Positions 1 to 64,000 of a stretch of 64,000 nucleotides of DNA are shown piece by piece; position 1 is the stretch's first letter, and each line of letters opens with the position of its first letter. The DNA is taken from the NCBI GenBank assembly GCA_947500385.1, contig CANMSA010000004.1, positions 186,001 through 250,000 of the forward strand, written 5' to 3'. Source of the DNA: an uncultured Flavobacteriaceae bacterium (GTDB taxonomy: Bacteria > Bacteroidota > Bacteroidia > Flavobacteriales > Flavobacteriaceae). Under the pieces are notes generated by a model. The model was not told the origin of the DNA. It made no database searches and worked only from the letters and a program-made list of their open reading frames with translations. Made by a program: the position numbers and the translations under genes.

Positions 1-79
1 GTTGTAAATTGATCTTTGTCTACAACTTATTTTATTACTTTTGTCCCGTTCAAAAAATAAACTAACAGACTTACTCATT

Positions 80-1147
80 ATGTCTCATACAATAAAACCA
101 GGTGTTGCCACAGGTAACGAAGTACAGGAAATTTTCAATTACGCGAAAGAAAAAGGGTTTGCACTTCCCGCAGTAAATGTAATAGGATCTAATACCATTA
201 ATGGGGTACTAGAAACTGCGGCCAGTTTGAACGCTCCCGTAATCATTCAGTTTTCCAACGGCGGTGCTCAGTTCAATGCAGGTAAAGGGCTTTCAAATGA
301 AGACCAACGAGCAGCGATCCAGGGGGCTGTTGCAGGTGCAAAACACGTGCATCAATTAGCGGAAGCATATGGCGCTACCGTTATTTTGCATACGGACCAC
401 TGTGCTAAAAAATTACTGCCGTGGATAGATGGTATGCTGGAAGCCAGTGAAAAACACTATGCCGAAACCGGAAAGTCATTGTTCAGTTCCCACATGATCG
501 ATCTATCGGAAGAACCGATCGAAGAGAATATTGAAATTTGTAAAGAATATCTAGCGCGTATGGCGAAAATGGATATGACCTTGGAAATCGAATTGGGAAT
601 CACAGGCGGGGAAGAAGACGGAGTCGATAATTCAGACGTGGATGACAGCAAACTCTACACGCAACCGGAAGAGGTGGCGTACGCCTATGAAGAGTTGTCA
701 AAAGTAAGCCCTCGTTTTACCATTGCGGCGGCCTTTGGAAATGTACACGGTGTTTACAAACCTGGAAATGTAAAGCTTACCCCTAAAATTTTGAAAAACT
801 CTCAGGAGTACATCAGTGAAAAATATGGGGTTGAACACAACCATATCGATTTTGTATTTCACGGAGGGTCGGGTTCTAATGTGGAAGAGATTCGGGAGGG
901 GATCAGCTATGGCGTGATCAAAATGAATATTGATACCGATTTACAATACGCTTTCCTGGCCGGTGTTCGCGATTACACCCAAGGCAAAAAAGACTTTTTA
1001 CAAGCGCAAATCGGAAACCCCAATGGTGCGGACGAGCCTAACAAAAAGTTCTATGATCCCCGTGTATGGCTTCGTGAAGGCGAAAAGAGTTTCATTGATC
1101 GATTAAAAAAAGCGTTTGAGGACCTAAATAACGTGAATACTTTATAA
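80..1147 (+). CDS. fbaA: Class II fructose-bisphosphate aldolase
   Basis: Zinc-dependent aldolase of glycolysis and gluconeogenesis, interconverting fructose-1,6-bisphosphate with DHAP and glyceraldehyde-3-phosphate in the cytoplasm. The 355-residue length fits the FbaA-type class II family. HTDHC at residues 104-108 supplies the catalytic Asp106 and zinc ligand His107; His223 (in NVHGV) and His261 (in FHGGSGS) are the other zinc ligands, and KMNIDTDLQ is near residue 281. I chose the ATG at 80 because homology begins there; a TTG at 41 would add 13 unlikely residues. accD follows 42 bases downstream on the same strand, so co-transcription is possible. No unusual features. Confidence 0.97.
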   Translation: MSHTIKPGVATGNEVQEIFNYAKEKGFALPAVNVIGSNTINGVLETAASLNAPVIIQFSNGGAQFNAGKGLSNEDQRAAIQGAVAGAKHVHQLAEAYGATVILHTDHCAKKLLPWIDGMLEASEKHYAETGKSLFSSHMIDLSEEPIEENIEICKEYLARMAKMDMTLEIELGITGGEEDGVDNSDVDDSKLYTQPEEVAYAYEELSKVSPRFTIAAAFGNVHGVYKPGNVKLTPKILKNSQEYISEKYGVEHNHIDFVFHGGSGSNVEEIREGISYGVIKMNIDTDLQYAFLAGVRDYTQGKKDFLQAQIGNPNGADEPNKKFYDPRVWLREGEKSFIDRLKKAFEDLNNVNTL

Positions 1148-1189
1148 CTTAGAGACCACTAAAAAATCTACTAAGCAAAATTGGGCGAT

Positions 1190-2050
1190 ATGACGGCATG
1201 GTTTAAGCGTAAGGAAAAAGGGATACAAACGGCGACCGAAGAAAAGAAAGACACTCCAAAAGGATTGTGGTACAAATCGCCAACCGGTAAAATAGTAGAA
1301 TCCGAAGTGTTGGCCAAAAACTTCTATGTAAGCCCGGAAGATGATTACCATGTTCGAATAGGAAGCAAAGAGTATTTCGAAATCCTTTTCGATGATAATA
1401 AATTTACCGAGTTAGATGCCAAGCTTTCCTCAAAAGACCCTTTAAAGTTCGAGGACACCAAGAAATATGCCGACCGTTTAAAAGCGGCTCAAAAGAAGAC
1501 CGGCCTCAAAGATGCGGTTCGCACCGCCATCGGAAAATCATTGGGCAAGGATTTGGTCATCGCCTGTATGGACTTTTCCTTTATCGGTGGCTCGATGGGG
1601 AGTGTAGTAGGCGAAAAAATCGCCAGGGCCATTGATCATTCAATTAAGAAAAAAGTGCCCTTTTTAATGATTTCAAAATCGGGCGGGGCCCGAATGATGG
1701 AGGCTGCACTTTCGCTGATGCAACTGGCAAAAACTTCTGCTAAATTGGCTCAATTGGCCGAAGCAAAAATTCCCTATATCTCTCTTTGTACCGACCCTAC
1801 CACGGGTGGCACAACGGCCTCCTACGCCATGTTGGGGGATATTACCATTTCCGAACCGGGTGCACTAATCGCCTTTGCCGGACCGCGGGTGGTAAAAGAA
1901 GCTACCGGAAAAGACTTACCAAAAGACTTCCAAACCGCCGAGTTTTTGTTGGAACATGGCTTTTTGGACTTTATTTCTCATCGAAGCAAGCTAAAAGAAA
2001 AAATAAATCTATATATTGATCTTATCGGGAACAATCCGGTACGGGCATAG
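1190..2050 (+). CDS. accD: Acetyl-CoA carboxylase carboxyltransferase subunit beta, no zinc-ribbon cysteines
   Basis: Beta subunit of the acetyl-CoA carboxylase carboxyltransferase, which moves the carboxyl group from carboxybiotin to acetyl-CoA in the first step of fatty-acid synthesis; its partner AccA is not in this window. The protein has 286 residues from the ATG at 1190 (a TTG at 1181 is less likely). The crotonase-like core is intact: [35 protein letters not shown] and the [13 protein letters not shown] segment. The N-terminus aligns with the usual C4 zinc ribbon (GLWYKSPTG...[11 protein letters not shown]), but all four cysteines are replaced. From memory this loss also occurs in other flavobacterial AccD proteins, so it is probably lineage-typical rather than damage. 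Confidence 0.95.
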
Positions 2051-2136
2051 GATAGCACTACCTTTAACATTCTAAGTCTTTCTTTGTTCCTTATAAAAGT
2101 AAATGTTCATTACTACTTACTTTAAAAGCAGTACAG

Positions 2137-2637
2137 ATGAAAACCTTCCTCCCCCACTTATACCTTTTTATTGCCTGCATTTTCTGTTGTTGTTCAACGG
2201 ATAAAGTTGAAGATGCGTTGATCGATACTACAGATGCAGCCCGGGAAAGTGCTGATGGCATCGCCTCGGTTACAGAGGTGAAGATTTCAGGCGACGAAAA
2301 TGCCTATTCCTTTAGTGTAACCGTTTCAAGTCCGGATACCGGTTGTGAGCAATATGCCGACTGGTGGGAAGTGATCGATACCGATGGAAATCTTATCTAT
2401 CGCCGCGTCCTTGCCCATAGTCATGTTGAAGAACAACCTTTTACACGTTCTGGCGGACCAGTGGCAATTTCTAAAACGACCGAAGTATATGTCCGGGCCC
2501 ATATGAACAACACAGGCTATGGAACCGCTGTACTAGAAGGTTCGGTGGCCAATGGTTTTACGGTTGCCCAACTGGATAAAACATTTGCCGAAACGCTTGA
2601 AAATAGTGCTCCACAACCAGATAAGTGTGCTTTTTAA
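2137..2637 (+). CDS. Hypothetical lipoprotein
   Basis: A 166-residue protein I do not recognise. The N-terminus MKTFLPHLYLFIACIFCCCS is a signal peptide with a lipobox-like Cys run, so export and lipidation are likely. The mature part (EVKISGDENAYSFSVTVSSPDTGC...YADWWEVIDTDG) looks like a small beta-sandwich and contains two further cysteines (GCEQ and PDKCAF) that could form a disulfide. It stands alone between accD and a convergent gene and is followed by a stem-loop. No function can be assigned. Confidence 0.72.
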   Translation: MKTFLPHLYLFIACIFCCCSTDKVEDALIDTTDAARESADGIASVTEVKISGDENAYSFSVTVSSPDTGCEQYADWWEVIDTDGNLIYRRVLAHSHVEEQPFTRSGGPVAISKTTEVYVRAHMNNTGYGTAVLEGSVANGFTVAQLDKTFAETLENSAPQPDKCAF

Positions 2638-2653
2638 CAACGATTTACAAAAA

Positions 2654-2709
2654 AGCTATCTTGCGAAGTAAGGCCTTTGCTTTCGCCGGGCATTTACTAC
2701 AAGATAGCT
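2654..2709. terminator. Compound stem-loop between convergent genes
   Basis: AGCTATCTTG (2654-2663) is perfectly repeated in inverted form as CAAGATAGCT (2700-2709). The 36 bases between contain a smaller GCGAA/TTCGC pairing. It lies between two convergent lipoprotein genes, so a bidirectional terminator is the simplest reading. There is no long T-tract, so this is not certain. Confidence 0.4.
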
Positions 2710-2730
2710 ATCTACTAAAAAATGATGCGG

Positions 2731-3594
2731 TTATTTATTAAAAAATCTTCGCAACAAAATCTCTGTTTCCTCCCCACTAGGTAAGGTTAAAGTCCCCTTG
2801 GCATCGCAACTGCCATCTCCAAAATCAAGGCTCGCCACCGCATCGTTCCGGGTAATTTCCAAAACCCCGCTCACGATAAATCTGCAAGACCATTCCCTCC
2901 GTAGCGGAGTTGTTACTTCCTTTGTTAAAGTGCTGCCCAGCTTTCCAGTGTAGGAGCCTAGTCCCGTAATCAAGAAAACATTGTCACCCCAAAAACCGGA
3001 ACCATATCCTTCAATCCATTCACGGGTTCTTGTGCCATTAAAACTGGCGGTATCCCCATCGGGCCATGTTCCGTTAAAGTTCCATGACGCATTCGACTCA
3101 GGATTCCCTTCCCCATTGTTCCGCATTCGAACAATAGAGGCGCTCCCGACAATGGCCACGGCATTAAATGTGAAATCTTCCAAAGACAACGACATAGTTT
3201 TGGATGCCATTTCCATATCCTTGGCGTACGAAAGCTTTATAACGCCGCTCAGCACATTACCATTCGGAAGTTCACACCCGTCCCCAAAATCAATCGTTTT
3301 TTCTTTGGTCGTTTCTGTCACAACAGTGGTAACGGTGACACATTCTGGAAGGTAATCAGAACGGTAGTTACTTTTTGCACTCGCCGTAATCTCATCCGTT
3401 GCGTAGACATCCTCTGCAATACCCACAATATCCTCTGAAATGAGTTCAGCTTCATCGCTTGCCACTAACTCGGTCGCGGTAATGTCACTGCCTTCGTCCA
3501 AATCGTTGGCATTATCTTCCTTGTTACATGATGCCAATAATACAATGGCCATTAAGGGCAGTACTTTCAAAAATTTTCTGGAGCAATTTTTCAT
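2731..3594 (-). CDS. Hypothetical lipoprotein
   Basis: A 287-residue predicted lipoprotein: MKNCSRKFLKVLPLMAIVLLASC is a basic signal peptide with an LASC lipobox, followed by an acidic linker (KEDNANDLDEGSD). The rest (CVTVTTVVTETTKEKTIDFGDGC...GVIKLSYAKDM..., then DFGDGSCDAKGTLTLPSG near the end) is beta-rich, and the DFGDGC-type motif occurs twice, suggesting two related halves. I know similar unnamed lipoproteins in flavobacteria, but no function. It is convergent with the gene ending at 2637 and divergent from rpsO. Confidence 0.75.
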   Translation of the reverse strand: MKNCSRKFLKVLPLMAIVLLASCNKEDNANDLDEGSDITATELVASDEAELISEDIVGIAEDVYATDEITASAKSNYRSDYLPECVTVTTVVTETTKEKTIDFGDGCELPNGNVLSGVIKLSYAKDMEMASKTMSLSLEDFTFNAVAIVGSASIVRMRNNGEGNPESNASWNFNGTWPDGDTASFNGTRTREWIEGYGSGFWGDNVFLITGLGSYTGKLGSTLTKEVTTPLRREWSCRFIVSGVLEITRNDAVASLDFGDGSCDAKGTLTLPSGEETEILLRRFFNK

Positions 3595-3696
3595 AATAAC
3601 TTTTTTTAAGGTTTATTTAACTAGGACCGCCCCAATACAAAAAGGTTTAATTTCAAGATTAAAATAAATCTATGCCGCGCATCGAAAAAATATTTT

Positions 3697-3704
3697 TATC
3701 TTTG
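3697..3704 (+). promoter_or_regulatory. Bacteroidota-type -7 box for rpsO
   Basis: TATCTTTG matches the Bacteroidota primary-sigma -7 consensus TAnnTTTG and lies 54 bases before the rpsO start. The -33 position holds TATG (3671-3674), one base off TTG, with a 22-base spacer. Prediction from pattern only. Confidence 0.5.
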
Positions 3705-3758
3705 CAGCCTGATTGAAAATCAGTCGGATACATAAAAATCATTTAAAACAATATTGGA

Positions 3759-4028
3759 ATGTATTTAACCAAAGAAGTAAAGGCCGAAATCTTTAAGAAA
3801 CACGGCGGAGAAGAAAAAAATACGGGCTCTACCGAAGGGCAAATCGCGTTGTTCACACATCGCATCAACCACCTTACAGGGCACTTGAAAAAAAATCACA
3901 AAGATTACAATACAGAGCGTTCCCTAGTTCGTTTGGTAGGAAAGCGAAGAAGTTTGCTCGATTATTTAAAAAAGAAGGATATTGTAAAATATCGTGAGCT
4001 TATCAAAGAGCTTAAGATTCGAAAATAA
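3759..4028 (+). CDS. rpsO: 30S ribosomal protein S15
   Basis: Primary 16S rRNA-binding protein of the small-subunit platform. The 89 residues are the normal length, and the protein carries the S15 signature: EGQIALFTHRINHLTGHLKKNHKDYNTERSLVRLVGKRRSLLDYLKKKD. The ATG at 3759 aligns with the family start (YLTKEVKAEIFKKHG). It is followed by a strong hairpin terminator and then pnp, the same rpsO-pnp order as in many bacteria. Confidence 0.98.
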   Translation: MYLTKEVKAEIFKKHGGEEKNTGSTEGQIALFTHRINHLTGHLKKNHKDYNTERSLVRLVGKRRSLLDYLKKKDIVKYRELIKELKIRK

Positions 4029-4036
4029 ATCTCAAA

Positions 4037-4066
4037 AATGGGGAAGCCTTGCTTCCCCATTTTTTA
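4037..4066 (+). terminator. Rho-independent terminator after rpsO
   Basis: An 11-bp perfect stem AATGGGGAAGC (4037-4047) / GCTTCCCCATT (4051-4061) with loop CTT and a T-run to 4065. It lies 9 bases after the rpsO stop, so much rpsO transcription should end before pnp. Confidence 0.88.
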
Positions 4067-4191
4067 TAGTGTTCAAAAGTCCTTGAATATTGTATAGTAC
4101 AAAAGGCAAACACAAAAAGCTGCACACAGTTTTTCATTGGTCAACACGCAACACAACAACTCCGACCAATGCCTTATCAACGCTTTCGTGC

Positions 4192-4304
4192 GGTTTAAGC
4201 GACCGGTACAATGTATAAAACCAGGTCTTAAACCCATGCGGCCGCATTGACGGGCAAAAATGTCGGAAAGACCATTGTTTAACAATCCCGAAACCGTTTC
4301 GGGA
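4192..4304 (+). promoter_or_regulatory. Structured leader of pnp (four inverted repeats)
   Basis: The roughly 250 bases between the rpsO terminator and pnp contain no gene. Four perfect inverted repeats are visible: GGTTTAAG 4192-4199 with CTTAAACC 4227-4234; the palindrome ATGCGGCCGCAT 4236-4247; ATTGTT 4274-4279 with AACAAT 4281-4286; and TCCCGAAA 4286-4293 with TTTCGGGA 4297-4304. The last ends 13 bases before the pnp ATG. In E. coli, pnp is autoregulated through a stem-loop leader cut by RNase III. A comparable control here is inference. Confidence 0.55.
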
Positions 4305-4317
4305 GAAAATCAAATTT

Positions 4318-6531
4318 ATGATTCCAAAAGTATTTAAAGAGGTCATTGACCTTGGCGACGGTAGGGAAATTTCTATCGAAACCGGAAAATTGGCCAAACA
4401 AGCCCATGGTTCTGTTGTGGTACAATCAGGAAAATGTATGTTATTATGTACGGTTGTTTCCAACTACAAACAAAGCGATGTGGATTTCCTTCCATTGACA
4501 GTCGATTATCGTGAGAAATTTGCAGCCGCCGGGCGGTACCCAGGTGGTTTTTTCAAGCGTGAGGCAAGACCAAGTGATGGGGAAGTATTGACCATGCGTT
4601 TGGTGGATCGCGTACTACGACCACTTTTCCCAAAAGATTATCATTCTGAAACACAGGTGATGATTCAGTTAATGTCGCATGATGAGGATGTAATGCCAGA
4701 TGCCATGGCAGGTTTGGCCGCATCTGCCGCAATTCAGTTGTCTGACTTTCCTTTCGAATGTGCCATTTCGGAAGCACGAGTGGGCCGCGTTAACGGGGAA
4801 TTCGTAATCAACCCGACCAGAGCTCAACTTGCAGAATCGGATATCGACATGATGATCGGTGCTTCTGCCGATTCGGTAATGATGGTAGAAGGTGAAATGG
4901 ATGAGATTTCCGAAGAAGAAATGACAGAGGCCATTAAGTTTGCACACGAAGCCATTAAAGTACAATGTGCTGCCCAAATTCGTTTGGCCGAAGCATTTGG
5001 CAAAAAAGAAGTGCGTGAATACGAGGGAGAGCGCGAAGATGAAGAACTTCAGAAAAAAGTGTACGACCTTGCTTACGACAAAGTGTATGCAATTGCCAAG
5101 GAGGGTTCTGCAAAGCATGAGCGTAGTGCCGCATTCGCTGAAATCAAAGAAGAGGTAACAGCTACTTTTTCCGAAGAAGAATTGGAAGATTTTGGAGGCT
5201 TGGTTTCCAAATACTTTTACAAGGCGGAAAAAGCGGCGGTACGTGACCTTACCTTAAACGAAGGACTTCGTTTAGATGGTCGTAAGACAGATGAAATTCG
5301 TCCCATTTGGTGTGAAGTGGATTATTTACCGTCTACGCACGGTTCCGCAATTTTCACCCGAGGGGAAACACAAGCGCTGGCAACGGTCACCCTGGGAACT
5401 TCAAGAGACGCCAATAAAATAGACATGCCGTCTTACGAAGGGGAGGAAAGTTTTTACCTGCACTATAACTTCCCGCCTTTTTCAACAGGTGAGGCAAGAC
5501 CCATTCGTGGTACATCTCGTAGAGAAGTAGGACACGGTAACCTTGCCCAACGTGCATTGAAAGGAATGGTTCCCGATGATTGCCCATATACGGTACGTGT
5601 GGTTTCCGAAGTATTGGAATCAAACGGTTCTTCTTCAATGGCGACCGTTTGTTCGGGCACCATGGCAATGATGGACGCAGGGGTTCAATTAAAGAAACCG
5701 GTTTCCGGAATCGCTATGGGACTCATCTCTGATGCCGATTCTGGTAAGTACGCCGTACTTTCCGATATCTTGGGCGATGAAGATCATTTAGGCGATATGG
5801 ACTTTAAAGTAACCGGGACGGCAGACGGTATTACGGCTTGTCAAATGGATATTAAAGTAAAAGGGTTGTCTTACGAAATCTTGGTAAATGCCTTGAACCA
5901 GGCAAGAGACGGTCGTTTACACATCCTAGAAAAGTTAACGGATACGATTGCCGCACCAAATGCAGATGTGAAACCACATTCTCCTAAAATGGTTACACGT
6001 ATCATCCCTAACGAGTTTATCGGTGCCCTTATCGGACCTGGTGGAAAAGTAATCCAAGAACTTCAAAAAGAAACAGGTACGACCATTGTAATCAATGAGG
6101 ATCCTGTAACCGAAGAAGGTATTGTTGAAATCCTGGGAACGGATCAAGATGGTATCGACGCGGTATTGGCCAAGATAGATTCATTGATGTTCAAACCCGA
6201 AACGGGTAGTGTTTACGAAGTGAAAGTTATCAAAATGCTCGATTTTGGGGCCGTTGTCGAATACCAAGACGCCCCGGGCAATGAAGTATTATTGCACGTT
6301 TCGGAATTGGCATGGGAACGCACTGAAAAGGTTTCAGATGTTGTGAATATGGGCGATGTATTCGATGTGAAATATATGGGAACAGACCCAAGGACCCGAA
6401 AGGATAAAGTATCCCGAAAAGCCTTGTTGCCCAAACCTGAAGGATATGTTGAAAGACCACCACGCGATAACAAAAGAAGAGACGACCGTCGTGGGAGAGA
6501 TAATCGCGATCGTAAGCCTAGAAGAGACTAG
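4318..6531 (+). CDS. pnp: Polyribonucleotide nucleotidyltransferase (PNPase)
   Basis: Phosphorolytic 3'-5' exoribonuclease of mRNA turnover. At 737 residues it has the full domain order: first RNase PH domain (about 10-145), helical domain (about 150-240), catalytic second RNase PH domain (about 310-545, with [26 protein letters not shown] and [19 protein letters not shown]), KH domain (about 555-615, with [18 protein letters not shown]) and S1 domain (about 620-690). A short R/D-rich tail ([18 protein letters not shown]) may add RNA contacts. Its leader is structured and a terminator follows the gene. Confidence 0.98.
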
Positions 6532-6553
6532 ATAGTTTACTTCTTTATCATAC

Positions 6554-6588
6554 AAAAGCCCTGACCTTAATAGTCAGGGCTTTTTTTT
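6554..6588 (+). terminator. Rho-independent terminator after pnp
   Basis: A 12-bp perfect stem AAAAGCCCTGAC (6554-6565) / GTCAGGGCTTTT (6573-6584), loop CTTAATA, then T-run to 6588. It lies 22 bases after the pnp stop. Confidence 0.92.
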
Positions 6589-6652
6589 ATGGGTACACGC
6601 AACCTTTTTATCATCTACAAGACTACCTACTGTAACCCAAACAAGCAAACAA

Positions 6653-7465
6653 ATGAAAAACAAGCTTTTTTACGTACTTAGCCTTCTAATCGTCTTTTGT
6701 ACCACAAGCTGTGAAATAGAGCCTTATGGTGGTACGCCGCAAGCAATCGATGCCATTGCCCAAGAAGATACTCTTTATAGTTATCTTGGTTTGGTCTCCC
6801 AAGAATCGGACAGCGAACTTACCGATTTAGGGTGTGTAGAGTTCATATACCCTTTCATACTTTTTCAATATGATGAGGAGCTCGAATATGTACAACAATT
6901 TTCAGTTACCGGTAACGAAAACTTTGTGGCCTTACTTACCAATTTGGAAACGGGACACTCAATCGGCTTAAGCTATCCAATAGCCGGTACGCTTGCCGAT
7001 GGTAGCTCAATAACCGTAAGCTCAAACGAAGAACTACAAGCTTCTTTGGAAAGTTGTATTCAAGATGAGTTGGAAATTATTCTAGGGAATTGCAATGATA
7101 TCATAGAGGATTGTATTTGGCGTGTAACAGAAAGTAGCATCGAGGAGAGTGTATATATCGATTCTTATTTTAGCATGGGAGCCGATGGCAGTGTTGTATT
7201 CAATGTAAGTGAAAACGAACAGCCAAAAGGCACCTGGATATTTTACTTTATCGGTTTCGAACTTCATATGAACATGAACTTTGCGACCACAGAGACTTCT
7301 GAAGATGAAATTGATACCGAGCCCATCTTCAAAACAGCAGATTGGAATTTTGACTGGAGAATCGTTTCAATCGATGAGGATCGTATCGAAATCAAAAACT
7401 CGGAAAACATCACCTATGCATTGGAGAAAATCTGCGAAGAAGCAGCCGATGAAACTCCAGAATGA
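6653..7465 (+). CDS. Hypothetical lipoprotein
   Basis: A 270-residue acidic protein with a signal peptide and lipobox (MKNKLFYVLSLLIVFCTTSC). The middle contains QYDEELEYVQQFSVTGNENF, and the second half (IIEDCIWRVTESSIEESVYIDSY...GTWIFYFIGFELHMNM...DWNFDWRIVSIDEDRIEI) looks like a lipocalin-type beta-barrel as seen in many Bacteroidota lipoproteins. That reading is inference from strand pattern and aromatic spacing. It follows the pnp terminator and precedes another small lipoprotein by 48 bases. Function unknown. Confidence 0.75.
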   Translation: MKNKLFYVLSLLIVFCTTSCEIEPYGGTPQAIDAIAQEDTLYSYLGLVSQESDSELTDLGCVEFIYPFILFQYDEELEYVQQFSVTGNENFVALLTNLETGHSIGLSYPIAGTLADGSSITVSSNEELQASLESCIQDELEIILGNCNDIIEDCIWRVTESSIEESVYIDSYFSMGADGSVVFNVSENEQPKGTWIFYFIGFELHMNMNFATTETSEDEIDTEPIFKTADWNFDWRIVSIDEDRIEIKNSENITYALEKICEEAADETPE

Positions 7466-7513
7466 ATAATTCGAACAGAGATTATCTAAGAGTTAACTAA
7501 CGACAACATAAGA

Positions 7514-7918
7514 ATGATGTACTGTTCACAAAGGTTTTTAAAAAAATGGTTAAGAGGGCCCGTCCTAATACTTGTTTTTTCATGCACATCGGATGATTTG
7601 TCATCGATCGAAAGCGAAGAACTTCTGGTGACCGACCATACGGCACTTTTCGAGGATATCGAAGGTAGCGCCTGTTGTGTGATAGGAGCCGAAGAAGTAG
7701 CCCCTGGCACTCTGGAAACCTATAATTTCACCACCAATATAGAAGCTGCAGAAATTAGTTGGAAGGTGGTATCGGGCGCTATGGAGTTGGTAGAAGGCAA
7801 TAACGGTGACAGCGTTATACTAAAGTTCTCACCCGATTTTACCGAGGGTACATTGGAGGGAATGGGCATGAACCATCTCGTTGGATGCGGACAGCGTTTA
7901 ATCATTTCTAAAAAATAA
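7514..7918 (+). CDS. Small hypothetical lipoprotein with PKD-like fold
   Basis: A 134-residue protein. MMYCSQRFLKKWLRGPVLILVFSC gives a signal with an LVFSC-type lipobox; the second ATG at 7517 is an equally good start. The mature part (APGTLETYNFTTNIEAAEISWKVVSGAMELVEGNNGDSVILKFSPDF) follows the strand pattern of a PKD- or Ig-like domain, and the cysteine pairs (ACCV, GCGQ) may be disulfides. It may be co-transcribed with the preceding lipoprotein gene. No known function. Confidence 0.65.
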   Translation: MMYCSQRFLKKWLRGPVLILVFSCTSDDLSSIESEELLVTDHTALFEDIEGSACCVIGAEEVAPGTLETYNFTTNIEAAEISWKVVSGAMELVEGNNGDSVILKFSPDFTEGTLEGMGMNHLVGCGQRLIISKK

Positions 7919-7973
7919 CCACAAATATGGTATCTTAAAAAACAATAACCATCAAGCGCAAAATTCATACGAA

Positions 7974-8537
7974 TTGCAAATAGACCAACTAATAAAAAGT
8001 TGTATCAAGAAAGACCGACAGGCACAGGAAACACTGTATAATCTTTACAAAAACAAGTTGTTCCCCGTGTGCCTCAAATACTGTGGTTCCTATTCCGAAG
8101 CGCAGGACCATCTGCACGACACCTTTATTACAATTTTTGAAAACATCAAAAAATACCGGGGCAAAGGGTCTTTTGAAGGATGGATGAAACGAATCACCAT
8201 TAACAAGGCAATTGATAACTATAAAAAAAAGAACACATTTGAATTGGCTGATTACAAAGCGGTACGCTTGTCGGAAGACAGTACCATATACAGCGACGAG
8301 CTACCGCTTTCCTTTGACACTATTATGTCTTTGATACATGCGTTGCCCCCACAATACCGTATCATTTTCAACCTATATGAACTGGACGACTATCCGCACA
8401 AAGAAATTGCCTCACGATTGGGAATTAGCGAAAGTACCTCCAAATCAAACCTGCATCGTGCCAAGGCGTTATTAAAAGAAAAGATTTCGAACTTAAACAA
8501 AGGGGCCCTCAAAACCGTCAACGACCATGGAAGATAA
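7974..8537 (+). CDS. ECF-type RNA polymerase sigma factor
   Basis: A 187-residue extracytoplasmic-function sigma factor. Region 2 (about 20-90) includes YNLYKNKLFPVCLKYCGSYSEAQDHLHDTFITIFENIKKYRGKGSFEGWMKRI; region 4 (about 125-175) includes IHALPPQYRIIFNLYELDDYPHKEIASRLGISESTSKSNLHRAKALL. The start is a TTG at 7974; no in-frame ATG fits region 2. The gene overlaps the next one by 11 bases, the usual arrangement for a sigma factor with its anti-sigma partner. The signal that activates it is not visible. Confidence 0.93.
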   Translation: MQIDQLIKSCIKKDRQAQETLYNLYKNKLFPVCLKYCGSYSEAQDHLHDTFITIFENIKKYRGKGSFEGWMKRITINKAIDNYKKKNTFELADYKAVRLSEDSTIYSDELPLSFDTIMSLIHALPPQYRIIFNLYELDDYPHKEIASRLGISESTSKSNLHRAKALLKEKISNLNKGALKTVNDHGR

Positions 8538-9999
8538 AAAAGACTTGGGGAAATTGATCAAGCAACGTTTGGCAGACGCCGAAGCGGAGCCTGCCAATGA
8601 TCTATGGGCCACTATCGAAAAAACCCTCGACCAAAAACGCAAAAGAAGGGTAGGTTTTTTCTGGTTGTGGGGTGGTGCCGTAGCATTATTTGGGATTCTT
8701 ATGTTGTTTTATTTTACCTCAAATACAACACCCGCTCAAGTAGCTTCAGAACCAAAAGAAACCATTCCAACAAGTCAAGAGGATTCTCTAGTTGATTCTG
8801 AAACACCAACTAAACAAACACAGATCCAGCTACCCAAAAACAAAACGATAGGAACAACCACACAAGATAGTACCACTGAAAAACCTATTGCCCCCCTGTC
8901 AACGACCGTTTCTGATTTCCAACCTATAAAAGGTAATTTGCATCCGGGTAAAAAGGAGCTGCGAAACGATCAAAAGCAGGCTTCCGAGAATAGCAAAAAA
9001 AGACCCCCCTTAGGACGTGAGGAAGCCTCCACAACAGTTCTTTCCGCCAAAACCCATCAACGCAGCACAAAGGCACTTTCAAAGCCGAATTTCAAAAATA
9101 GTGCGGATGAAAACGCAAATGCAAGTGCGGGTGCTCCCTTTGCAAAAACCAATGGTAAAACAGCACTAGCCAAAACAACGCACCCCAAAGTAAGTGATAG
9201 CGTTGAAAGTGCTACCAAAGAAGTCAACAAAGATAGTATCCTGGCAAAAATACTCACCCCTAAAAAACCGCTCTCGGAAGAAGAGGAAGATGAAACGCTT
9301 AAAAAGATATTAGACCCGTCTAAATGGCTTTTTTCGGTACAAATAGCACCCAATTACTACGATTATCTTTCAACAGGAAATCCCTTTGAAGAAAGCCTGA
9401 GTACCGGAAAAACGCAAGGCACCGTTTCACTAGCCTACGGCGTGCTTATCAATATGCCCATTTCCGATAAGTTCACTTTTCGTTTCGGATACAGACGATC
9501 AAATCTTAAACTTACGGTCAAGAACGCCGTAAGTGGTCAAGATGTTTTGGGCGGCAACCCCTTGTTTAGAGACGCCGCTATTGCGCGAAATGCGGTTCCC
9601 ATCCCTACTTCTATTTCAGATTCTATCAATAATGGAGGAAGGTTCAAGATAACCCAGGAACTTAGCTATAATCAAATTCCCTTTGAAACATACTATACCT
9701 TCTATAAGGATAAAATTACGATTGACGCCATTGCCGGAATCAATATTTTATTGCTAGGAAAGAACACCATTGCCATTTCAAACAATACTGGTTCGGTTAC
9801 GATCGGTTCTGGGCGTTATCTTAAAAAGGTAGCGATTGCACCTACAATAGGGCTCGGACTACGGTACCAACTCAATGAAAAAATTAGAATTGATTTCGAA
9901 CCCGTTTTTCGGTATCACAGTAATACCTTCGACAATGCCTACAAGAATCGGCGGCCGTATACCCTTGGTGTCCAAACCGGGCTTACCCTTAAACTGTAA
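8527..9999 (+). CDS. Probable anti-sigma membrane protein with C-terminal outer-membrane-type beta-barrel domain
   Basis: A 490-residue protein whose start overlaps the sigma gene. Residues 1-40 are cytosolic and charged (MEDKKDLGKLIKQRLADAEA, DLWATIEKTLDQKRKRR); residues 41-63 form one membrane segment (VGFFWLWGGAVALFGILMLFYF). A Thr/Lys/Gln-rich linker of about 200 residues follows, then from about 275 a domain that reads as a beta-barrel (WLFSVQIAPNYYDYLSTGNPF...KFTFRFGYRRSNLKLTV...) ending in RPYTLGVQTGLTLKL, with a terminal aromatic/hydrophobic strand. The N-terminal part probably holds the sigma factor at the inner membrane, which is inference from position and topology. The linker could span the periplasm. 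Confidence 0.7.
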   Translation: MEDKKDLGKLIKQRLADAEAEPANDLWATIEKTLDQKRKRRVGFFWLWGGAVALFGILMLFYFTSNTTPAQVASEPKETIPTSQEDSLVDSETPTKQTQIQLPKNKTIGTTTQDSTTEKPIAPLSTTVSDFQPIKGNLHPGKKELRNDQKQASENSKKRPPLGREEASTTVLSAKTHQRSTKALSKPNFKNSADENANASAGAPFAKTNGKTALAKTTHPKVSDSVESATKEVNKDSILAKILTPKKPLSEEEEDETLKKILDPSKWLFSVQIAPNYYDYLSTGNPFEESLSTGKTQGTVSLAYGVLINMPISDKFTFRFGYRRSNLKLTVKNAVSGQDVLGGNPLFRDAAIARNAVPIPTSISDSINNGGRFKITQELSYNQIPFETYYTFYKDKITIDAIAGINILLLGKNTIAISNNTGSVTIGSGRYLKKVAIAPTIGLGLRYQLNEKIRIDFEPVFRYHSNTFDNAYKNRRPYTLGVQTGLTLKL

Positions 10000-10228
10000 T
10001 ATTTCGGTACAATTACCGACTCATATATCAAAGGTTTGAAAAACCTGCTGTAGAAGCTACCTGTAATACGTAGGACAAGCGTTTGGCAATGTGTAAAAAA
10101 CATCGACAAAAGGTAACGGAACGGCCGTTTAACTAAAAAATCAAGTTTTTTTTACCGAATTGTAACATTTCCAAGTTTTGTACGTATAAGTATATGCAGT
10201 CAATGCAACATGAACTTAATTTACTTAA

Positions 10229-11092
10229 ATGAGACAGCTAAAGATTACAAAACAGGTCACCAATAGGGAGACCGCATCTTTGGACAAGTACTTGCAAGAA
10301 ATTGGCAAGGTAGACTTGATTACGGCAGATGAAGAAGTAGAATTGGCACAACGCATCAAGGCAGGCGACCAGATCGCTCTTGAAAAACTAACAAAAGCCA
10401 ATCTTCGATTTGTGGTATCGGTTGCCAAACAGTACCAAAACCAAGGCCTTACTTTACCGGATTTGATCAACGAAGGAAACTTAGGATTGATCAAAGCGGC
10501 ACAGCGTTTCGATGAAACCCGTGGTTTCAAATTTATCTCGTATGCAGTTTGGTGGATTCGACAGTCGATTCTCCAGGCATTGGCAGAGCAGTCCCGTATT
10601 GTACGGTTGCCTTTGAACAAAATTGGATCGATCAACAAGATCAATAAGACTTTTGCTTTCTTGGAGCAGGCACACGAGCGCCAGCCTTCCGCAGAGGAGA
10701 TCGCAAAGGAATTGGATATGACGGTCGAAGACGTAAAACAATCTTTGAAAAACTCAGGACGCCATGTTTCGATGGATGCGCCATTGATTGATGGGGAAGA
10801 TTCCAACCTATATGATGTATTGCGTAGTGGGGAATCACCAAACCCTGACAAAGAGTTGTTACACGAATCACTTCGCACAGAAATTGAGCGTGCGTTGGAA
10901 ACCTTAACCCCTCGGGAAGCGGATGTAATTCGTTTGTATTTCGGTTTGGCGGGACAGCACTCCATGACCTTGGAAGAAATCGGGGAAACTTTCGATTTGA
11001 CCAGGGAACGCGTACGCCAAATCAAAGAGAAGGCGATTCGAAGGTTGAAACACACCTCTAGAAGTAAAATTTTAAAGACCTATTTGGGTTAA
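10229..11092 (+). CDS. rpoD: Primary RNA polymerase sigma factor (short Bacteroidota type)
   Basis: The 287-residue housekeeping sigma factor. It begins directly at region 1.2 ([27 protein letters not shown]), continues through region 2 ([56 protein letters not shown]), region 3 and region 4 ([19 protein letters not shown]...[17 protein letters not shown]). Region 1.1 and the large non-conserved region are absent, which is normal for this phylum. It recognises the TTG/TAnnTTTG promoters noted in this window. A terminator follows at 11204. Confidence 0.97.
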
Positions 11093-11203
11093 AATCCCAA
11101 AAATTACGTGTTAAAGATTCCATAAATTGGAAATTTGGCATATATATTGTAATTTTACCAGTACAAGCAGTTATCATGACTGTTCGTTTTTTGATTGATG
11201 AAT

Positions 11204-11231
11204 AAACTCCGGCTGATTACCGGAGTTTTTT
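11204..11231 (+). terminator. Rho-independent terminator after rpoD
   Basis: A 9-bp perfect stem AAACTCCGG (11204-11212) / CCGGAGTTT (11220-11228), loop CTGATTA, followed by T residues to 11231. It lies about 110 bases after the rpoD stop, so rpoD mRNA would have a long 3' UTR. Confidence 0.85.
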
Positions 11232-11291
11232 CATTTAAGACCTTTTTGCGTCGCCCCGCCCGTTCCTTAATATGTCAAATTATTTTACACT

Positions 11292-11525
11292 ATGCCCGAT
11301 ACAAATGTACAACCAAACAATCCCCTACACGGTGTTAAACTAGTGGATATCCTGGAATACTTAACGGAAAAGTATAGTTGGGAAGAATTGGCTTCAAAAA
11401 TTAATATCAACTGTTTTAAGAGCAACCCATCGATCAAGTCATCCTTGAAATTCTTACGAAGAACTCCCTGGGCAAGAGAGAAAGTAGAGCGTTTGTATTT
11501 AAAATCCCTAAAACATAAAGTTTAA
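11292..11525 (+). CDS. VF530 / DUF2132 family DNA-binding protein
   Basis: A 77-residue basic protein matching the VF530 family (PF09905, DUF2132), small helical proteins reported to bind double-stranded DNA. The recognisable core is [60 protein letters not shown], nearly the whole protein. It lies 10 bases before trmL and is probably co-transcribed with it. Its cellular role is not established. Confidence 0.85.
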
Positions 11526-11535
11526 ATGTACACTT

Positions 11536-11988
11536 ATGGGATATAACATTGTTCTCATAGAGCCTGAAATTCCCAATAATACGGGAAATATAGGACGATT
11601 GGCCTTGGCTACGGGATCGAACCTCCATTTGGTAAAACCCTATGGATTTGAATTGAGCGATAAGCGACTAAAACGGGCAGGGCTCGATTACTGGGAGTAC
11701 CTATCGGTGTTTGAATATGAAAGCACCGAAGCCTTTTTTAATGCCCAGGGTACTAAAAAAATGGTATTTCTTTCGAGTCATGGGCAAAAAACACATTGGG
11801 AAATTACCTATGAAGAAGATATGTTCTTCGTATTCGGGAAAGAGTCTGTCGGGTTATCCAAAAAGCTCTTATCCGATAACCCTGATTCGGTTTTCAAAAT
11901 TCCTTTGTACAGCGAACATATACGTAGTTTAAACTTGGCCAATGCCGTGGCCATTACCGTTTATGAAGGCTTGAAACAACTAAAATAG
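11536..11988 (+). CDS. trmL: tRNA (cytidine(34)-2'-O)-methyltransferase
   Basis: A 150-residue SPOUT-family enzyme that 2'-O-methylates the wobble C or U of certain tRNA-Leu species. The family motifs are clear: IVLIEPEIPNNTGNIGRLAL at the N-terminus, KRLKRAGLDYWEY in the middle, and the knot region FVFGKESVGLSKKLL plus IPLYSEHIRSLNLANAVAITVYE at the C-terminus. Length is typical. It follows the VF530 gene closely. Confidence 0.93.
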   Translation: MGYNIVLIEPEIPNNTGNIGRLALATGSNLHLVKPYGFELSDKRLKRAGLDYWEYLSVFEYESTEAFFNAQGTKKMVFLSSHGQKTHWEITYEEDMFFVFGKESVGLSKKLLSDNPDSVFKIPLYSEHIRSLNLANAVAITVYEGLKQLK

Positions 11989-12010
11989 CTATTTGGTGCG
12001 GTACATTTTG

Positions 12011-12018
12011 TATCTTTA
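12011..12018 (+). promoter_or_regulatory. Putative -7 box
   Basis: TATCTTTA differs by one base from TAnnTTTG and lies 24 bases before the ATG at 12043. A TTTG is present at 11992-11995, but the 15-base spacer is shorter than usual. Weak prediction. Confidence 0.35.
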
Positions 12019-12042
12019 GATACAACCTAAGACCCATCCACA

Positions 12043-14694
12043 ATGTACAGAATTCCTATTGCTTTGTTACTCTTGCTCTTGGTATTTTCCTGTGAAACAG
12101 GAACTGAAAAGGAGGTAGCGATAAATGAAAATACCATTGAATTTACCATTCCGGAAGGTTTTGAACTAGAGGAACTCTACCACCCAAGCGAACATGGGCA
12201 AGGTTCTTGGGTGGCCATGGCACAAGGTCCTGATAACACGGTTTTCGCATGCGATCAACGCGGTAAAATATACCTTTTTAACACCCCGGAAATTGGAGAT
12301 CGACTACACCCCACTGAAGTAGATAGTTTGGACTTAAATATTGGTCAGGCCCATGGCCTTCTTTGGGCTCATGAGAGTCTGTATGTTGCGGTAAACAAGA
12401 AATGGGACGACGCTGTTCCCGATGCACAAGAAAATGGAAGCGGCATCTACCGTGTACAGGATAGTGATGGTAACGGAAAATTAGACAAGATTACCCGATT
12501 ACTCAAACTGGAAGGCCATGGCGAACACGGCCCCCATAGTTTCGTTTTGGCACCAGATGGCCGGTCGATCTATTTTATCGCCGGGAACCATACTACAATT
12601 CCAAATTCGCTTTTGGCCACGAGTAGACTACCAACGAATTGGGGTGAGGACAACCTTTTTCCACCTTTTTTGGATGCCCGAGGGCATGCCAATGACATCA
12701 AAGCTCCCGGGGGATGGATATCGAAGTTTGATCCCGACGGGAACCAATGGGAACTTATTTCGGCAGGGTATCGGAATCCGTTCGATATGGCGTTTAATAA
12801 AGATGGGGAACTCTTTGCCTATGATGCCGATATGGAATGGGACATTGGCATGCCCTGGTATCGACCAACGCGTATCTGCCACGTAACCAGTGGCAGTGAA
12901 TATGGCTGGCGTACCGGATCGGGGAAATGGCCCGCCTACTATGCGGATAATCTTCCGGCGGTTCATAATTTGGAGCAGGGGTCCCCGACCGCGGTCCTAT
13001 CCGGGGCCAACTTGGCCTTTCCTACCAAATACCAGCACGGCCTGTTTGTGATGGACTGGAGTTTCGGTACCGTTTACTTCATCGATTTAATACCCAAAGG
13101 AAGCAGCTACGAAGCAGAAAGAGAGGAATTCCTATCAGGAACGCCCCTACCCCTCACAGATATGATCAACGGTACTGACGGCGCACTTTATTTTGCCACG
13201 GGGGGACGCGGACTTGATTCCCGGCTGTACCGTTTGCGATACACCGGTACCAAAGAAGATATGACCGTAGCGGTTACCAGGGATAATACCGAAGACCTTC
13301 GCGTATTGCGGCATCAGCTCGAAAAATTTCACGGAACACAAGATTCCGAAGGGGTGGATCTGGCCATTGAACATCTGAACCATCCGGATCGCCATATTCG
13401 CTATGCCGCCCGCATCGTTTTGGAACACCAACCCGTCGCTAACTGGATCGACCTTTTTTCCAAAGAAACAGATGAACGAACCATTATCGAGATGGGCATT
13501 GCGCTAGCGCACCAAGGGGATAAAAGCATGCAATCGCTTCTTTTGAAAAAATTACATTCGATACCATTGGAACAACTTTCCGATTATTATAAAATAGCCC
13601 TTTTAAGGACCTATAGTCTTACTTTTATTCGAATGGGGGAGCCTTCTCCTAAAGACCAACTTGCGACCGCCAAAAAATTAAATGTCTATTTCCCACATGC
13701 CAACAATGCCGTTACCCGGGAATTGGGACAGTTATTGCTTTATTTAAAGTCTGATGGCTGCACCGAAAAGCTGGTAGAGCTCCTAGAGAAACATACCAAG
13801 GAAAAGACCATTGCCAAGGATGTTGCCATGATTTCTGAGGAAACAACCCTACGAAGTGAGCAATATGGGCCACTTATCCGGGAAGTCATCGCTAAAATGC
13901 CTCCAAGCGAGTCTATTTATTACGGTATGCTGTTAAGTCATGCAACAGAGGATTGGTCCAAAGCACTACGGGAGCGTTACTTTCTTTGGTTTTATGATGT
14001 ATTGGGTACCAAGGGTGGTATGAGTTTTAAGGCCTATATGGAGGATGTACGCCTGCAGGCAATGACCCATGTACCCGACGGTCAAAAAGACCATTTTCAA
14101 GAACTGTCGGGGGTATATTCCCCTTCTACGGCGATAGCGGATTTGCCAGAGCCGATAGGGCCAGGACGCAGTTACACTGGCGATGCTATAAGCCAAATTC
14201 TTTGGGGCGGTGGTATGGACGATTATGAAGGCACCATTGCCGCCGGGGAGCGAGCCTATCAGGCGGCCATGTGTGTGCTCTGCCATCGAATGCGCGGGGA
14301 AGGTGGTGCCGCGGGGCCCGACCTGACCCAAGCACATACCAAATTTAGCAGCTATGAAATGCTCTTCGCGCTTTACAGCCCCAATGATGAAATTTCGGAC
14401 CAATATGCCAATACCTTGTTTCATTTAGCAGATGGAAAGAAGATTGCCGGGCGAATAAAGACCGAAGAGGGTGATTCCATAGCACTTATGCCCAATCCCT
14501 TTAACGAGGCGTATACGGTAAAATTGGCAAAAAACCAGGTGGTTAAAAGAGAGCTTTCGCCCATTTCGCCCATGCCATCAGGCTTATTGAACCGATTGAA
14601 CGAACAAGAAGTATTGGATTTATTCGCTTATTTGACGTCGGGAGGAGACGCATCACATGCGGTATACACGAAAAAAAATAACCAATCAGAATAA
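12043..14694 (+). CDS. Propeller/HEAT/cytochrome c lipoprotein (PVC-type haem-binding family)
   Basis: An 883-residue exported lipoprotein (signal peptide with lipobox Cys17, LVFSC). Residues about 30-400 look like the sorbosone/glucose-dehydrogenase-type beta-propeller seen in PVC-type haem proteins (GHGEHGPHSFVLAPDGRSIY, SAGYRNPFDMAFNKDGELFAYDADMEWD). About 420-640 is helical, HEAT-like. The C-terminus carries one c-type haem site, CVLCH, at residues 744-748, followed by GEGGAAGPDLT, with a plausible distal Met downstream. Such proteins are presumed periplasmic dehydrogenases passing electrons to cytochromes; the substrate is unknown. The downstream methyltransferase starts 14 bases later but need not be functionally linked. 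Confidence 0.85.
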   Translation: MYRIPIALLLLLLVFSCETGTEKEVAINENTIEFTIPEGFELEELYHPSEHGQGSWVAMAQGPDNTVFACDQRGKIYLFNTPEIGDRLHPTEVDSLDLNIGQAHGLLWAHESLYVAVNKKWDDAVPDAQENGSGIYRVQDSDGNGKLDKITRLLKLEGHGEHGPHSFVLAPDGRSIYFIAGNHTTIPNSLLATSRLPTNWGEDNLFPPFLDARGHANDIKAPGGWISKFDPDGNQWELISAGYRNPFDMAFNKDGELFAYDADMEWDIGMPWYRPTRICHVTSGSEYGWRTGSGKWPAYYADNLPAVHNLEQGSPTAVLSGANLAFPTKYQHGLFVMDWSFGTVYFIDLIPKGSSYEAEREEFLSGTPLPLTDMINGTDGALYFATGGRGLDSRLYRLRYTGTKEDMTVAVTRDNTEDLRVLRHQLEKFHGTQDSEGVDLAIEHLNHPDRHIRYAARIVLEHQPVANWIDLFSKETDERTIIEMGIALAHQGDKSMQSLLLKKLHSIPLEQLSDYYKIALLRTYSLTFIRMGEPSPKDQLATAKKLNVYFPHANNAVTRELGQLLLYLKSDGCTEKLVELLEKHTKEKTIAKDVAMISEETTLRSEQYGPLIREVIAKMPPSESIYYGMLLSHATEDWSKALRERYFLWFYDVLGTKGGMSFKAYMEDVRLQAMTHVPDGQKDHFQELSGVYSPSTAIADLPEPIGPGRSYTGDAISQILWGGGMDDYEGTIAAGERAYQAAMCVLCHRMRGEGGAAGPDLTQAHTKFSSYEMLFALYSPNDEISDQYANTLFHLADGKKIAGRIKTEEGDSIALMPNPFNEAYTVKLAKNQVVKRELSPISPMPSGLLNRLNEQEVLDLFAYLTSGGDASHAVYTKKNNQSE

Positions 14695-14708
14695 CCAAGC
14701 ACCGACCA

Positions 14709-15521
14709 ATGGAAAAAAAAGCATATATCTTAGGAACCGATCAACAAGAGTTGTTCCGTCTGGGTGTGCAGCATCAGGTATGGGCCGAAGAAGCCCAAAA
14801 AGGGTGGCGTACAGCTCAGTTCAGTGCCGGGCAAACCCTGTTGGATTTGGGTTGTGGCCCAGGGTACTGCACCAAAGAACTTGCCTTTATTGCTGGTGAG
14901 CATGGAAAGGTAATCGGTATCGACAAATCTGAACATTTTATAGAACACCTTCAAAAAACGGCTGCCTTATACCACCTAAACATAGAAGCGATCGCGTCGA
15001 ATTTCGATGCGATGCAACTCGCTGCAGAAAGTATTGATGGGATGTATTGCCGATGGGCATTGGCGTGGATACCCAATCCCGAAGAAATTCTTCAAAAAGT
15101 ACTGACCGCCCTCAAACCGGGAGGCAAAATGGTCATTCATGAATACTACGACTGGTCATTACTTCAAACAGAACCTAAAAAAGAAGGGCTATCGAAAGCA
15201 ATTGCCATGGCCCTCAAAAGCTTTAAAGATTCTGAGAATGAAATTGATATCGGCAGGCATCTACCATCAATAGTATCCAACTTAGGGATGAAGGTTGTTG
15301 GGTACAGGCCAATGGCCAAAATAGCGACACCTGCGGCAAGTGTTTGGCAATGGCCAAAAACTTTTTTCCAAAGTTACTTTCCAAGATTGGTCGCCACCAA
15401 ATATCTGACGAAGGAAGAGGTAAAACAAGCCCTTTCGGAACTCGATGAGTTAGAAAAAAACCCAGGCGCTTCGATCGCTACCTGCCTAATGGTTGAAATT
15501 ATTGCGGAAAAAATCGATTAG
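14709..15521 (+). CDS. Class I SAM-dependent methyltransferase
   Basis: A 270-residue cytosolic methyltransferase. SAM-binding motif I is LLDLGCGPGYCTKEL (about residues 45-59), with the acidic motif IGIDKSEHF about 25 residues later, MYCRWALAWIPNPEEIL as motif III region, and LKPGGKMVIHEYYDW. These place it in the Methyltransf_11/25 group. The substrate cannot be inferred. It starts 14 bases after the haem-protein gene and is followed 72 bases later by a GyrI-like protein. Confidence 0.9.
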   Translation: MEKKAYILGTDQQELFRLGVQHQVWAEEAQKGWRTAQFSAGQTLLDLGCGPGYCTKELAFIAGEHGKVIGIDKSEHFIEHLQKTAALYHLNIEAIASNFDAMQLAAESIDGMYCRWALAWIPNPEEILQKVLTALKPGGKMVIHEYYDWSLLQTEPKKEGLSKAIAMALKSFKDSENEIDIGRHLPSIVSNLGMKVVGYRPMAKIATPAASVWQWPKTFFQSYFPRLVATKYLTKEEVKQALSELDELEKNPGASIATCLMVEIIAEKID

Positions 15522-15593
15522 AACCATTACCCTGCTGACAACCAGTTGTCATTCCCGTTAACTAACTTTACAGATACAAATCCAAATTACTCC

Positions 15594-16220
15594 ATGAAAC
15601 ACGAATGGCGCAAAAAGGAAAAAAGCCGGTACCTACCAAAAAAAACACCCGAATTGGTTCAAATACCCCCCTACCAGTTTCTGACCATTTCAGGGCAGGG
15701 AAATCCAAACAATGAAGCTTTTTTCGAGTACATCAGCGTATTGTATTCCATGTCGTACGCCATTAAAATGACCCTTAAAAAAGAACAAGAAATTGATGGA
15801 TACTTCGATTATACGGTATACTCTTTGGAGGGCGTTTGGGATATTAGCGAGGAAGCAAAGAAGACCTTCGATGGTATCCTAAACAAAGATGATCTTGTGT
15901 TTACCTTGATGATCAGACAACCTCATTTTGTAACTGCCACTTTTGTTCAAAAGATGAAAGTGCTCACAAAGGCTCGAAAACCACACCCCCTACTAGACCA
16001 GGTAAAATTTGAAAAAATCGACGAAGGCCTTTGCATTCAGATGATGCATATTGGCAGTTATGACAACGAATCGGAGAGTTTTGAGATTATGGAAACTTTT
16101 GCCAACCAAAAGGGATTCCATAGAAAATCAAAAATACATAGAGAAATATACCTATCCGATTTCCGAAAAGTAGCTTCTGAAAAATTGAAAACCGTATTGC
16201 GCTTTCAAGTAGTACGCTGA
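15594..16220 (+). CDS. GyrI-like small-molecule-binding domain protein
   Basis: A 208-residue stand-alone GyrI-like (SOUL/SHS2-type) protein. VQIPPYQFLTISGQGNPNNEAFFEYISVLYSMSYAIKM at residues about 20-57 is characteristic of the family, and the second half contains QMMHIGSYDNESESFEIMETFANQKGF. Such domains bind hydrophobic ligands and occur as effector domains of regulators or alone, as here. I use the ATG at 15594 (MKHEWRKKEKSRY) rather than a TTG at 15546. Ligand unknown. Confidence 0.82.
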   Translation: MKHEWRKKEKSRYLPKKTPELVQIPPYQFLTISGQGNPNNEAFFEYISVLYSMSYAIKMTLKKEQEIDGYFDYTVYSLEGVWDISEEAKKTFDGILNKDDLVFTLMIRQPHFVTATFVQKMKVLTKARKPHPLLDQVKFEKIDEGLCIQMMHIGSYDNESESFEIMETFANQKGFHRKSKIHREIYLSDFRKVASEKLKTVLRFQVVR

Positions 16221-16320
16221 GGTATGAAAAGAATCACAACCCTTTTTTTGAGTTTCATTTACACATTTCGACAAGCCTTCGAATTCTAAAAGCGGGCTCC
16301 CCTATCCCACCCCAATTGTG

Positions 16321-16328
16321 TACTTTTG
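16321..16328 (+). promoter_or_regulatory. Putative -7 box for rpe-ypdA
   Basis: TACTTTTG is an exact TAnnTTTG match 27 bases before the rpe start. No clear TTG lies at -33, so support is the -7 element and position only. Confidence 0.42.
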
Positions 16329-16354
16329 TATTGAATTGATACAAGTATTTTCAA

Positions 16355-17014
16355 ATGAGCAGTATTAAAATAGCCCCTTCCTTATTGGCAGCAGACTTCG
16401 GAAACCTACAACGCGATGTTGAAATGGTGAATCAAAGTGAAGCCGATTGGCATCATATTGATGTGATGGATGGCGTATTTGTTCCCAACATTTCGTATGG
16501 AATGCCTGTTGTAAAGGCCATTTCACAGCACGCTACCAAACCTTTGGATGTGCATTTAATGATCGTAGATCCCGATCGTTATATTACCACTTTTGCAGAA
16601 TTGGGCGCTGCTATTTTAACGGTACATCTCGAAGCTTGTACACATTTACATAGAACGCTGCAAGCCATTAAAGCGGCAGGAATGAAGGCCGGGGTGGCGT
16701 TAAACCCACATACGAACATACAGCTTCTAGAGGACACCATTTCAGATATCGATGTGGTTTGCCTTATGAGCGTAAATCCGGGGTTCGGAGGGCAATCATT
16801 CATTGAAAACACCTACGATAAAGTAAAAGCCCTCAAGGAACTTATTCAAAAAAAGGGAGCGTCGACCCTAATTGAAATAGATGGTGGCGTAACCTCAAAA
16901 AACGCGAAGGCGCTTTCGGAAGCCGGTGCAGATGTGCTGGTTGCCGGGAGCTTCGTATTCAAAAGCAAAACCCCTGTACAGACCATCTCCGAACTCAAAC
17001 AAATTGCGGGATAA
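16355..17014 (+). CDS. rpe: Ribulose-phosphate 3-epimerase
   Basis: A 219-residue TIM-barrel enzyme interconverting ribulose-5-phosphate and xylulose-5-phosphate in the pentose phosphate pathway. Signatures: IKIAPSLLAADFGNL at the start, HIDVMDGVFVPNISYG (metal-binding His and catalytic Asp), DVHLMIVDPDRY, VCLMSVNPGFGGQSF and EIDGGVTSKNAKALSEAGADVLVAGSFVF. Length and start are typical. Its stop codon shares one base with the start of the next gene (TAATG), so translation is probably coupled. Confidence 0.97.
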   Translation: MSSIKIAPSLLAADFGNLQRDVEMVNQSEADWHHIDVMDGVFVPNISYGMPVVKAISQHATKPLDVHLMIVDPDRYITTFAELGAAILTVHLEACTHLHRTLQAIKAAGMKAGVALNPHTNIQLLEDTISDIDVVCLMSVNPGFGGQSFIENTYDKVKALKELIQKKGASTLIEIDGGVTSKNAKALSEAGADVLVAGSFVFKSKTPVQTISELKQIAG

Positions 17015-17982
17015 TGCAGCGTTTTGACCTTGTTATTGTTGGTGGAGGGCCTATTGGCATTGCTTGTGGACTGGAGGCACAAAAAAAAGGACTTTCCTAT
17101 TTAATCCTTGAAAAGGGGACCATTGTGAATTCCCTTTTCAACTATCCGGTAAATATGCAGTTCTTTTCTTCCTCGGAACGGCTTGAAATAGACGACATTC
17201 CCTTTATTAGCAATGAAGCAAAACCAAAGCGGAACGAGGCCTTGGAATACTATCGAAGAATTGTAAGCAGCAACAAATTGAATATTCAGTTGTTTGAAGA
17301 AGTGACAGGGATAAAAAGCTCGGATGATGGTTTTTCCATCAACACGAACAAGGCGGCCTACAACTCTGCAAATGTTGTTATTGCCACCGGCTTCTATGAC
17401 TTACCAAATTACTTGAACGTACCCGGAGAGGACCTTTTGAAAGTAGCGCATTATTATAAAGATCCCCATTTTTACGCACATCAAAAACTGGCCGTTGTCG
17501 GCGCCAGCAATTCGGCCATCGATGCTGCCTTGGAATGTTATCGAAAAGGTGCCGAAGTAACCTTGATCATTCGCGGACCCGAGGTAGGGCAGCGTGTAAA
17601 ATACTGGGTGCGCCCAGATATTGTTAATCGTATTGAGGAAGGGAGCATCAAAGCATACTACAATACGACCATTGAAAAAATAAAGGAGGAAGAACTTATA
17701 CTTCGATTACCTCAGGGAACAATCACGATACAAAACGATTTTGTCTTGGCACTTACCGGCTATCGCCCCAATTTTTCCTTTCTAGAAAAGTTAGGTATCG
17801 AACTTTCCAAAGATGAAAAAAAACTACCATGTTACAATGAAAAAACCATGGAGACCAATGTGAAAGGATTATACTTAGCGGGCGTTATCTGCGGTGGCAT
17901 GGAAACACATAAATGGTTTATAGAAAATTCACGAATTCATGCGCCTATGATCATTGCGGATATACGATCAAAAATGGCATAA
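17014..17982 (+). CDS. ypdA: YpdA-family FAD/NAD(P)H oxidoreductase (putative bacillithiol-disulfide reductase)
   Basis: A 322-residue flavoprotein of the YpdA/Bdr family. An N-terminal FAD Rossmann motif is visible at residues about 5-20 (LVIVGGGPIGIACGLEAQKKG), with YPVNMQFFSSSERLEIDDIPF typical of YpdA, a central NAD(P)H motif (LAVVGASNSAIDAALECYRKG) and a C-terminal FAD segment (GLYLAGVICGGMETHKWFIENSR). No redox CxxC pair is evident, as expected for YpdA and unlike thioredoxin reductase. In Firmicutes YpdA reduces bacillithiol disulfide; the thiol used here is not shown by the window. The start overlaps rpe by one base. Confidence 0.9.
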   Translation: MQRFDLVIVGGGPIGIACGLEAQKKGLSYLILEKGTIVNSLFNYPVNMQFFSSSERLEIDDIPFISNEAKPKRNEALEYYRRIVSSNKLNIQLFEEVTGIKSSDDGFSINTNKAAYNSANVVIATGFYDLPNYLNVPGEDLLKVAHYYKDPHFYAHQKLAVVGASNSAIDAALECYRKGAEVTLIIRGPEVGQRVKYWVRPDIVNRIEEGSIKAYYNTTIEKIKEEELILRLPQGTITIQNDFVLALTGYRPNFSFLEKLGIELSKDEKKLPCYNEKTMETNVKGLYLAGVICGGMETHKWFIENSRIHAPMIIADIRSKMA

Positions 17983-18095
17983 ATACTACTTCCTAAAAAG
18001 TCTTTACCCCTGTTTTCAGGGATACAAAATTGGCTGCTTTCGGCATTTTAGATCTCCCTATATAAGGTCATCTTTGTTCCAAACAAACAACAACG

Positions 18096-18584
18096 ATGCG
18101 ATATTTACTCCCTAAGGCAATAGCTCTTTTTGCAGCTTTTTTAATCTACTGTGGTTACAATACCCGAAAAAAGCAAAACACCCTTCAGAATACCATGCCT
18201 TATACACTGACAATGGTGCGCGGCGGGTTTCATAAAGATGCTTTTCAAATCATTGGAAATAGTATTTTTTACCTGCCAGATACTACCGCTTCTAAAAGTA
18301 TAGACCGGTATAACAAACCAACGATCAAGGTATTGAACGATACCGAACGCAACGCTGTGTTCGAACATCTAGAACAAAATGGTTTTTGGGAACTCAAAAG
18401 TAATTACACTACAAGTGCTTCCTGTACCAGCAGCGTTACCGTAACTTTGGAGCAGGGTGCGCGTAAAAAAACGGTGGTTTGTCAAGATTTTGACCGTGAT
18501 TGCCCTGACCTGGTAAAATATATTGATCAAAAAATGGTTCAATTGGAGGGAAACCAGCTCAAATGGGTTTTTATGCCCGGGTAA
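18096..18584 (+). CDS. Hypothetical exported protein
   Basis: A 162-residue protein with an N-terminal hydrophobic segment (YLLPKAIALFAAFLIYCGY) that could be a signal peptide or anchor; a Cys sits at its end but the lipobox is poor. The mature part contains YTLTMVRGGFHKDAFQIIGNSIFY and a pair of cysteines (SASCTSSVTVTLEQG, CQDFDRDCPDL) probably in a disulfide. I do not recognise the family. A near-consensus -7 box (CATCTTTG, about 18069) precedes it. Confidence 0.62.
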   Translation: MRYLLPKAIALFAAFLIYCGYNTRKKQNTLQNTMPYTLTMVRGGFHKDAFQIIGNSIFYLPDTTASKSIDRYNKPTIKVLNDTERNAVFEHLEQNGFWELKSNYTTSASCTSSVTVTLEQGARKKTVVCQDFDRDCPDLVKYIDQKMVQLEGNQLKWVFMPG

Positions 18585-18641
18585 GGCCTTTCCTTTGTTC
18601 CTAATAGGTTTAGTAGTATCTTAATTCCTTAAATTTTGAGT

Positions 18642-19175
18642 ATGAAATCAAATCTACTTTTCTTTCTTTCATTATTGGCAGTGGTATCTTGTAATACAAA
18701 CTCTCCGACCGATTATTACAACAGTGCGGTTAGCGCCGGGAATGGTACGCTTACCCTGAATGCACTGGAAAATCGACTGCAACGTTTGCAAGCTGGAATG
18801 ACGCTACAACCCGAGAACATTGGCAATAGTACGCAACTCAATACTTCCTTTAGCAAAAATACACTAGAGAAGTTGGAAGGCCTATTGGGAAACGAAGCTT
18901 CCGACCCAATGATCAAAGCCAGTATTGATTTAGTAAAGTTCGGAATAGAAGTTGCCGAAAACCCCAAAACACTTGAAGTTTTTGAAGCCGCAGGAACTGC
19001 GGCGAACTTCGAAGAAGCCAGTACAGCACTCGAACCCTTGGGCGATTATCTCGACGAAATCTACGACAAACAAGAAGCGGTATATACGGCTTATGATACG
19101 GAAGTGAACGCCTATGCCAGGGCGAACAATATTGAAGTAAAAACATACGGTACCGGTGCGCCTACCCAAAACTAA
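18642..19175 (+). CDS. Hypothetical lipoprotein upstream of a sensor kinase
   Basis: A 177-residue lipoprotein (MKSNLLFFLSLLAVVSCNTN, lipobox VVSC). The mature part is helical and acidic (ALENRLQRLQAGMTLQPENIG, SFSKNTLEKLEGLLGNEASDPMIKASIDLVKFG), with no familiar domain. The ATG at 18642 is chosen over a TTG six bases upstream. Its stop lies two bases before the kinase gene, so the two are probably translated from one mRNA. A role as a sensor accessory protein is inference from position only. Confidence 0.7.
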   Translation: MKSNLLFFLSLLAVVSCNTNSPTDYYNSAVSAGNGTLTLNALENRLQRLQAGMTLQPENIGNSTQLNTSFSKNTLEKLEGLLGNEASDPMIKASIDLVKFGIEVAENPKTLEVFEAAGTAANFEEASTALEPLGDYLDEIYDKQEAVYTAYDTEVNAYARANNIEVKTYGTGAPTQN

Positions 19176-19177
19176 CT

Positions 19178-21163
19178 ATGCCCCATAAAACAGTACATAC
19201 TTCCCATAATCGGATTCCTAATTGTAGTCTTCTGTACTTTTTACTGTTGACCATATTCATGATGGATACCTTCGGTATCAAAGCACAGACCGATACCGTT
19301 ACTACTGACAAAACCTTTCGCTTTTCGACCATCCCCGTCTCTCAACAAAAATCACTTCTACCCTATTACCAAGCACTTAGGGAAGCCTCCTATGGCACCC
19401 AACGTTTTGAAATTTTTGAGCAATTGATACAGGCCCATATTGGAAAAGCAGATACCGATTCCATCATGTATTACGGGAACCTTTATTTAAAAGAATTAGC
19501 AAACTGGGACCAAACGGAGGAAGACAAACAACCCTACTATGCAAAGGCATACTTTTTTTTAGGAGTGGGAGCCAAATACAATGGGTTGTTGGATAACGGT
19601 GTACAATGGCATATTAAAGGCGTTACGGCCGCAGAGAGAACTACCACTACAGAATACCAATATTTGAATAAGATCGGGCTTGGGAAAATTTACATCCTAA
19701 AACAAGACTATACGAAAGCCATTGCCCTGCTAGAAAAGGCATTCGCGCGTTTCGGCCAAGAATGGCCCAATTACTCCAATGAGGCGTACATCAACTTAGG
19801 GGATGCCTACTACCATTCCAACCAGCTAAAAAAAGCGACCAAAATGTATGAGAAAGCGCGCGAGGGTAGTAAAGCGACCAAAAACCTGGAAACCGAACTT
19901 CTCGCCAACCTAAAGCTAGGTCGTATCGCGGAGCATGAAAAACGTTATCAAGATGCCTTTTCGCTTTATAATAATACGCGGGAAAGGGGACTGGCAGAAG
20001 GGTTTAATGTACTCTATTTTGAAGGTACCATTCGCGTCGGAGCTCTTTTTATTCTTGAAGAAAATTACGAAGCCGCCAAAATGGTCCTAGGAATCGCCTA
20101 CGTTAATGCCATGGAGCGCGAAAATCTGCACTACCAAGCAGAAATTCTAGAACTGCAACGGAAGCTTTTTGCGGACACGGATGATTATAAAAATGCCTAT
20201 GCATTGATGACCCAGTTGGCCGTTGTACGAAATCGCATCAACCAACAACAACAACGAAAAATCAGTAAAGAACTTGAGGTGCAATATGAAACCCTTCAAA
20301 AGGAAAAAGAAATTCTAAACTTAAAAGAGGACCAGCTAGAGAAAGTCTCCGAATTGGAGCGGCAAAAAACCTATAAGAACGCCTTTCTCATCGGTTTTTT
20401 AGTCATTCTTTTGCCTGTTATCGCCCTACTCTATACTTACTATCAAAAAATACAGGCTCAGAGCGAACTTGCCAAAAAACAAGCGGAAATCAATATGCAA
20501 AAGGTAACCTCCCTAAAACAAGAGCAAGAACTCAATTTGGTGAAAGCGGCCATTGAAGGCCAGGATGAGGAACGAAAGAGAATTGCCCAGGAATTGCATG
20601 ACAGTATTGGCGGCAACCTAGCAGGGATAAAGCTACAATTGGCTAGTCTAAATGAGGGTTCCGAAGAACTTGACACTATTGGCAACCAGCTAGATGAGAC
20701 CTACCAACTGGTTCGCGATATCTCTCATACGTTGATTCCCAAAAAATTTCGCAACAACATTTTTACACAGTTGGTACAAACCTATGCAACTTCCATCGCT
20801 AGTGCCGGAACATTAGGGGTAACTTTTCATCCACATCCGGAGGAGCAAATCAATCAAATCGATGAAAAACTCCAAATGGAGTTGTTCAAGATCATACAAG
20901 AATTAATGACCAACACCTTGAAGCATGCAAATGCTGCGAAAGTAGATATACATCTGAGCCTGATAGCGGATGAGCTTTCCTTACTATTCGAAGATAATGG
21001 AGTGGGCTTTGATAGTTCAAAATCGGCAGAAGGCATCGGTTTCAAGAATATAAAAAATAGAATTAAGGAATTATCCGGTACCTTGCATATCGATTCCGCT
21101 TTGGAACGAGGAACGGTAATTTCCATTGAAATCCCTATTAAAAAAACAACACATGAAGTATAA
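19178..21163 (+). CDS. TPR-containing sensor histidine kinase (HisKA_3 type)
   Basis: A 661-residue hybrid of an exported TPR sensor and a NarX/DesK-type kinase. A hydrophobic N-terminus (about residues 15-32) precedes periplasmic tetratricopeptide repeats (about 60-360, e.g. AYINLGDAYYHSNQLKKATKMYEKARE). A coiled coil leads to one membrane segment (about 402-422). The HisKA_3 dimerisation box EERKRIAQELHDSIGG carries the phospho-acceptor His474, and the HATPase part has ELMTNTLKHANA and FEDNGVGFD. It overlaps its response regulator by 11 bases. Ligand unknown; this architecture is common in flavobacteria. Confidence 0.92.
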   Translation: MPHKTVHTSHNRIPNCSLLYFLLLTIFMMDTFGIKAQTDTVTTDKTFRFSTIPVSQQKSLLPYYQALREASYGTQRFEIFEQLIQAHIGKADTDSIMYYGNLYLKELANWDQTEEDKQPYYAKAYFFLGVGAKYNGLLDNGVQWHIKGVTAAERTTTTEYQYLNKIGLGKIYILKQDYTKAIALLEKAFARFGQEWPNYSNEAYINLGDAYYHSNQLKKATKMYEKAREGSKATKNLETELLANLKLGRIAEHEKRYQDAFSLYNNTRERGLAEGFNVLYFEGTIRVGALFILEENYEAAKMVLGIAYVNAMERENLHYQAEILELQRKLFADTDDYKNAYALMTQLAVVRNRINQQQQRKISKELEVQYETLQKEKEILNLKEDQLEKVSELERQKTYKNAFLIGFLVILLPVIALLYTYYQKIQAQSELAKKQAEINMQKVTSLKQEQELNLVKAAIEGQDEERKRIAQELHDSIGGNLAGIKLQLASLNEGSEELDTIGNQLDETYQLVRDISHTLIPKKFRNNIFTQLVQTYATSIASAGTLGVTFHPHPEEQINQIDEKLQMELFKIIQELMTNTLKHANAAKVDIHLSLIADELSLLFEDNGVGFDSSKSAEGIGFKNIKNRIKELSGTLHIDSALERGTVISIEIPIKKTTHEV

Positions 21164-21797
21164 TCTGATTATCGCCGACGACCACAAAATGTTCATTGAC
21201 GGTTTAACGAGTATTCTAAAAGATGCCCCTGAATTTTCAATTACGCTAACCGCCAAAAATGGCGCACAGGTTGCAAAGTATTTGGAAATTAATGGTACTG
21301 ATAACCTGCACCTTTTAATAACCGATCTTACGATGCCCGAAATGGACGGGATTGAATTGAACAAAATTGTAAAAGAGCGCTATACCGGATTAAAGACCTT
21401 AGTGGTCAGCATGCATATCGATGGGAGTATGATCGATCAACTGATTCGCAACAATGTGGACGGGTATGTTCCTAAAAATGCTGAAAAAGAAGAATTGCTG
21501 ACCGCTATTCGCACTATTGTAAAAGGAGAGAAATACTTTTCAACAGAAATCAAACAGGCCTACACCGAAGCCATGTTCGCAAACAAAAAACAAGAAGAGG
21601 TATCGCTTACCGATCGTGAAATAGAAGTCTTAAGGCTTATCGCAGAGGAAAACACCACACAAGAAATCGCCGACACTTTATTTCTAAGCAAGCACACCAT
21701 TGAGAGCTATCGCAAAAATCTCATCTCCAAGCTTCAGGTAAAGAACTTGGCAGGACTTACAAAGCACGCCATTAAAATGGGACTTTTAGATTCTTAG
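21153..21797 (+). CDS. NarL/LuxR-family response regulator
   Basis: A 214-residue response regulator paired with the upstream kinase. The receiver domain (1-125) has acidic residues Asp9/Asp10, phospho-acceptor Asp58 (LLITDLTMPEMDG) and a conserved Lys in GYVPKNAEKEEL; the LuxR-type helix-turn-helix is about 150-210 (LTDREIEVLRLIAEENTTQEIADTLFLSKHTIESYRKNLISKL). I use the ATG at 21153 because homology begins at KYNLIIADDHKMF; a TTG at 21126 would add nine residues. Target genes cannot be identified from the window. Confidence 0.93.
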   Translation: MKYNLIIADDHKMFIDGLTSILKDAPEFSITLTAKNGAQVAKYLEINGTDNLHLLITDLTMPEMDGIELNKIVKERYTGLKTLVVSMHIDGSMIDQLIRNNVDGYVPKNAEKEELLTAIRTIVKGEKYFSTEIKQAYTEAMFANKKQEEVSLTDREIEVLRLIAEENTTQEIADTLFLSKHTIESYRKNLISKLQVKNLAGLTKHAIKMGLLDS

Positions 21798-21850
21798 GCA
21801 ACAGAACGTATTCAAATAGGGAGATACCAGAGCATTATTCTTTGACCCAT

Positions 21851-21884
21851 AAAGGGCTTCCCTGAAAACCGGGGCCTTTTTTCC
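21851..21884 (+). terminator. Weak terminator after the response regulator
   Basis: AAAGG (21851-21855) can pair with CCTTT (21875-21879), and CCC (21860-21862) with GGG, across an internal loop, followed by T residues. Its position 53 bases after the stop is right, but the stem is imperfect. Confidence 0.4.
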
Positions 21885-21957
21885 CTATTTCAGGCCTAAA
21901 AAACCCTTGGTAATCGGGCCATCTTTGTACTATACAAAACCACTAAAAAGTACAACG

Positions 21958-22341
21958 ATGAAATTAAAAATTTGTATTGCCCTTGCAGCACTCTTCCTTT
22001 CCTGTAGCAACGATAAGAAGCAGACAGAAACAGTTCAGCAGACCGTAGAATTCAAGTCTGACATTCTTTTGGAAAAGACGGTTACAAAACCCTTTTCTGC
22101 CCTGAACCCGGAGACGGAACATGAATTCACCTTGACCATTTCCGGAAAAAATGTGTTAAGCGGTACCGCCACTTTTAAGGTAACCGATGAAACCGGAGAA
22201 GAAGTTGAATGCAAAACCTTTCCTGCGAAACAACTCATCCAAAAAGAGTACATCACAGCAAACTCGGCCTTGCAAGAAGTACACATTCGGGAAGTAGTAG
22301 ACACTTATTTTGAGGAGGGTAGCGATTTGGCTTTTCTATAA
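21958..22341 (+). CDS. Small hypothetical lipoprotein
   Basis: A 127-residue lipoprotein beginning at the ATG at 21958 (MKLKICIALAALFLSCSNDKKQ, lipobox FLSC). The mature part (VEFKSDILLEKTVTKPFSALNPETEHEFTLTISGKNVLSGTATFKVTDETGEEVECKTFPA) looks like a beta-sandwich. An upstream GTG would give a longer form without a signal peptide and is rejected. No known function. A CATCTTTG element near 21920 resembles a -7 box. Confidence 0.68.
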   Translation: MKLKICIALAALFLSCSNDKKQTETVQQTVEFKSDILLEKTVTKPFSALNPETEHEFTLTISGKNVLSGTATFKVTDETGEEVECKTFPAKQLIQKEYITANSALQEVHIREVVDTYFEEGSDLAFL

Positions 22342-22435
22342 GCATCCCCTTAAAGTGATACGGCCCCGATGTTGATAACAACACAAATCTGACAATGTCG
22401 TGCTATGAAAATACAGGCATTCAAAACCCATAAAT

Positions 22436-22792
22436 ATGTGTCCCAATTATACCTACAAATTAAGACCAGGCTACGGTTCATCGAACCTTCTGATAGAATT
22501 CGGCATCCCCGAAGATGCCGATTACTTCTTGTTTGAACTCATGAAATTACTATCGGAATCAGGATTCAAATCGAATGGAAAAATAGACCTTTGGATGAAT
22601 GATGAGATCTTGATCGATATGCGCTCATCCAACGGAAATTTAACGCTCAGCCTCAATAGTTGGGGAATGCTCTTTATCATGGGAAATCACAACCAAAAAG
22701 ACATTCTGCGAATTCATAAACTTCTAAGTATTCATCCGGATTTTAGAAAAGAGGAAGTGGATTATTCGTTGTATCAACTGCCCAGGGAATAG
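22436..22792 (+). CDS. Hypothetical cytosolic protein
   Basis: A 118-residue protein without signal or membrane segments (CPNYTYKLRPGYGSSNLLIEFGIPEDADYFLFELMKLLSESGF...WMNDEILIDMRSSNGNLTLSLNSWGMLFIM). Alternating strands and helices suggest a small alpha/beta fold; I do not recognise the family. Its stop codon directly abuts the stop of the convergent LytTR regulator, leaving no intergenic base. Confidence 0.6.
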   Translation: MCPNYTYKLRPGYGSSNLLIEFGIPEDADYFLFELMKLLSESGFKSNGKIDLWMNDEILIDMRSSNGNLTLSLNSWGMLFIMGNHNQKDILRIHKLLSIHPDFRKEEVDYSLYQLPRE

Positions 22793-23482
22793 TTAAAAGC
22801 TTTTGAACTTTTCTAGAAACAGTGTTTTACTGCGCTTACTTAAGGGAATTTGAATTGCCCCTACCCGTATCAGATCTCCCGACACTTCGGTCACCTTGTT
22901 TAGATGAACGATAAAAGATCGATGTGTTTGGGAGAACTCTTCATTGGGCAATTGCTGTAGCAGTTCTTTCATCGTCATTAGTATGGTATGTGTGCGCCCA
23001 TCAAGATGTACTTTTACATAATTCTGCATCGCCTCAACATAAAGAATTTCGGAGGTTTTAATTTTTATGATCGCACTGCCTTCTTTTAAAATCAAAAATT
23101 TCTCTTCCCCTGCCAGACGACGTTCCATAAAGCGTAGGGCTTTGTTCACCGATTGTAAAAAGCGTTCAAAAGAAATCGGCTTTACCAAATAGTCGATGGC
23201 ATTGAATTCATAACTTTCCAAAGCGTGTTCGGTATAGGCCGTAGTGAATATGACCGAAGGTTCTTTTTTTAACAACCGAAGTAACTCCAGTCCGTTTAAA
23301 AAGGGCATATTTATATCGAGGAACAATAAATCCACTTCATTGACACCAAGCCAATCTTTTGCGGCCAGGCCATTGGAAAACGAATGTACCAATTGCAATT
23401 CATCTACTTTTTCTACATACCCCTGCATCGCATTTTTGGCAATCGATTCGTCATCGATAATGACGCATGTTAATCGTCTCAT
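22793..23482 (-). CDS. LytTR-family response regulator
   Basis: A 229-residue regulator: CheY-like receiver (1-120; Asp10/Asp11, phospho-acceptor Asp56 in LLFLDINMPFLNG, Lys in DYLVKPISFERFL) and LytTR DNA-binding domain (about 135-229; ILKEGSAIIKIKTSEILYVEAMQNYVKVHL, SQTHRSFIVHLNKV). The ATG at 23482 overlaps the upstream kinase stop in an ATGA arrangement, so the two are translationally coupled. A longer start at 23542 would lie inside the kinase gene. Targets unknown. Confidence 0.93.
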   Translation of the reverse strand: MRRLTCVIIDDESIAKNAMQGYVEKVDELQLVHSFSNGLAAKDWLGVNEVDLLFLDINMPFLNGLELLRLLKKEPSVIFTTAYTEHALESYEFNAIDYLVKPISFERFLQSVNKALRFMERRLAGEEKFLILKEGSAIIKIKTSEILYVEAMQNYVKVHLDGRTHTILMTMKELLQQLPNEEFSQTHRSFIVHLNKVTEVSGDLIRVGAIQIPLSKRSKTLFLEKFKSF

Positions 23483-24558
23483 AACTTTTCTTTTAAGGGA
23501 AGTTCCAACACCACGGTATATACATCGGCATTTTTCACACATTGCAAACGATAACTTGTCCCATAAATACCCTGCAACCGCGATCCTACATTTTCAAGCC
23601 CAATGCCTCCCACTTCTTTCAATTCGTGCACCCCAACATCGATCGTATTGATACATTCAAAATACAAGCGGTCGTTCTCCAAGACCTTGATACCAATTGT
23701 GACCGTATTCCTATTTTTATCCGGATGGTGACTCACATATTTGAACGCATTTTCAATAAAGGGCGTTAGCAATAGGGGCGCTATGAGATAATCTCCTTCA
23801 AAATCTTCAAACTCACAGCGGGTGATGGCGTTTTCGTTTATTCGTATTTCGTTTAAGGCTATATACTGGCGTACATACTCGAGTTCCTTTGTTAAAGAGC
23901 TGAATTCATCCGAACTTTCATACAGATGATATCGCAAGGCATTGGATAGGTTCAGCAATAAATTCTTTGCCTTTTCTGGCCGTGTATCTACCAAATGATA
24001 AATACTGTTTATCCCATTGAACAAGGTATGGGGATGGATCTGTGATTTTAAATATTTCAGTTCGGTTTCTAACTTCTCATGTTCCAATTGCAGTTCACGC
24101 TGGTATTGTTCCTTACGATCTTTAGGAAGTCTGTACATAAACCCGAGAATAAAATAAAGCAGATTAAAGGGAAGAATGTACAACAGCCCCATTAGTATAA
24201 AGTTCCACCAGGACAGTTTTGAATCGATCAAATACGCCTTGTTATCATACCACATACCCAAGCGGGAGTCGATATAAAGTTCTAGCAAACATATACCGGA
24301 GAGCATGGCCACACTATACCATACAAACCTTTTCTTACGCCGTTGGTTATAGAATTTCGGAATTAGGTAAAAGCTGGTGAGGTAGAAAATCGTCGCATTG
24401 GTAAGGGCTCCATAACCATGGGACAACCAGGTTTCGTGTTTGGTAGAAATCGTCCATCCCCAGCCCAAACTACTGGCGGTAAAAAAAAGTACGACCGCCA
24501 CCCAAATACCCAGATGTTTTAAGACGATTAAAAACAGATACCCCTTGGTTCTTTCCAT
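23479..24558 (-). CDS. LytS-type membrane sensor histidine kinase
   Basis: A 359-residue kinase of the His_kinase (PF06580) family. Four membrane segments fill residues about 10-140 (IVLKHLGIWVAVVLFFTASSL, TNATIFYLTSFYLIP, WYSVAMLSGICLLELYI, FILMGLLYILPFNLLYFILGF) with no large periplasmic domain. The phospho-acceptor region LKYLKSQIHPHTLFNGINSIYHL contains His177 (the usual Asn and Phe of NPHFLFN are replaced by His and Thr), and the ATPase part has LLLTPFIENAFKYVSHH and GGIGLENVGSRL. The ATG at 24558 fits homology better than a start 32 codons upstream. Confidence 0.92.
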   Translation of the reverse strand: MERTKGYLFLIVLKHLGIWVAVVLFFTASSLGWGWTISTKHETWLSHGYGALTNATIFYLTSFYLIPKFYNQRRKKRFVWYSVAMLSGICLLELYIDSRLGMWYDNKAYLIDSKLSWWNFILMGLLYILPFNLLYFILGFMYRLPKDRKEQYQRELQLEHEKLETELKYLKSQIHPHTLFNGINSIYHLVDTRPEKAKNLLLNLSNALRYHLYESSDEFSSLTKELEYVRQYIALNEIRINENAITRCEFEDFEGDYLIAPLLLTPFIENAFKYVSHHPDKNRNTVTIGIKVLENDRLYFECINTIDVGVHELKEVGGIGLENVGSRLQGIYGTSYRLQCVKNADVYTVVLELPLKEKL

Positions 24559-24763
24559 TGCAAATACACAATTCTTGCTGCAATGTAACCATTTCCCCAA
24601 AAGCCAAATACGGCGAATTGATAAGCGGGCGCTTTTTATGTACGAGCGGACCAAACCGAGATTTGGTCAACTTGTTTCTACCGCCAACCAATCGTTTTTT
24701 GTGGTGCTATAAGATTCTCGGAAATTGCCGTCATACATCATTAGAAACTAAAAAAACAATCTT

Positions 24764-25924
24764 ATGAAAAAGCTATATATAATCGTAACCGTATTTCTTT
24801 TATCGATTAGTCACTTAAATGCACAAGACAGTAACACACAGGAACTGATCGATACGTATCTCCAGGGACTGCCCGAAAACATGGAAATCGCCATCGGTGT
24901 TATCAACGGCAAGTCTATTGAAACAAAAGGGTATCGCATTCAAAACGGCCAAGCAATTGCGGTGGACAATAGCGGTCACATTTTTGAGATCGGTTCCATT
25001 ACCAAAACATTTACGGCGGCTTTATTAATCAAACAAATACGCGAGGGCAAGGCCCATATGAACGATCCAATAGGAAAACATCTGCCAAAATCGGATAAGG
25101 TAAGCAGCTTAAAATCAAAAAAAATCACCCTAAAAAACCTCATTACCCATACCTCGGGCTTAAGTGAGGAACCTTCGGGAATGTTCTTGCCCATTCTAAA
25201 AGGGGCGCTTTTTTCACCCAAAAGCCCCTACAAATATATAAAGTGGAAACACTACCGAAAAGACCTTCGTAAAGAGGAGGGGTATGAATTTGTCGAGCAC
25301 CCCTGGGCTTATAGCAATTTTGGTTTTGCCCTATTGGGGCATTTGGTGGGCGAAATGGAGGACAGCTCATGGGAAACCAGCATACAACAGGGAATCTTCG
25401 ATGTTTTGGGCATGCACCACAGCTATCCTACCGTTACCAAGGCGCTAAAAAAGGAAACCCTGGTACAGGGGTATCGTGCCGATGGGAAAGCAGGAAAACT
25501 ATGGGAAATGGGCTTTGTAAACCCTGCCGGCGCCATCAAATCGAATGTTAGCGATATGGTTTTATGGTTATCGGCTCATTTGGAGGCGGAAAAAGGCAGT
25601 CTGTACGATGATCTAAAACAGTCACACGATATTAAAGCACATTGGAAAGGCAGTATCATGGGCAATGGCTGGATCCACCGTGCGACCCCAAAGGGTACCA
25701 TCCTCTGGCATGGTGGGGCGACCGACAGTTTCAAATCCTTTTCAGCCTTTAACGACACCTTAAAAACCGGCGTGGTAATACTAACCAATTACAATACACA
25801 CCACCCTCAAACGAGAAATCAAGAAGGTAAAAACAAAACCCGTGAGTTGGGTATGCAACTAATGGCCCAACTAAGCGGCCGTCCCCAAAACAAAATAGAA
25901 GTACAAGCGGTCGTGGTAAAGTAA
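24764..25924 (+). CDS. Serine hydrolase, beta-lactamase class C / PBP4* family
   Basis: A 386-residue exported protein (signal MKKLYIIVTVFLLSISHLNAQ). It has the three active-site motifs of the class C beta-lactamase/DD-peptidase/esterase fold: SxxK as SITK (residues 78-81), YxN as YSN (183-185) and HGG (316-318) in place of KTG. Replacement of KTG by HGG is usual for the esterase/peptidase-like members. It is divergent from the LytS/LytTR pair. Natural substrate unknown; antibiotic resistance should not be assumed. Confidence 0.9.
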   Translation: MKKLYIIVTVFLLSISHLNAQDSNTQELIDTYLQGLPENMEIAIGVINGKSIETKGYRIQNGQAIAVDNSGHIFEIGSITKTFTAALLIKQIREGKAHMNDPIGKHLPKSDKVSSLKSKKITLKNLITHTSGLSEEPSGMFLPILKGALFSPKSPYKYIKWKHYRKDLRKEEGYEFVEHPWAYSNFGFALLGHLVGEMEDSSWETSIQQGIFDVLGMHHSYPTVTKALKKETLVQGYRADGKAGKLWEMGFVNPAGAIKSNVSDMVLWLSAHLEAEKGSLYDDLKQSHDIKAHWKGSIMGNGWIHRATPKGTILWHGGATDSFKSFSAFNDTLKTGVVILTNYNTHHPQTRNQEGKNKTRELGMQLMAQLSGRPQNKIEVQAVVVK

Positions 25925-26360
25925 TTTGGTAATACTGTTCTGGGTCGAACTAGGAACCCTTCTTATGTTTGTCCCAGAATAGTTTCAGCTATACTGGTAT
26001 TCCACAGGATTCATGGCCGTTGAAAGGATGTTAAAAAATCCTTCTTTTTGCAAGACTAAAGATTTCTTTGCAAACCAGGTTGTTCGGACCAAATAAGTAA
26101 CATGAGGAATGGTATGCCGGTTCCTTCATCAACTTAGAACACCCTATCAATACTACTTGGACATTTTAAAAAAGGTTGAAAGACCGGTTCGGCAATTCAT
26201 CTGTACAAAATATCTTTGTAGGTATATTCGTCTTCCATTAAGTAAGAAGTACCCCTTCTTATTCCCCTACCGCTTACATTTAATGCCATTTTATGTCCCT
26301 AAAAATATTAATACTGTAAATTAGGAGCGAAAATCCAGCCAACCTTTTAGGAACCTAGCT
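25925..26360 (+). other. Intergenic region, 436 bases
   Basis: No convincing gene. TATCTTTG at 26211-26218 is an exact TAnnTTTG match, with a TTC rather than TTG 20 bases upstream; it could drive the regulator gene at 26361 with a leader of about 135 bases. I see no strong hairpin or repeat. Confidence 0.4.
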
Positions 26361-27467
26361 TTGAAAACGCTCGATATCAACTTCTTTCAGTTCATCATTC
26401 TGCTTGGCTCGTTCCAGGCCATCATTTTTAGTCTGATCATATTCATTAGCAAAAAATACAATAGTAGAGCGAACATTTTTCTGGGGCTGGTCGTTTTTTG
26501 TACCGGCATGAGCATTCTACAGCATATGGCCATTGATGCGGAGTATTGGGAGGAAGATAATGTGTTTCGAAAGTTGTATATCCCTTTGCATTGGTTAATT
26601 CTTCCGTTTGTTTATATCCATATCAATGAATTCTTATACAAAAATGCCTTAAAATCAACATCTACCTATATACTCATTGGTACTTTTTTTATTGTTTCCT
26701 TCATTCATATAGTCCATTTTTTCCTCCTGACCAGGACCCAGGAAATAGCTGAGTTACCAGACCATTATGATCACAGTTTGCTATTGTTCACAGACATCCT
26801 TTCTTTCGCCTTTAATGGAATTGTTCTCTTCTTTTTGGTAAAAAAAATGAATATGTATCTAGAGAACAGTAAGCATACTTCAAAGCTGGCGAAAAAAAAG
26901 ATTCAAACTTATAAACGCATTATCGTATTGGCAACGATTTGCATATCCCTCGGAGCCGTAACCTTGGGTATTATCGCAGCATCCGATATCGACCCTACAT
27001 TTATGATCTATCCATTTTTCATCTTACTCTCCTCTTGTATCTATTGGGTGGGCTATGTGGGGGTCAACAAAGTTGAATTCGGAAGGTCGGCAGACGAAAA
27101 GGAACGTACTGGTAGTAGCACCGGGGCGGTCATGTTCGGAAAAGTACAGCAGTACATCACGAGCGAGGCACACTATTTAAACAGTGAGATTAGTCTTGAA
27201 ACCATCGCCGGTAAATTTGGGATCACTCCCGGGTATTTGTCAAAGTTGATCAATCAGCACACCAACAGTCACTTCAACGATTACATCAATCAGCAACGGG
27301 TCGAAGCTGCTAAGAAAATGATGCTGGATTCGGAATTTTTTCACTATACTATAGAGTCAATTGGACTTGAATCGGGCTTCAAATCAAAATCGAATTTTTA
27401 CACTTCCTTTAAAAAATTCACGGGGCAGACGCCCAACCAATTTCGCAAGCAAAAAAAGAAGTCCTGA
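26361..27467 (+). CDS. Membrane-bound AraC-family regulator
   Basis: A 368-residue regulator with about seven membrane segments in residues 8-240 (FFQFIILLGSFQAIIFSLIIFI, ANIFLGLVVFCTGMSIL, PLHWLILPFVYIHI, YILIGTFFIVSFIHIVHFFLL and others) and a C-terminal AraC helix-turn-helix (about 265-365; LNSEISLETIAGKFGITPGYLSKLINQHTNSHFNDYINQQRVEAAKKMML, IGLESGFKSKSNFYTSFKKFTGQTPNQFR). It starts with TTG at 26361. It lies directly upstream, on the same strand, of the secreted-protein/RHS cluster and is a candidate controller of it (inference). Confidence 0.9.
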   Translation: MKTLDINFFQFIILLGSFQAIIFSLIIFISKKYNSRANIFLGLVVFCTGMSILQHMAIDAEYWEEDNVFRKLYIPLHWLILPFVYIHINEFLYKNALKSTSTYILIGTFFIVSFIHIVHFFLLTRTQEIAELPDHYDHSLLLFTDILSFAFNGIVLFFLVKKMNMYLENSKHTSKLAKKKIQTYKRIIVLATICISLGAVTLGIIAASDIDPTFMIYPFFILLSSCIYWVGYVGVNKVEFGRSADEKERTGSSTGAVMFGKVQQYITSEAHYLNSEISLETIAGKFGITPGYLSKLINQHTNSHFNDYINQQRVEAAKKMMLDSEFFHYTIESIGLESGFKSKSNFYTSFKKFTGQTPNQFRKQKKKS

Positions 27468-27610
27468 ATCTTCGACTTTTGCTATTTTCAGAACTTTTTA
27501 GGTACAATTATTACTACCCTTGTAGGTACTATACGACCTTCCTAAGGCTTTTAACATGCCTCTTTTGAAGTGCCCGTGTAGCTATTTAACGAACACTTAA
27601 ACCCAGAAAA

Positions 27611-28870
27611 ATGAAAAAATCACATATTTTCATTTCCTTTTTACCATTCCTATTTGTCGCTCATTTACTAAGTGCACAATACGATCCAGATTTTGAACTT
27701 AGACTCAACTGTGGTAATTCGGGTGCAACGGGTCAATTTGCCGCTGATCAATACTTTGATGGTGAAAGACAGTTTACCAGTTCGTATGTTACCCTAGCAG
27801 AGCCCTTTAAGAGCATCCGGTTCACAAAAACCCCCACGACCGGGCAACACACGATGAATTATAGCATACCGGTAGAAAATGGGAGCTACACCGTTACGCT
27901 TCACTTTCTAGAGATTTATTTTGGTGTTAGCGGCAATGGTGGTGTTGGCAGTCGCGTATTTGATGTAAGCCTTGAGGGACAGCTCGTGGAAAATGACTTG
28001 GACATTTTAGATAGAGTTGGTCAAAACGTGGTTTATAGTCCACAGTATACCGCCAATGTAACAGACGGACAACTTACTATTTTCTTCTCAGCATCAGCAG
28101 GAGACCCGATTATTTCCGCCATTGAGGTAGAGGGAATAAATAGTTCTGATACGGAGCCTCCTAGCACTGTACCCTTTGGTTCCTTTCAATCGGGGAATAT
28201 AACAGATACTACGGTTGATTTAAGTTGGGGAGCGGCAAGCGATAATGTCGGTGTTGTCGGGTACAGGATATACCAAGGATATCCTTCTTTTACAGACCTG
28301 GTTCAAACCTTGGGAAATGTCACCAGCACTCAAATAGCCAATTTGACTCCTTCTACGGGTTATCAATTTGCTGTTGCCGCTTTTGATGCTGCAAATCTTG
28401 AAGGTCCTAAAAGTGGTCTAGGCGTCGTTACGCTTGACTCCCCCGCCAACGGTACGGGCGGGTATTGGTCGAAGACATCCTCGACTGTTTACTATAATAG
28501 TGGTAGTGTAGGTATTGGGACGACAACCCCTGGCACATACAAGTTAGCTGTAAACGGCCATATAAGGGCCAAAGAAATTGTTGTTGAACAGGCCAACTGG
28601 CCAGATTATGTATTTTCTGATGAACATACGCTGCCTTCCTTGGAAGAAGTAGAAAAGCACATTGAGGAAAATGGGCATCTTATCAATATTCCCTCGGCAG
28701 GCGAAGTTCACTTGAACGGTATTGAAGTGGGTGAAATGAACAGGTTGTTGTTGGAGAAAATAGAGGAGTTGACCCTGTATATTCTAGCACAGGATAAAAT
28801 GAACAAAACCCTAAAAACTGGGCTTTCAGAACTACAAAACGAAGTTAACCTCTTGAAACAAAAACCATAA
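27611..28870 (+). CDS. Secreted malectin/FnIII protein with tail-fibre-like C-terminus
   Basis: A 419-residue exported protein (signal MKKSHIFISFLPFLFVAHLLSAQ). Domains: malectin-like carbohydrate-binding domain (about 28-175; LRLNCGNSGATGQFAADQYFDG, YTVTLHFLEIYFGVSGNGG, GSRVFDVSLEG), one fibronectin type III domain (about 190-275; STTVDLSWGAASDNVGVVGYRIYQG type) and a shared module from about 285 to the end (GIGTTTPGTYKLAVNGHIRAKEIVVEQANWPDYVF, then a predicted coiled coil). That module is known at the ends of many Bacteroidota surface proteins and resembles phage-fibre chaperone/trimerisation tails. The next gene is a tandem partner. Confidence 0.85.
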   Translation: MKKSHIFISFLPFLFVAHLLSAQYDPDFELRLNCGNSGATGQFAADQYFDGERQFTSSYVTLAEPFKSIRFTKTPTTGQHTMNYSIPVENGSYTVTLHFLEIYFGVSGNGGVGSRVFDVSLEGQLVENDLDILDRVGQNVVYSPQYTANVTDGQLTIFFSASAGDPIISAIEVEGINSSDTEPPSTVPFGSFQSGNITDTTVDLSWGAASDNVGVVGYRIYQGYPSFTDLVQTLGNVTSTQIANLTPSTGYQFAVAAFDAANLEGPKSGLGVVTLDSPANGTGGYWSKTSSTVYYNSGSVGIGTTTPGTYKLAVNGHIRAKEIVVEQANWPDYVFSDEHTLPSLEEVEKHIEENGHLINIPSAGEVHLNGIEVGEMNRLLLEKIEELTLYILAQDKMNKTLKTGLSELQNEVNLLKQKP

Positions 28871-28953
28871 GCTATCTTTTATAATATGATATTAGATTAT
28901 TAGAAGTTCAAAACCTTCTTGCTGTGACCACTACCAATTTCAAAACCAATACT

Positions 28954-30561
28954 ATGAAAAAACTGAACCCGACTTTAGGAACGATATTCGTAAAACTAAG
29001 CATATGGCGTTCTTTGCCCCTACTAGTTCTATTCTTTGCATCGGTACAAGGAGTAGCTCAATCTGTCACGACTTTAAACCCTGTATCCGACGCTTATCTG
29101 CAACGTTCGTCTTTTAATTCTACGAGCGAAACTCGCTACAATGATGAGACCTTACGTGTAGAAAATTCAAGCAACAGAGTAAGGGATAGTTACTTGAAAT
29201 TTGATTTGTCAGGTATTAATGGAACCATTACCGCATTAGAACTGGAACTAACTGTTTACACTGATCCAGGAAGTGGTACCATCAATGTTTATAAAGGGAT
29301 TGGAACCGGTTGGAATGAGAACAACCTTTCAAATTCAAACAAGCCCACCACTCCAGGTGCTCCTTTGGGTTCTTTTCCCGGAACACATTCCAACAATGCT
29401 GTTAAGATCCTTGCTCTAAATACTACTATTTTGGACAGCAGCAATCTATTGTCCATTGTTCTGAAACATACAACGAATTCGGACGTTGCTTTCGCCTCCA
29501 TGGGGCCCGAGACCTCTAGCATTTTCGACCAAGCACCATCGTCAAAATGGCCTAAATTAAAAGTGACCTTTACACCGAATACAGGAGATACGGAAGCACC
29601 AACAGCTCCAACTAACTTATCGAACCCTTCAATAACGAATAACAAAGTAACCTTAACATGGACGGAATCTACCGATAATGTGGGCGTAGTAGGTTACAGG
29701 GTATACAACCAAGATAGTTTTTACGACAACGCGGGAAACGCAACAACATACGAGACCCCGACTTTGACCGAAGGGGCAACATACCAGTTTAGCGTCAGGG
29801 CATACGATGCGGAAAATAATGTTAGCCCGGCCAGTAGCACATTACCGGTTACTGTAACTAATTCTTCCCCTGGAGATACCGAACCTCCGACAGGGCTTTT
29901 GTTTCCAAATTCTTCCAATGTTACAAGTACCACAGTAGACCTCGACTGGACAGCCGCTACAGATAATGTTGGCGTCTCTGGCTACAAAATCTACGAAGGT
30001 GAAAATCCTTATACAACCAATTGGAATTTGCTTGCCACTATAGGGAATGCAACCAACTATCAACTAACGGGTTTATCCCCTGCAACCCAGTACTACCTGC
30101 GATTTACTGCCTTTGACGCTGCCGGAAACGAATCTAGCGGATCGGTAATTACCATCACTACATTATCAAATGTCGGAGATACGGGAGGGTACTGGAGCCT
30201 GGCTCAAAACAACACTGACCTCTACTACAATAATGGAAATATAGGTATTGGAACAGCTACTCCCGGCACCTATAAGTTGGCGGTAAACGGACACATACGA
30301 GCTAAGGAGATTGTAGTGGAACAGGCCAACTGGCCCGACTATGTGTTTACAGATGAATACCCCTTGCCCTCTCTAACGGAGGTGGAGGAGCACATTAAAA
30401 AAAACGGGCACTTAATGAATATCCCCTCTGCAAGTCAAGTGCATTCCGATGGTATGGAAGTGGGGGAAATGAACAAGTTGCTATTGGAAAAAATAGAGGA
30501 ACTGACACTCTATATCATAGAAATGAAGAAGGAAATCAATGAATTGAAAAATGATAATTAG
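28954..30561 (+). CDS. Secreted DNRLRE/FnIII protein with tail-fibre-like C-terminus
   Basis: A 535-residue exported protein; the ATG at 28954 opens a signal ending near VQGVAQS. Domains: DNRLRE/CBM96-like domain (about 40-205; VSDAYLQRSSFNSTSETRYNDETLRVEN, DSYLKFDLSGI), two fibronectin type III domains (about 215-305 and 310-405) and the same C-terminal module as the upstream gene (GIGTATPGTYKLAVNGHIRAKEIVVEQANWPDYVF, EVGEMNKLLLEKIEELTLYIIEMKKEI). The nucleotide similarity of the module to the upstream gene points to duplication. The RHS gene begins 52 bases downstream. It may be a trimeric surface fibre or adhesin (inference). Confidence 0.85.
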   Translation: MKKLNPTLGTIFVKLSIWRSLPLLVLFFASVQGVAQSVTTLNPVSDAYLQRSSFNSTSETRYNDETLRVENSSNRVRDSYLKFDLSGINGTITALELELTVYTDPGSGTINVYKGIGTGWNENNLSNSNKPTTPGAPLGSFPGTHSNNAVKILALNTTILDSSNLLSIVLKHTTNSDVAFASMGPETSSIFDQAPSSKWPKLKVTFTPNTGDTEAPTAPTNLSNPSITNNKVTLTWTESTDNVGVVGYRVYNQDSFYDNAGNATTYETPTLTEGATYQFSVRAYDAENNVSPASSTLPVTVTNSSPGDTEPPTGLLFPNSSNVTSTTVDLDWTAATDNVGVSGYKIYEGENPYTTNWNLLATIGNATNYQLTGLSPATQYYLRFTAFDAAGNESSGSVITITTLSNVGDTGGYWSLAQNNTDLYYNNGNIGIGTATPGTYKLAVNGHIRAKEIVVEQANWPDYVFTDEYPLPSLTEVEEHIKKNGHLMNIPSASQVHSDGMEVGEMNKLLLEKIEELTLYIIEMKKEINELKNDN

Positions 30562-30613
30562 GGAGTACTTTCCATCATTAAATCAAATTTCGCACAACCT
30601 AAACCAAGGATTT

Positions 30614-33600
30614 ATGAAACATTTTTTCACCACCTTCTTCTTATTGTCTTTGTTCTTTTCCCTTGCACAATCAGACAACGAGAACTATGTCAAAACCATA
30701 GAACCGAAAGCGGGGTATAATATTAGTGAACTAGACAATTTATTGGGTAATAGTAGCACTCCAAATACCCTTTCCCTGAATTTGCCCGTAACCTCCGGAG
30801 ATTATATTGCCACCGAAAGAATAAACTTGACGGATGGGTTTCACGCCACCGGAACAGTTCGCGCAAGAATTGTTGATTTCAATGAAAATCTATTGGAATA
30901 CATTTCCTATTACGATGGCCTTGGAAGGCCTATTCAAAACATTGCTAGGGGGCAAAGTGCAAATGGAAATGATATCATACGTTTAACCGACTATGATCAA
31001 TTTGGCAGAGAATCATCAACCTATTTACCATTCTCGGTTCAACAGAATTCTGGTAATGCTATTGATAATCCAGTAAATGAGCAAGTTAACTATTACAGAG
31101 CCGCTTACGATGATCCATACGGATTGAGCTTTAATAAATATGATGAATCACCCTTAAACAGAGTTGTTGAATCGTCATCCCCTGGAACTGATTTTCGTAT
31201 TCTTTCTGGGAATGTTAATGGTCATACCGTTAAGTACGAATATGGAACCAACCTTTCTACCACAGAAGTCATAAAGTTTTCAATAGATGACTCTGGTTCG
31301 TCGCCATTAATTATAAAAGGCAGCTACGATACAAAAGAACTCCTAAAAAATACAATAAAAAATGAAAATTGGCAGCTCGGCGACGGATCTTTAAATACCG
31401 TAGAAACGTATTCAGACAAGAGTGATCGGACAATTGCCCAAATTACATATGAAGAAGGCCCTAACGGAACTTCTGTAAAGAGAATTACTCAAAACATATA
31501 TGACATTTATGGTAGACTACGTTATGTGCTGCCCCCAAAATCTTTAGTAAACGTAACAACCACCCCAGGCAATTTTCAAATTAACGAAAACTTGGTATTT
31601 CAATATCGATATGATCAATACAACAGGAAAATTGCACAAAGAGTTCCAGGCAGAGGTTGGGAATACATGGTATACGATAGACTGGACAGGCCAGTCTTAA
31701 CCCAGGATGCTAATCTTAAAGCGGACAACAAATGGCTCTTTACAAAGTATGATGTTTTTGGCAGACCCATATATTCAGGTATTTATGTGTCTTCTCAGAC
31801 ACCAGAACAACTACAGCAAAGCATAGATAGCTACATTCAGGGCAATACCAGTAATTTGGCAAATGCAGAAAAGAGAACAACCACTTCTATCGAAGTTGGT
31901 GGTTTACTAATGAGTTATAGCAACAACGCCTTTCCCATTGATAACATCTCGGAAGTGTTGACATTACAATACTATGATGATTATTTATTCACTGATAATG
32001 ACAAGCCTACCGGATTATCCTCAAATGTGCAAGGGCAGACCGTCACGAACAGAACTAAAGGTCTTCTAACGGCCAGTTTTACTAAAACGCTTGGAGAATC
32101 TACTTGGAACAAGACTTATAGCTATTACGATAGTAAAGGCAGAGCCATTCGAATTTACAGTAAAAACCATCAAGGCGGGCATACCATAAGTTCTAGTAAA
32201 TTAGATTTTAGAGGAAAAACAATACAATCGTATACCAGGCATAAAAAGAATTCTTCCGCAACCGTTTTAAACATTACCAACCGTTTCACCTTTGACCATG
32301 CAGAGCGCGTATTAGGCCAGTACCAAAAAATAAATGCGCAACCGGAGGAACGACTTGCCGAAAACACCTACGATGAGCTAGGAATGCTCATTGGTAAACA
32401 GGTAGGTGGTACCACAGGGTCGATAGCGTTGCAAGAGCATGCATATAAATACAATATTAGAGGACAAATTTCATCCCTGAATGATGTTAGTAATCTCGGA
32501 AACAAGCTTTTTGCCTATAAGTTGAGGTACAATGAAACTTCAGAAGGTGGTTCACCAGTAGCATCAAGATATGATGGTAGTATCTCCCAGGCTATTTGGC
32601 GTTCTTCATACGATAACACTAAAAAGAGTTACTCCTATTCTTATGACGCCTTAAATAGACTTAAATCAAGCTCTTATCAATATAATGAAAATCTGAATGG
32701 GAATTCAGGATTGAACTATAATACCCAAATCACATATGACCCGAACGGTAATATAGTATCACTAAATAGAAACGACGGCAATGGCGTCATGGATCAATTG
32801 AGCTATGATTATGGTGGGGCCAATGGAAACCAACTATTTGCAGTTTCGGATACTTATGCTTCAGTAGGCTTTATCGATGGTAATACTAGCGGTAATGATT
32901 ATGCTTATGATGGCAATGGGAACCTGATAAAAGACTTAAATAAGGGGATTTCTTCTATTACCTATAATCATTTAGATCTTGTAAAAAATGTATCACTCGC
33001 AAGCAATAGAAGTTTATCTTTTATGTACTCTGCTACCGGCGAAAAACTTCAAAAAAAATACAAAAATGGCAATACCATAGTAGCTGATACTGAGTATCTA
33101 AATGGCTTCCAGTACGTGAACGGTACACTACAATTTTTCCCTACGACCCAAGGCTACGTCTATAAATCTGGCAATACCTATAAATATATGTATATCTATA
33201 GGGATCATTTAGGGAACAATAGGGTAAGTTATTCAGATGTAGATGAGAATGGAAACATTGCCGTATCGGAGTTAAATTCAAATACCAACTACTATCCTTT
33301 TGGCGCTAGTCATTCCGAACAATTTACGGGCAGTCTGGCCGCCAACTATAACTATGTTTTTCAAGGAAAAGAATATCAGGCGGAAAATGGCCTTAATTGG
33401 CATGACTTCGGATCTCGAAACTACGATGCCTATTTAGGACGTTGGATGGTGCCCGACCCTCAAAACCAGTTTGGAAGCCCTTATTTGGCGATGGGTAACA
33501 ATCCTATTTCATTTACAGATCCCGATGGTGAGTACACTGGATGGGATGATGCCGCCGCATTTCTTATAGGAGGTATTATAAATGTTGTTGCGAATTACGA

Positions 33601-34444
33601 TAATATAGATGACTGGGGAGATGGGCTGTCCTATTTTGGCATTGGGGGTGTATCGGGAGTAGCTACCTTATATGGTGGACCCGTGGCAGGTGGGGCTATT
33701 CTTGCCGGCGGCAATAGTTTTTACACCCAATATGACAAAAACAACGGAAATGTAGAAGTTGATCAGCTTTTATTCGATACTACTATCGGCGCGGCGACGG
33801 CCGGTATTGGTTCTAAATTATCTCCTTTCATTGCCACACATACTAGCAAGCTGTTCGGGAGCAGCAGTTCATTGTTTTCTCAATATGCCGTAGATGCCGT
33901 TTCCAATGTTAGTTCCGGTGTTATTATCGAGACTACCGTAGGAGTTGCTATGGGAGAGAGTTTAAATGATTCTTTTTCAAATAGTCTCAATAATATTCCA
34001 CAGTCATTGGTCATTAGTGGAATTAGTACCACTGGCGCATACTACAAAGGCAAGCACCAAGCACGTCAAGAAGCAAAGAAACAAAAACTATTGGCCCAGG
34101 AAAACAATGAGGTGGTAGAACTCAATATTCCTGCCATAGAGCTTACAACATCCTCCGAGTCATTAAAACCAAGCAGGAACTACACCATATTTTTAGAGGA
34201 TGGAACCGTATATAAATTTGGCGTCTCCGGGGCAGATCTCAAAAGATACAACCAATCTTTAATTGAAGCTGGGCCTAATGCATTTGGAAAATATTCAGAT
34301 ATTAAACCAAAATTCAAAGCACACATATCCGAAAAATATATGCGAAGTTTGCACTATAACACTACTGGGGACTACTTTTTGCCAGGAATGAAAATTCCAT
34401 TTCCTGTTGATTTTGACACTAGAATGCCCATAAAATTAAATTGA
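30614..34444 (+). CDS. RHS-repeat polymorphic toxin-like protein (DUF6443 N-terminus)
   Basis: A 1276-residue secreted RHS protein. The ATG at 30614 gives the signal MKHFFTTFFLLSLFFSLAQ. The N-terminal domain (YYDGLGRPIQNIARGQSANGNDI...TDYDQFGRESSTYLPF) is DUF6443-like; residues about 330-950 hold YD-type RHS repeats; the RHS core (YYPFGASHSEQF, GLNWHDFGSRNYDAYLGRWMVPDPQNQF, NNPISFTDPDG) ends at Gly972. The following ~300 residues are unrelated to the repeats: a glycine-rich hydrophobic stretch (973-1180), then a compact 88-residue tip (1189-1276) with a YTI...YKFG pattern, Arg1211, Glu1240 and Asn1249 reminiscent of GIY-YIG/Tox-URI nucleases. The tip assignment is tentative. The next gene overlaps the stop by one base. 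Confidence 0.88.
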   Translation: MKHFFTTFFLLSLFFSLAQSDNENYVKTIEPKAGYNISELDNLLGNSSTPNTLSLNLPVTSGDYIATERINLTDGFHATGTVRARIVDFNENLLEYISYYDGLGRPIQNIARGQSANGNDIIRLTDYDQFGRESSTYLPFSVQQNSGNAIDNPVNEQVNYYRAAYDDPYGLSFNKYDESPLNRVVESSSPGTDFRILSGNVNGHTVKYEYGTNLSTTEVIKFSIDDSGSSPLIIKGSYDTKELLKNTIKNENWQLGDGSLNTVETYSDKSDRTIAQITYEEGPNGTSVKRITQNIYDIYGRLRYVLPPKSLVNVTTTPGNFQINENLVFQYRYDQYNRKIAQRVPGRGWEYMVYDRLDRPVLTQDANLKADNKWLFTKYDVFGRPIYSGIYVSSQTPEQLQQSIDSYIQGNTSNLANAEKRTTTSIEVGGLLMSYSNNAFPIDNISEVLTLQYYDDYLFTDNDKPTGLSSNVQGQTVTNRTKGLLTASFTKTLGESTWNKTYSYYDSKGRAIRIYSKNHQGGHTISSSKLDFRGKTIQSYTRHKKNSSATVLNITNRFTFDHAERVLGQYQKINAQPEERLAENTYDELGMLIGKQVGGTTGSIALQEHAYKYNIRGQISSLNDVSNLGNKLFAYKLRYNETSEGGSPVASRYDGSISQAIWRSSYDNTKKSYSYSYDALNRLKSSSYQYNENLNGNSGLNYNTQITYDPNGNIVSLNRNDGNGVMDQLSYDYGGANGNQLFAVSDTYASVGFIDGNTSGNDYAYDGNGNLIKDLNKGISSITYNHLDLVKNVSLASNRSLSFMYSATGEKLQKKYKNGNTIVADTEYLNGFQYVNGTLQFFPTTQGYVYKSGNTYKYMYIYRDHLGNNRVSYSDVDENGNIAVSELNSNTNYYPFGASHSEQFTGSLAANYNYVFQGKEYQAENGLNWHDFGSRNYDAYLGRWMVPDPQNQFGSPYLAMGNNPISFTDPDGEYTGWDDAAAFLIGGIINVVANYDNIDDWGDGLSYFGIGGVSGVATLYGGPVAGGAILAGGNSFYTQYDKNNGNVEVDQLLFDTTIGAATAGIGSKLSPFIATHTSKLFGSSSSLFSQYAVDAVSNVSSGVIIETTVGVAMGESLNDSFSNSLNNIPQSLVISGISTTGAYYKGKHQARQEAKKQKLLAQENNEVVELNIPAIELTTSSESLKPSRNYTIFLEDGTVYKFGVSGADLKRYNQSLIEAGPNAFGKYSDIKPKFKAHISEKYMRSLHYNTTGDYFLPGMKIPFPVDFDTRMPIKLN

Positions 34445-35136
34445 TGAAAATTGGAAGAACACTTTTTTGGTTTAAAGATGGAGAGGCAACACTTAGGGAC
34501 CTAACATCAGATTTTTTTGGGCTCTCGACCTTGCTTAACAGCTTGTTGAATGAGTTTTATAAAGGTAAAAAAATTAAGTTTTTCAATGTTACTTTCTCCA
34601 ATTCTAGGGCATACAAACTGTTTCCTAACCGCTTAAAAAATGAAGCTTACTATGCAAACGGCCATTTATCTTATTACGCGGTATTTGACTCGGATGTTTT
34701 TATAGCAATGAATACTTTAGATCAAAAAAGGTTTTTATGGGATGAAGCTTATAAAGGCTTACAAGCTTCGGCCACCTTGATGAAAAATCCTGAATTATCA
34801 GATGCTTGTGAAATTGCGTATCATAAAGGCATAAAAATGAATCTTAACACAGACCATACAGTTCTTGAGGAAGCTATTGAGCTGTTTGGCCAAAAATTAA
34901 AAGCCGCAGTGATTATTCAGTTCAAAGAAGATAAAATGTACTCAAAGTTTTTGTTGGAAGATGACAAAAAAATACTCTACGAACAGGATATTGATACCGC
35001 TCAAAAAAACATGGAGGTTTTTCTTGAAATTTATAAGAAAATGGAGCAGGAAAATGATACCATCATCATAAAAGGTGCAAAACACATTGAGTATCTACCA
35101 TTGACCATAAAGCTTGATAAAAGCATATTGAATTAA
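34444..35136 (+). CDS. Candidate immunity protein for the RHS toxin
   Basis: A 230-residue cytosolic protein (no signal, no membrane segment) starting in a TGATG overlap with the RHS gene. It is rich in Lys and Glu and predicted mixed alpha/beta (KIGRTLFWFKDGEATLRDLTSDFFGL, AYKGLQASATLMKNPELSDACEIAYHKG, EEAIELFGQKLKAAVIIQF). I recognise no family. Immediate overlap downstream of an RHS tip, with no secretion signal, is the standard position of an immunity gene in polymorphic toxin systems. The role is inferred from context alone. Confidence 0.72.
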   Translation: MKIGRTLFWFKDGEATLRDLTSDFFGLSTLLNSLLNEFYKGKKIKFFNVTFSNSRAYKLFPNRLKNEAYYANGHLSYYAVFDSDVFIAMNTLDQKRFLWDEAYKGLQASATLMKNPELSDACEIAYHKGIKMNLNTDHTVLEEAIELFGQKLKAAVIIQFKEDKMYSKFLLEDDKKILYEQDIDTAQKNMEVFLEIYKKMEQENDTIIIKGAKHIEYLPLTIKLDKSILN

Positions 35137-35212
35137 TAAAGGAAATGAATTTACATTGAACAATTTCAATTGATTAGAAGTTTTAACACAACTATAATTA
35201 AAGCATTAGAAC

Positions 35213-38200
35213 ATGAAATTAAAAATTACTACCGTAGTATTTCTGGTATTTACGTTCATCAACGGACTAGCTCAGGAGTCTGATATTTTAACCCCAAAAG
35301 CTTCGCCTTTTCAAGTAGGTAACAATATCGAGGGTGTAGTAAAGAATTCTGTGAACGAGGTAACGGGCAAGGTCACTTTCTCAATCCCTTTGGCTACAAT
35401 TGCATCACGATCGATTACGTTCCCGGTAAACCTCACATATGATGGAGCTTCAGCTCTTGATATAGCACAGCAATTAAACGAATACAGCCCTACAGGGACG
35501 GTCGGGGTTGGTTTTAATACCGGTGTGCCCAGAATTATTGTTGACAACAAAGGAACGGCCGCAAGGGATGATGATGAGTTCTTTTTGAAGGATGACACCA
35601 ACAATACAAGGCTAATTTGCACCAAAAAAACAGTCGTAAACTTTCCAAACTCCGGGGATAGCTATCAGGAATTTGAAACTGAAAAATATGTACCTTATAA
35701 AATCAAATATCGTATTAAGACTATCGATCAAGTAAACAGTAACATCATTACAACGGTACAAGACTACTGGGAGATTATCAATGACAGCGGTGTTACCTAC
35801 ACTTATGGAAATACCGATAATACCAGAGAAAATGTCATCGCTTGGGATAATTGGATAGGTTCGTCAAAAAATACTAGCGGAGCCTCGCTAAGTACCGTTA
35901 TCTGGAATCTTTCCAAAATAGAAGATCAATGGGGAAATAGTTTAGACTTCACCTATGAAAAAACAGAACAAGGTCATAATTCATCGGCAATTAAACATAC
36001 AGAAGCTTCCTATATTAAAGAAATCACCTCATCTTCTGGAGGTAAAATAATTTACAATTACGGCAATAAAACAATACTGGAATATCACGAACCTCATACC
36101 GAAATCCAAGAACCGGATGCATATCAAGAGCGGTATGAAAGAAAATTTTTAGAGACTTTGGATATCTACGACCGCGCAGAACAATTAATCAATACCTATG
36201 ATTTTACCTACGACTACAAGTTAAAGGCACTAGGAGAACGCAAAATGTATTTGGAGAGTCTTACATTTAAGGATGCAAACGGTGTAGCAATGCCTGCGCA
36301 CGAATTTGACTATTATACGTCCGGTGACTTTGTAGGTTGTATGGAAAAAGTAACCTACCCGACTGGAGGTTCTGTTACCTACAACTATGAAAATAAGCTC
36401 TTATATACCAACACCGCAAATAGATATCCCGCGGGCTCAATAATTACCGCTGGCTATACCTTTTATGCAGCGTATGCCAGAGATAATTATGTTCTTAGGT
36501 TATATAGATCAACCAATTATGTTTCTGGAAACAAATACCGCTTTAAAATGGTTAGGCATTGGTGGGATGGTAGTCTTTGGCAAACCAGTGAATTCGTGCT
36601 CCCCCCCTTAATAAGCGATGAATTCATTCGAGGAAAAGTAATGGATCGTTTTCTTTCCGTTTTTGAAGAAGATTACTATGGATTTCTTTGGTTCAATAGA
36701 GATACCGATGAAGGTGATTTGTATTTGTTTCATCTGGAAAACGATGGTCGTACTTGGAAAGAATCACATATTGCCGATATTACCATAGAATCCTATAATG
36801 ATCAAAACAAGCAAGAAGATCCTGTTTTAATGTCTTCTAAAGACTTTGTTATGATAGGAACGAACCGCTCGGGAAGAGTCTACACATATACTTGGAATGG
36901 TTCTTCATGGAATTCAGGAGAAATTCAGCAAGGTCAAGGCCAATTTTATTATGGTGTGGCAAGTAATTACATCTTAGCCCTAGATGAAGATGGTGGTCCC
37001 GATATGGTAACCAATATCAGCTATCCCGACAATTACTATATTCATTATCTAGATGCCGAAAAAATATGGAGAACCAAGTCTTGGTCTGCATTTGCGAATA
37101 CCCAAATTAATCCAATTAAAGATGTAAGCACCTTCTTCGCCGACAATTCGATGGCTGCTTTTGTAGCAGAAAATAATCCTGAATACATTTTAAGATGGGA
37201 TAAAGATTATAATCTTATATCCGTGGATGATGAATTAGGCGCGTATCCTGATTCGAACCCAATTTATCCTTCCTTAAGTTCAATGTTCACCATTCAGGTC
37301 AATTGGTTCAATAGCTATCCCCAAAAATCAATCAGATTCAATGGTTCTAGTTGGAGCCCTATTGATTTAAATCCGAACAGTTTTAATAGTTACAGTACAA
37401 CTGCTTTTGGGGAAGACTTTATTTTAATGTATGACCGCTCCTATTCAAATCGAAAAAAAGTGTCTTACTATTTTTACGATCCAAACAACAATAATTGGAA
37501 TTCAGGGATTTTCAACGATACTTTTGATTCAGATAATTATTGGGCAGCTGTGTGCTACAATAGGGATTTTATTATTGCAGGAAACAAAATCATTAAACTA
37601 AAAAATGACGGGACGAAATTCGGGCCCGAAATCACCTTGCCTTTGTACAATAATTTCAGCTATTCCAACACGCTCAACTACAGTTTCGTTGAACTGGCAA
37701 ACGATGTGAATGGCAATGCTTCCGGCGGCAAGTCCTTTTCCAATAGCCTGTTTGTATATACCGACAAGAAAGACGGTTATATAAAGACCATTGATCTTGG
37801 TGATAGGAAACATATAGATTCCAACTATAAGTTTGGAGGTTATAATCCATTTATGAGTTTTAAAAGCATGTTTTTAAAGAAGGATATTCAGGGCGGAGTT
37901 TTAACAGATTTATATCGTATTGTGGACGACCAAGTAAACAATGATGTTTACGACGTAGTCGTTTCCGAGATAGAAATTGATAATGGTAAGGGTGAAATAA
38001 GAAAAGTAAGTTACACCTATAATAATCCCAATTCATTACCCAATGACGTGTCAACTTTTTACGGAGAAGTTATCGTAGAGAATAAGGGATTTGGAAATTT
38101 TAGCAATGGCAAAATAAAAAGGTACTTTCATACAGGGGAAGAGGATTTGCGTTTAGCAGGATTATTAAAGAAGACAATAATTGAAGATAAAAATGGTAAT

Positions 38201-39022
38201 CTAAAAAGTGTTGATGAAACGATATGGGATAAATACCTTAAGAATTATTTCAATTCGACTTCATTGAAAGTGGGTCTTGGGTATTTCATATTTGTAGATA
38301 AAAAAATCGAGACCTTAACGTTAAATGGCGAAGAAGTCAAAAAGGAAACAGATTTTAGTTATGATATCTATGGAATGCTGACCAGTGTAAGTAAAACAAA
38401 CAGTAAAGGAGAACTTGAAACTTCTCAAACCCGCTACGCATTTCAACAATATAGTTTTGTGAAAAACAAAAATATGTTCAGTTTTCCTTACGAAACAAAA
38501 TCTGTAATTAATGGAAAAGCGGTAGCAATTGAACGTTCCTTGTGGAAACAACAAGGAGGAAGGGTATATGTAGATAAAAATAGTTCAGGTATTGAGTCTA
38601 ACAGTCTTAGAGTAAACAACGAAACAACAAGGATAGATCCTTACGGCAATATTCAGGAAAGCAACAATGGTTTGGGCGTTTTTAGAACAGTAATCTATGC
38701 TAACGCAAATCTATATCCCGTAGCGATAATTCAAAATGCTGAGTATTCAGATGTCATTAATGAATTAGATGTATCTTATAATAACTTACAAAACTTAAAC
38801 AATACTTCTTTAGAAGTTGAGCTATCAAAATTATATGATCGTTTACCAAATTCCTTTATAAATCTAACTTTCTATGATGAACAAGGAAGAATTGTAAGAA
38901 CTTTAGATGAACGTAAAGAAGCAACAAACTATGTCTATGATTCATTTAATCGTCATACATATACCACAGATTCATATGATAAGGTAATTCAGAAAAATGA
39001 GTACAACTTTTCAGGTAACTAG
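35213..39022 (+). CDS. Large SpvB/TcB-like RHS-repeat protein without toxin tip
   Basis: A 1269-residue secreted protein (signal MKLKITTVVFLVFTFINGLAQ). Residues about 30-120 (NEVTGKVTFSIPLATIASRSITFPVNLTYDGAS, GTVGVGFNTGVPRI) match the SpvB-like start of RHS/Tc proteins. About 130-400 holds RHS-like strands (SLDFTYEKTEQG, GGSVTYNYENK); about 410-880 is a W/Y/D-rich repeat region (SLWQTSEFVLPPL, YTWNGSSWNSGEIQQG, FNGSSWSPIDLN) suggesting a propeller; about 930-1269 returns to YD repeats (FYDEQGRIVRTLDERKEATNYVYDSFNRH) and ends YNFSGN. It lacks the RHS core and any tip, so it could be a structural partner of the upstream toxin. A hairpin terminator follows about 200 bases downstream. Confidence 0.8.
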   Translation: MKLKITTVVFLVFTFINGLAQESDILTPKASPFQVGNNIEGVVKNSVNEVTGKVTFSIPLATIASRSITFPVNLTYDGASALDIAQQLNEYSPTGTVGVGFNTGVPRIIVDNKGTAARDDDEFFLKDDTNNTRLICTKKTVVNFPNSGDSYQEFETEKYVPYKIKYRIKTIDQVNSNIITTVQDYWEIINDSGVTYTYGNTDNTRENVIAWDNWIGSSKNTSGASLSTVIWNLSKIEDQWGNSLDFTYEKTEQGHNSSAIKHTEASYIKEITSSSGGKIIYNYGNKTILEYHEPHTEIQEPDAYQERYERKFLETLDIYDRAEQLINTYDFTYDYKLKALGERKMYLESLTFKDANGVAMPAHEFDYYTSGDFVGCMEKVTYPTGGSVTYNYENKLLYTNTANRYPAGSIITAGYTFYAAYARDNYVLRLYRSTNYVSGNKYRFKMVRHWWDGSLWQTSEFVLPPLISDEFIRGKVMDRFLSVFEEDYYGFLWFNRDTDEGDLYLFHLENDGRTWKESHIADITIESYNDQNKQEDPVLMSSKDFVMIGTNRSGRVYTYTWNGSSWNSGEIQQGQGQFYYGVASNYILALDEDGGPDMVTNISYPDNYYIHYLDAEKIWRTKSWSAFANTQINPIKDVSTFFADNSMAAFVAENNPEYILRWDKDYNLISVDDELGAYPDSNPIYPSLSSMFTIQVNWFNSYPQKSIRFNGSSWSPIDLNPNSFNSYSTTAFGEDFILMYDRSYSNRKKVSYYFYDPNNNNWNSGIFNDTFDSDNYWAAVCYNRDFIIAGNKIIKLKNDGTKFGPEITLPLYNNFSYSNTLNYSFVELANDVNGNASGGKSFSNSLFVYTDKKDGYIKTIDLGDRKHIDSNYKFGGYNPFMSFKSMFLKKDIQGGVLTDLYRIVDDQVNNDVYDVVVSEIEIDNGKGEIRKVSYTYNNPNSLPNDVSTFYGEVIVENKGFGNFSNGKIKRYFHTGEEDLRLAGLLKKTIIEDKNGNLKSVDETIWDKYLKNYFNSTSLKVGLGYFIFVDKKIETLTLNGEEVKKETDFSYDIYGMLTSVSKTNSKGELETSQTRYAFQQYSFVKNKNMFSFPYETKSVINGKAVAIERSLWKQQGGRVYVDKNSSGIESNSLRVNNETTRIDPYGNIQESNNGLGVFRTVIYANANLYPVAIIQNAEYSDVINELDVSYNNLQNLNNTSLEVELSKLYDRLPNSFINLTFYDEQGRIVRTLDERKEATNYVYDSFNRHTYTTDSYDKVIQKNEYNFSGN

Positions 39023-39051
39023 ACCGTTCTACGTCAAATAACATACTTTGT

Positions 39052-39080
39052 TGCAAAGTCGCGAAACGTGGAACTTTGCA
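39052..39080. repeat. Inverted repeat downstream of RHS gene
   Basis: TGCAAAGT (39052-39059) and ACTTTGCA (39073-39080) are perfect inverted copies separated by 13 bases, 30 bases after the RHS stop. Function unknown. It is one of several palindromes in the non-coding stretch 39023-39684. Confidence 0.6.
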
Positions 39081-39220
39081 GAATATTGTAGTGAGCAACA
39101 TTTATTTTTGAGCACCAGCTTGTATCATTTGGGTTCTTCAGGTTCACTGCTAGAGCAAGCGTCACGCTCATACCGTATACAGTAAGTCATAAATGAACGA
39201 AATCTGATGAATTGAAGAAG

Positions 39221-39244
39221 CCACAGCGAAAGTTGTGGTTTTTT
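39221..39244 (+). terminator. Rho-independent terminator with GAAA tetraloop
   Basis: CCACAGC (39221-39227) pairs with GTTGTGG (39232-39238), including one G-U pair, closing a GAAA tetraloop and followed by TTTTTTC. It is the likely 3' end of the RHS-cluster transcript, about 200 bases after the last stop. Confidence 0.75.
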
Positions 39245-39246
39245 CA

Positions 39247-39384
39247 TTATACCAATTTCTCCGTAAGGTCCGCCTTGAGCACCCCTTCTTCTGTAGTGTA
39301 AGTATATCTTTCCACTAGTGCTAAACCTAGTAAGGCACGGGATAAACCTTAAATAGCATTGGGCGAAAGGTTTAAATACTTCAT
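39247..39384 (-). pseudogene. Possible gene remnant with in-frame stop
   Basis: On the minus strand an ATG at 39384 opens 46 codons: MKYLNLSPNAI, a TAA, then GLSRALLGLALVERYTYTTE...LTEKLV and a stop. The second part has protein-like composition, while the single TAA interrupts the frame. I cannot name the parent family. Chance is possible at this length. Confidence 0.25.
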
Positions 39385-39431
39385 GGATAAACTCAAAAAT
39401 AATCTAGAGTTTGCGGCCGTAAAAGGTTGAG

Positions 39432-39454
39432 CGTTTGTTGTAAAAAAACAAACG
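39432..39454. repeat. Inverted repeat (8-bp arms)
   Basis: CGTTTGTT (39432-39439) and AACAAACG (39447-39454) are perfect inverted copies around a 7-base A-rich loop. It lies in non-coding sequence between the RHS cluster and a truncated gene. Confidence 0.6.
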
Positions 39455-39548
39455 AGCAGTTATCGCTTCTATTTGAAAAGTTAGTTTAAAAAATATCTCT
39501 AGGGAAATCACCAAGTTAGAGTTGCTTTGTTCTATCTCCCCGTGCTAC

Positions 39549-39567
39549 GCGAAGTTTGAAACTTCGC
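39549..39567. repeat. Near-continuous palindrome (9-bp arms)
   Basis: GCGAAGTTT (39549-39557), one base, then AAACTTCGC (39559-39567). Such a short, tight palindrome resembles intergenic REP-like units, but only one copy of this exact sequence is visible in the window. Confidence 0.6.
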
Positions 39568-39684
39568 AGCGCCCCCAATAATTTCCGCTGTCTGTATTTT
39601 GTGACTGCCTCTGCAAGTCTTTTTTTTGTTCGGTGACCGCTAAACGTCCTAGCCGTCATAAATTAAGAACTTTACAATTCTACC

Positions 39685-40014
39685 TCACCCACCAGCAAAC
39701 CTATCCGCCACAAACCGTATATAATGTTGCAGATCCGTCAATTTATAGGGGGCTCTTAGAAGATAGCCATTGATGTAAAAAATGGGTGTATGTCGAATAT
39801 TTTCGCTTGCAGCCCACTCCTTATGAACTTTAAGTGCTTCGTCTCCGCTTAAATGGTTTGTTGCCTTCGGAAAATCTTCTTTTGGGTATTGCCGGGCCCA
39901 TGGGTCATACTCCTTTATAGCATACCAGGTTTCTATGGCTTCTCTTATTTTTGGTAATTCACTTATTTGAAGTAAATGCGACACTACTTTGTCATTGCTT
40001 TTTTTTAATAAAAA
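39685..40014 (-). pseudogene. Truncated thioredoxin-fold (VKOR/DsbA-like) gene remnant
   Basis: The minus-strand frame reads FLLKKSNDKVV, then SHLLQISELPKIREAIETWYAIKEYDPWARQYPKEDFP, and ends ASENIRHTPIFYINGYLLRAPYKLTDLQHYIRF. The TPIFYINGYLL...YKLTDLQ segment is what I expect near the C-terminus of the thioredoxin domain found in Bacteroidota VKOR-thioredoxin and DsbA-like proteins. The redox CxxC and the N-terminal half are missing, and the frame meets a stop at 40039-40041. A GTG at 39984 could start a 99-residue peptide. Homology appears to end where a complex hairpin begins (40016). A decayed remnant is more likely than a working gene. Confidence 0.6.
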
Positions 40015-40015
40015 A

Positions 40016-40070
40016 GGTAGTCGCTGAACGGGGCGTATCTAAAAAATGCCCCCAGCGCAAAATGACTACC
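40016..40070. repeat. Long nested hairpin
   Basis: Three stacked pairings are visible: GGTAGTC (40016-40022) with GACTACC (40064-40070); CGCTG (40022-40026) with CAGCG (40053-40057); GGGGC (40030-40034) with GCCCC (40048-40052). This makes a 55-base imperfect hairpin at the broken end of the thioredoxin-like remnant. It could be a REP-like unit, an element end or a structured RNA; I cannot decide. Confidence 0.6.
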
Positions 40071-40075
40071 GAAAC

Positions 40076-40108
40076 TAAAAACCCATACTCCTGCGATTTT
40101 CCGCAGGA
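40076..40108 (-). terminator. Terminator-like hairpin after the LRR gene
   Basis: On the minus strand TCCTGCG pairs with CGCAGGA (40102-40108 with 40089-40095) around a 6-base loop directly after the stop codon, with a TTTTT about 8 bases on. The delayed T-run makes it a moderate call. Confidence 0.45.
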
Positions 40109-40711
40109 TCAATCCTTGCTCCCGCTTATTGATTTTACCCACCACTGCCGTCCGACCACAGCTTCTGGGTCCACGGAATCCGCTCCTAATTCATTTGGCC
40201 CAGTTCGTACTAATTTTTGTGTATCCAAACCTTTTACAGCTAACGTCGCTTCGCTTGGATCTATACGGTTTTGAAAATCCGCCACTGCCTTGGGGCCAAG
40301 CAGGTTGTTCTCTATTTTGATTTTGACCTGGCATTGGTTGTTTTGGAGAACGGAGAATGCTTGTGGCCAATGAGTAAGTTCATTCTCCGACATATTTAAT
40401 TTTTCAAGCTTTGGTAGCATGCCCAATTCGCGAGGCAGTTCTGCTATCTTGTTGTCATTTAAATGCAAATGGGTCAGCTCTGTAAGACGGCCAACGATTG
40501 GTGGTATTCGGGTAAGTTCATTCTCTGATAAATCCAAAGACGTTACACCAGGAGCTTTTTTAATGATCGCCTCGAATACCTCATCAATATCTTCAGGTTT
40601 TAAATCCTTATCCTCTAAATCTATTACATCACAAAATCCGGTTCTTTGCTGAAATTCTTCATGTTGCTCAGCGAACCTTTCTATTTCGTCCAATGCCTCT
40701 TTTTTAGCCAT
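40109..40711 (-). CDS. Leucine-rich-repeat protein
   Basis: A 200-residue protein without a signal peptide. An acidic helical N-terminus (about 1-50) precedes about three leucine-rich repeats of 23 residues (VTSLDLSENELTRIPPIVGRL, LTHLHLNDNKIAELPRELGML, LEKLNMSENELTHWPQAF), then about 70 residues of unassigned C-terminus (KIKIENNLLGPKAVADFQNRIDPSE). LRR modules bind proteins; no partner is visible. The absence of a secretion signal suggests a cytosolic role. A 10-bp inverted repeat lies 26 bases upstream of the start. The neighbourhood holds gene remnants, so this may be an acquired or relict gene. Confidence 0.75.
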   Translation of the reverse strand: MAKKEALDEIERFAEQHEEFQQRTGFCDVIDLEDKDLKPEDIDEVFEAIIKKAPGVTSLDLSENELTRIPPIVGRLTELTHLHLNDNKIAELPRELGMLPKLEKLNMSENELTHWPQAFSVLQNNQCQVKIKIENNLLGPKAVADFQNRIDPSEATLAVKGLDTQKLVRTGPNELGADSVDPEAVVGRQWWVKSISGSKD

Positions 40712-40736
40712 ACTATGTTGTCTATTGATTACTACT

Positions 40737-40759
40737 ATTTATACTATAGTAGTATAAAT
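40737..40759. promoter_or_regulatory. Inverted repeat upstream of the LRR gene
   Basis: ATTTATACTA (40737-40746) and TAGTATAAAT (40750-40759) are perfect 10-bp inverted copies with a 3-base spacer, placed where the LRR promoter should be. An operator is possible; AT-rich chance palindromes are common. Confidence 0.4.
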
Positions 40760-40962
40760 CGGCTTTTACCCCCAATAGGATCGTTTACTATATACCTTGA
40801 CCGGAATACTGTTGCAGGTTCAGGGAGCCGCATCGTTCCTAAGGTAGTATACCCAACACCCCTACTAAAAATGCCCTTTATGGGTAGCGCGGGATTGGTT
40901 TTATATCAAAGAATCGTCAAACCATCCCAGAAGTATTAAAAATTTGCTTGTGCTTAACTGAC

Positions 40963-41799
40963 TTAGTTAATTACCATTTTTTCAGGATCCCAGTATCCAA
41001 TATGACTTACAATTTTGCCTCTTTCGTTATAGGTAGTACTATTTATTCCCTCAAAAGTGGCTTCTTTGCCATCATTGGTAGTTCCTTTACCCGTCCATTT
41101 GGATGTAGCTACAAGTCCATTGACAAATATGTAGTCCGGATAAAGTCCGGCCGATTTGAATGCAGACATAAAATTTTCTCCAATTTCGATAATTTCCTCC
41201 CGGCTGTTGGGTGCTTGGCTACCATAGGGGTCATTTATGTAAGCATTGTCAGCAAAAGAGTTTGCCCAAGTTTTGGCATCTCCACTTTGTGTTGCCTTGA
41301 AATAGGCATTAGTCCACTTTAACACTTGTGCCTCGTTTACCTCCGGAATCTCCCCTAGAATTATTTCCCCTTTTCCATCTTCAAAGAAGCCATTAGTCGA
41401 AGTAACCGTTAACCTACCTCTTGCACCTTGATATTTTCCCGTTCCACCGGTGAATTCTCCCGATACTGTTATGGTAACTTTGCTTCCATTTACCTCAAAT
41501 TCTTGTGACTTATAGGATAAGAATAATACACCCTCTTCGGGCGCGGAGCCATCGAACTCGAACATGTTGATTTTCATAGTTCCGAACAGTTCATGTTTTC
41601 CATTGAATAGAATTCGATTCGCAGTAGCTCCATTAATGTGCGTGCTCCCCTGTTTGCCGTTTTCGAATTCCCAACGCCAAGAACCTGTTAATTGCCCCGC
41701 TTGGGCGAAAACAGATGGTTCCTTGTTTTCAATAGCATAACCTTCTGCGAATTGATACCCTCCAATTACTCTGAATTTTAGTGTTTCTTGTGCTTTCAT
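40963..41799 (-). CDS. AOC-barrel-like plus SnoaL-like (NTF2-fold) protein
   Basis: A 278-residue two-domain cytosolic protein. Residues about 1-150 end with VTISGEF-type strands and GTGKYQGARGRLTV, as in allene-oxide-cyclase/dirigent-like barrels. Residues about 160-278 (VLKWTNAYFKATQSGDAKTWANSFADNAYINDPYGSQAPNSREEIIEIGENFMSAF...ATSKWTGKGTTNDGKEATFEGI) match the SnoaL-like NTF2 fold. Neither domain reveals a substrate. It is followed on the same strand by nothing obvious and lies downstream of an AraC regulator that may control it. Confidence 0.8.
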   Translation of the reverse strand: MKAQETLKFRVIGGYQFAEGYAIENKEPSVFAQAGQLTGSWRWEFENGKQGSTHINGATANRILFNGKHELFGTMKINMFEFDGSAPEEGVLFLSYKSQEFEVNGSKVTITVSGEFTGGTGKYQGARGRLTVTSTNGFFEDGKGEIILGEIPEVNEAQVLKWTNAYFKATQSGDAKTWANSFADNAYINDPYGSQAPNSREEIIEIGENFMSAFKSAGLYPDYIFVNGLVATSKWTGKGTTNDGKEATFEGINSTTYNERGKIVSHIGYWDPEKMVIN

Positions 41800-41920
41800 T
41801 ACTGTAAATGTTATAAGTGTTACGAATGGAATAGTCCTTTTTTCATCGTTTTTAACTTTGTTGATGTAAAAATATTACAGTAAATCCAGCCTCGATATAA
41901 CAAAAGATGGAAGCAATGTC

Positions 41921-42829
41921 CTAATTCTCGGATTGTTTTTCTTTCCTGTAAGTAGCTGGTGTTTTTAGGGTATGTTTTTTGAAGAATTTACCAAAATGTG
42001 AAGGGGAAGCAAAGTTCAGGGTATAAGCAATTTGCTTCATATCTTCATGGCCATATTTTAATTGATTCTTTGCCTCCAGAAGAAGTCTTTGATTGATATA
42101 GTGTAACGCATTTTTTCCCGTAGAAGATTTGATAGCGTCGCTCAGGTGATTTGGTGTTATATTTAGCAATTTTGCATACTCTTTGATACTCCTTTTCGAC
42201 AGATAGTAGTTATTGACTAAGTTTTGATACTTCATAAAAAGTCCCTGATTTTTAGGTAACTCATCAACTGTCCGCTCTCTTTTCTTATACAAGTCAAGGC
42301 ATTTGTAGAGTAGCACTTGTAAACAATGTCCGAGAATTTCTTCCGAAAATGAATTTCTAGGTTGATGATATTCTGAATAAAATTCTTCGAAAATAGCAAT
42401 CACGCTTTGTTTTTCTTCTTCCTCTATTGGAATTGCATTGAACCGATCGAGTTCAAAGAATAAAAATTGCTTTTTAAAGTCCTTAGGTTTTACTGAAAGA
42501 TTGTCTTGTTTGAAGTTTAATATGTATCCATCAATGTTTTGGTCCCTAACCCACGAATATATGTGATTTGGCGAAACAAAATACAGCACACTTTTAAGGT
42601 CGTTTACTCTTTGGTCGTTTATGTTTAATTCAGAGTTTCCAAATCTTTGTATAAACGATACTTGATGAAATTCTTTGGTGTGTGGTTGAATTAACTCAAT
42701 CGAATCTTTAGTAAAGTCAGAAAATCTATAGATATGAAGGTTTGGGTTAGCAGTGCGCACGGGCACATTAATATGACCGTACAAATCATTCATTTGTTGA
42801 AAATTTAGAATTTTACTTCTGTGCGCCAT
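41921..42829 (-). CDS. AraC-family transcriptional regulator
   Basis: A 302-residue soluble regulator. An N-terminal cupin-like sensing domain (about 20-170; EFHQVSFIQRFGNSELNINDQRV, LYFVSPNHIYSWV) precedes the AraC helix-turn-helix (about 205-300; YYLSKRSIKEYAKLLNITPNHLSDAIKSSTGKNALHYINQRLLLEAKNQL, QIAYTLNFASPSHFGKFFKKHTLKTPATYRK). Its likely targets are the adjacent AOC/SnoaL gene or the hydrolase, by proximity only. Confidence 0.92.
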   Translation of the reverse strand: MAHRSKILNFQQMNDLYGHINVPVRTANPNLHIYRFSDFTKDSIELIQPHTKEFHQVSFIQRFGNSELNINDQRVNDLKSVLYFVSPNHIYSWVRDQNIDGYILNFKQDNLSVKPKDFKKQFLFFELDRFNAIPIEEEEKQSVIAIFEEFYSEYHQPRNSFSEEILGHCLQVLLYKCLDLYKKRERTVDELPKNQGLFMKYQNLVNNYYLSKRSIKEYAKLLNITPNHLSDAIKSSTGKNALHYINQRLLLEAKNQLKYGHEDMKQIAYTLNFASPSHFGKFFKKHTLKTPATYRKEKQSEN

Positions 42830-42920
42830 TTATTTTATGTGGGTCAGGGGTTTCAGATAAAAGCATTAGAGACTAAAGTCGTTATCGCTTATGAATATGA
42901 AATATACTTAATTTAATGCG

Positions 42921-42952
42921 CAAGCGGTTTGAGCATAGACTCAGACCGCTTG
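42921..42952. repeat. 13-bp inverted repeat between hydrolase and AraC genes
   Basis: CAAGCGGTTTGAG (42921-42933) pairs with CTCAGACCGCTTG (42940-42952), with one G-U, around a 6-base loop. It lies between two minus-strand genes and has no T-tract on either strand. It may still end the hydrolase transcript or be an operator. Confidence 0.6.
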
Positions 42953-43006
42953 TACCTTCATACCGCATTGTACGTCTTAATTGGTTTTTGCATAGTGAGT
43001 TACCTC

Positions 43007-43990
43007 TTAACCAAATATGGCGTTGTACCATTCAATGGCTTGATTCGCCGTTCGATCCAAAATTTCCGGGTCATCGTAATACTGAAGATGTCCTGTTTCA
43101 CCTTCCCATTGCAATTTTTTGTTGGTCGCTGGTACGGCTTCAAACTGTCTTTTGGCGGCATCTGGCAAGAAACTGTTATCACTGTGAATCATCAAATAAG
43201 GTTTGTCCAATTTTTGGGCCGCGGTCAATGATTCGTACTCGAAAAGCATTGCATCACTCATTTTTGGATAATTGTTCGTCCAAATTCCTTGGTCGGCCCA
43301 TGTATGGTACCAATCCCAAACAAATTTACCGGGCATGCCTACATCCGTTCTGGTTTGGTCAACGGCCGGAACGTTTATCACTTCTCCCGTTTGTTTAAAA
43401 GTGTTCAGTGCTACCTTCCCTTCCGCGATTCTTTCTTCCAACGCTTCTTCGGTTCCCATCCATTGAATATCACCTTCTCGGTCACGATAATGACCAGCAA
43501 CCGTTACTAATCCTTTGAATAGGTCGTCTTCAGATACGGCTCTTAACATTTCTGAACTCCCTTGACATACAGCAAATCCAACAATTTGCTGGTTATTGAC
43601 CATTGAAAGAGCGGCAAGATATTTAGCTGCGGCCTTAGCATCTTCGACTTTGGCCCTAGGGTCTTCCAGTTCTCGGGGTGCTCCGGCGCTCTCACCTCTA
43701 TAGCGGGGGTCAAATGCCAATGCTACATAGCCGCGCTCCGCAAATCTTTTCGCATACTCAGTTGGCGCTTGCTCTTTAGCATAGGTCATGGGGCCTAGAA
43801 TGGGTACTGCCGGATATTTTTCTCCTTCCTCATAATTCGCTGGTAAATAAAGGTGACCTACTAGCTCTAAACCTGCGCTTTTGAATGTTACTTTTTTCAT
43901 AGTGTAATTTTTAAATGTTTGTAATTTATCTTCTTGTGCGTTTAACGTCATTGCTAATAGAACTATCAAGACGATTATTGAATTCTTCAT
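43007..43990 (-). CDS. Alpha/beta hydrolase (dienelactone-hydrolase/YcjY-like)
   Basis: A 327-residue alpha/beta hydrolase. The ATG at 43990 gives a signal peptide (MKNSIIVLIVLLAMTLNAQ); a shorter cytosolic form could start at the internal Met31. Conserved features include GHLYLPANYEEGEKYPAVPILGPM, LAFDPRYRGESAG and a nucleophile-elbow region IVGFAVCQGSSEMLR, where Cys142 may take the nucleophile place as in dienelactone hydrolases. HSDNSFLP and TGHLQYYDDPEI look like the acid and His regions. Substrate unknown. It lies between two AraC-type regulator genes. Confidence 0.85.
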   Translation of the reverse strand: MKNSIIVLIVLLAMTLNAQEDKLQTFKNYTMKKVTFKSAGLELVGHLYLPANYEEGEKYPAVPILGPMTYAKEQAPTEYAKRFAERGYVALAFDPRYRGESAGAPRELEDPRAKVEDAKAAAKYLAALSMVNNQQIVGFAVCQGSSEMLRAVSEDDLFKGLVTVAGHYRDREGDIQWMGTEEALEERIAEGKVALNTFKQTGEVINVPAVDQTRTDVGMPGKFVWDWYHTWADQGIWTNNYPKMSDAMLFEYESLTAAQKLDKPYLMIHSDNSFLPDAAKRQFEAVPATNKKLQWEGETGHLQYYDDPEILDRTANQAIEWYNAIFG

Positions 43991-44071
43991 ATCTTTTATT
44001 TTTTGTTGATACAAAGATGCGAACAGCAAAAGGTTGACTTATTTATGAAAACAAATCAAGAAGTATGAATT

Positions 44072-44992
44072 TCAAACATTCGCTGATTTACGGTATTTCC
44101 CAGGAGTGTTCCCAGTCTGTTTTTTGAAGAAATTATTGAAATTGTTTGGCGAATCAAATTGAAGTTGGTAAGCGATTTCTTTCACACTTAACTTCGTTTG
44201 GGTCAAGTATGATTTTGCCAAATGAATTAAGTGCTTGTGAATATACTGTAATGCCGTAATACCCAAATTATTCTTTATGATGGAATTCAAGTAGTTCGGA
44301 TGAATGTTCATTATATCGGCATAGAAACTTGGTGAATGTACATTTTTAGAATAGTCCCAACGGGTATCTTCCCGAAAATGCATCTCTATTAATTCTTGAT
44401 AACGACTTACTAATTTCAAATCTGCCGTTTTAATGATTTGGTCCGCTTTTTCCGCGGATGTTTCTTTGTTGAAATATCTTTTGACATGATTTAAGAGTAG
44501 AAGAACATAGCTGCTGATGAAATCAAATTTGTCGGTTTTGTCACCCTCATATTCTTCGTTGATCTTTTGATAAATATTTAGGAGTGTTTTTGTTTCCCGT
44601 TCGTTCACCTCAAATGGAATTGATTTATCAATTTTTAGGAACGGGAATGTTTCTAGAAAATCTTTAAAAATATGATGCTGGGCAATGAAGTCCCGAGTCA
44701 TTAAAACATAATACCCTTCCCAATTTGGAGCAATATCCCAAGACAAAATCTGAAAAGGTGAGTTAAAAAAAACAACCGAACCATCTGGAAATTCGGAATA
44801 GTGACTAGTTAGTGCTTTACCGTCTCCATTCATTTTTAAAGCTATTGCATAAAACGCATGCCTGAACGCCGGCATTTTATGGACTACAGTGGGCATGTTT
44901 TCTTGAAAACTCCTCACGACAAAGTGCTGGTGTCTGGCAGGGGGTATTCCGGTAGCCACGGAATATTCTTGAATTGTTTTAAAGTTCTTCAT
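44072..44992 (-). CDS. AraC-family transcriptional regulator
   Basis: A 306-residue soluble regulator with a cupin-like N-terminal domain (about 20-170; SYHY-like PDGSVVFFNSPFQILSWDIAPNWEGYYVLM) and AraC helix-turn-helix (about 205-305; SPSFYADIMNIHPNYLNSIIKNNLGITALQYIHKHLIHLAKSYL, EIAYQLQFDSPNNFNNFFKKQTGNTPGKYRK). The ATG at 44992 fits better than a TTG 24 bases upstream. It is directly upstream of the alpha/beta hydrolase gene on the same strand and may control it. Confidence 0.92.
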   Translation of the reverse strand: MKNFKTIQEYSVATGIPPARHQHFVVRSFQENMPTVVHKMPAFRHAFYAIALKMNGDGKALTSHYSEFPDGSVVFFNSPFQILSWDIAPNWEGYYVLMTRDFIAQHHIFKDFLETFPFLKIDKSIPFEVNERETKTLLNIYQKINEEYEGDKTDKFDFISSYVLLLLNHVKRYFNKETSAEKADQIIKTADLKLVSRYQELIEMHFREDTRWDYSKNVHSPSFYADIMNIHPNYLNSIIKNNLGITALQYIHKHLIHLAKSYLTQTKLSVKEIAYQLQFDSPNNFNNFFKKQTGNTPGKYRKSANV

Positions 44993-45105
44993 TGTAGTAG
45001 ATAAAGTTCCTTGCAATAGTTTTCGGGTTCAAAAAGGCAGTGATGATTTTTTTGCAATTAGTTATATTTTATTGCCCATTTTACGCCCCGTTTCAGTTGA
45101 AATTT

Positions 45106-47055
45106 TCAATATCGTAGCCCATGTCCAAAAGGATATAAAGGATTTTTGGAATCATAAGGTACGTCTTCCAACTGATTTTCTACCGCTTTCATTGAAGAGG
45201 GAACCTCAATTGGAAGTTTTCCATTTGGGTTAAATTTTCCCAGGATCAAATCCATGATAATCTCTTCCGATGAAAAGAAATCTGCGATTACTGCTCTACT
45301 TGCCTTGTTGATTTCGGGTATCACCGGCGGGCGATCTATCGTCAAAACGGCAATGGTAGGTTTCAATGCGATCAGCCTTAACAACTCTTCCTTTTCCTCT
45401 TTCGGAAAGTCTAAACGCCCTTGTTTGAAAAAACGCGCTAAAATAGAACCGTCGCTCGGCTCAAACGGCGTACTGAGTTTTAACACTATAAAATTCGCTT
45501 TCTCAGGGTTTGCCACGCGTTCAATATCCGAGTACTCAAAATTATCACTAAATCCTTGCAGGTAAACTTTACTTTTTTCGGCTATAGGAAGAAGACCATT
45601 CTCGTTTTTAAGCAATGTCAGGGAACGCCGTTGCGCCTCTTTTCCCCTGTCAATAAAACTTTGTTGTCGCAAGAGTCGAGCGTTGTCTTCATCGAGATAT
45701 GGATCATCGAACAAGCCTAGATTGAACTTATCCCTCAGTATTCTGCGAACTGATTTATCCAGTCGTTTTTCGGGAATCGTGCCTTCCCCGACCAATTCAA
45801 CGACCAATTCAGGAAGCGATTCACCTCCGAACATATCGCAGCCGGCATTTAGAACTTTGGCTATCTTTTCTTTTGGAGAAGCATTTTCCATACCCCAGTC
45901 CGAAGCGGGTTTTACAAACATGTCGCTAATTATACCCCAGTCTGTACATACCACACCGTTGTAACCATATGTATCCCTGAGTAATCCGGTAATAATCTCC
46001 TTGTTAAATCCAAAAGCGACTTCTTCGGAGGACTGTCCTTGCGGTATTCCATAATAGGGCATTATCTGAGCGGTTTTGGCCTTTATAGCGGCTTCGAAAG
46101 GAATTAGGTGATACTCAAAATTATTGCCTGGGTACACCTGTTGTTTTCCATTTTCGAAATGCGCATCCCAACCATCCTTTTGGGGTCCGCCACCCGAAAA
46201 ATGTTTCGTCATACAGGCTATGCTTTCCGTCCCTATACTATCTCCTTGAAATCCTTGAATATAGGCAGATGTCATTTGGGCACTCAACGACGCGTCCTCT
46301 CCAAAGGTGTCACTAATTCGAGCCCATCTTGGTTCCGTTGCCAAGTCCGCTGTGGGGTGCAAGGCTAAGCGGATCCCCACCGCACGGTATTCTTGATTTG
46401 CAATTTTGGCAAATTCCTGTACCAATTTGAAATCTCGAGTAGCGGCCAGACCAAGGGGCGAAGGCCACTCTGAAAAAAGACTTGATTCGATGCCCGCACC
46501 TGGGTTGTCCCGGACCCCATGCCTGGGGTCGGAAGCAATCGTTATCGGTATGCCAAGCCTCGTTCGTTCTGCAAGTTTTTGAATGTTATTGTTCCATCTA
46601 ATCAACACCTTTGGGTCGTCTGGTGATTGAATAATGTTGAAGTGGCTCATTTTTTTTGCCGCAACATATGTGGAGTTGGCATCAAAGGCAAACGTTATGG
46701 GGTCCTTGAAACTAGGGGTTTCACTTAATGTCCCATCAGGGTTCATGGCAATCATGTTTATAAACATGAGTCCCGCCTTTTCATCCAAGGTCATTTGTGA
46801 TAACAGATCCTCGATTCTATCATCCACCGTTTCCCTTCGATCTTCATAAACATCCAGTTTTCCATTTTTGTTTAAATCCCTATAACTAAAAGTGCCTGAG
46901 CTCAATTCCGGTGCGGGATTTTCAAGACGATTCATATTGCCATTGGAGACAGTGATCCATTTTATATAGTATCCGCCAAGAACAACACCTCCAAGGATAA
47001 CAATTCCTAGAACGACGTATCCTAGAACCTTGGTTATTCGCTTTAATTTTTTCAT
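45106..47055 (-). CDS. Glycoside hydrolase family 3 (beta-glucosidase-like), membrane-anchored
   Basis: A 649-residue GH3 enzyme. A basic start and one membrane segment (KKLKRITKVLGYVVLGIVILGGVVLGGYY) anchor it, followed by an EF-hand-like DLNKNGKLDVYEDR often seen in Bacteroidota GH3. The N-terminal barrel holds SQMTLDEKAGLM, TIASDPRHGVR, the KH pair (residues 284-285, MTKHFSGGG) and the nucleophile Asp372 in VVCTDWGIIS; the C-terminal domain has RRSLTLLKNENGLLPI and ends FGHGLRY. Beta-glucosidase or xylosidase activity is likely; exact sugar unknown. It follows the export operon by about 90 bases. Confidence 0.92.
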   Translation of the reverse strand: MKKLKRITKVLGYVVLGIVILGGVVLGGYYIKWITVSNGNMNRLENPAPELSSGTFSYRDLNKNGKLDVYEDRRETVDDRIEDLLSQMTLDEKAGLMFINMIAMNPDGTLSETPSFKDPITFAFDANSTYVAAKKMSHFNIIQSPDDPKVLIRWNNNIQKLAERTRLGIPITIASDPRHGVRDNPGAGIESSLFSEWPSPLGLAATRDFKLVQEFAKIANQEYRAVGIRLALHPTADLATEPRWARISDTFGEDASLSAQMTSAYIQGFQGDSIGTESIACMTKHFSGGGPQKDGWDAHFENGKQQVYPGNNFEYHLIPFEAAIKAKTAQIMPYYGIPQGQSSEEVAFGFNKEIITGLLRDTYGYNGVVCTDWGIISDMFVKPASDWGMENASPKEKIAKVLNAGCDMFGGESLPELVVELVGEGTIPEKRLDKSVRRILRDKFNLGLFDDPYLDEDNARLLRQQSFIDRGKEAQRRSLTLLKNENGLLPIAEKSKVYLQGFSDNFEYSDIERVANPEKANFIVLKLSTPFEPSDGSILARFFKQGRLDFPKEEKEELLRLIALKPTIAVLTIDRPPVIPEINKASRAVIADFFSSEEIIMDLILGKFNPNGKLPIEVPSSMKAVENQLEDVPYDSKNPLYPFGHGLRY

Positions 47056-47148
47056 CTGTTCAAGTTTTATTGTTTTTAATCGGTCAGATGTAATTCGCCA
47101 TTGAACATTTCGGTGGGTATCCAAAATAGTTATGGCTTATTTCATAAT

Positions 47149-48495
47149 CTAAAAATTAATCAATTCCTGTAACCGCCCTAGGGCTTTATATTTTTTAAGA
47201 ATAGCTTCCCAAAGTTGTGTTCTCTTTTTGAAAAGTTCACTGCTATTTTTTTGTACCAATAGTTCTTGTTCGTTAAGTTCATAAGCGTTGACTTTTCCCT
47301 TGGACAAGCGTGCCTGATAAAAGGTCATGTTCTCTTTCCGTAAAGCTAGGTTTTGTTCAAGGAAAATGATTTCCTTTTGTAAAGATTCCAAGGTAAGGCG
47401 AAGTCGTTTGTATTCAAAACGGGTATTGTTTGTCTCTTCCAGTAATTGTTGTTCTTTAATGCGTTGTTCTCCCCTAAGTCTGGCCACTTTACTGGATGAG
47501 CCCTCAACACTCAATATGGGTAGCTTCATGGAAATACCGATAAAACTGTTTCCGAACCATGTTTGTTTTTCAAAAGGACTTAAACTTTGACTGAATTGAT
47601 TCGCACCATAAAAAGCATCAAAAGAAATATTTGGAAGACGTGCGGCTTTAAGGGTTTTTATCCGTTGTCCTAGCAGTTTACTTTCAATTTTTATTATCCT
47701 GCTGTTGGTAGTTTCCGTTCTGTCAGGGATTTCCTTTCTTTTTTTCGCAAAAAACAGATTTATTTCTTGATACTGGTTTACGTCAATATAGGGCAAGCGA
47801 TCAGAGCCCATTAGAAAAGCTAGATTGTACCGTTCCGTGTCGGCACGGTCAATAGCAGAAGTAAGTATGGACTTGGCATTATTGTGATTTATTCTGGCGG
47901 TGTTCAGGTCCATTTTCAAGACCCGGCCATTTTCATACCCGTTCGAAATCAATTTTAAGGAATGATATGTTCTAAGGGTATCCAATATTGCGGACTTTGT
48001 CTCGAACTCGCACCGAGACAACAGAAGGTAAGATGCTATTACATTATATAGCACCTCTTCTTTTGAACGTTCTTCCTCGAGCAAATAAATACGTTGCTTA
48101 ATACGGCGCTCCATTAGTTCAGAGCGGGCTTTTAAGTTGAATAACGGCTGCTCGAGGGTTATTCCCAAATCTTGTTGCCATGCTGTTCCGAATTGCAGTT
48201 CGAGAAAGTCTCCGCCATTGCCCATAGCACTCGTTCCCCCGAGTTCTCCCGGCACCAATGAAGTTGGTATAATAGCATTGTATTTATAGGCATACGAAAG
48301 TGCTAGTTTAGGGCCTAGGGAAGATTTGGTCGCTTTTACATCTATGGCCCCGTTCTCGCTCCTTAGCTGGGCAACCTTATAATTTGGTTTTTCGCTTAAG
48401 GCAAGCTCCGTACATTCTTGCAAAGAAAGGCCCGATTGCTGTGCACAACCAACCCCAAATATGAGTAGAAATAGTAATTGTATTGTTGGTTTCAT
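47149..48495 (-). CDS. TolC-family outer-membrane efflux protein
   Basis: A 448-residue outer-membrane channel subunit. Signal MKPTIQLLFLLIFGVGCAQQ (the Cys may be lipidated), then the two TolC-type repeats with long coiled-coil helices (GLSLQECTELALSEKPNYKVAQLRSENGAIDVKATKSSLGPKLAL; LSRCEFETKSAILDTLRTYHSLKLISNGYENGRVLKMDLNTARINHNNAKS). The ATG at 48495 is chosen. It ends an operon with permease, membrane-fusion protein and ATPase genes, completing a tripartite exporter across both membranes. Confidence 0.92.
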   Translation of the reverse strand: MKPTIQLLFLLIFGVGCAQQSGLSLQECTELALSEKPNYKVAQLRSENGAIDVKATKSSLGPKLALSYAYKYNAIIPTSLVPGELGGTSAMGNGGDFLELQFGTAWQQDLGITLEQPLFNLKARSELMERRIKQRIYLLEEERSKEEVLYNVIASYLLLSRCEFETKSAILDTLRTYHSLKLISNGYENGRVLKMDLNTARINHNNAKSILTSAIDRADTERYNLAFLMGSDRLPYIDVNQYQEINLFFAKKRKEIPDRTETTNSRIIKIESKLLGQRIKTLKAARLPNISFDAFYGANQFSQSLSPFEKQTWFGNSFIGISMKLPILSVEGSSSKVARLRGEQRIKEQQLLEETNNTRFEYKRLRLTLESLQKEIIFLEQNLALRKENMTFYQARLSKGKVNAYELNEQELLVQKNSSELFKKRTQLWEAILKKYKALGRLQELINF

Positions 48496-48512
48496 TTTTA
48501 GCAAGATTTGTA

Positions 48513-49646
48513 TTACCGAAAAACAGAAGCCGGTTCGACCCCTTTGATTCTTTTAAGAGCAAATGCCGAACTTCCCATGGAAATGGCTATTATCACCACG
48601 AACATCCCTAGTAAGGTTAATGGAGATAGGGTAAAAATAAGTCCTGTATTGGCAACCCCTTTTCTAAATAGTTCCAATAGTATATAGGCAATTACAAAAC
48701 CCACTACAGCAAAGAGAAATGCCTGTGTGAGAATTAATTTTCTGATATAACTGTTCTTGGCTCCGATCGCTTTCAAGGTTCCATAATCCTGTAACCGATC
48801 GAGTGCACTGGAGTATAAGGTGAGGCCAATGATAAAAAAGCCTGAAATCAATGCAAAAACAATCAAAGAACCCGTACTGACCGCGATACCGCTCGAAGCC
48901 AATACAGTCGAAATGGTACTCTCCTTCAAATTTTCCACAGGCCATGCCCTCACACCCGAAAGTGTTCCGTTGATATTGTTGGTTACCTGGTTTACGGAGA
49001 ATGTATCGGTAACATTTACCAAAACGGCATTGATGCCGGTTGAAGGTACATTCCCATAAAAACGGGCCCTCTCTATACTTGTATAGGCTATGGGCGCACC
49101 AAATCCCCTCACCCCATTGGTTTGCACGGTAATCTTGGCCTGCTTCCCGTTTATTTCGAGCAAAGTCCCCGGTTCTGTTGTGCCGCCTAGGGTTTCCGTA
49201 TCAAAAAAATCTGAACTAATGGCCAAGTCCTGTTGTAAATCAACTTGACTTCCTTTCCTTATATTACTCATTCTAGGGCCTGCCGGAAAACGGGGGCCTT
49301 CACTCCCAACCAAAAGTAAACTCGCCGTGGCCCCGCTTTGATAGGTAGCACTTCCACCTGCAAGTACTATGGGGTGGGCTTCTTTCACCCCAGCAATACT
49401 GCGAACCTCGTTCAACTTTCGCACATCTAACCTACCCAATTGATTGATGTCTGTTGAACTTTCATCTATAACCCAAATCTGCGCATCCGAATTTTTAGCC
49501 GTGGTGACCATTAGGCCGGTCAAAAAATTCAGGATACCCAATTGTTGACCAATCAAGAAGGTACTGATGATGATTCCGATGGTAACACCGACGCTTTTGG
49601 CCTTGTCAAAGCGGATAAATCGGATAGCCGTGGATAGTACAAACAT
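48513..49646 (-). CDS. DevC/FtsX-like ABC transporter permease
   Basis: A 377-residue permease of the FtsX/MacB-type (DevC-like) family. One membrane segment near the N-terminus (SVGVTIGIIISTFLIGQQLGILNFLTGLM), a periplasmic domain (about 60-245; DAQIWVIDESSTDINQLGRLDV, VKEAHPIVLAGGSATYQSG), and three membrane segments at the C-terminus (GSLIVFALISGFFIIGLTLY, LFAVVGFVIAYILLELF, LLGMFVVIIAISMG). Start at ATG 49646; a GTG at 49688 would overlap the upstream gene. The cargo is unknown; DevBCA exports glycolipid in cyanobacteria, and related systems export proteins or peptides. Confidence 0.9.
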   Translation of the reverse strand: MFVLSTAIRFIRFDKAKSVGVTIGIIISTFLIGQQLGILNFLTGLMVTTAKNSDAQIWVIDESSTDINQLGRLDVRKLNEVRSIAGVKEAHPIVLAGGSATYQSGATASLLLVGSEGPRFPAGPRMSNIRKGSQVDLQQDLAISSDFFDTETLGGTTEPGTLLEINGKQAKITVQTNGVRGFGAPIAYTSIERARFYGNVPSTGINAVLVNVTDTFSVNQVTNNINGTLSGVRAWPVENLKESTISTVLASSGIAVSTGSLIVFALISGFFIIGLTLYSSALDRLQDYGTLKAIGAKNSYIRKLILTQAFLFAVVGFVIAYILLELFRKGVANTGLIFTLSPLTLLGMFVVIIAISMGSSAFALKRIKGVEPASVFR

Positions 49647-49668
49647 AGCTTTTGAGTTTTTTACTTCT

Positions 49669-50622
49669 TTAGTCAAGTATGATTTCACATTGCACCCTAC
49701 TATTGATGAGCATACCGGACTGCTTTTCGAGCGCTATCTCCACCGTGCGCACCCTTCTGTCCTCTGCTTCGGAAGTAGTATCACCGAAGATGGACTTACG
49801 TTTAAGAAAATTGGAGAGGAATGTAATTTCCCCCTCACTTATGACCTTGTCCCCAGCTTGATTACGAACTATTGCTCGCTGCCCCAATCGTAGTCTATCG
49901 GCCAATAGTTCGTCAATCTCGCAAGTGGCAATAAACTTTCCTTCGGGTAGAAACTGGGCAACAGTTTCCGTGACCTGTGCCCCTTCGCCCGGGGTGATTT
50001 TCCACTCTAACACTTTCCCATTAAACGGCGCTTTGATATTCTTTTCATCCAACTTCGCCTTAGCGGCAGTGAGTTGGGCATGTAATCCCTGAAATTTGGT
50101 TTCCGTAACCGATTTCTGTTTTTGGGCTTTGGCTAGATTTGATTTCGCAACCGTGTACTGAAGGCTTTCCTCATCAAGCACTTCCAATGTTTCCGCACCA
50201 AGGTCAAAAAGTTGTATCGTCCTTTGATAGGACTTTAGGGCTTTTGAAGTTCTGGATTCTTTTTCTTTTATCTCTTCCTCATCAATGAGGCCTTGAGCCC
50301 TAAGTTGCTTTATGTTCGCAAGAATTCTTTTGATTTCTGCCTCCTCCGACGTTTTTTGTAAACTCGCAATCACCTCTCCTTTGTACACCGTATCATTTTC
50401 ATTTCTTAGGATGCTGGCTAAAATTCCCGTTGACGGACTGGCGAGTTGTATGAGAGGGTATTCGGTCTCAATGCGGCCATTTCCAAATGCACTCGTTATA
50501 ATTTCCGAAATGTCCATCCTTTCAATTTCATTAACTTCGGGAGTAGCGCCCTCCTCTTTGCCTGAACAAGAGAACGTTAGAAGAGTTGCTACAAGAAGCA
50601 ACCTTTTGAATGACTGTCGCAT
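49669..50622 (-). CDS. HlyD-like membrane-fusion lipoprotein (DevB-like)
   Basis: A 317-residue periplasmic adaptor. Lipoprotein signal MRQSFKRLLLVATLLTFSCSGKEEG (lipobox TFSC). A split biotinyl-lipoyl-like domain (PSTGILASILRNENDTVYKGEVIASLQ ... APFNGKVLEWKITPGEGAQV) flanks a coiled-coil hairpin (about 90-200; KRILANIKQLRAQGLIDEEEIKEKESRTSKALKSYQRTI), followed by a beta-barrel domain (GKFIATCEIDELLADRLRLGQRAIVRN). It links the permease to the TolC channel. It starts two bases after the ATPase stop. Confidence 0.92.
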   Translation of the reverse strand: MRQSFKRLLLVATLLTFSCSGKEEGATPEVNEIERMDISEIITSAFGNGRIETEYPLIQLASPSTGILASILRNENDTVYKGEVIASLQKTSEEAEIKRILANIKQLRAQGLIDEEEIKEKESRTSKALKSYQRTIQLFDLGAETLEVLDEESLQYTVAKSNLAKAQKQKSVTETKFQGLHAQLTAAKAKLDEKNIKAPFNGKVLEWKITPGEGAQVTETVAQFLPEGKFIATCEIDELLADRLRLGQRAIVRNQAGDKVISEGEITFLSNFLKRKSIFGDTTSEAEDRRVRTVEIALEKQSGMLINSRVQCEIILD

Positions 50623-50624
50623 AA

Positions 50625-51329
50625 TCAATTTTCTTTTAAGTTGGATATATCGGTTTCCTTCACATGGCCATTATCCACTGTATAAATTCTGTCGGCGTAT
50701 GAAACCAGTCGCATGTCGTGTGTAACTATTACCATCGTCCTTCCATCATCGGCCAACTTCCTAAATCGGTCCATAATGTATACCACACTCTTTGGATCCA
50801 GAGAAGCGGTAGGTTCATCACATAAAATCAAGGATGGATTGTTTACCAAAGCCCTTGCGATGGCAACGCGTTGCTGTTGGCCCCCGCTGAGTTTTCTTGG
50901 GGTTTGGTGCATGCGATCTGCCATTCCCACCAGGGCCAGGGCACTTATTGCCTTTTCACGTGACTCACTCCTACCGATACCCTGTAGTTGAAGTGGTAGT
51001 AGCACATTTTCCAATGCCGAGAGGGGACCTACCAGGTTATAATTTTGAAAAACAAAACCTATTTTCTTCAATCTCAAATCGGACAATTCCATATCGCTCA
51101 ATCCATTAATCGATTGGTTTGCTAGAAATACTTCGCCTTCAGTGGGATATATAACACAGCCCAGCAAAGACAATAGCGTTGTTTTTCCACTGCCGGAAGG
51201 CCCTAAAAGCAAAACCAGTTCACCGCGGTTGATCGTAATGGAAGTTGCCTTTAAGGCCAAGATTACAGTATCTCCCGATTTGTATGACTTTGAGGCGTTC
51301 TTCGTTTCAGCTACTATGGTTGTCGTCAT
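50625..51329 (-). CDS. ABC transporter ATP-binding protein (MacB/LolD/DevA-like)
   Basis: A 234-residue ATPase: Walker A GPSGSGKTT with Lys49, Q-loop in FVFQNYNLVGPLSALENVLLPL, signature LSGGQ (147-151), Walker B LILCDEPTASLD with Asp171/Glu172, and His in VIVTHDMRLVSYADRIY. It is the first gene of a four-gene export operon (ATPase, adaptor, permease, TolC), all minus strand with gaps of a few to about 20 bases. Its promoter region carries three direct repeats (51338-51391) and it is divergent from a MarR regulator. Confidence 0.95.
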   Translation of the reverse strand: MTTTIVAETKNASKSYKSGDTVILALKATSITINRGELVLLLGPSGSGKTTLLSLLGCVIYPTEGEVFLANQSINGLSDMELSDLRLKKIGFVFQNYNLVGPLSALENVLLPLQLQGIGRSESREKAISALALVGMADRMHQTPRKLSGGQQQRVAIARALVNNPSLILCDEPTASLDPKSVVYIMDRFRKLADDGRTMVIVTHDMRLVSYADRIYTVDNGHVKETDISNLKEN

Positions 51330-51337
51330 AATTAATT

Positions 51338-51391
51338 ATGTTTTCGTTTCAAATATATTACGTTTTCGTTGTAATAAAAAATGTTTTCGTT
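51338..51391 (-). promoter_or_regulatory. Operon promoter with three direct repeats
   Basis: The 11-mer A(T/C)GTTTTCGTT occurs at 51338-51348, 51360-51370 and 51381-51391, spaced 22 and 21 bases, about two helical turns. On the minus strand TATATTTG (complement of 51350-51357) is an exact -7 box for the ATPase gene, so one repeat lies downstream of the -7 box, one within the spacer and one upstream. This is the layout expected for a repressor site, probably for the adjacent MarR protein (inference). Confidence 0.6.
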
Positions 51392-51426
51392 ATTTTTTGT
51401 AATTTCACTGCCTGCAAATAGAAAAA

Positions 51427-52032
51427 ATGATAAAGAACATATCCTATATTCCGCTCATAAAGCAATGGGAAGCTTTTTTAAAAACCGATCAAGGAACTGG
51501 AATTGAAGATTTTGCAAAATACATTCTGGATGAAGCTGAGAAAAAGAGTAAAAGCGGTCCGAACCAAATAGAGGGTTTACCTCCAAGGTCTGCAGATTAT
51601 CCCTATCTGACGGCTGAAGCTGGTCAAGCCATATTTAGACTATACAAATTCTCCAAAATGTATTCACGACCTATAATGTCTGATGTAGGGCTCAACTCTT
51701 TTGATGAATTTTCAATCATGACCACCCTTTTGAATGAAAAGGAAACTGCCAAAAAGTACCTAATCGAAAAAAACTTGATTGAGTTTACCACGGGAATGGA
51801 CATGCTAAAAAGAATGTTCAAACAAAAATTGATTCAAGAACGAGTGAATCCAGACGATAAAAGGGAAAAACTAGTTTCTCTGAGTGAAAATGGTCGTAAA
51901 GTATTATTTAAAATTCTAGAGGGTTTCCAGACCATGGAAGATGTACTTGGAGATTTGAACAAAAAGGAAAGGGAGGAAACAATCCGTTATCTAGAACGTC
52001 TCGATCGGTATCATTCCTCACTGAACAACTAG
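51427..52032 (+). CDS. MarR-family transcriptional regulator
   Basis: A 201-residue winged-helix regulator, somewhat longer than typical MarR because of an N-terminal extension (about 1-60). The wing and recognition region reads FDEFSIMTTLLNEKETAKKYLIEKNLIEFTTGMDMLKRMFKQKLIQERVNPDDKREKLVSLSENGRKVL, with the conserved D-DKR wing. It is divergent from the ABC export operon and shares a 97-base intergenic region containing three direct repeats, so it probably controls that operon and itself. The inducer is unknown. Confidence 0.88.
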   Translation: MIKNISYIPLIKQWEAFLKTDQGTGIEDFAKYILDEAEKKSKSGPNQIEGLPPRSADYPYLTAEAGQAIFRLYKFSKMYSRPIMSDVGLNSFDEFSIMTTLLNEKETAKKYLIEKNLIEFTTGMDMLKRMFKQKLIQERVNPDDKREKLVSLSENGRKVLFKILEGFQTMEDVLGDLNKKEREETIRYLERLDRYHSSLNN

Positions 52033-52048
52033 TAAGTTGCTTTTACAT

Positions 52049-52067
52049 ATCAAGGACGGTCCTTGAT
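52049..52067. terminator. Palindromic hairpin after the MarR gene
   Basis: ATCAAGGAC (52049-52057), one base, then GTCCTTGAT (52059-52067): a perfect 9-bp palindrome 17 bases after the MarR stop. There is only a short T-run after it, so termination is plausible but not certain. Confidence 0.45.
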
Positions 52068-52205
52068 CTTTACGATACACGGGCACCACGATTCGCTGTT
52101 TGATTAGCGGGTGTTGATATTTGAAATAAAAGGATAGCCCATAAACAACGAAGCTCTGCAAAATCGATAATTTGCAAGGTTCTCCCTTTACCGGGAATTT
52201 TCTTC

Positions 52206-52307
52206 TAGTGACCGCGACAGAATGGACCTGCCTTTCTTCATACCCTCGTTTTGAAAATGGAAAGTCCATTCGCATTGCGAATGGACTTTCTGCTTATAGT
52301 GACCGCG
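52206..52307. repeat. 11-bp direct repeat of the tRNA-Arg 3' end
   Basis: TAGTGACCGCG occurs at 52206-52216 and again at 52297-52307, where it covers the 3' end of tRNA-Arg. Partial duplication of a tRNA end can mark a past integration or a decayed tRNA copy. No integrase or element is present between the copies. Confidence 0.45.
52260..52290 (-). terminator. Perfect 14-bp hairpin downstream of tRNA-Arg
   Basis: GAAAGTCCATTCGC (52260-52273) and GCGAATGGACTTTC (52277-52290) pair perfectly around a 3-base loop, 9 bases downstream of the tRNA 3' end in its reading direction. On the minus strand it is followed by CCATTTTC, a poor T-tract. Likely the tRNA transcript end. Confidence 0.6.
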
Positions 52308-52373
52308 GAGGGATTCAAACCCCCAACCCTCAGAGCCGAAATCTGATGCGCTATTCAGTTGCGCCACGCGGCC
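52300..52373 (-). tRNA. tRNA-Arg (anticodon TCG)
   Basis: A 74-base cloverleaf on the minus strand. Acceptor GGCCGCG/CGCGGTC (one G-U at 2-71), D-stem GCGC/GCGC, anticodon stem TCAGA/TCTGA with loop TTTCGGC (anticodon TCG), 5-base variable loop, T-stem GGGGG/CCCTC and discriminator A; CCA is not encoded. Position 19 is A rather than G (loop AACTGAATA), and position 56 is T rather than C (T-loop TTTGAAT), so the universal G19-C56 tertiary pair appears replaced by A19-U56. All stems are otherwise intact, which argues for a working tRNA. Confidence 0.93.
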
Positions 52374-52425
52374 ATTTATGTGGTAAATACACCCATAACA
52401 GTTTGCAGTTCTTAGTGAAAATATG

Positions 52426-52916
<491 letters not shown>

Positions 52917-52999
52917 CACTTTTAAATTGGAATGCGAATATATAAAGAACTCGTTTAAACTCTTTAGTCAATCCCTAAAAAAATATCCTTTGCCGCCAT

Positions 53000-53027
53000 A
53001 AAAAAACCCCGACGCTTGTAGTCGGGG
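53000..53027 (-). terminator. Rho-independent terminator after ftsZ
   Basis: On the minus strand CCCCGAC (complement of 53021-53027) pairs with GTCGGGG (complement of 53007-53013) around a 7-base loop, followed by a T-run (complement of A at 53000-53006). It lies about 25 bases after the ftsZ stop and closes the division cluster. Confidence 0.88.
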
Positions 53028-53052
53028 CCCAAAGTTTATGAGGAACTTTTAG

Positions 53053-54993
53053 CTAATCTACATTGTCATGCAAAAATGAATTGTTAGATCGCAACTGAAT
53101 CTCATCATTGCTATCTTCGCTTAAAGTAGTTCTAGAAACCTTATTCTCCCTTGGTTTCTCGCTCAAATCAACACCCTGTCGTTTATAGGCGGGCTCTTTT
53201 TCTATCTCTTCGATGCTATTAATGTTGTTCTGAAACTTGTAGTTAAAGTCCTTTAGCTTTTTTCTTCGTTCATCGGCTCTTTCTTTTAGCAATGCCTCAA
53301 TAGGACTATCCATTGGATCTACTTCTTCCTCCGGGGTTTCCACGGTGTCCGCTACCTCCAAGGTTTTCTTTTCAAACACCAACTCTTCTTCTACGATTTT
53401 GGGTTCGAATTCCTCTGCCTTCGATTTTGCGCCGGTAAGCTGATTTTCCAGCTCCATATAGTCATCCAGGCTATACCGTGTTTCTCCGTTCTTGTTGTAC
53501 TCCAATACCGGAATAACCTCCACATGGTCTTTAACATTGATATCCTTTACCTCGTCATCCAAGCTGAAGGTCACCACATTTTCCGGTTCTTCCTGCGTTT
53601 CGTTTTCTACCAATGGCATATCAAAACTGATGGCAAATTGATCTTCATCCTTACTGGCGATCACCTCTTGAGGGTCTATCACTTCTATATCATTCAGAAC
53701 ATCCGTAGAATCGATAATAATAAAATCATCTTCTTGCACTACTTCCTTTACAACTTCTTCGATGACCTCCTCGTAGAAAACATTAAAATTCTTAATGTAG
53801 TTACTGGTCGGAATCAAATCCATTCCCAATTCCTCATCCTCCTCCAAAACATACTTGACCGTAGGTTCTTCTTTGGTCTGTACTTCCGGCTCCTCAACCA
53901 ATTGGTGTACTACGGTACCCGGAGCACTTAAATTTTGTACGGCGCGTTGTTCATCTTCGAGGGTGTGAATGATTTTTTTCGACTCCGTATTCACTATATC
54001 GTCCTGTTGGTCTACATTAAACCCGGTAGCGATAACGGTAACGGCGATCGATTCTCCCAAATCTTCGTCTTCCCCTACACCCATAATGATGTTCGCACCG
54101 TGACCAGCTTCAATTTGAATATGATCGTTGATCTCTCCGATTTCATCGATGGTAATCTCTTGAGAACCTGAAACAATGAGCAATAAAACGTTTTTGGCTC
54201 CGGCAATTTTATTATCATTCAACAAGGGGGAATCCAACGCCTTCATAATCGCCTCATTGGCTCTGGCAGACCCGGTAGCGACCGAAGACCCCATAATGGC
54301 GGTACCGCTGTTTGAAAGCACCGTTTTGGCATCCCTAAGGTCAATGTTTTGCGTATAGTGATGGGTAATTACCTCGGCAATACCTCTTGCTGCAGTAGAC
54401 AAGACTTCGTCCGCCTTTGAGAAACCGGCCTTGAAACCAAGATTCCCATATACTTCACGCAGCTTATTATTATTGATAACAATCAAGGAATCTACGTTGG
54501 AGCGCAATTTTTCGATTCCCAACTGCGCTTGTTGGCAACGCATTTTACCTTCAAATTGAAAAGGCATCGTAACAATCCCCACGGTAAGGATATCCATTTC
54601 TTTTGCCTGTTTCGCAATGACAGGGGCAGCACCAGTACCTGTTCCCCCACCCATTCCGGCGGTGATGAACACCATTTTCGTGGTGGTGTCCAACATTGAT
54701 TTAATTTCCTCCATACTTTCAATGGCGGCCTGTTCCCCTACTTCTGGGTTCGCACCGGCTCCCAAGCCCTCGGTAAGCGAAACTCCCAATTGTATTTTAT
54801 TGGGCACTGAACTATTCTCCAATGCTTGTGAATCGGTATTAAGGATCACAAAATCGACCCCATTGATCCCCGATTGAAACATATGGTTAATGGCATTGCT
54901 ACCACCGCCTCCTACGCCGATTACCTTTATTACATTGCTTTGATGCTTGGGAAGATCAAAAGCGATTCCTTCAAAATCCGTGTTGTTGCTCAT
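53053..54993 (-). CDS. ftsZ: Cell division protein FtsZ (long C-terminal form)
   Basis: The tubulin-like GTPase that builds the division ring. The GTPase core fills about residues 20-320, with GGGTGTGAAP at 115-124, NTDSQAL (T3-type) and AGFSKADEVLSTAARGIAEVI. The protein has 646 residues; the long acidic linker (about 350-590) is usual in this phylum. Near the end, EPAYKRQGVDL (about 600-610) resembles the conserved C-terminal peptide that binds FtsA, yet 36 further residues follow (to LHDNVD). Start at 54993 is standard. Confidence 0.97.
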   Translation of the reverse strand: MSNNTDFEGIAFDLPKHQSNVIKVIGVGGGGSNAINHMFQSGINGVDFVILNTDSQALENSSVPNKIQLGVSLTEGLGAGANPEVGEQAAIESMEEIKSMLDTTTKMVFITAGMGGGTGTGAAPVIAKQAKEMDILTVGIVTMPFQFEGKMRCQQAQLGIEKLRSNVDSLIVINNNKLREVYGNLGFKAGFSKADEVLSTAARGIAEVITHHYTQNIDLRDAKTVLSNSGTAIMGSSVATGSARANEAIMKALDSPLLNDNKIAGAKNVLLLIVSGSQEITIDEIGEINDHIQIEAGHGANIIMGVGEDEDLGESIAVTVIATGFNVDQQDDIVNTESKKIIHTLEDEQRAVQNLSAPGTVVHQLVEEPEVQTKEEPTVKYVLEEDEELGMDLIPTSNYIKNFNVFYEEVIEEVVKEVVQEDDFIIIDSTDVLNDIEVIDPQEVIASKDEDQFAISFDMPLVENETQEEPENVVTFSLDDEVKDINVKDHVEVIPVLEYNKNGETRYSLDDYMELENQLTGAKSKAEEFEPKIVEEELVFEKKTLEVADTVETPEEEVDPMDSPIEALLKERADERRKKLKDFNYKFQNNINSIEEIEKEPAYKRQGVDLSEKPRENKVSRTTLSEDSNDEIQLRSNNSFLHDNVD

Positions 54994-55053
54994 AGTATAT
55001 TTTTACTGGTTTTATTTTTAATTGATGATGTACTAGTGCGAATACCCCAATGG

Positions 55054-56403
55054 TTATTCCGCATTGTCTAAAAAGTCTTTCAGTTTTTCCGACCACTTGT
55101 CGAACACCGACTTGCGTTCTGTTTTAGGCTTTGGGCGTTGCATTGTTTCAGGCTCCTCGCCGGCCATTACCAATTCTCCCTCTTCCTGCAAAGTTTTTTC
55201 GGTGGTATCGGTATCCGTTTCCGCGACAACAGCTCCTTTTGCTTCGTTCTGCACGGCATTCATCAAAAGGCCGACCGCCGTAGCGTACAACGGACTCGCT
55301 ATTTCAGAATCGGAATCTCCGGCCAAATGCTCGTTTGGATATCCGATGCGCGTATCCATTCCCGTAATATATTCCACCAATTGCTTAAGGTGTTTTAGTT
55401 GGCTTCCGCCCCCGGTCAACACAATCCCTGCGATTAGTTTCTTCTTTTGTTCTTCATGGCCATAGTTTTTAATCTCGACATAGACCTGCTCGATAATCTC
55501 CACTACCCTGGCATGAATAATTTTAGAAAGGTTCTTCAAGGTTATTTCCTTAGGCTCCCTTCCGCGCAATCCCGGTATGGATACAATTTCATTGTCCTTG
55601 TTTTCTCCGGGCCAAGCCGATCCAAATTTGATTTTTAAGAGTTCCGCCTGCTTTTCGATAATCGAACAGCCTTCTTTTATATCTTCCGTTATCACGCCAC
55701 CACCAAAGGGAATTACCGCGGTATGCCTAATAATGCCATCTTTAAAAATGGCCAAATCGGTCGTACCACCTCCTATGTCGATCAGGGCCACCCCCGCTTC
55801 TTTCTCTTCCTTACTCAGCACAGCATCGGAGGATGCCAAAGGCTCCAAGGTAATATTCCCCAAATCAAGCCCTGCACTTTTGATACATCTACCTACGTTC
55901 TTAATAGAGGATACCTGCCCAACTACTACATGAAAGTTGGCTTCGAGTCGGCCCCCGTACATTCCGATAGGCTCCTTAATTTCGGCTTGCCCGTCCACTT
56001 TATACTCCTGTGGCAATACGTGAATAATTTCTTCCCCGGGAAGCATCACCAACTTATACACCTGATTGCAAAGAGTGTCTAAATCATCTTCATTGATTAC
56101 TTCCTCAGAATCGGCACGGGTGATATAATCACTATGCTGCAAACTACGAATATGTTGCCCTGCAATACCGACCACCACTGAACCAATTTTGAGACCTGAA
56201 TTTAACTCCGCCTCTTCCACCGCCTGCTGAATAGACTTGATCGTTTGGGTAATATTGTTTACCACCCCGCGGTGAACCCCCAAACTTTTCGACTTTCCGA
56301 TACCCAGGACCTCTATCTTGCCATATTCGTTCTTTTTCCCGATAATGGCCACGATCTTCGTAGTACCGATATCCAACCCGACTGAATAATTACCTACTTC
56401 CAT
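55054..56403 (-). CDS. ftsA: Cell division protein FtsA
   Basis: A 449-residue actin-fold protein tethering FtsZ to the membrane. YSVGLDIGTTKIVAIIGKKNEYGKIEVLGIG is the first phosphate-binding region; the SHS2-type insertion (GVVNNITQTIKSIQQAVEEAELNSGL), ALIDIGGGTTDLAIFKDG and GIVLTGGGSQLKHLKQLVEYI follow. The C-terminus SVFDKWSEKLKDFLDN is an amphipathic helix fit for membrane binding. Lies 60 bases before ftsZ in the same operon. Confidence 0.97.
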   Translation of the reverse strand: MEVGNYSVGLDIGTTKIVAIIGKKNEYGKIEVLGIGKSKSLGVHRGVVNNITQTIKSIQQAVEEAELNSGLKIGSVVVGIAGQHIRSLQHSDYITRADSEEVINEDDLDTLCNQVYKLVMLPGEEIIHVLPQEYKVDGQAEIKEPIGMYGGRLEANFHVVVGQVSSIKNVGRCIKSAGLDLGNITLEPLASSDAVLSKEEKEAGVALIDIGGGTTDLAIFKDGIIRHTAVIPFGGGVITEDIKEGCSIIEKQAELLKIKFGSAWPGENKDNEIVSIPGLRGREPKEITLKNLSKIIHARVVEIIEQVYVEIKNYGHEEQKKKLIAGIVLTGGGSQLKHLKQLVEYITGMDTRIGYPNEHLAGDSDSEIASPLYATAVGLLMNAVQNEAKGAVVAETDTDTTEKTLQEEGELVMAGEEPETMQRPKPKTERKSVFDKWSEKLKDFLDNAE

Positions 56404-56406
56404 ATC

Positions 56407-57126
56407 TTAAATTTTGGTGCACACTACTTGATTGTTAAACTCTAAATTCACCATGGCAAAATTTTCCAAGGTTTCATCTTTTCTAGCCTTCGTATAAAAG
56501 GCCTTGAAATTGCTAAATTTTTGCTCTAGGTTTTCGATACTCCCTAGATGCACCACGAAATTCTCTACTCGAAATTTCAATTGGTATTTTTCGACATCCT
56601 CGATGTGTATCCCGATAACATTCTTTCTCAGAAAGTCGTCTTGGTTAATATATTTCAATATTTCATACACATCCTTTAAGCTCTCACCCGTTATTTTACC
56701 CGTTATAATGGGCACGCGGGCCGAATGAATGGAGGACAAGGGCATGCGATTCCCCTCATCATCCATATAGAACTTTGAGTCCCCTTCAATTCGTCCGATT
56801 GGTTTGCGTTGAACAATTTTGGACGTAAGTTCACCGTCTACAGTAAGATAAACTTGGGCACTTTTTACCATTTTGTTGGCCTCAACGGCCTTCTCCATCG
56901 CATTCAAAACTAATTTTTCTTTGGGCAGGTTTTCGAGCCCTCCGAATTTTTGTATTAACAATTTATTAACCATGTCTTGATCTATGTAAAGATTCTGATC
57001 TCCGACAAACTCAACATGCATTCCATCTATTTTCTTTTGCTGGTTCCGAATCCCGGAAAATGCATAGAGTCCACCAATGATAAGGACCAATGCCAGCAGT
57101 TTAATGTAGTTCCAATTAATGCGCAT
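56407..57126 (-). CDS. ftsQ: Cell division protein FtsQ/DivIB
   Basis: A 239-residue bitopic division protein: short cytosolic start, membrane segment (NYIKLLALVLIIGGLYAFSGI, about 5-25) and a periplasmic POTRA-like/FtsQ domain (VEFVGDQNLYIDQDMVNKLLIQKFG; SAQVYLTVDGELTSKIVQRKPIGRI). The ATG at 57126 overlaps the murC end by 11 bases; a start at 57177 would extend far into murC. Sequence divergence of FtsQ is usual; position between murC and ftsA supports the call. Confidence 0.9.
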   Translation of the reverse strand: MRINWNYIKLLALVLIIGGLYAFSGIRNQQKKIDGMHVEFVGDQNLYIDQDMVNKLLIQKFGGLENLPKEKLVLNAMEKAVEANKMVKSAQVYLTVDGELTSKIVQRKPIGRIEGDSKFYMDDEGNRMPLSSIHSARVPIITGKITGESLKDVYEILKYINQDDFLRKNVIGIHIEDVEKYQLKFRVENFVVHLGSIENLEQKFSNFKAFYTKARKDETLENFAMVNLEFNNQVVCTKI

Positions 57127-58468
57127 ATCCCAACTCTCTTTTAATTTTAGTAACCTCAAGCCCAATATCACCAGCACCTAATGTTACCAGCACTTCCGGG
57201 TTTTGTTTTTTTATTTGATCGATCAGATTCGATTTCTCAACAAGCCCTTTCTTCCGATTGTCGATTTTATCCAACAACCAATTCGAAGTGACGCCTGCTA
57301 TCGGCTCTTCCCTCGCAGGATAGATATCGAGGAGCAAGACACTATCGAACTTCGAAAGACTCCTGGCAAACGCATCGGCAAAATCCTGTGTTCTTGAATA
57401 CAGGTGTGGCTGAAATACCACCAACACTTTCTTTGAGGGATGCATCTCACAGACCGCGGCATACATAGCATCTATTTCCGTAGGGTGATGGGCGTAGTCG
57501 TCTATAAAAACAAAATCGTCCGACTTAATTTTATAGGAAAAACGCCGCTGCACCCCTTTAAAAGTTTCTAGGGCCTCCGCTAGGCGGTTCACTGGGGAAC
57601 CTGTTTGTACCGCCATTGCGAAAGCGACAAGACCATTGAGCAGGTTATGCCTGCCCGGTTTGTTAAATTTAACCCCCGTCAAAACAGTGTCGGGAGTTCC
57701 CAAATCGAATATGTAGGTGCCATGTTCTATCTTTAAATTTCGGATGCAATAATCCGAATCATCGTCAATACCATAGGTTATGCCATTCATAGGCAATCCT
57801 TGACGCACGAAAAGGGTGCCGCCTGGTTTTATGCGCTCGGCAAAGTCCCGAAACGATTTATGCAACTCCCCAACATCCCCATAAATATCCAAATGATCTG
57901 CATCCATAGAGGTTATACAGGCCACATTGGGCGAAAGGCGTAAAAAAGAACGATCAAATTCATCGGCTTCCACCACTGAAAACTCGTTCCCTTCAAAAAG
58001 AAAGTTACTGTCAAAATCTTCCGAGATACCGCCCAGCAAAGCTGTTAGGGGCGCCCCTGCCTCTCTGAGCAAATGAGCCAAAATACAAGAGGTGGTCGTT
58101 TTGCCATGAGTGCCCGCTACGGCCAAACAAAAGGTACTTTGGGTAATCAACCCCAACACTTCAGAACGCTTCTTAATTTCAAAACCATGTTGTAAAAAGT
58201 ATTGGTATTCCGTATGCGTGGTCGAAACGGCAGGCGTATAGACCACCAAGGTATTTTCCTTCTCCAAACAGCCCTCGGGAACCAGCTCCAAACGATCTTC
58301 ATAGTGTATGGCAATGCCCAGGGCAACCAGTTCTTGGGTCAGCGGGGTTTCAGTCTTGTCATACCCTGCCACATTTTTGTTTATAAACTTGAAATAACGT
58401 GCCAATGCGGACATACCGATCCCTCCGATACCGATGAAGTAGACATGATGTATGGCGTTCAAGTTCAT
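57116..58468 (-). CDS. murC: UDP-N-acetylmuramate--L-alanine ligase
   Basis: A 450-residue Mur ligase adding L-Ala to UDP-MurNAc. HHVYFIGIGGIGMSALARYF at the start binds the nucleotide sugar; the ATP P-loop AGTHGKTTTS has Lys123; VVEADEFDRSF, DADHLDIYGD, and HHPTEIDAMYAAV mark the central and C-terminal domains. Length is typical. It overlaps ftsQ by 11 bases and follows murG by 59 bases. Confidence 0.96.
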   Translation of the reverse strand: MNLNAIHHVYFIGIGGIGMSALARYFKFINKNVAGYDKTETPLTQELVALGIAIHYEDRLELVPEGCLEKENTLVVYTPAVSTTHTEYQYFLQHGFEIKKRSEVLGLITQSTFCLAVAGTHGKTTTSCILAHLLREAGAPLTALLGGISEDFDSNFLFEGNEFSVVEADEFDRSFLRLSPNVACITSMDADHLDIYGDVGELHKSFRDFAERIKPGGTLFVRQGLPMNGITYGIDDDSDYCIRNLKIEHGTYIFDLGTPDTVLTGVKFNKPGRHNLLNGLVAFAMAVQTGSPVNRLAEALETFKGVQRRFSYKIKSDDFVFIDDYAHHPTEIDAMYAAVCEMHPSKKVLVVFQPHLYSRTQDFADAFARSLSKFDSVLLLDIYPAREEPIAGVTSNWLLDKIDNRKKGLVEKSNLIDQIKKQNPEVLVTLGAGDIGLEVTKIKRELGYAH

Positions 58469-58527
58469 TTCTCTTTTTTCATTTTAAAGCCCCGCTATAT
58501 TCATAAGGGAACTTCCTTCCTCTTTTC

Positions 58528-59613
58528 TTACAATAGTTTTTCAATTTCATCTACTATGTGCCCGGTCGCATTTGGCAGCGCTAATTTCTGAATATTCGTA
58601 CCCAAGGCAAGCTGCATTTCTTGTGAAGCATTGAGTTTCGAAAAAACGGTCTCAAAATCGGCTTCCAACTGGGTTTCCTTTAATAAGATCGCAGCTTCTT
58701 CTTTGACCAGTGCCTCGGCATTTTTGGTTTGATGATCTTCCGCCACATTGGGCGATGGAATAAAAACCACCGGCTTCCCTACGATACACAGTTCGGATAC
58801 CGATCCTGCCCCTGCCCTAGAAATAATCAAATCTGCCGCGGCATAGGTATAGTCCATTCGATTTAGAAAGTCGACCACCTTCACATTATTTGAATGGTAT
58901 TTTTTATAGGCATCATAATATAGTTTACCACATTGCCAAATCAGTTGAATTCCCAACGACTCAAAATAATGGAGTTCTTTTTCGATCAACTGGTTGATTC
59001 TTCTGGCCCCCAAACTGCCACCAAGGACGAGCAAAGTTTTTTTAGAGGCATCTAGTTCAAAAAACGCCAGCGCTTCTTTTTTTTCGGCTTTGATTTCTAC
59101 CAAATCGCCCCGCACTGGATTTCCGGTCTTCACAATCTTACTTGCCGGAAAAAAACGCTCCATACCATCATAAGCGACACAGATTTTTGCCGCACGGTTT
59201 CGAAGCAGCTTGTTGGTAATGCCGGCATATGAATTTTGTTCTTGTAGCACACACGGAATGCCTCTACCGGAAGCAACCCGTAATAGCGGTCCGCTCGCAA
59301 ACCCTCCCGTACCGACTACGGCATGTGGTTTGAATTTCGACACTATGGAACCTGCTTTGATCAAACTACTTATCAATTTAAAAGGAAACATCATATTCTT
59401 AAGGGTCAGTTTCCGTTGCAACCCCGTAATCCATAACCCCTGAATCTGGTACCCGGCCTGTGGTACCTTTTCCATCTCCATCCGGTTTTTTGCCCCTACG
59501 AAAAGGAACTCTGCCTGCGGGTATCGTAGCTTCAATTCATTGGCAATCGCTATTGCCGGATAAATATGACCTCCGGTACCGCCCCCGGAAAGGATAAACC
59601 TATAGTTGTCCAC
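58528..59613 (-). CDS. murG: Undecaprenyldiphospho-muramoylpentapeptide beta-N-acetylglucosaminyltransferase
   Basis: A 361-residue GT28 enzyme making lipid II from lipid I at the inner face of the cytoplasmic membrane. The glycine-rich [18 protein letters not shown] (residues 10-27) and [52 protein letters not shown] are diagnostic. It overlaps ftsW by 14 bases. Confidence 0.97.
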
Positions 59614-60802
59614 TCAGAATTTCTAAAGGGTTATTCGCTATTTCCTCACTACTGTTTTTCTTGCTTCTTGCACGGTCTTTGACACTGGCGCTCAAAATGA
59701 TTCCGATGGCCAAACAGGTCATCCAACTGGAGGTACCCCCACTACTGATCAATGGCAACGTCTGCCCCGTGACCGGAAACAATTCTACCGCCACCGCCAT
59801 ATTGATCAATGCCTGAAATACAATGGGCAACCCTACTCCTAAAACCAGCAATTTTCCAAAAATGGTACTATTGCCATTGGCGACCACCACGATTCGGAAC
59901 AGCAGCAGTAAGTAAAAAAACATCAATGCAAAACCACCTACCAACCCATACTCTTCTATAATAATCGCATAGATAAAATCGGAGGAACTTTGCGGTAAAA
60001 AATTCTTTTGTATACTTTTCCCGGCCCCCTTGCCTACGATACCGCCGGTCGCAATGGCGATTTTTGCCTTTTCGATCTGGTAATCGGCCTCGGTATCTTC
60101 CGGGTTCGAAAAATTTTCAATTCTACTGATCCAAGTATCGACACGATTGGGGAACAAATCGGGAACGGCTTTTGCTGTAAGCACAAACAGGGTAAGACAC
60201 ACCAACCCGGTACCAATGATTCCCGCTAGGTACTTCAAAGGATACCCTCCCAAAAAACACAGTAGCAATACCATTGAAAAGATAATGGCAGCAGTGGAAA
60301 AGTTGGCAGGCAATATCAGGATCAACACTAAAAACACAGGTAGCCATAAAGGCAGTATACTCTCTTTAAAGGTAATTACCTGATCCTTTATTTTCGTAAG
60401 ATATCGGGCTACATAAATCATTAAAACGACCGATGCCAGATTTGAAGTCTGAAAACTGATTCCTACAAAGGGCACGCTGATCCAACGGCTCGCATTTGCC
60501 CCACCGATCGTCGTACCCTGCGCCAAGGTAAAGACCAATAACACCAGCACGATGGGTAAGGCTATCAATGATAAACCTTTAAAAAAATGGGTTGGGATGC
60601 GATGCACCCCATAAATGATTCCAAAACCCAATACCAATAAAAAAGCATGCTTTAGCAAGTGCCCAATAGTAGTCCCCTTCCCCACCACATATACCAGGTT
60701 GCTACTGGCGCTATACACGGGTAAAAATGAGAATAGGGCCAAGAGTGCCACTACGGCCCAGATGGCTTTATCACCTTTTATCTTATTGACTAGATCGAGC
60801 AT
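59600..60802 (-). CDS. ftsW: Peptidoglycan glycosyltransferase FtsW
   Basis: A 400-residue SEDS-family septal glycosyltransferase with about ten membrane segments. [12 protein letters not shown] near the start, [59 protein letters not shown] and [26 protein letters not shown] match the family. Position between murD and murG points to FtsW rather than RodA. Overlaps both neighbours. Confidence 0.96.
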
Positions 60803-62136
60803 TATAAGTTCTTAATCGCTTCTTTAAACTGGTTCCCGCGGTCCTCGTAATTTTCAAACAAATCGAAACTTGCACAGGCAGGTGATAACAAAACCGTATC
60901 ACCGCGTTCGGCTATTTTATAGGCCACTTTTACGGCCTCGTCCATCGCAAAGGTTTCTACCATTAAATCCACCACGTTCCCGAAAGTTTCCTTGATTTTT
61001 GTATTGTCTTTCCCGACGCAAATAATTGCCTTGACCTTCTCTCGCACCAGGGGCATGAGCTCCCGATAATCGTTCCCCTTATCAACCCCGCCTACCAACC
61101 ATACCGTTGGCGCGGACACACTGTCCAAGGCATAATAGGTTGCATTTACGTTTGTCGCCTTGGAATCGTTTATGTATTGCACATGGTGTATTTTCAGCAC
61201 TTTTTCCAATCTATGGGCGGCCCCTTGAAAATTCATGACGCTCTCCCGTATGGTCTGTTTGCGAATACTTACCAGCTTTGCCGCCGTGGCAGCGGCCATT
61301 GTATTTTTTAAATTGTGTTTTCCTTCTAGGGCGAGGGTTTCTTTCATAATCGTTATTGTATTGTTCGCTGTTGTTATTTCTATTTGATCGTTCTTGAGAC
61401 AGGCCCCTTCCGGTAATTGCTTTTCAAGGGAAAAGGGAACTAATTTTGATTGGACCGGATGCCGCTTCAACCAATCTACCAATACCTCGTCATCGGCATC
61501 GTAAATCAGGTAATCATCGGGGGTTTGGTTTTCGGCAATTCTGAATTTGGAAGCGATGTACTTATCAAATTCATAGTCATAGCGATCCAGATGATCTGGC
61601 GTGATATTGGTGATGATCGCGATGTGCGGTTTAAAATCAACAATACCATCCAATTGGAAACTGCTGATCTCCAACACATACGGATCATAGTTGTTTTCGG
61701 CAACCATCTTCGCAAAACTATCCCCAATATTCCCTGCCATGCCCACATTGCGCCCATCGGCCCTTAACAAATGGTCTGTTAGCATGGTGGTCGTGGTTTT
61801 ACCATTGCTTCCGGTAATGCCTATGATGACCGCATCTGTGTAGCGCGCGGCAAATTCGATTTCCGAAATCACGGGAGTGCCCTGTTCTTTCAAAGCCATC
61901 ACTAGGGGTACCGAATCGGGGATGCCCGGACTTTTCATGACCAAGTCCCCCTTTAATAGGGTGGTCTCGGTATGCTTCCCTTCTTCCCAGTCTATCTCAA
62001 AATGTTCAAGAACGTTTTTATATTTTTCCTTTATTTCTCCACGGTCGGAGACAAATACCCTGTATCCTTTTTGTTTGCCTAAAATGGCGGTTCCTACGCC
62101 ACTTTCACCACCGCCCAATACGACCAAAAAAGCCAT
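60802..62136 (-). CDS. murD: UDP-N-acetylmuramoylalanine--D-glutamate ligase
   Basis: A 444-residue Mur ligase adding D-Glu. VVLGGGESGVGTAILGKQKG at the N-terminus, P-loop GITGSNGKTTTTML with Lys113, YVLEISSFQLDG, ITNITPDHLDRYDYEFDKY, INDSKATNVNATYYAL, and LLSPACASFDLFENYEDRGNQFKEAIKNL at the end. Its stop shares a base with the ftsW start. Length normal. Confidence 0.97.
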   Translation of the reverse strand: MAFLVVLGGGESGVGTAILGKQKGYRVFVSDRGEIKEKYKNVLEHFEIDWEEGKHTETTLLKGDLVMKSPGIPDSVPLVMALKEQGTPVISEIEFAARYTDAVIIGITGSNGKTTTTMLTDHLLRADGRNVGMAGNIGDSFAKMVAENNYDPYVLEISSFQLDGIVDFKPHIAIITNITPDHLDRYDYEFDKYIASKFRIAENQTPDDYLIYDADDEVLVDWLKRHPVQSKLVPFSLEKQLPEGACLKNDQIEITTANNTITIMKETLALEGKHNLKNTMAAATAAKLVSIRKQTIRESVMNFQGAAHRLEKVLKIHHVQYINDSKATNVNATYYALDSVSAPTVWLVGGVDKGNDYRELMPLVREKVKAIICVGKDNTKIKETFGNVVDLMVETFAMDEAVKVAYKIAERGDTVLLSPACASFDLFENYEDRGNQFKEAIKNL

Positions 62137-62137
62137 T

Positions 62138-63358
62138 CTATCGAATCTTTAAAGTCACGAACGTAATGATGGCCAAAATGATTCCGACTACCCAAAACCG
62201 CGTGACAATTTTACTTTCATGGTATCCCTTTTTCTGAAAATGGTGATGTAAAGGCGCCATTAAAAAAATACGCCTGCCTTCTCCAAACTTCTTTTTCGTA
62301 TACTTGAAATAGCCTACTTGAAACATAACCGACAACGATTCTGCGAAAAAAATACCGCACAAAAGGGGAATCAAAAGTTCTTTGCGAATGATAATGGCAA
62401 TCACGGCAATGACCCCACCTATGGTTAAACTGCCCGTATCGCCCATGAACACCTGGGCAGGGAACGCATTGTACCATAAGAAACCCACCAAGGCCCCGAG
62501 AAATGCCGCAATGAACACCACGAGTTCGGCCACGTTGGGAATGAACATAATATCCAAGTAGTCAGAAAAAATATAATTTCCCGAAATCCACGTGAACACC
62601 CCAAGGGTGAACACGATAATTGCCGAGGTACCTCCCGCCAGACCATCAATCCCATCGGTAAGATTCGCTCCGTTCGATACGCCCGAAACAATCAAAATGA
62701 CTATGGGAATAAAAACCAGCCAAGCGTAACCAGTGGCTCCTTCACCCGTCCATGCAATGAACTCACTATAATCGAGTTCGTTGTTCTTAAAAAAAGGAAC
62801 CGTCGTACGAGTCGACTTAATTTCTTCCCCTTGTACCAATTCTACCTGAAAATCGTCCGTAATCTTTGTACTGTTTCTTTCTCGCATGGTCACCTCTGGA
62901 TGAAAATAGAGGACCGCACCTACCATTAAACCCAAAACCACTTGGCCCAAAACCTTAAAGCGGCCTTTGAGCCCCCCCTTATCTTTTTTAAAGATTTTGA
63001 TATAATCATCGGCAAAGCCAATTAAGCCCATCCACAAAGTGGTCACTATTAATAGTATTACGTAGATGTTATCGAGCTTGGAGAATAACAGCACAGGAAT
63101 CAAAGTCGCCATGATGATGATCAAACCGCCCATGGTAGGGGTACCTGCCTTCTGTTTTTGTCCTTCCAGTCCTAAATCGCGGATTGTTTCACCTATCTGT
63201 TTTTTTTGTAGGAAGAGGATGATCCGTTTCCCGTATGCCGCGGCAATTATCAAGGAGAACAATACCGCCATAGCCGCCCGAAAGGTGTAGTAGCTAAATA
63301 AGCTTGCACCCGGGAACTGGTACTGTTTTTCTAAATAATCAAATAGGTAATATAGCAT
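62138..63358 (-). CDS. mraY: Phospho-N-acetylmuramoyl-pentapeptide-transferase
   Basis: A 406-residue integral membrane enzyme making lipid I. Diagnostic motifs: [65 protein letters not shown] and [23 protein letters not shown]. An insertion of about 45 residues after the third motif region ([16 protein letters not shown] to [10 protein letters not shown]) makes it longer than the E. coli protein; I recall this as common in Bacteroidota. The ATG at 63358 precedes the first conserved helix; a start at 63385 would overlap murE. Confidence 0.96.
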
Positions 63359-63374
63359 TCTTACGTTTTCTATT

Positions 63375-64000
63375 TTATTTATCAAGCGCCGCCAATAGCT
63401 CTTTTACAATTTTAAAATCATCAAAATCTACACGAGTGCCATTGGTTTCCTGATAGGTTTCATGCCCTTTTCCTGCCACCAAAATGATGTCATGGGCAGC
63501 GGCCATCTGACAAGCCGCCTTAATCGCCTGTTTTCGATTTTCGATAGACAAGATCTTCATGGAATTTTGGGGCTGTACCCCTGCTTCCATTTCCTCGATA
63601 ATACTGTTGGGCGATTCTGTTCTCGGGTTGTCCGACGTGAAAATGGCCCTGTTGCTCATTTCAGAGGCGATATGACCCATAACCGGACGCTTAGACCTGT
63701 CTCTATCGCCACCACACCCCACAACGGTGATGACGTTTTCATTTCCAGTTCTCAATGTGTTGATAGTATCAAGCACATTTTTTAGCGCATCCGGTGTATG
63801 GGCATAATCAACTATAGCTGTTATTTTTTCTTTCGATATGAAGTATTGAAATCGTCCATCTACATTGTCCAATTCACTTAACAATCGCAGTACTTCAAAC
63901 TGTTCGAGTCCCAGAAGATCTGCCGTGGCATAAATGGCAAGCATGTTATAGGCATTAAAATGCCCTATGAGCTTTGACCAAAGTTCACTTTCATTGATCT
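63375..64000 (-). CDS. murE: UDP-N-acetylmuramoyl-tripeptide synthetase, C-terminal part (partial)
   Basis: The last ~208 codons of murE; the gene continues beyond the window edge. The frame at the edge reads [30 protein letters not shown], then [84 protein letters not shown] and [10 protein letters not shown]. The DNPR motif typical of meso-diaminopimelate-adding MurE is present, so DAP is the expected third residue. It is 16 bases upstream of mraY. Confidence 0.95.

Follow-up and report, generated by a model that had tools for sequence, protein, structure and literature searches.

The locus lies in the window, the whole stretch of 64,000 nucleotides that was analysed, which comes from an uncultured Flavobacteriaceae bacterium with a genome of 6.03 Mb in 123 contigs. 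Two adjoining genes were found there, and all features given below are on the forward strand. The first gene (30614..34444) encodes an RHS protein of 1276 amino acids with matches to DUF6443 and Rhs_assc_core and a candidate toxin tip at its C-terminus. The N-terminus of this protein, MKHFFTTFFLLSLFFSLAQ, was signal-peptide-like by eye, and the Pfam scan placed DUF6443 (PF20041) at residues 91-205 (2.5e-30). The RHS core (33290..33529, residues 893-972; TIGR03696, 6.2e-14) closed with DPDG at Gly972, where a sequence-only reading of this DNA had ended it, and this is the DPxG-type core boundary by which polymorphic RHS toxin systems are recognised.

Between the core and the tip lies a linker (33530..34138, residues 973-1175), described here from Kyte-Doolittle profiles and searches for relatives. 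The hydrophobic stretch that had been read after the core is present but mild, with a 19-residue peak of 1.34 at residue 1013, and every 19-residue window of the whole RHS protein scored below 1.4. Relatives of the linker were absent from the plasmids searched and, at a threshold of 0.01, from the other loci fetched. The toxin cassette (34139..34441, residues 1176-1276) follows and codes for a candidate URI/GIY-YIG-like (Tox-URI2-like) nuclease, as suggested by an alignment of four relatives, profile comparisons and a joint alignment. The tip had been taken to begin at residue 1189 and to span 88 residues; the alignment of four tips showed that the conserved cassette begins near residue 1176 (IKLTTSS-x-SLAPSR), with carriers that differ upstream of it.

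The stop codon of the RHS gene and the start codon of the next gene form a TGATG (34442..34446), in which TGA (34442-34444) and ATG (34444-34446) have one base in common. The second gene (34444..35136) is a candidate immunity gene for a protein of 230 amino acids, and both this length and the overlap agreed with the earlier reading. The protein is probably cytosolic, as had been proposed, and lacks any strongly hydrophobic segment (its Kyte-Doolittle maximum over 19 residues is 1.02).

The tip and its adjoining gene in relatives

The tip was found at four loci: the window, an uncultured Flavobacteriaceae genome (L023), a Flavobacteriaceae MAG (L024) and Ferruginibacter paludis (L025), the last three being the relatives among 105 pattern-fitting stretches from one genome-collection scan. 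Their tips were 62%, 62% and 54% identical to that of the window, respectively. All four loci (4/4) had a homologue of the downstream gene, 229-237 amino acids in length, within 25 bp of the tip. It lies 24 bp past the tip in L023 (237 amino acids), 2 bp past it in L024 (233 amino acids) and 14 bp past it in L025 (229 amino acids), with 47%, 44% and 46% identity to the protein of the window. Because the tip and the downstream gene recur together in three further loci, their association is more than chance, and a tip lacking a neighbouring immunity homologue was found at none of the four loci.

Both proteins were rare. The tip was present in 2 of 397 genomes of the family, own genome counted, and in 1 of 395 genomes of the phylum, which was the own genome, while a search of 247 genomes of the class gave two matches, the own genome and a weak match that was later rejected. 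Convincing matches to the immunity protein (E 2.4e-55 or better) were likewise obtained in 2 of the 397 family genomes, the same two that carry the tip. A wide spread of the downstream protein apart from RHS genes, raised as a doubt earlier, was not seen in these genomes, although in one of the two (L022/L024) the tip ORF has no RHS core on its short contig. No tip relative was found in the viral contigs or phages searched or in the plasmid search with the L023 tip as query, and the plasmid search with the immunity protein of the window also gave no relative. Matches to the immunity protein in eight more family genomes (5.5e-4 to 0.009) were partial, some with stops, and were judged to be chance. 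The same was concluded for L029, which matched half of the tip profile at E 0.0027 from inside a large ORF with a surface-type start (by eye).

The carriers of the four tips are different. The L025 carrier has 1540 amino acids and is 29% identical to the RHS protein of the window across 927 columns; the L023 carrier has more than 2100 amino acids, is RHS-like by eye only (YD repeats and an NNP..DPSG end) and gave no match to the RHS protein of the window at 1e-4. In L024 the tip lies in an ORF of 191 amino acids whose frame is closed upstream by a stop, and there is no RHS core before it on the 4.7-kb contig, which begins a few hundred bases upstream. The comparison of related loci that the sequence-only reading had called for showed an exchangeable C-terminal candidate toxin on different carriers, as in polymorphic RHS systems, with an immunity homologue adjoining it in 4/4. 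The proposed combination of toxin tip and immunity gene is well supported by these four co-occurring pairs, with toxicity and neutralisation putative.

Other tips were seen on similar proteins. In a genome of the same genus (G018), one RHS protein shares 39% identity across 927 columns and ends in a different-looking tip, which has an HTH...S..D pattern that we take to be JAB-like and is adjoined by a lipoprotein-like gene (by eye). The RHS part was unmatched in two more genomes of the genus (G247 and G396). The own genome contained 10 RHS cores. The 9 other RHS proteins had different-looking tips, and 8 of these 9 have an ATG ORF on the same strand, 70 amino acids or longer, within 14 bp, the exception being L044.

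Residues, profiles and predicted structure of the tip

The residues from which a nuclease had been proposed, namely Tyr1190, YKFG at 1200-1203, Arg1211, Glu1240 and Asn1249, were confirmed at these positions and in this order. The following were invariant in 4/4 tips: Tyr1190 (34181..34183), the first motif tyrosine at the GIY position; Lys1201-Phe-Gly1203 (34214..34222), the KxG motif; Arg1211 (34244..34246), the motif arginine in a predicted first helix (32-44 of a low-confidence model); Glu1240 (34331..34333), a candidate metal-binding glutamate in a predicted second helix; and Asn1249 (34358..34360). The YKFG was borne out only in part, as Y1200 is H in L024 and F in L025 while K1201 and F1202 are invariant, so that the site is a KxG of Tox-URI2 type and not a YxG. 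Since 44 of the 102 columns of the four-tip alignment are invariant, residue invariance is modest evidence alone. When 10 tips were aligned jointly, full invariance was confined to the motif Gly (10/10) and Glu (10/10); the Lys was kept in 9/10, with E at the place of K1201 in P0003, and Asn1249 was not conserved in the other two tip groups. The four tips are basic (pI 9.1-10.0). The signatures listed by Zhang et al. 2012 (PMC3482391) are 'Y, YxG, R, [RK]xxE, N' for Tox-URI1 and 'Y, KxG, [EQ]' for Tox-URI2, and the latter was found in 4/4 tips. A putative nuclease-like site is thus present and conserved in a tip whose fold was predicted at low confidence.

At E 1, the tip of the window was without a match in Pfam, NCBIfam, PADLOC and PHROGs. 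The Pfam models of Tox-URI2 and GIY-YIG matched 0/4 tips, and for this reason the tip is not classed as a member of Pfam Tox-URI2. A Pfam scan at E 10 gave three chance-level names for the four tips, one member each, and four matches from a search of solved structures by sequence (E 0.64 or worse) were discarded.

Profile comparisons were made with two sets of three tips. The Tox-URI2 set consisted of P0003 from the own genome (Pfam 1.1e-6) and the plasmid-borne L038 (1.9e-17) and L039 (0.013, below the cut-off). The other group consisted of L041, a tip of the own genome, and its relatives L050 and L051; these tips had no convincing Pfam match, and an Imm44-type protein comes next in 3/3 (3.1e-7, 2.3e-8, and 7.8e-5, which is below the cut-off). 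Enlargement of the sets yielded few members (PF15653 in 1 of 148 genomes, PF15571 in 2 of 208), which leaves the profiles shallow, and a further Tox-URI2 query of plasmids and viral contigs gave nothing new. The two sets did not detect each other (138/200 shuffles as high in hhalign).

In hhalign, the profile of the four tips reached 25.9 with the Tox-URI2 set and 22.6 with the L041 group, at low probabilities of 33 and 11 percent, and 0/200 column shuffles were as high in either case. Column shuffles are lenient controls, and real-protein controls were therefore added. In the reverse comparison, which took in the tips of the window, L023 and L025, the window tip came first against both profiles (0/300 unrelated pieces as high for each). 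For the L023 tip, 3/300 controls were as high against Tox-URI2 and 8/300 against the L041 group; for the L025 tip, 5/300 and 6/300, respectively. When the four-tip profile was compared with single tips, the controls scoring as high were 1 for L050, 1 for L039, 3 for L051, 3 for P0003, 32 for L041 and 168 for L038, the best Pfam Tox-URI2 member, out of a set of 381 that included L029, which had originally been fetched for its score and tops the list (34.4). The profile similarity of the tip to Tox-URI2 was above controls for most members tried.

The predicted structure of the tip had a pLDDT of 51.9 and, in this low-confidence model, the order strand-strand-helix-strand-helix, which is the order of GIY-YIG cores. 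A fold search with the model gave no clear match, and a GIY-YIG entry was absent among the matches listed. Structure prediction, one of the checks foreseen for the tip, stayed at low confidence, and the foreseen profile search gave a divided answer: hhalign scores were above shuffled and unrelated controls, but not for every member, and no library matched. The compact GIY-YIG-like nuclease of the sequence-only reading is favoured by the motif, the Tox-URI2 signature and the controlled profile comparison, but not by a Pfam match or by structure.

The candidate immunity protein

Scans of Pfam, NCBIfam, PADLOC and PHROGs gave no convincing match for the immunity protein. The weak matches of the window protein were to Mistic (0.0056, below the cut-off), BFN_dom (0.2) and PHROG entries (0.14 or worse). 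The Mistic match was seen in 3/4 immunity proteins, with 0.0056 as the best value, and was judged to be chance; a Pfam scan of the four proteins at E 10 gave five names at chance level, and two matches to solved structures by sequence (E 0.14 or worse) were discarded. The structure check on the 230-residue protein gave a good model (pLDDT 86.1), in which one half, up to about residue 133, is alpha/beta and the other, from 135, is mainly beta; there was no clear fold match among solved structures.

The immunity partners listed for Tox-URI2 in PMC3482391 are Imm9, Imm12, Imm39 and Imm44, and Imm44 is listed there for both Tox-URI1 and Tox-URI2. No Pfam family with an Imm name, Imm44 (PF15571) included, was listed for any of the four immunity proteins (4/4), and the immunity protein of L041 in the same genome matched Imm44 at 3.1e-7. 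An Imm44-type set of four proteins (L041 and L050, together with L051 and L053, which fall below the Pfam cut-off) aligned colinearly with immunity residues 27-106 (hhalign 23.4, E 0.0075), and 0/200 shuffles were as high (top shuffle 23.0). Against the Imm44-type profile, the L023 and L025 immunity proteins scored above all 230 controls, and the controls as high were 54/230 for the window protein and 11/230 for L024. With single Imm44-type proteins, 6, 7, 16 and 55 of 259 controls were as high. The likeness of the immunity proteins to those beside Tox-URI2 was weak (3/200 shuffles as high). As two of the four members only were above the real controls, the tie to Imm44 is a lead and not a finding. 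The earlier suggestion that the immunity family is undescribed is consistent with the libraries and solved structures searched, though the family may be distantly tied to Imm44.

Interpretation and comparison with known systems

Polymorphic RHS toxins are a well-known kind of bacterial weapon. Beside the layout, the conserved pairing, the different carriers and the conserved motif observed above, the locus is likely to be a polymorphic RHS toxin with its immunity protein, in which the exchangeable tip would be a URI/GIY-YIG-like nuclease of Tox-URI2 type. If the tip is a toxin, it quite probably works like Tox-URI2, as judged from sequence.

A toxin-immunity pair in which the tip has some other fold, enzymatic or not, would agree with the lack of a confident structure and of a library match and with the control-level results for L041 (32/381) and L038 (168/381), and the spacing of Y, KxG and E would then be convergence or alignment noise. 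This is unlikely in view of the 0/200 shuffles and 0/300 unrelated pieces that scored as high as the tip profile and the window tip, and of the motif Gly and Glu being the only fully invariant columns among 10 tips. The tip might instead be the degenerate end of an RHS surface protein and have no toxicity, with a functionally unrelated gene beside it. The toxic activity of the tip is putative, and the L024 tip ORF stands without an RHS core behind a stop-closed frame, both of which suit such an end; the two proteins are conserved together at 4/4 loci on different carriers, and none of the other 395 of the 397 family genomes convincingly matched the downstream protein, which makes this reading very improbable.

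The nuclease reading of the tip is compatible with a further proposal, in which the immunity protein is a two-domain relative of Imm44 with an N-terminal Imm44-like domain and a C-terminal beta meander. The colinear match of residues 27-106 with 0/200 shuffles as high, the L023 and L025 proteins above all 230 controls, the listing of Imm44 beside Tox-URI1 and Tox-URI2 (PMC3482391) and the division of the predicted model near residue 134 all point this way, but Pfam Imm44 was unmatched in 4/4, 54 (window) and 11 (L024) of 230 controls were as high, and so were 6, 7, 16 and 55 of 259 controls for single Imm44-type proteins. The proposal is held as tentative and rather doubtful.

The shell, fold, nuclease activity, substrate, binding and delivery that we infer for the Tox-URI2-type toxin would fit together as follows. 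The RHS core would form a shell; a closed shell holding a cleaved toxin was demonstrated for another RHS protein (PMC8765631). The last ~101 residues, from about 1176, would be the exchangeable toxin, with a predicted site of Tyr1190, Lys1201-x-Gly1203, Arg1211 and Glu1240. The RHS protein would be exported and the tip set free inside a competitor, where it may cleave nucleic acid, probably DNA, through a metal held by Glu1240. The 230-residue protein, presumably coupled in translation, would remain in the cytosol of the producer and bind and block the tip, which would protect kin. For the route of export, neither a T6SS domain nor a T9SS tail was listed for the RHS carrier in the Pfam and NCBIfam scans, and the own genome encodes the T9SS protein SprA (2846.9 bits). 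Export by T9SS is hypothesised in PMC7073777 for TANFOR, another class of Bacteroidetes toxins. A wider and speculative proposal, which we consider improbable, would make the pair one of the warheads of a Bacteroidota delivery locus that is as yet undescribed. Such a locus would comprise genes that end in a common tail module of ~115 amino acids, a large partner of YD type and an RHS shell with DUF6443, exported by Sec, into which toxin-immunity cassettes can be swapped; export across the outer membrane would be by T9SS or a new route.

The pair is probably a rare polymorphic RHS toxin with a probable URI/GIY-YIG-like nuclease tip, and its immunity protein belongs to a family that the libraries searched do not contain. 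Among the papers listed in a literature search, no title or opening of an abstract described this tip-immunity pair, and an earlier mention in supplements is possible. A literature search for DUF6443 found nothing. The pair would add a rare toxin subfamily beyond the reach of Pfam models, together with an immunity family unmatched in four libraries. Two of the ten RHS cores of the own genome have other URI-like tips, partnered by different immunity proteins, and the genome is therefore a compact natural set in which to ask how a single nuclease type gains further inhibitors, and by what route RHS toxins with a seeming signal peptide are exported in Bacteroidota.

Among known systems, the T6SS effector RhsA of Pseudomonas protegens, as described in PMC8765631, is also an RHS protein with a C-terminal toxin, but the protein of the window differs from it in its signal-peptide-like start and in having no matched T6SS domain. 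The TANFOR toxins, according to PMC7073777, are likewise found in Bacteroidota, mostly with an N-terminal signal peptide and with the immunity gene just 3', and GIY-YIG is among the tips named for them; the carrier in the window is RHS/DUF6443, in contrast to the TANFOR carrier. Tox-URI2 (PF15653), as presented by Zhang et al. 2012 (PMC3482391), resembles the tip of the window in size, C-terminal place on RHS proteins, the Y / KxG / E signature and an adjoining immunity gene. The tip of the window differs in its own conserved C-terminal TG-x-Y-x-LPGMK stretch and in being unmatched by the Pfam model PF15653, and its partner differs in having no Imm-family match. A Tox-URI2 candidate of Salmonella is given as a bioinformatic prediction in PMC8867033 and PMC10469887. 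The L041-type tip of the same genome, also on an RHS carrier with an adjoining immunity gene, keeps the order KxG, R, EK and TG..PG and is 30 percent identical to the tip of the window over 71 hhalign columns; its partner is an Imm44 protein (PF15571) of 140 amino acids, whereas the partner in the window is the protein of 230 amino acids.

Shared tail and YD-like gene near RHS loci

Two genes upstream of the window RHS gene both ended in a tail of approximately 115 aa (28469-28843 and 30199-30558), and the two copies were 67% identical to each other. Domain matches showed malectin and fn3 in one of these genes and CBM96 and fn3 in the other; among the Pfam matches listed, none was to the tail part of either, and the top PHROG match of the tail (0.0023) was to a PHROG of unknown function. 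The tail was found upstream of five of the eight other RHS loci sampled in the same genome (L061, L062, L063, L065, and L066), with at least two copies each, and was not found in the stretches upstream of L060, L064, and L067. Eight plasmid records carried the tail, and at least one of them, CP012864.1, also matched the window RHS.

Window positions 35213-39022 coded for a YD-like protein of 1269 aa, for which no RHS core was among the profile matches listed. Parts of it were resembled by 5/8 stretches upstream of other own-genome RHS genes (23-31% identity), and it is possibly the partner of the RHS protein.

Further toxin-like RHS ends

On the short Flavobacteriaceae contig L022, the tip that lacks an RHS core and its immunity gene were followed further downstream by another RHS core fragment (2705-3703). 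This fragment ended in an HNH-like motif (KHHIIPQ, by eye), which suggests stacked toxin cassettes. By eye, the motifs of the own-genome RHS tips at L040 and L045 resemble those of an AHH/HNH nuclease and of a deaminase-like domain.

URI-like tips and their partners

The second own-genome URI-like tip locus, L041 (G000:C2:281500-286700), and its relatives L050 and L051 shared the tip pattern DVWKYG..RY..EKIMIYG..LPPGN, with no convincing Pfam match for the tip. An Imm44-type protein was paired with the tip in all three loci. Downstream of the Tox-URI2-type tips, L038 (1809-2540), L039 (1827-2465), and L027 (778-1449) each encoded one protein (3/3), again with no convincing Pfam match. When window-type immunity proteins were compared with these neighbours, the similarity was weak, with 3 of 200 shuffles scoring as high; at 212-243 aa, the neighbours are near the window immunity protein in size.
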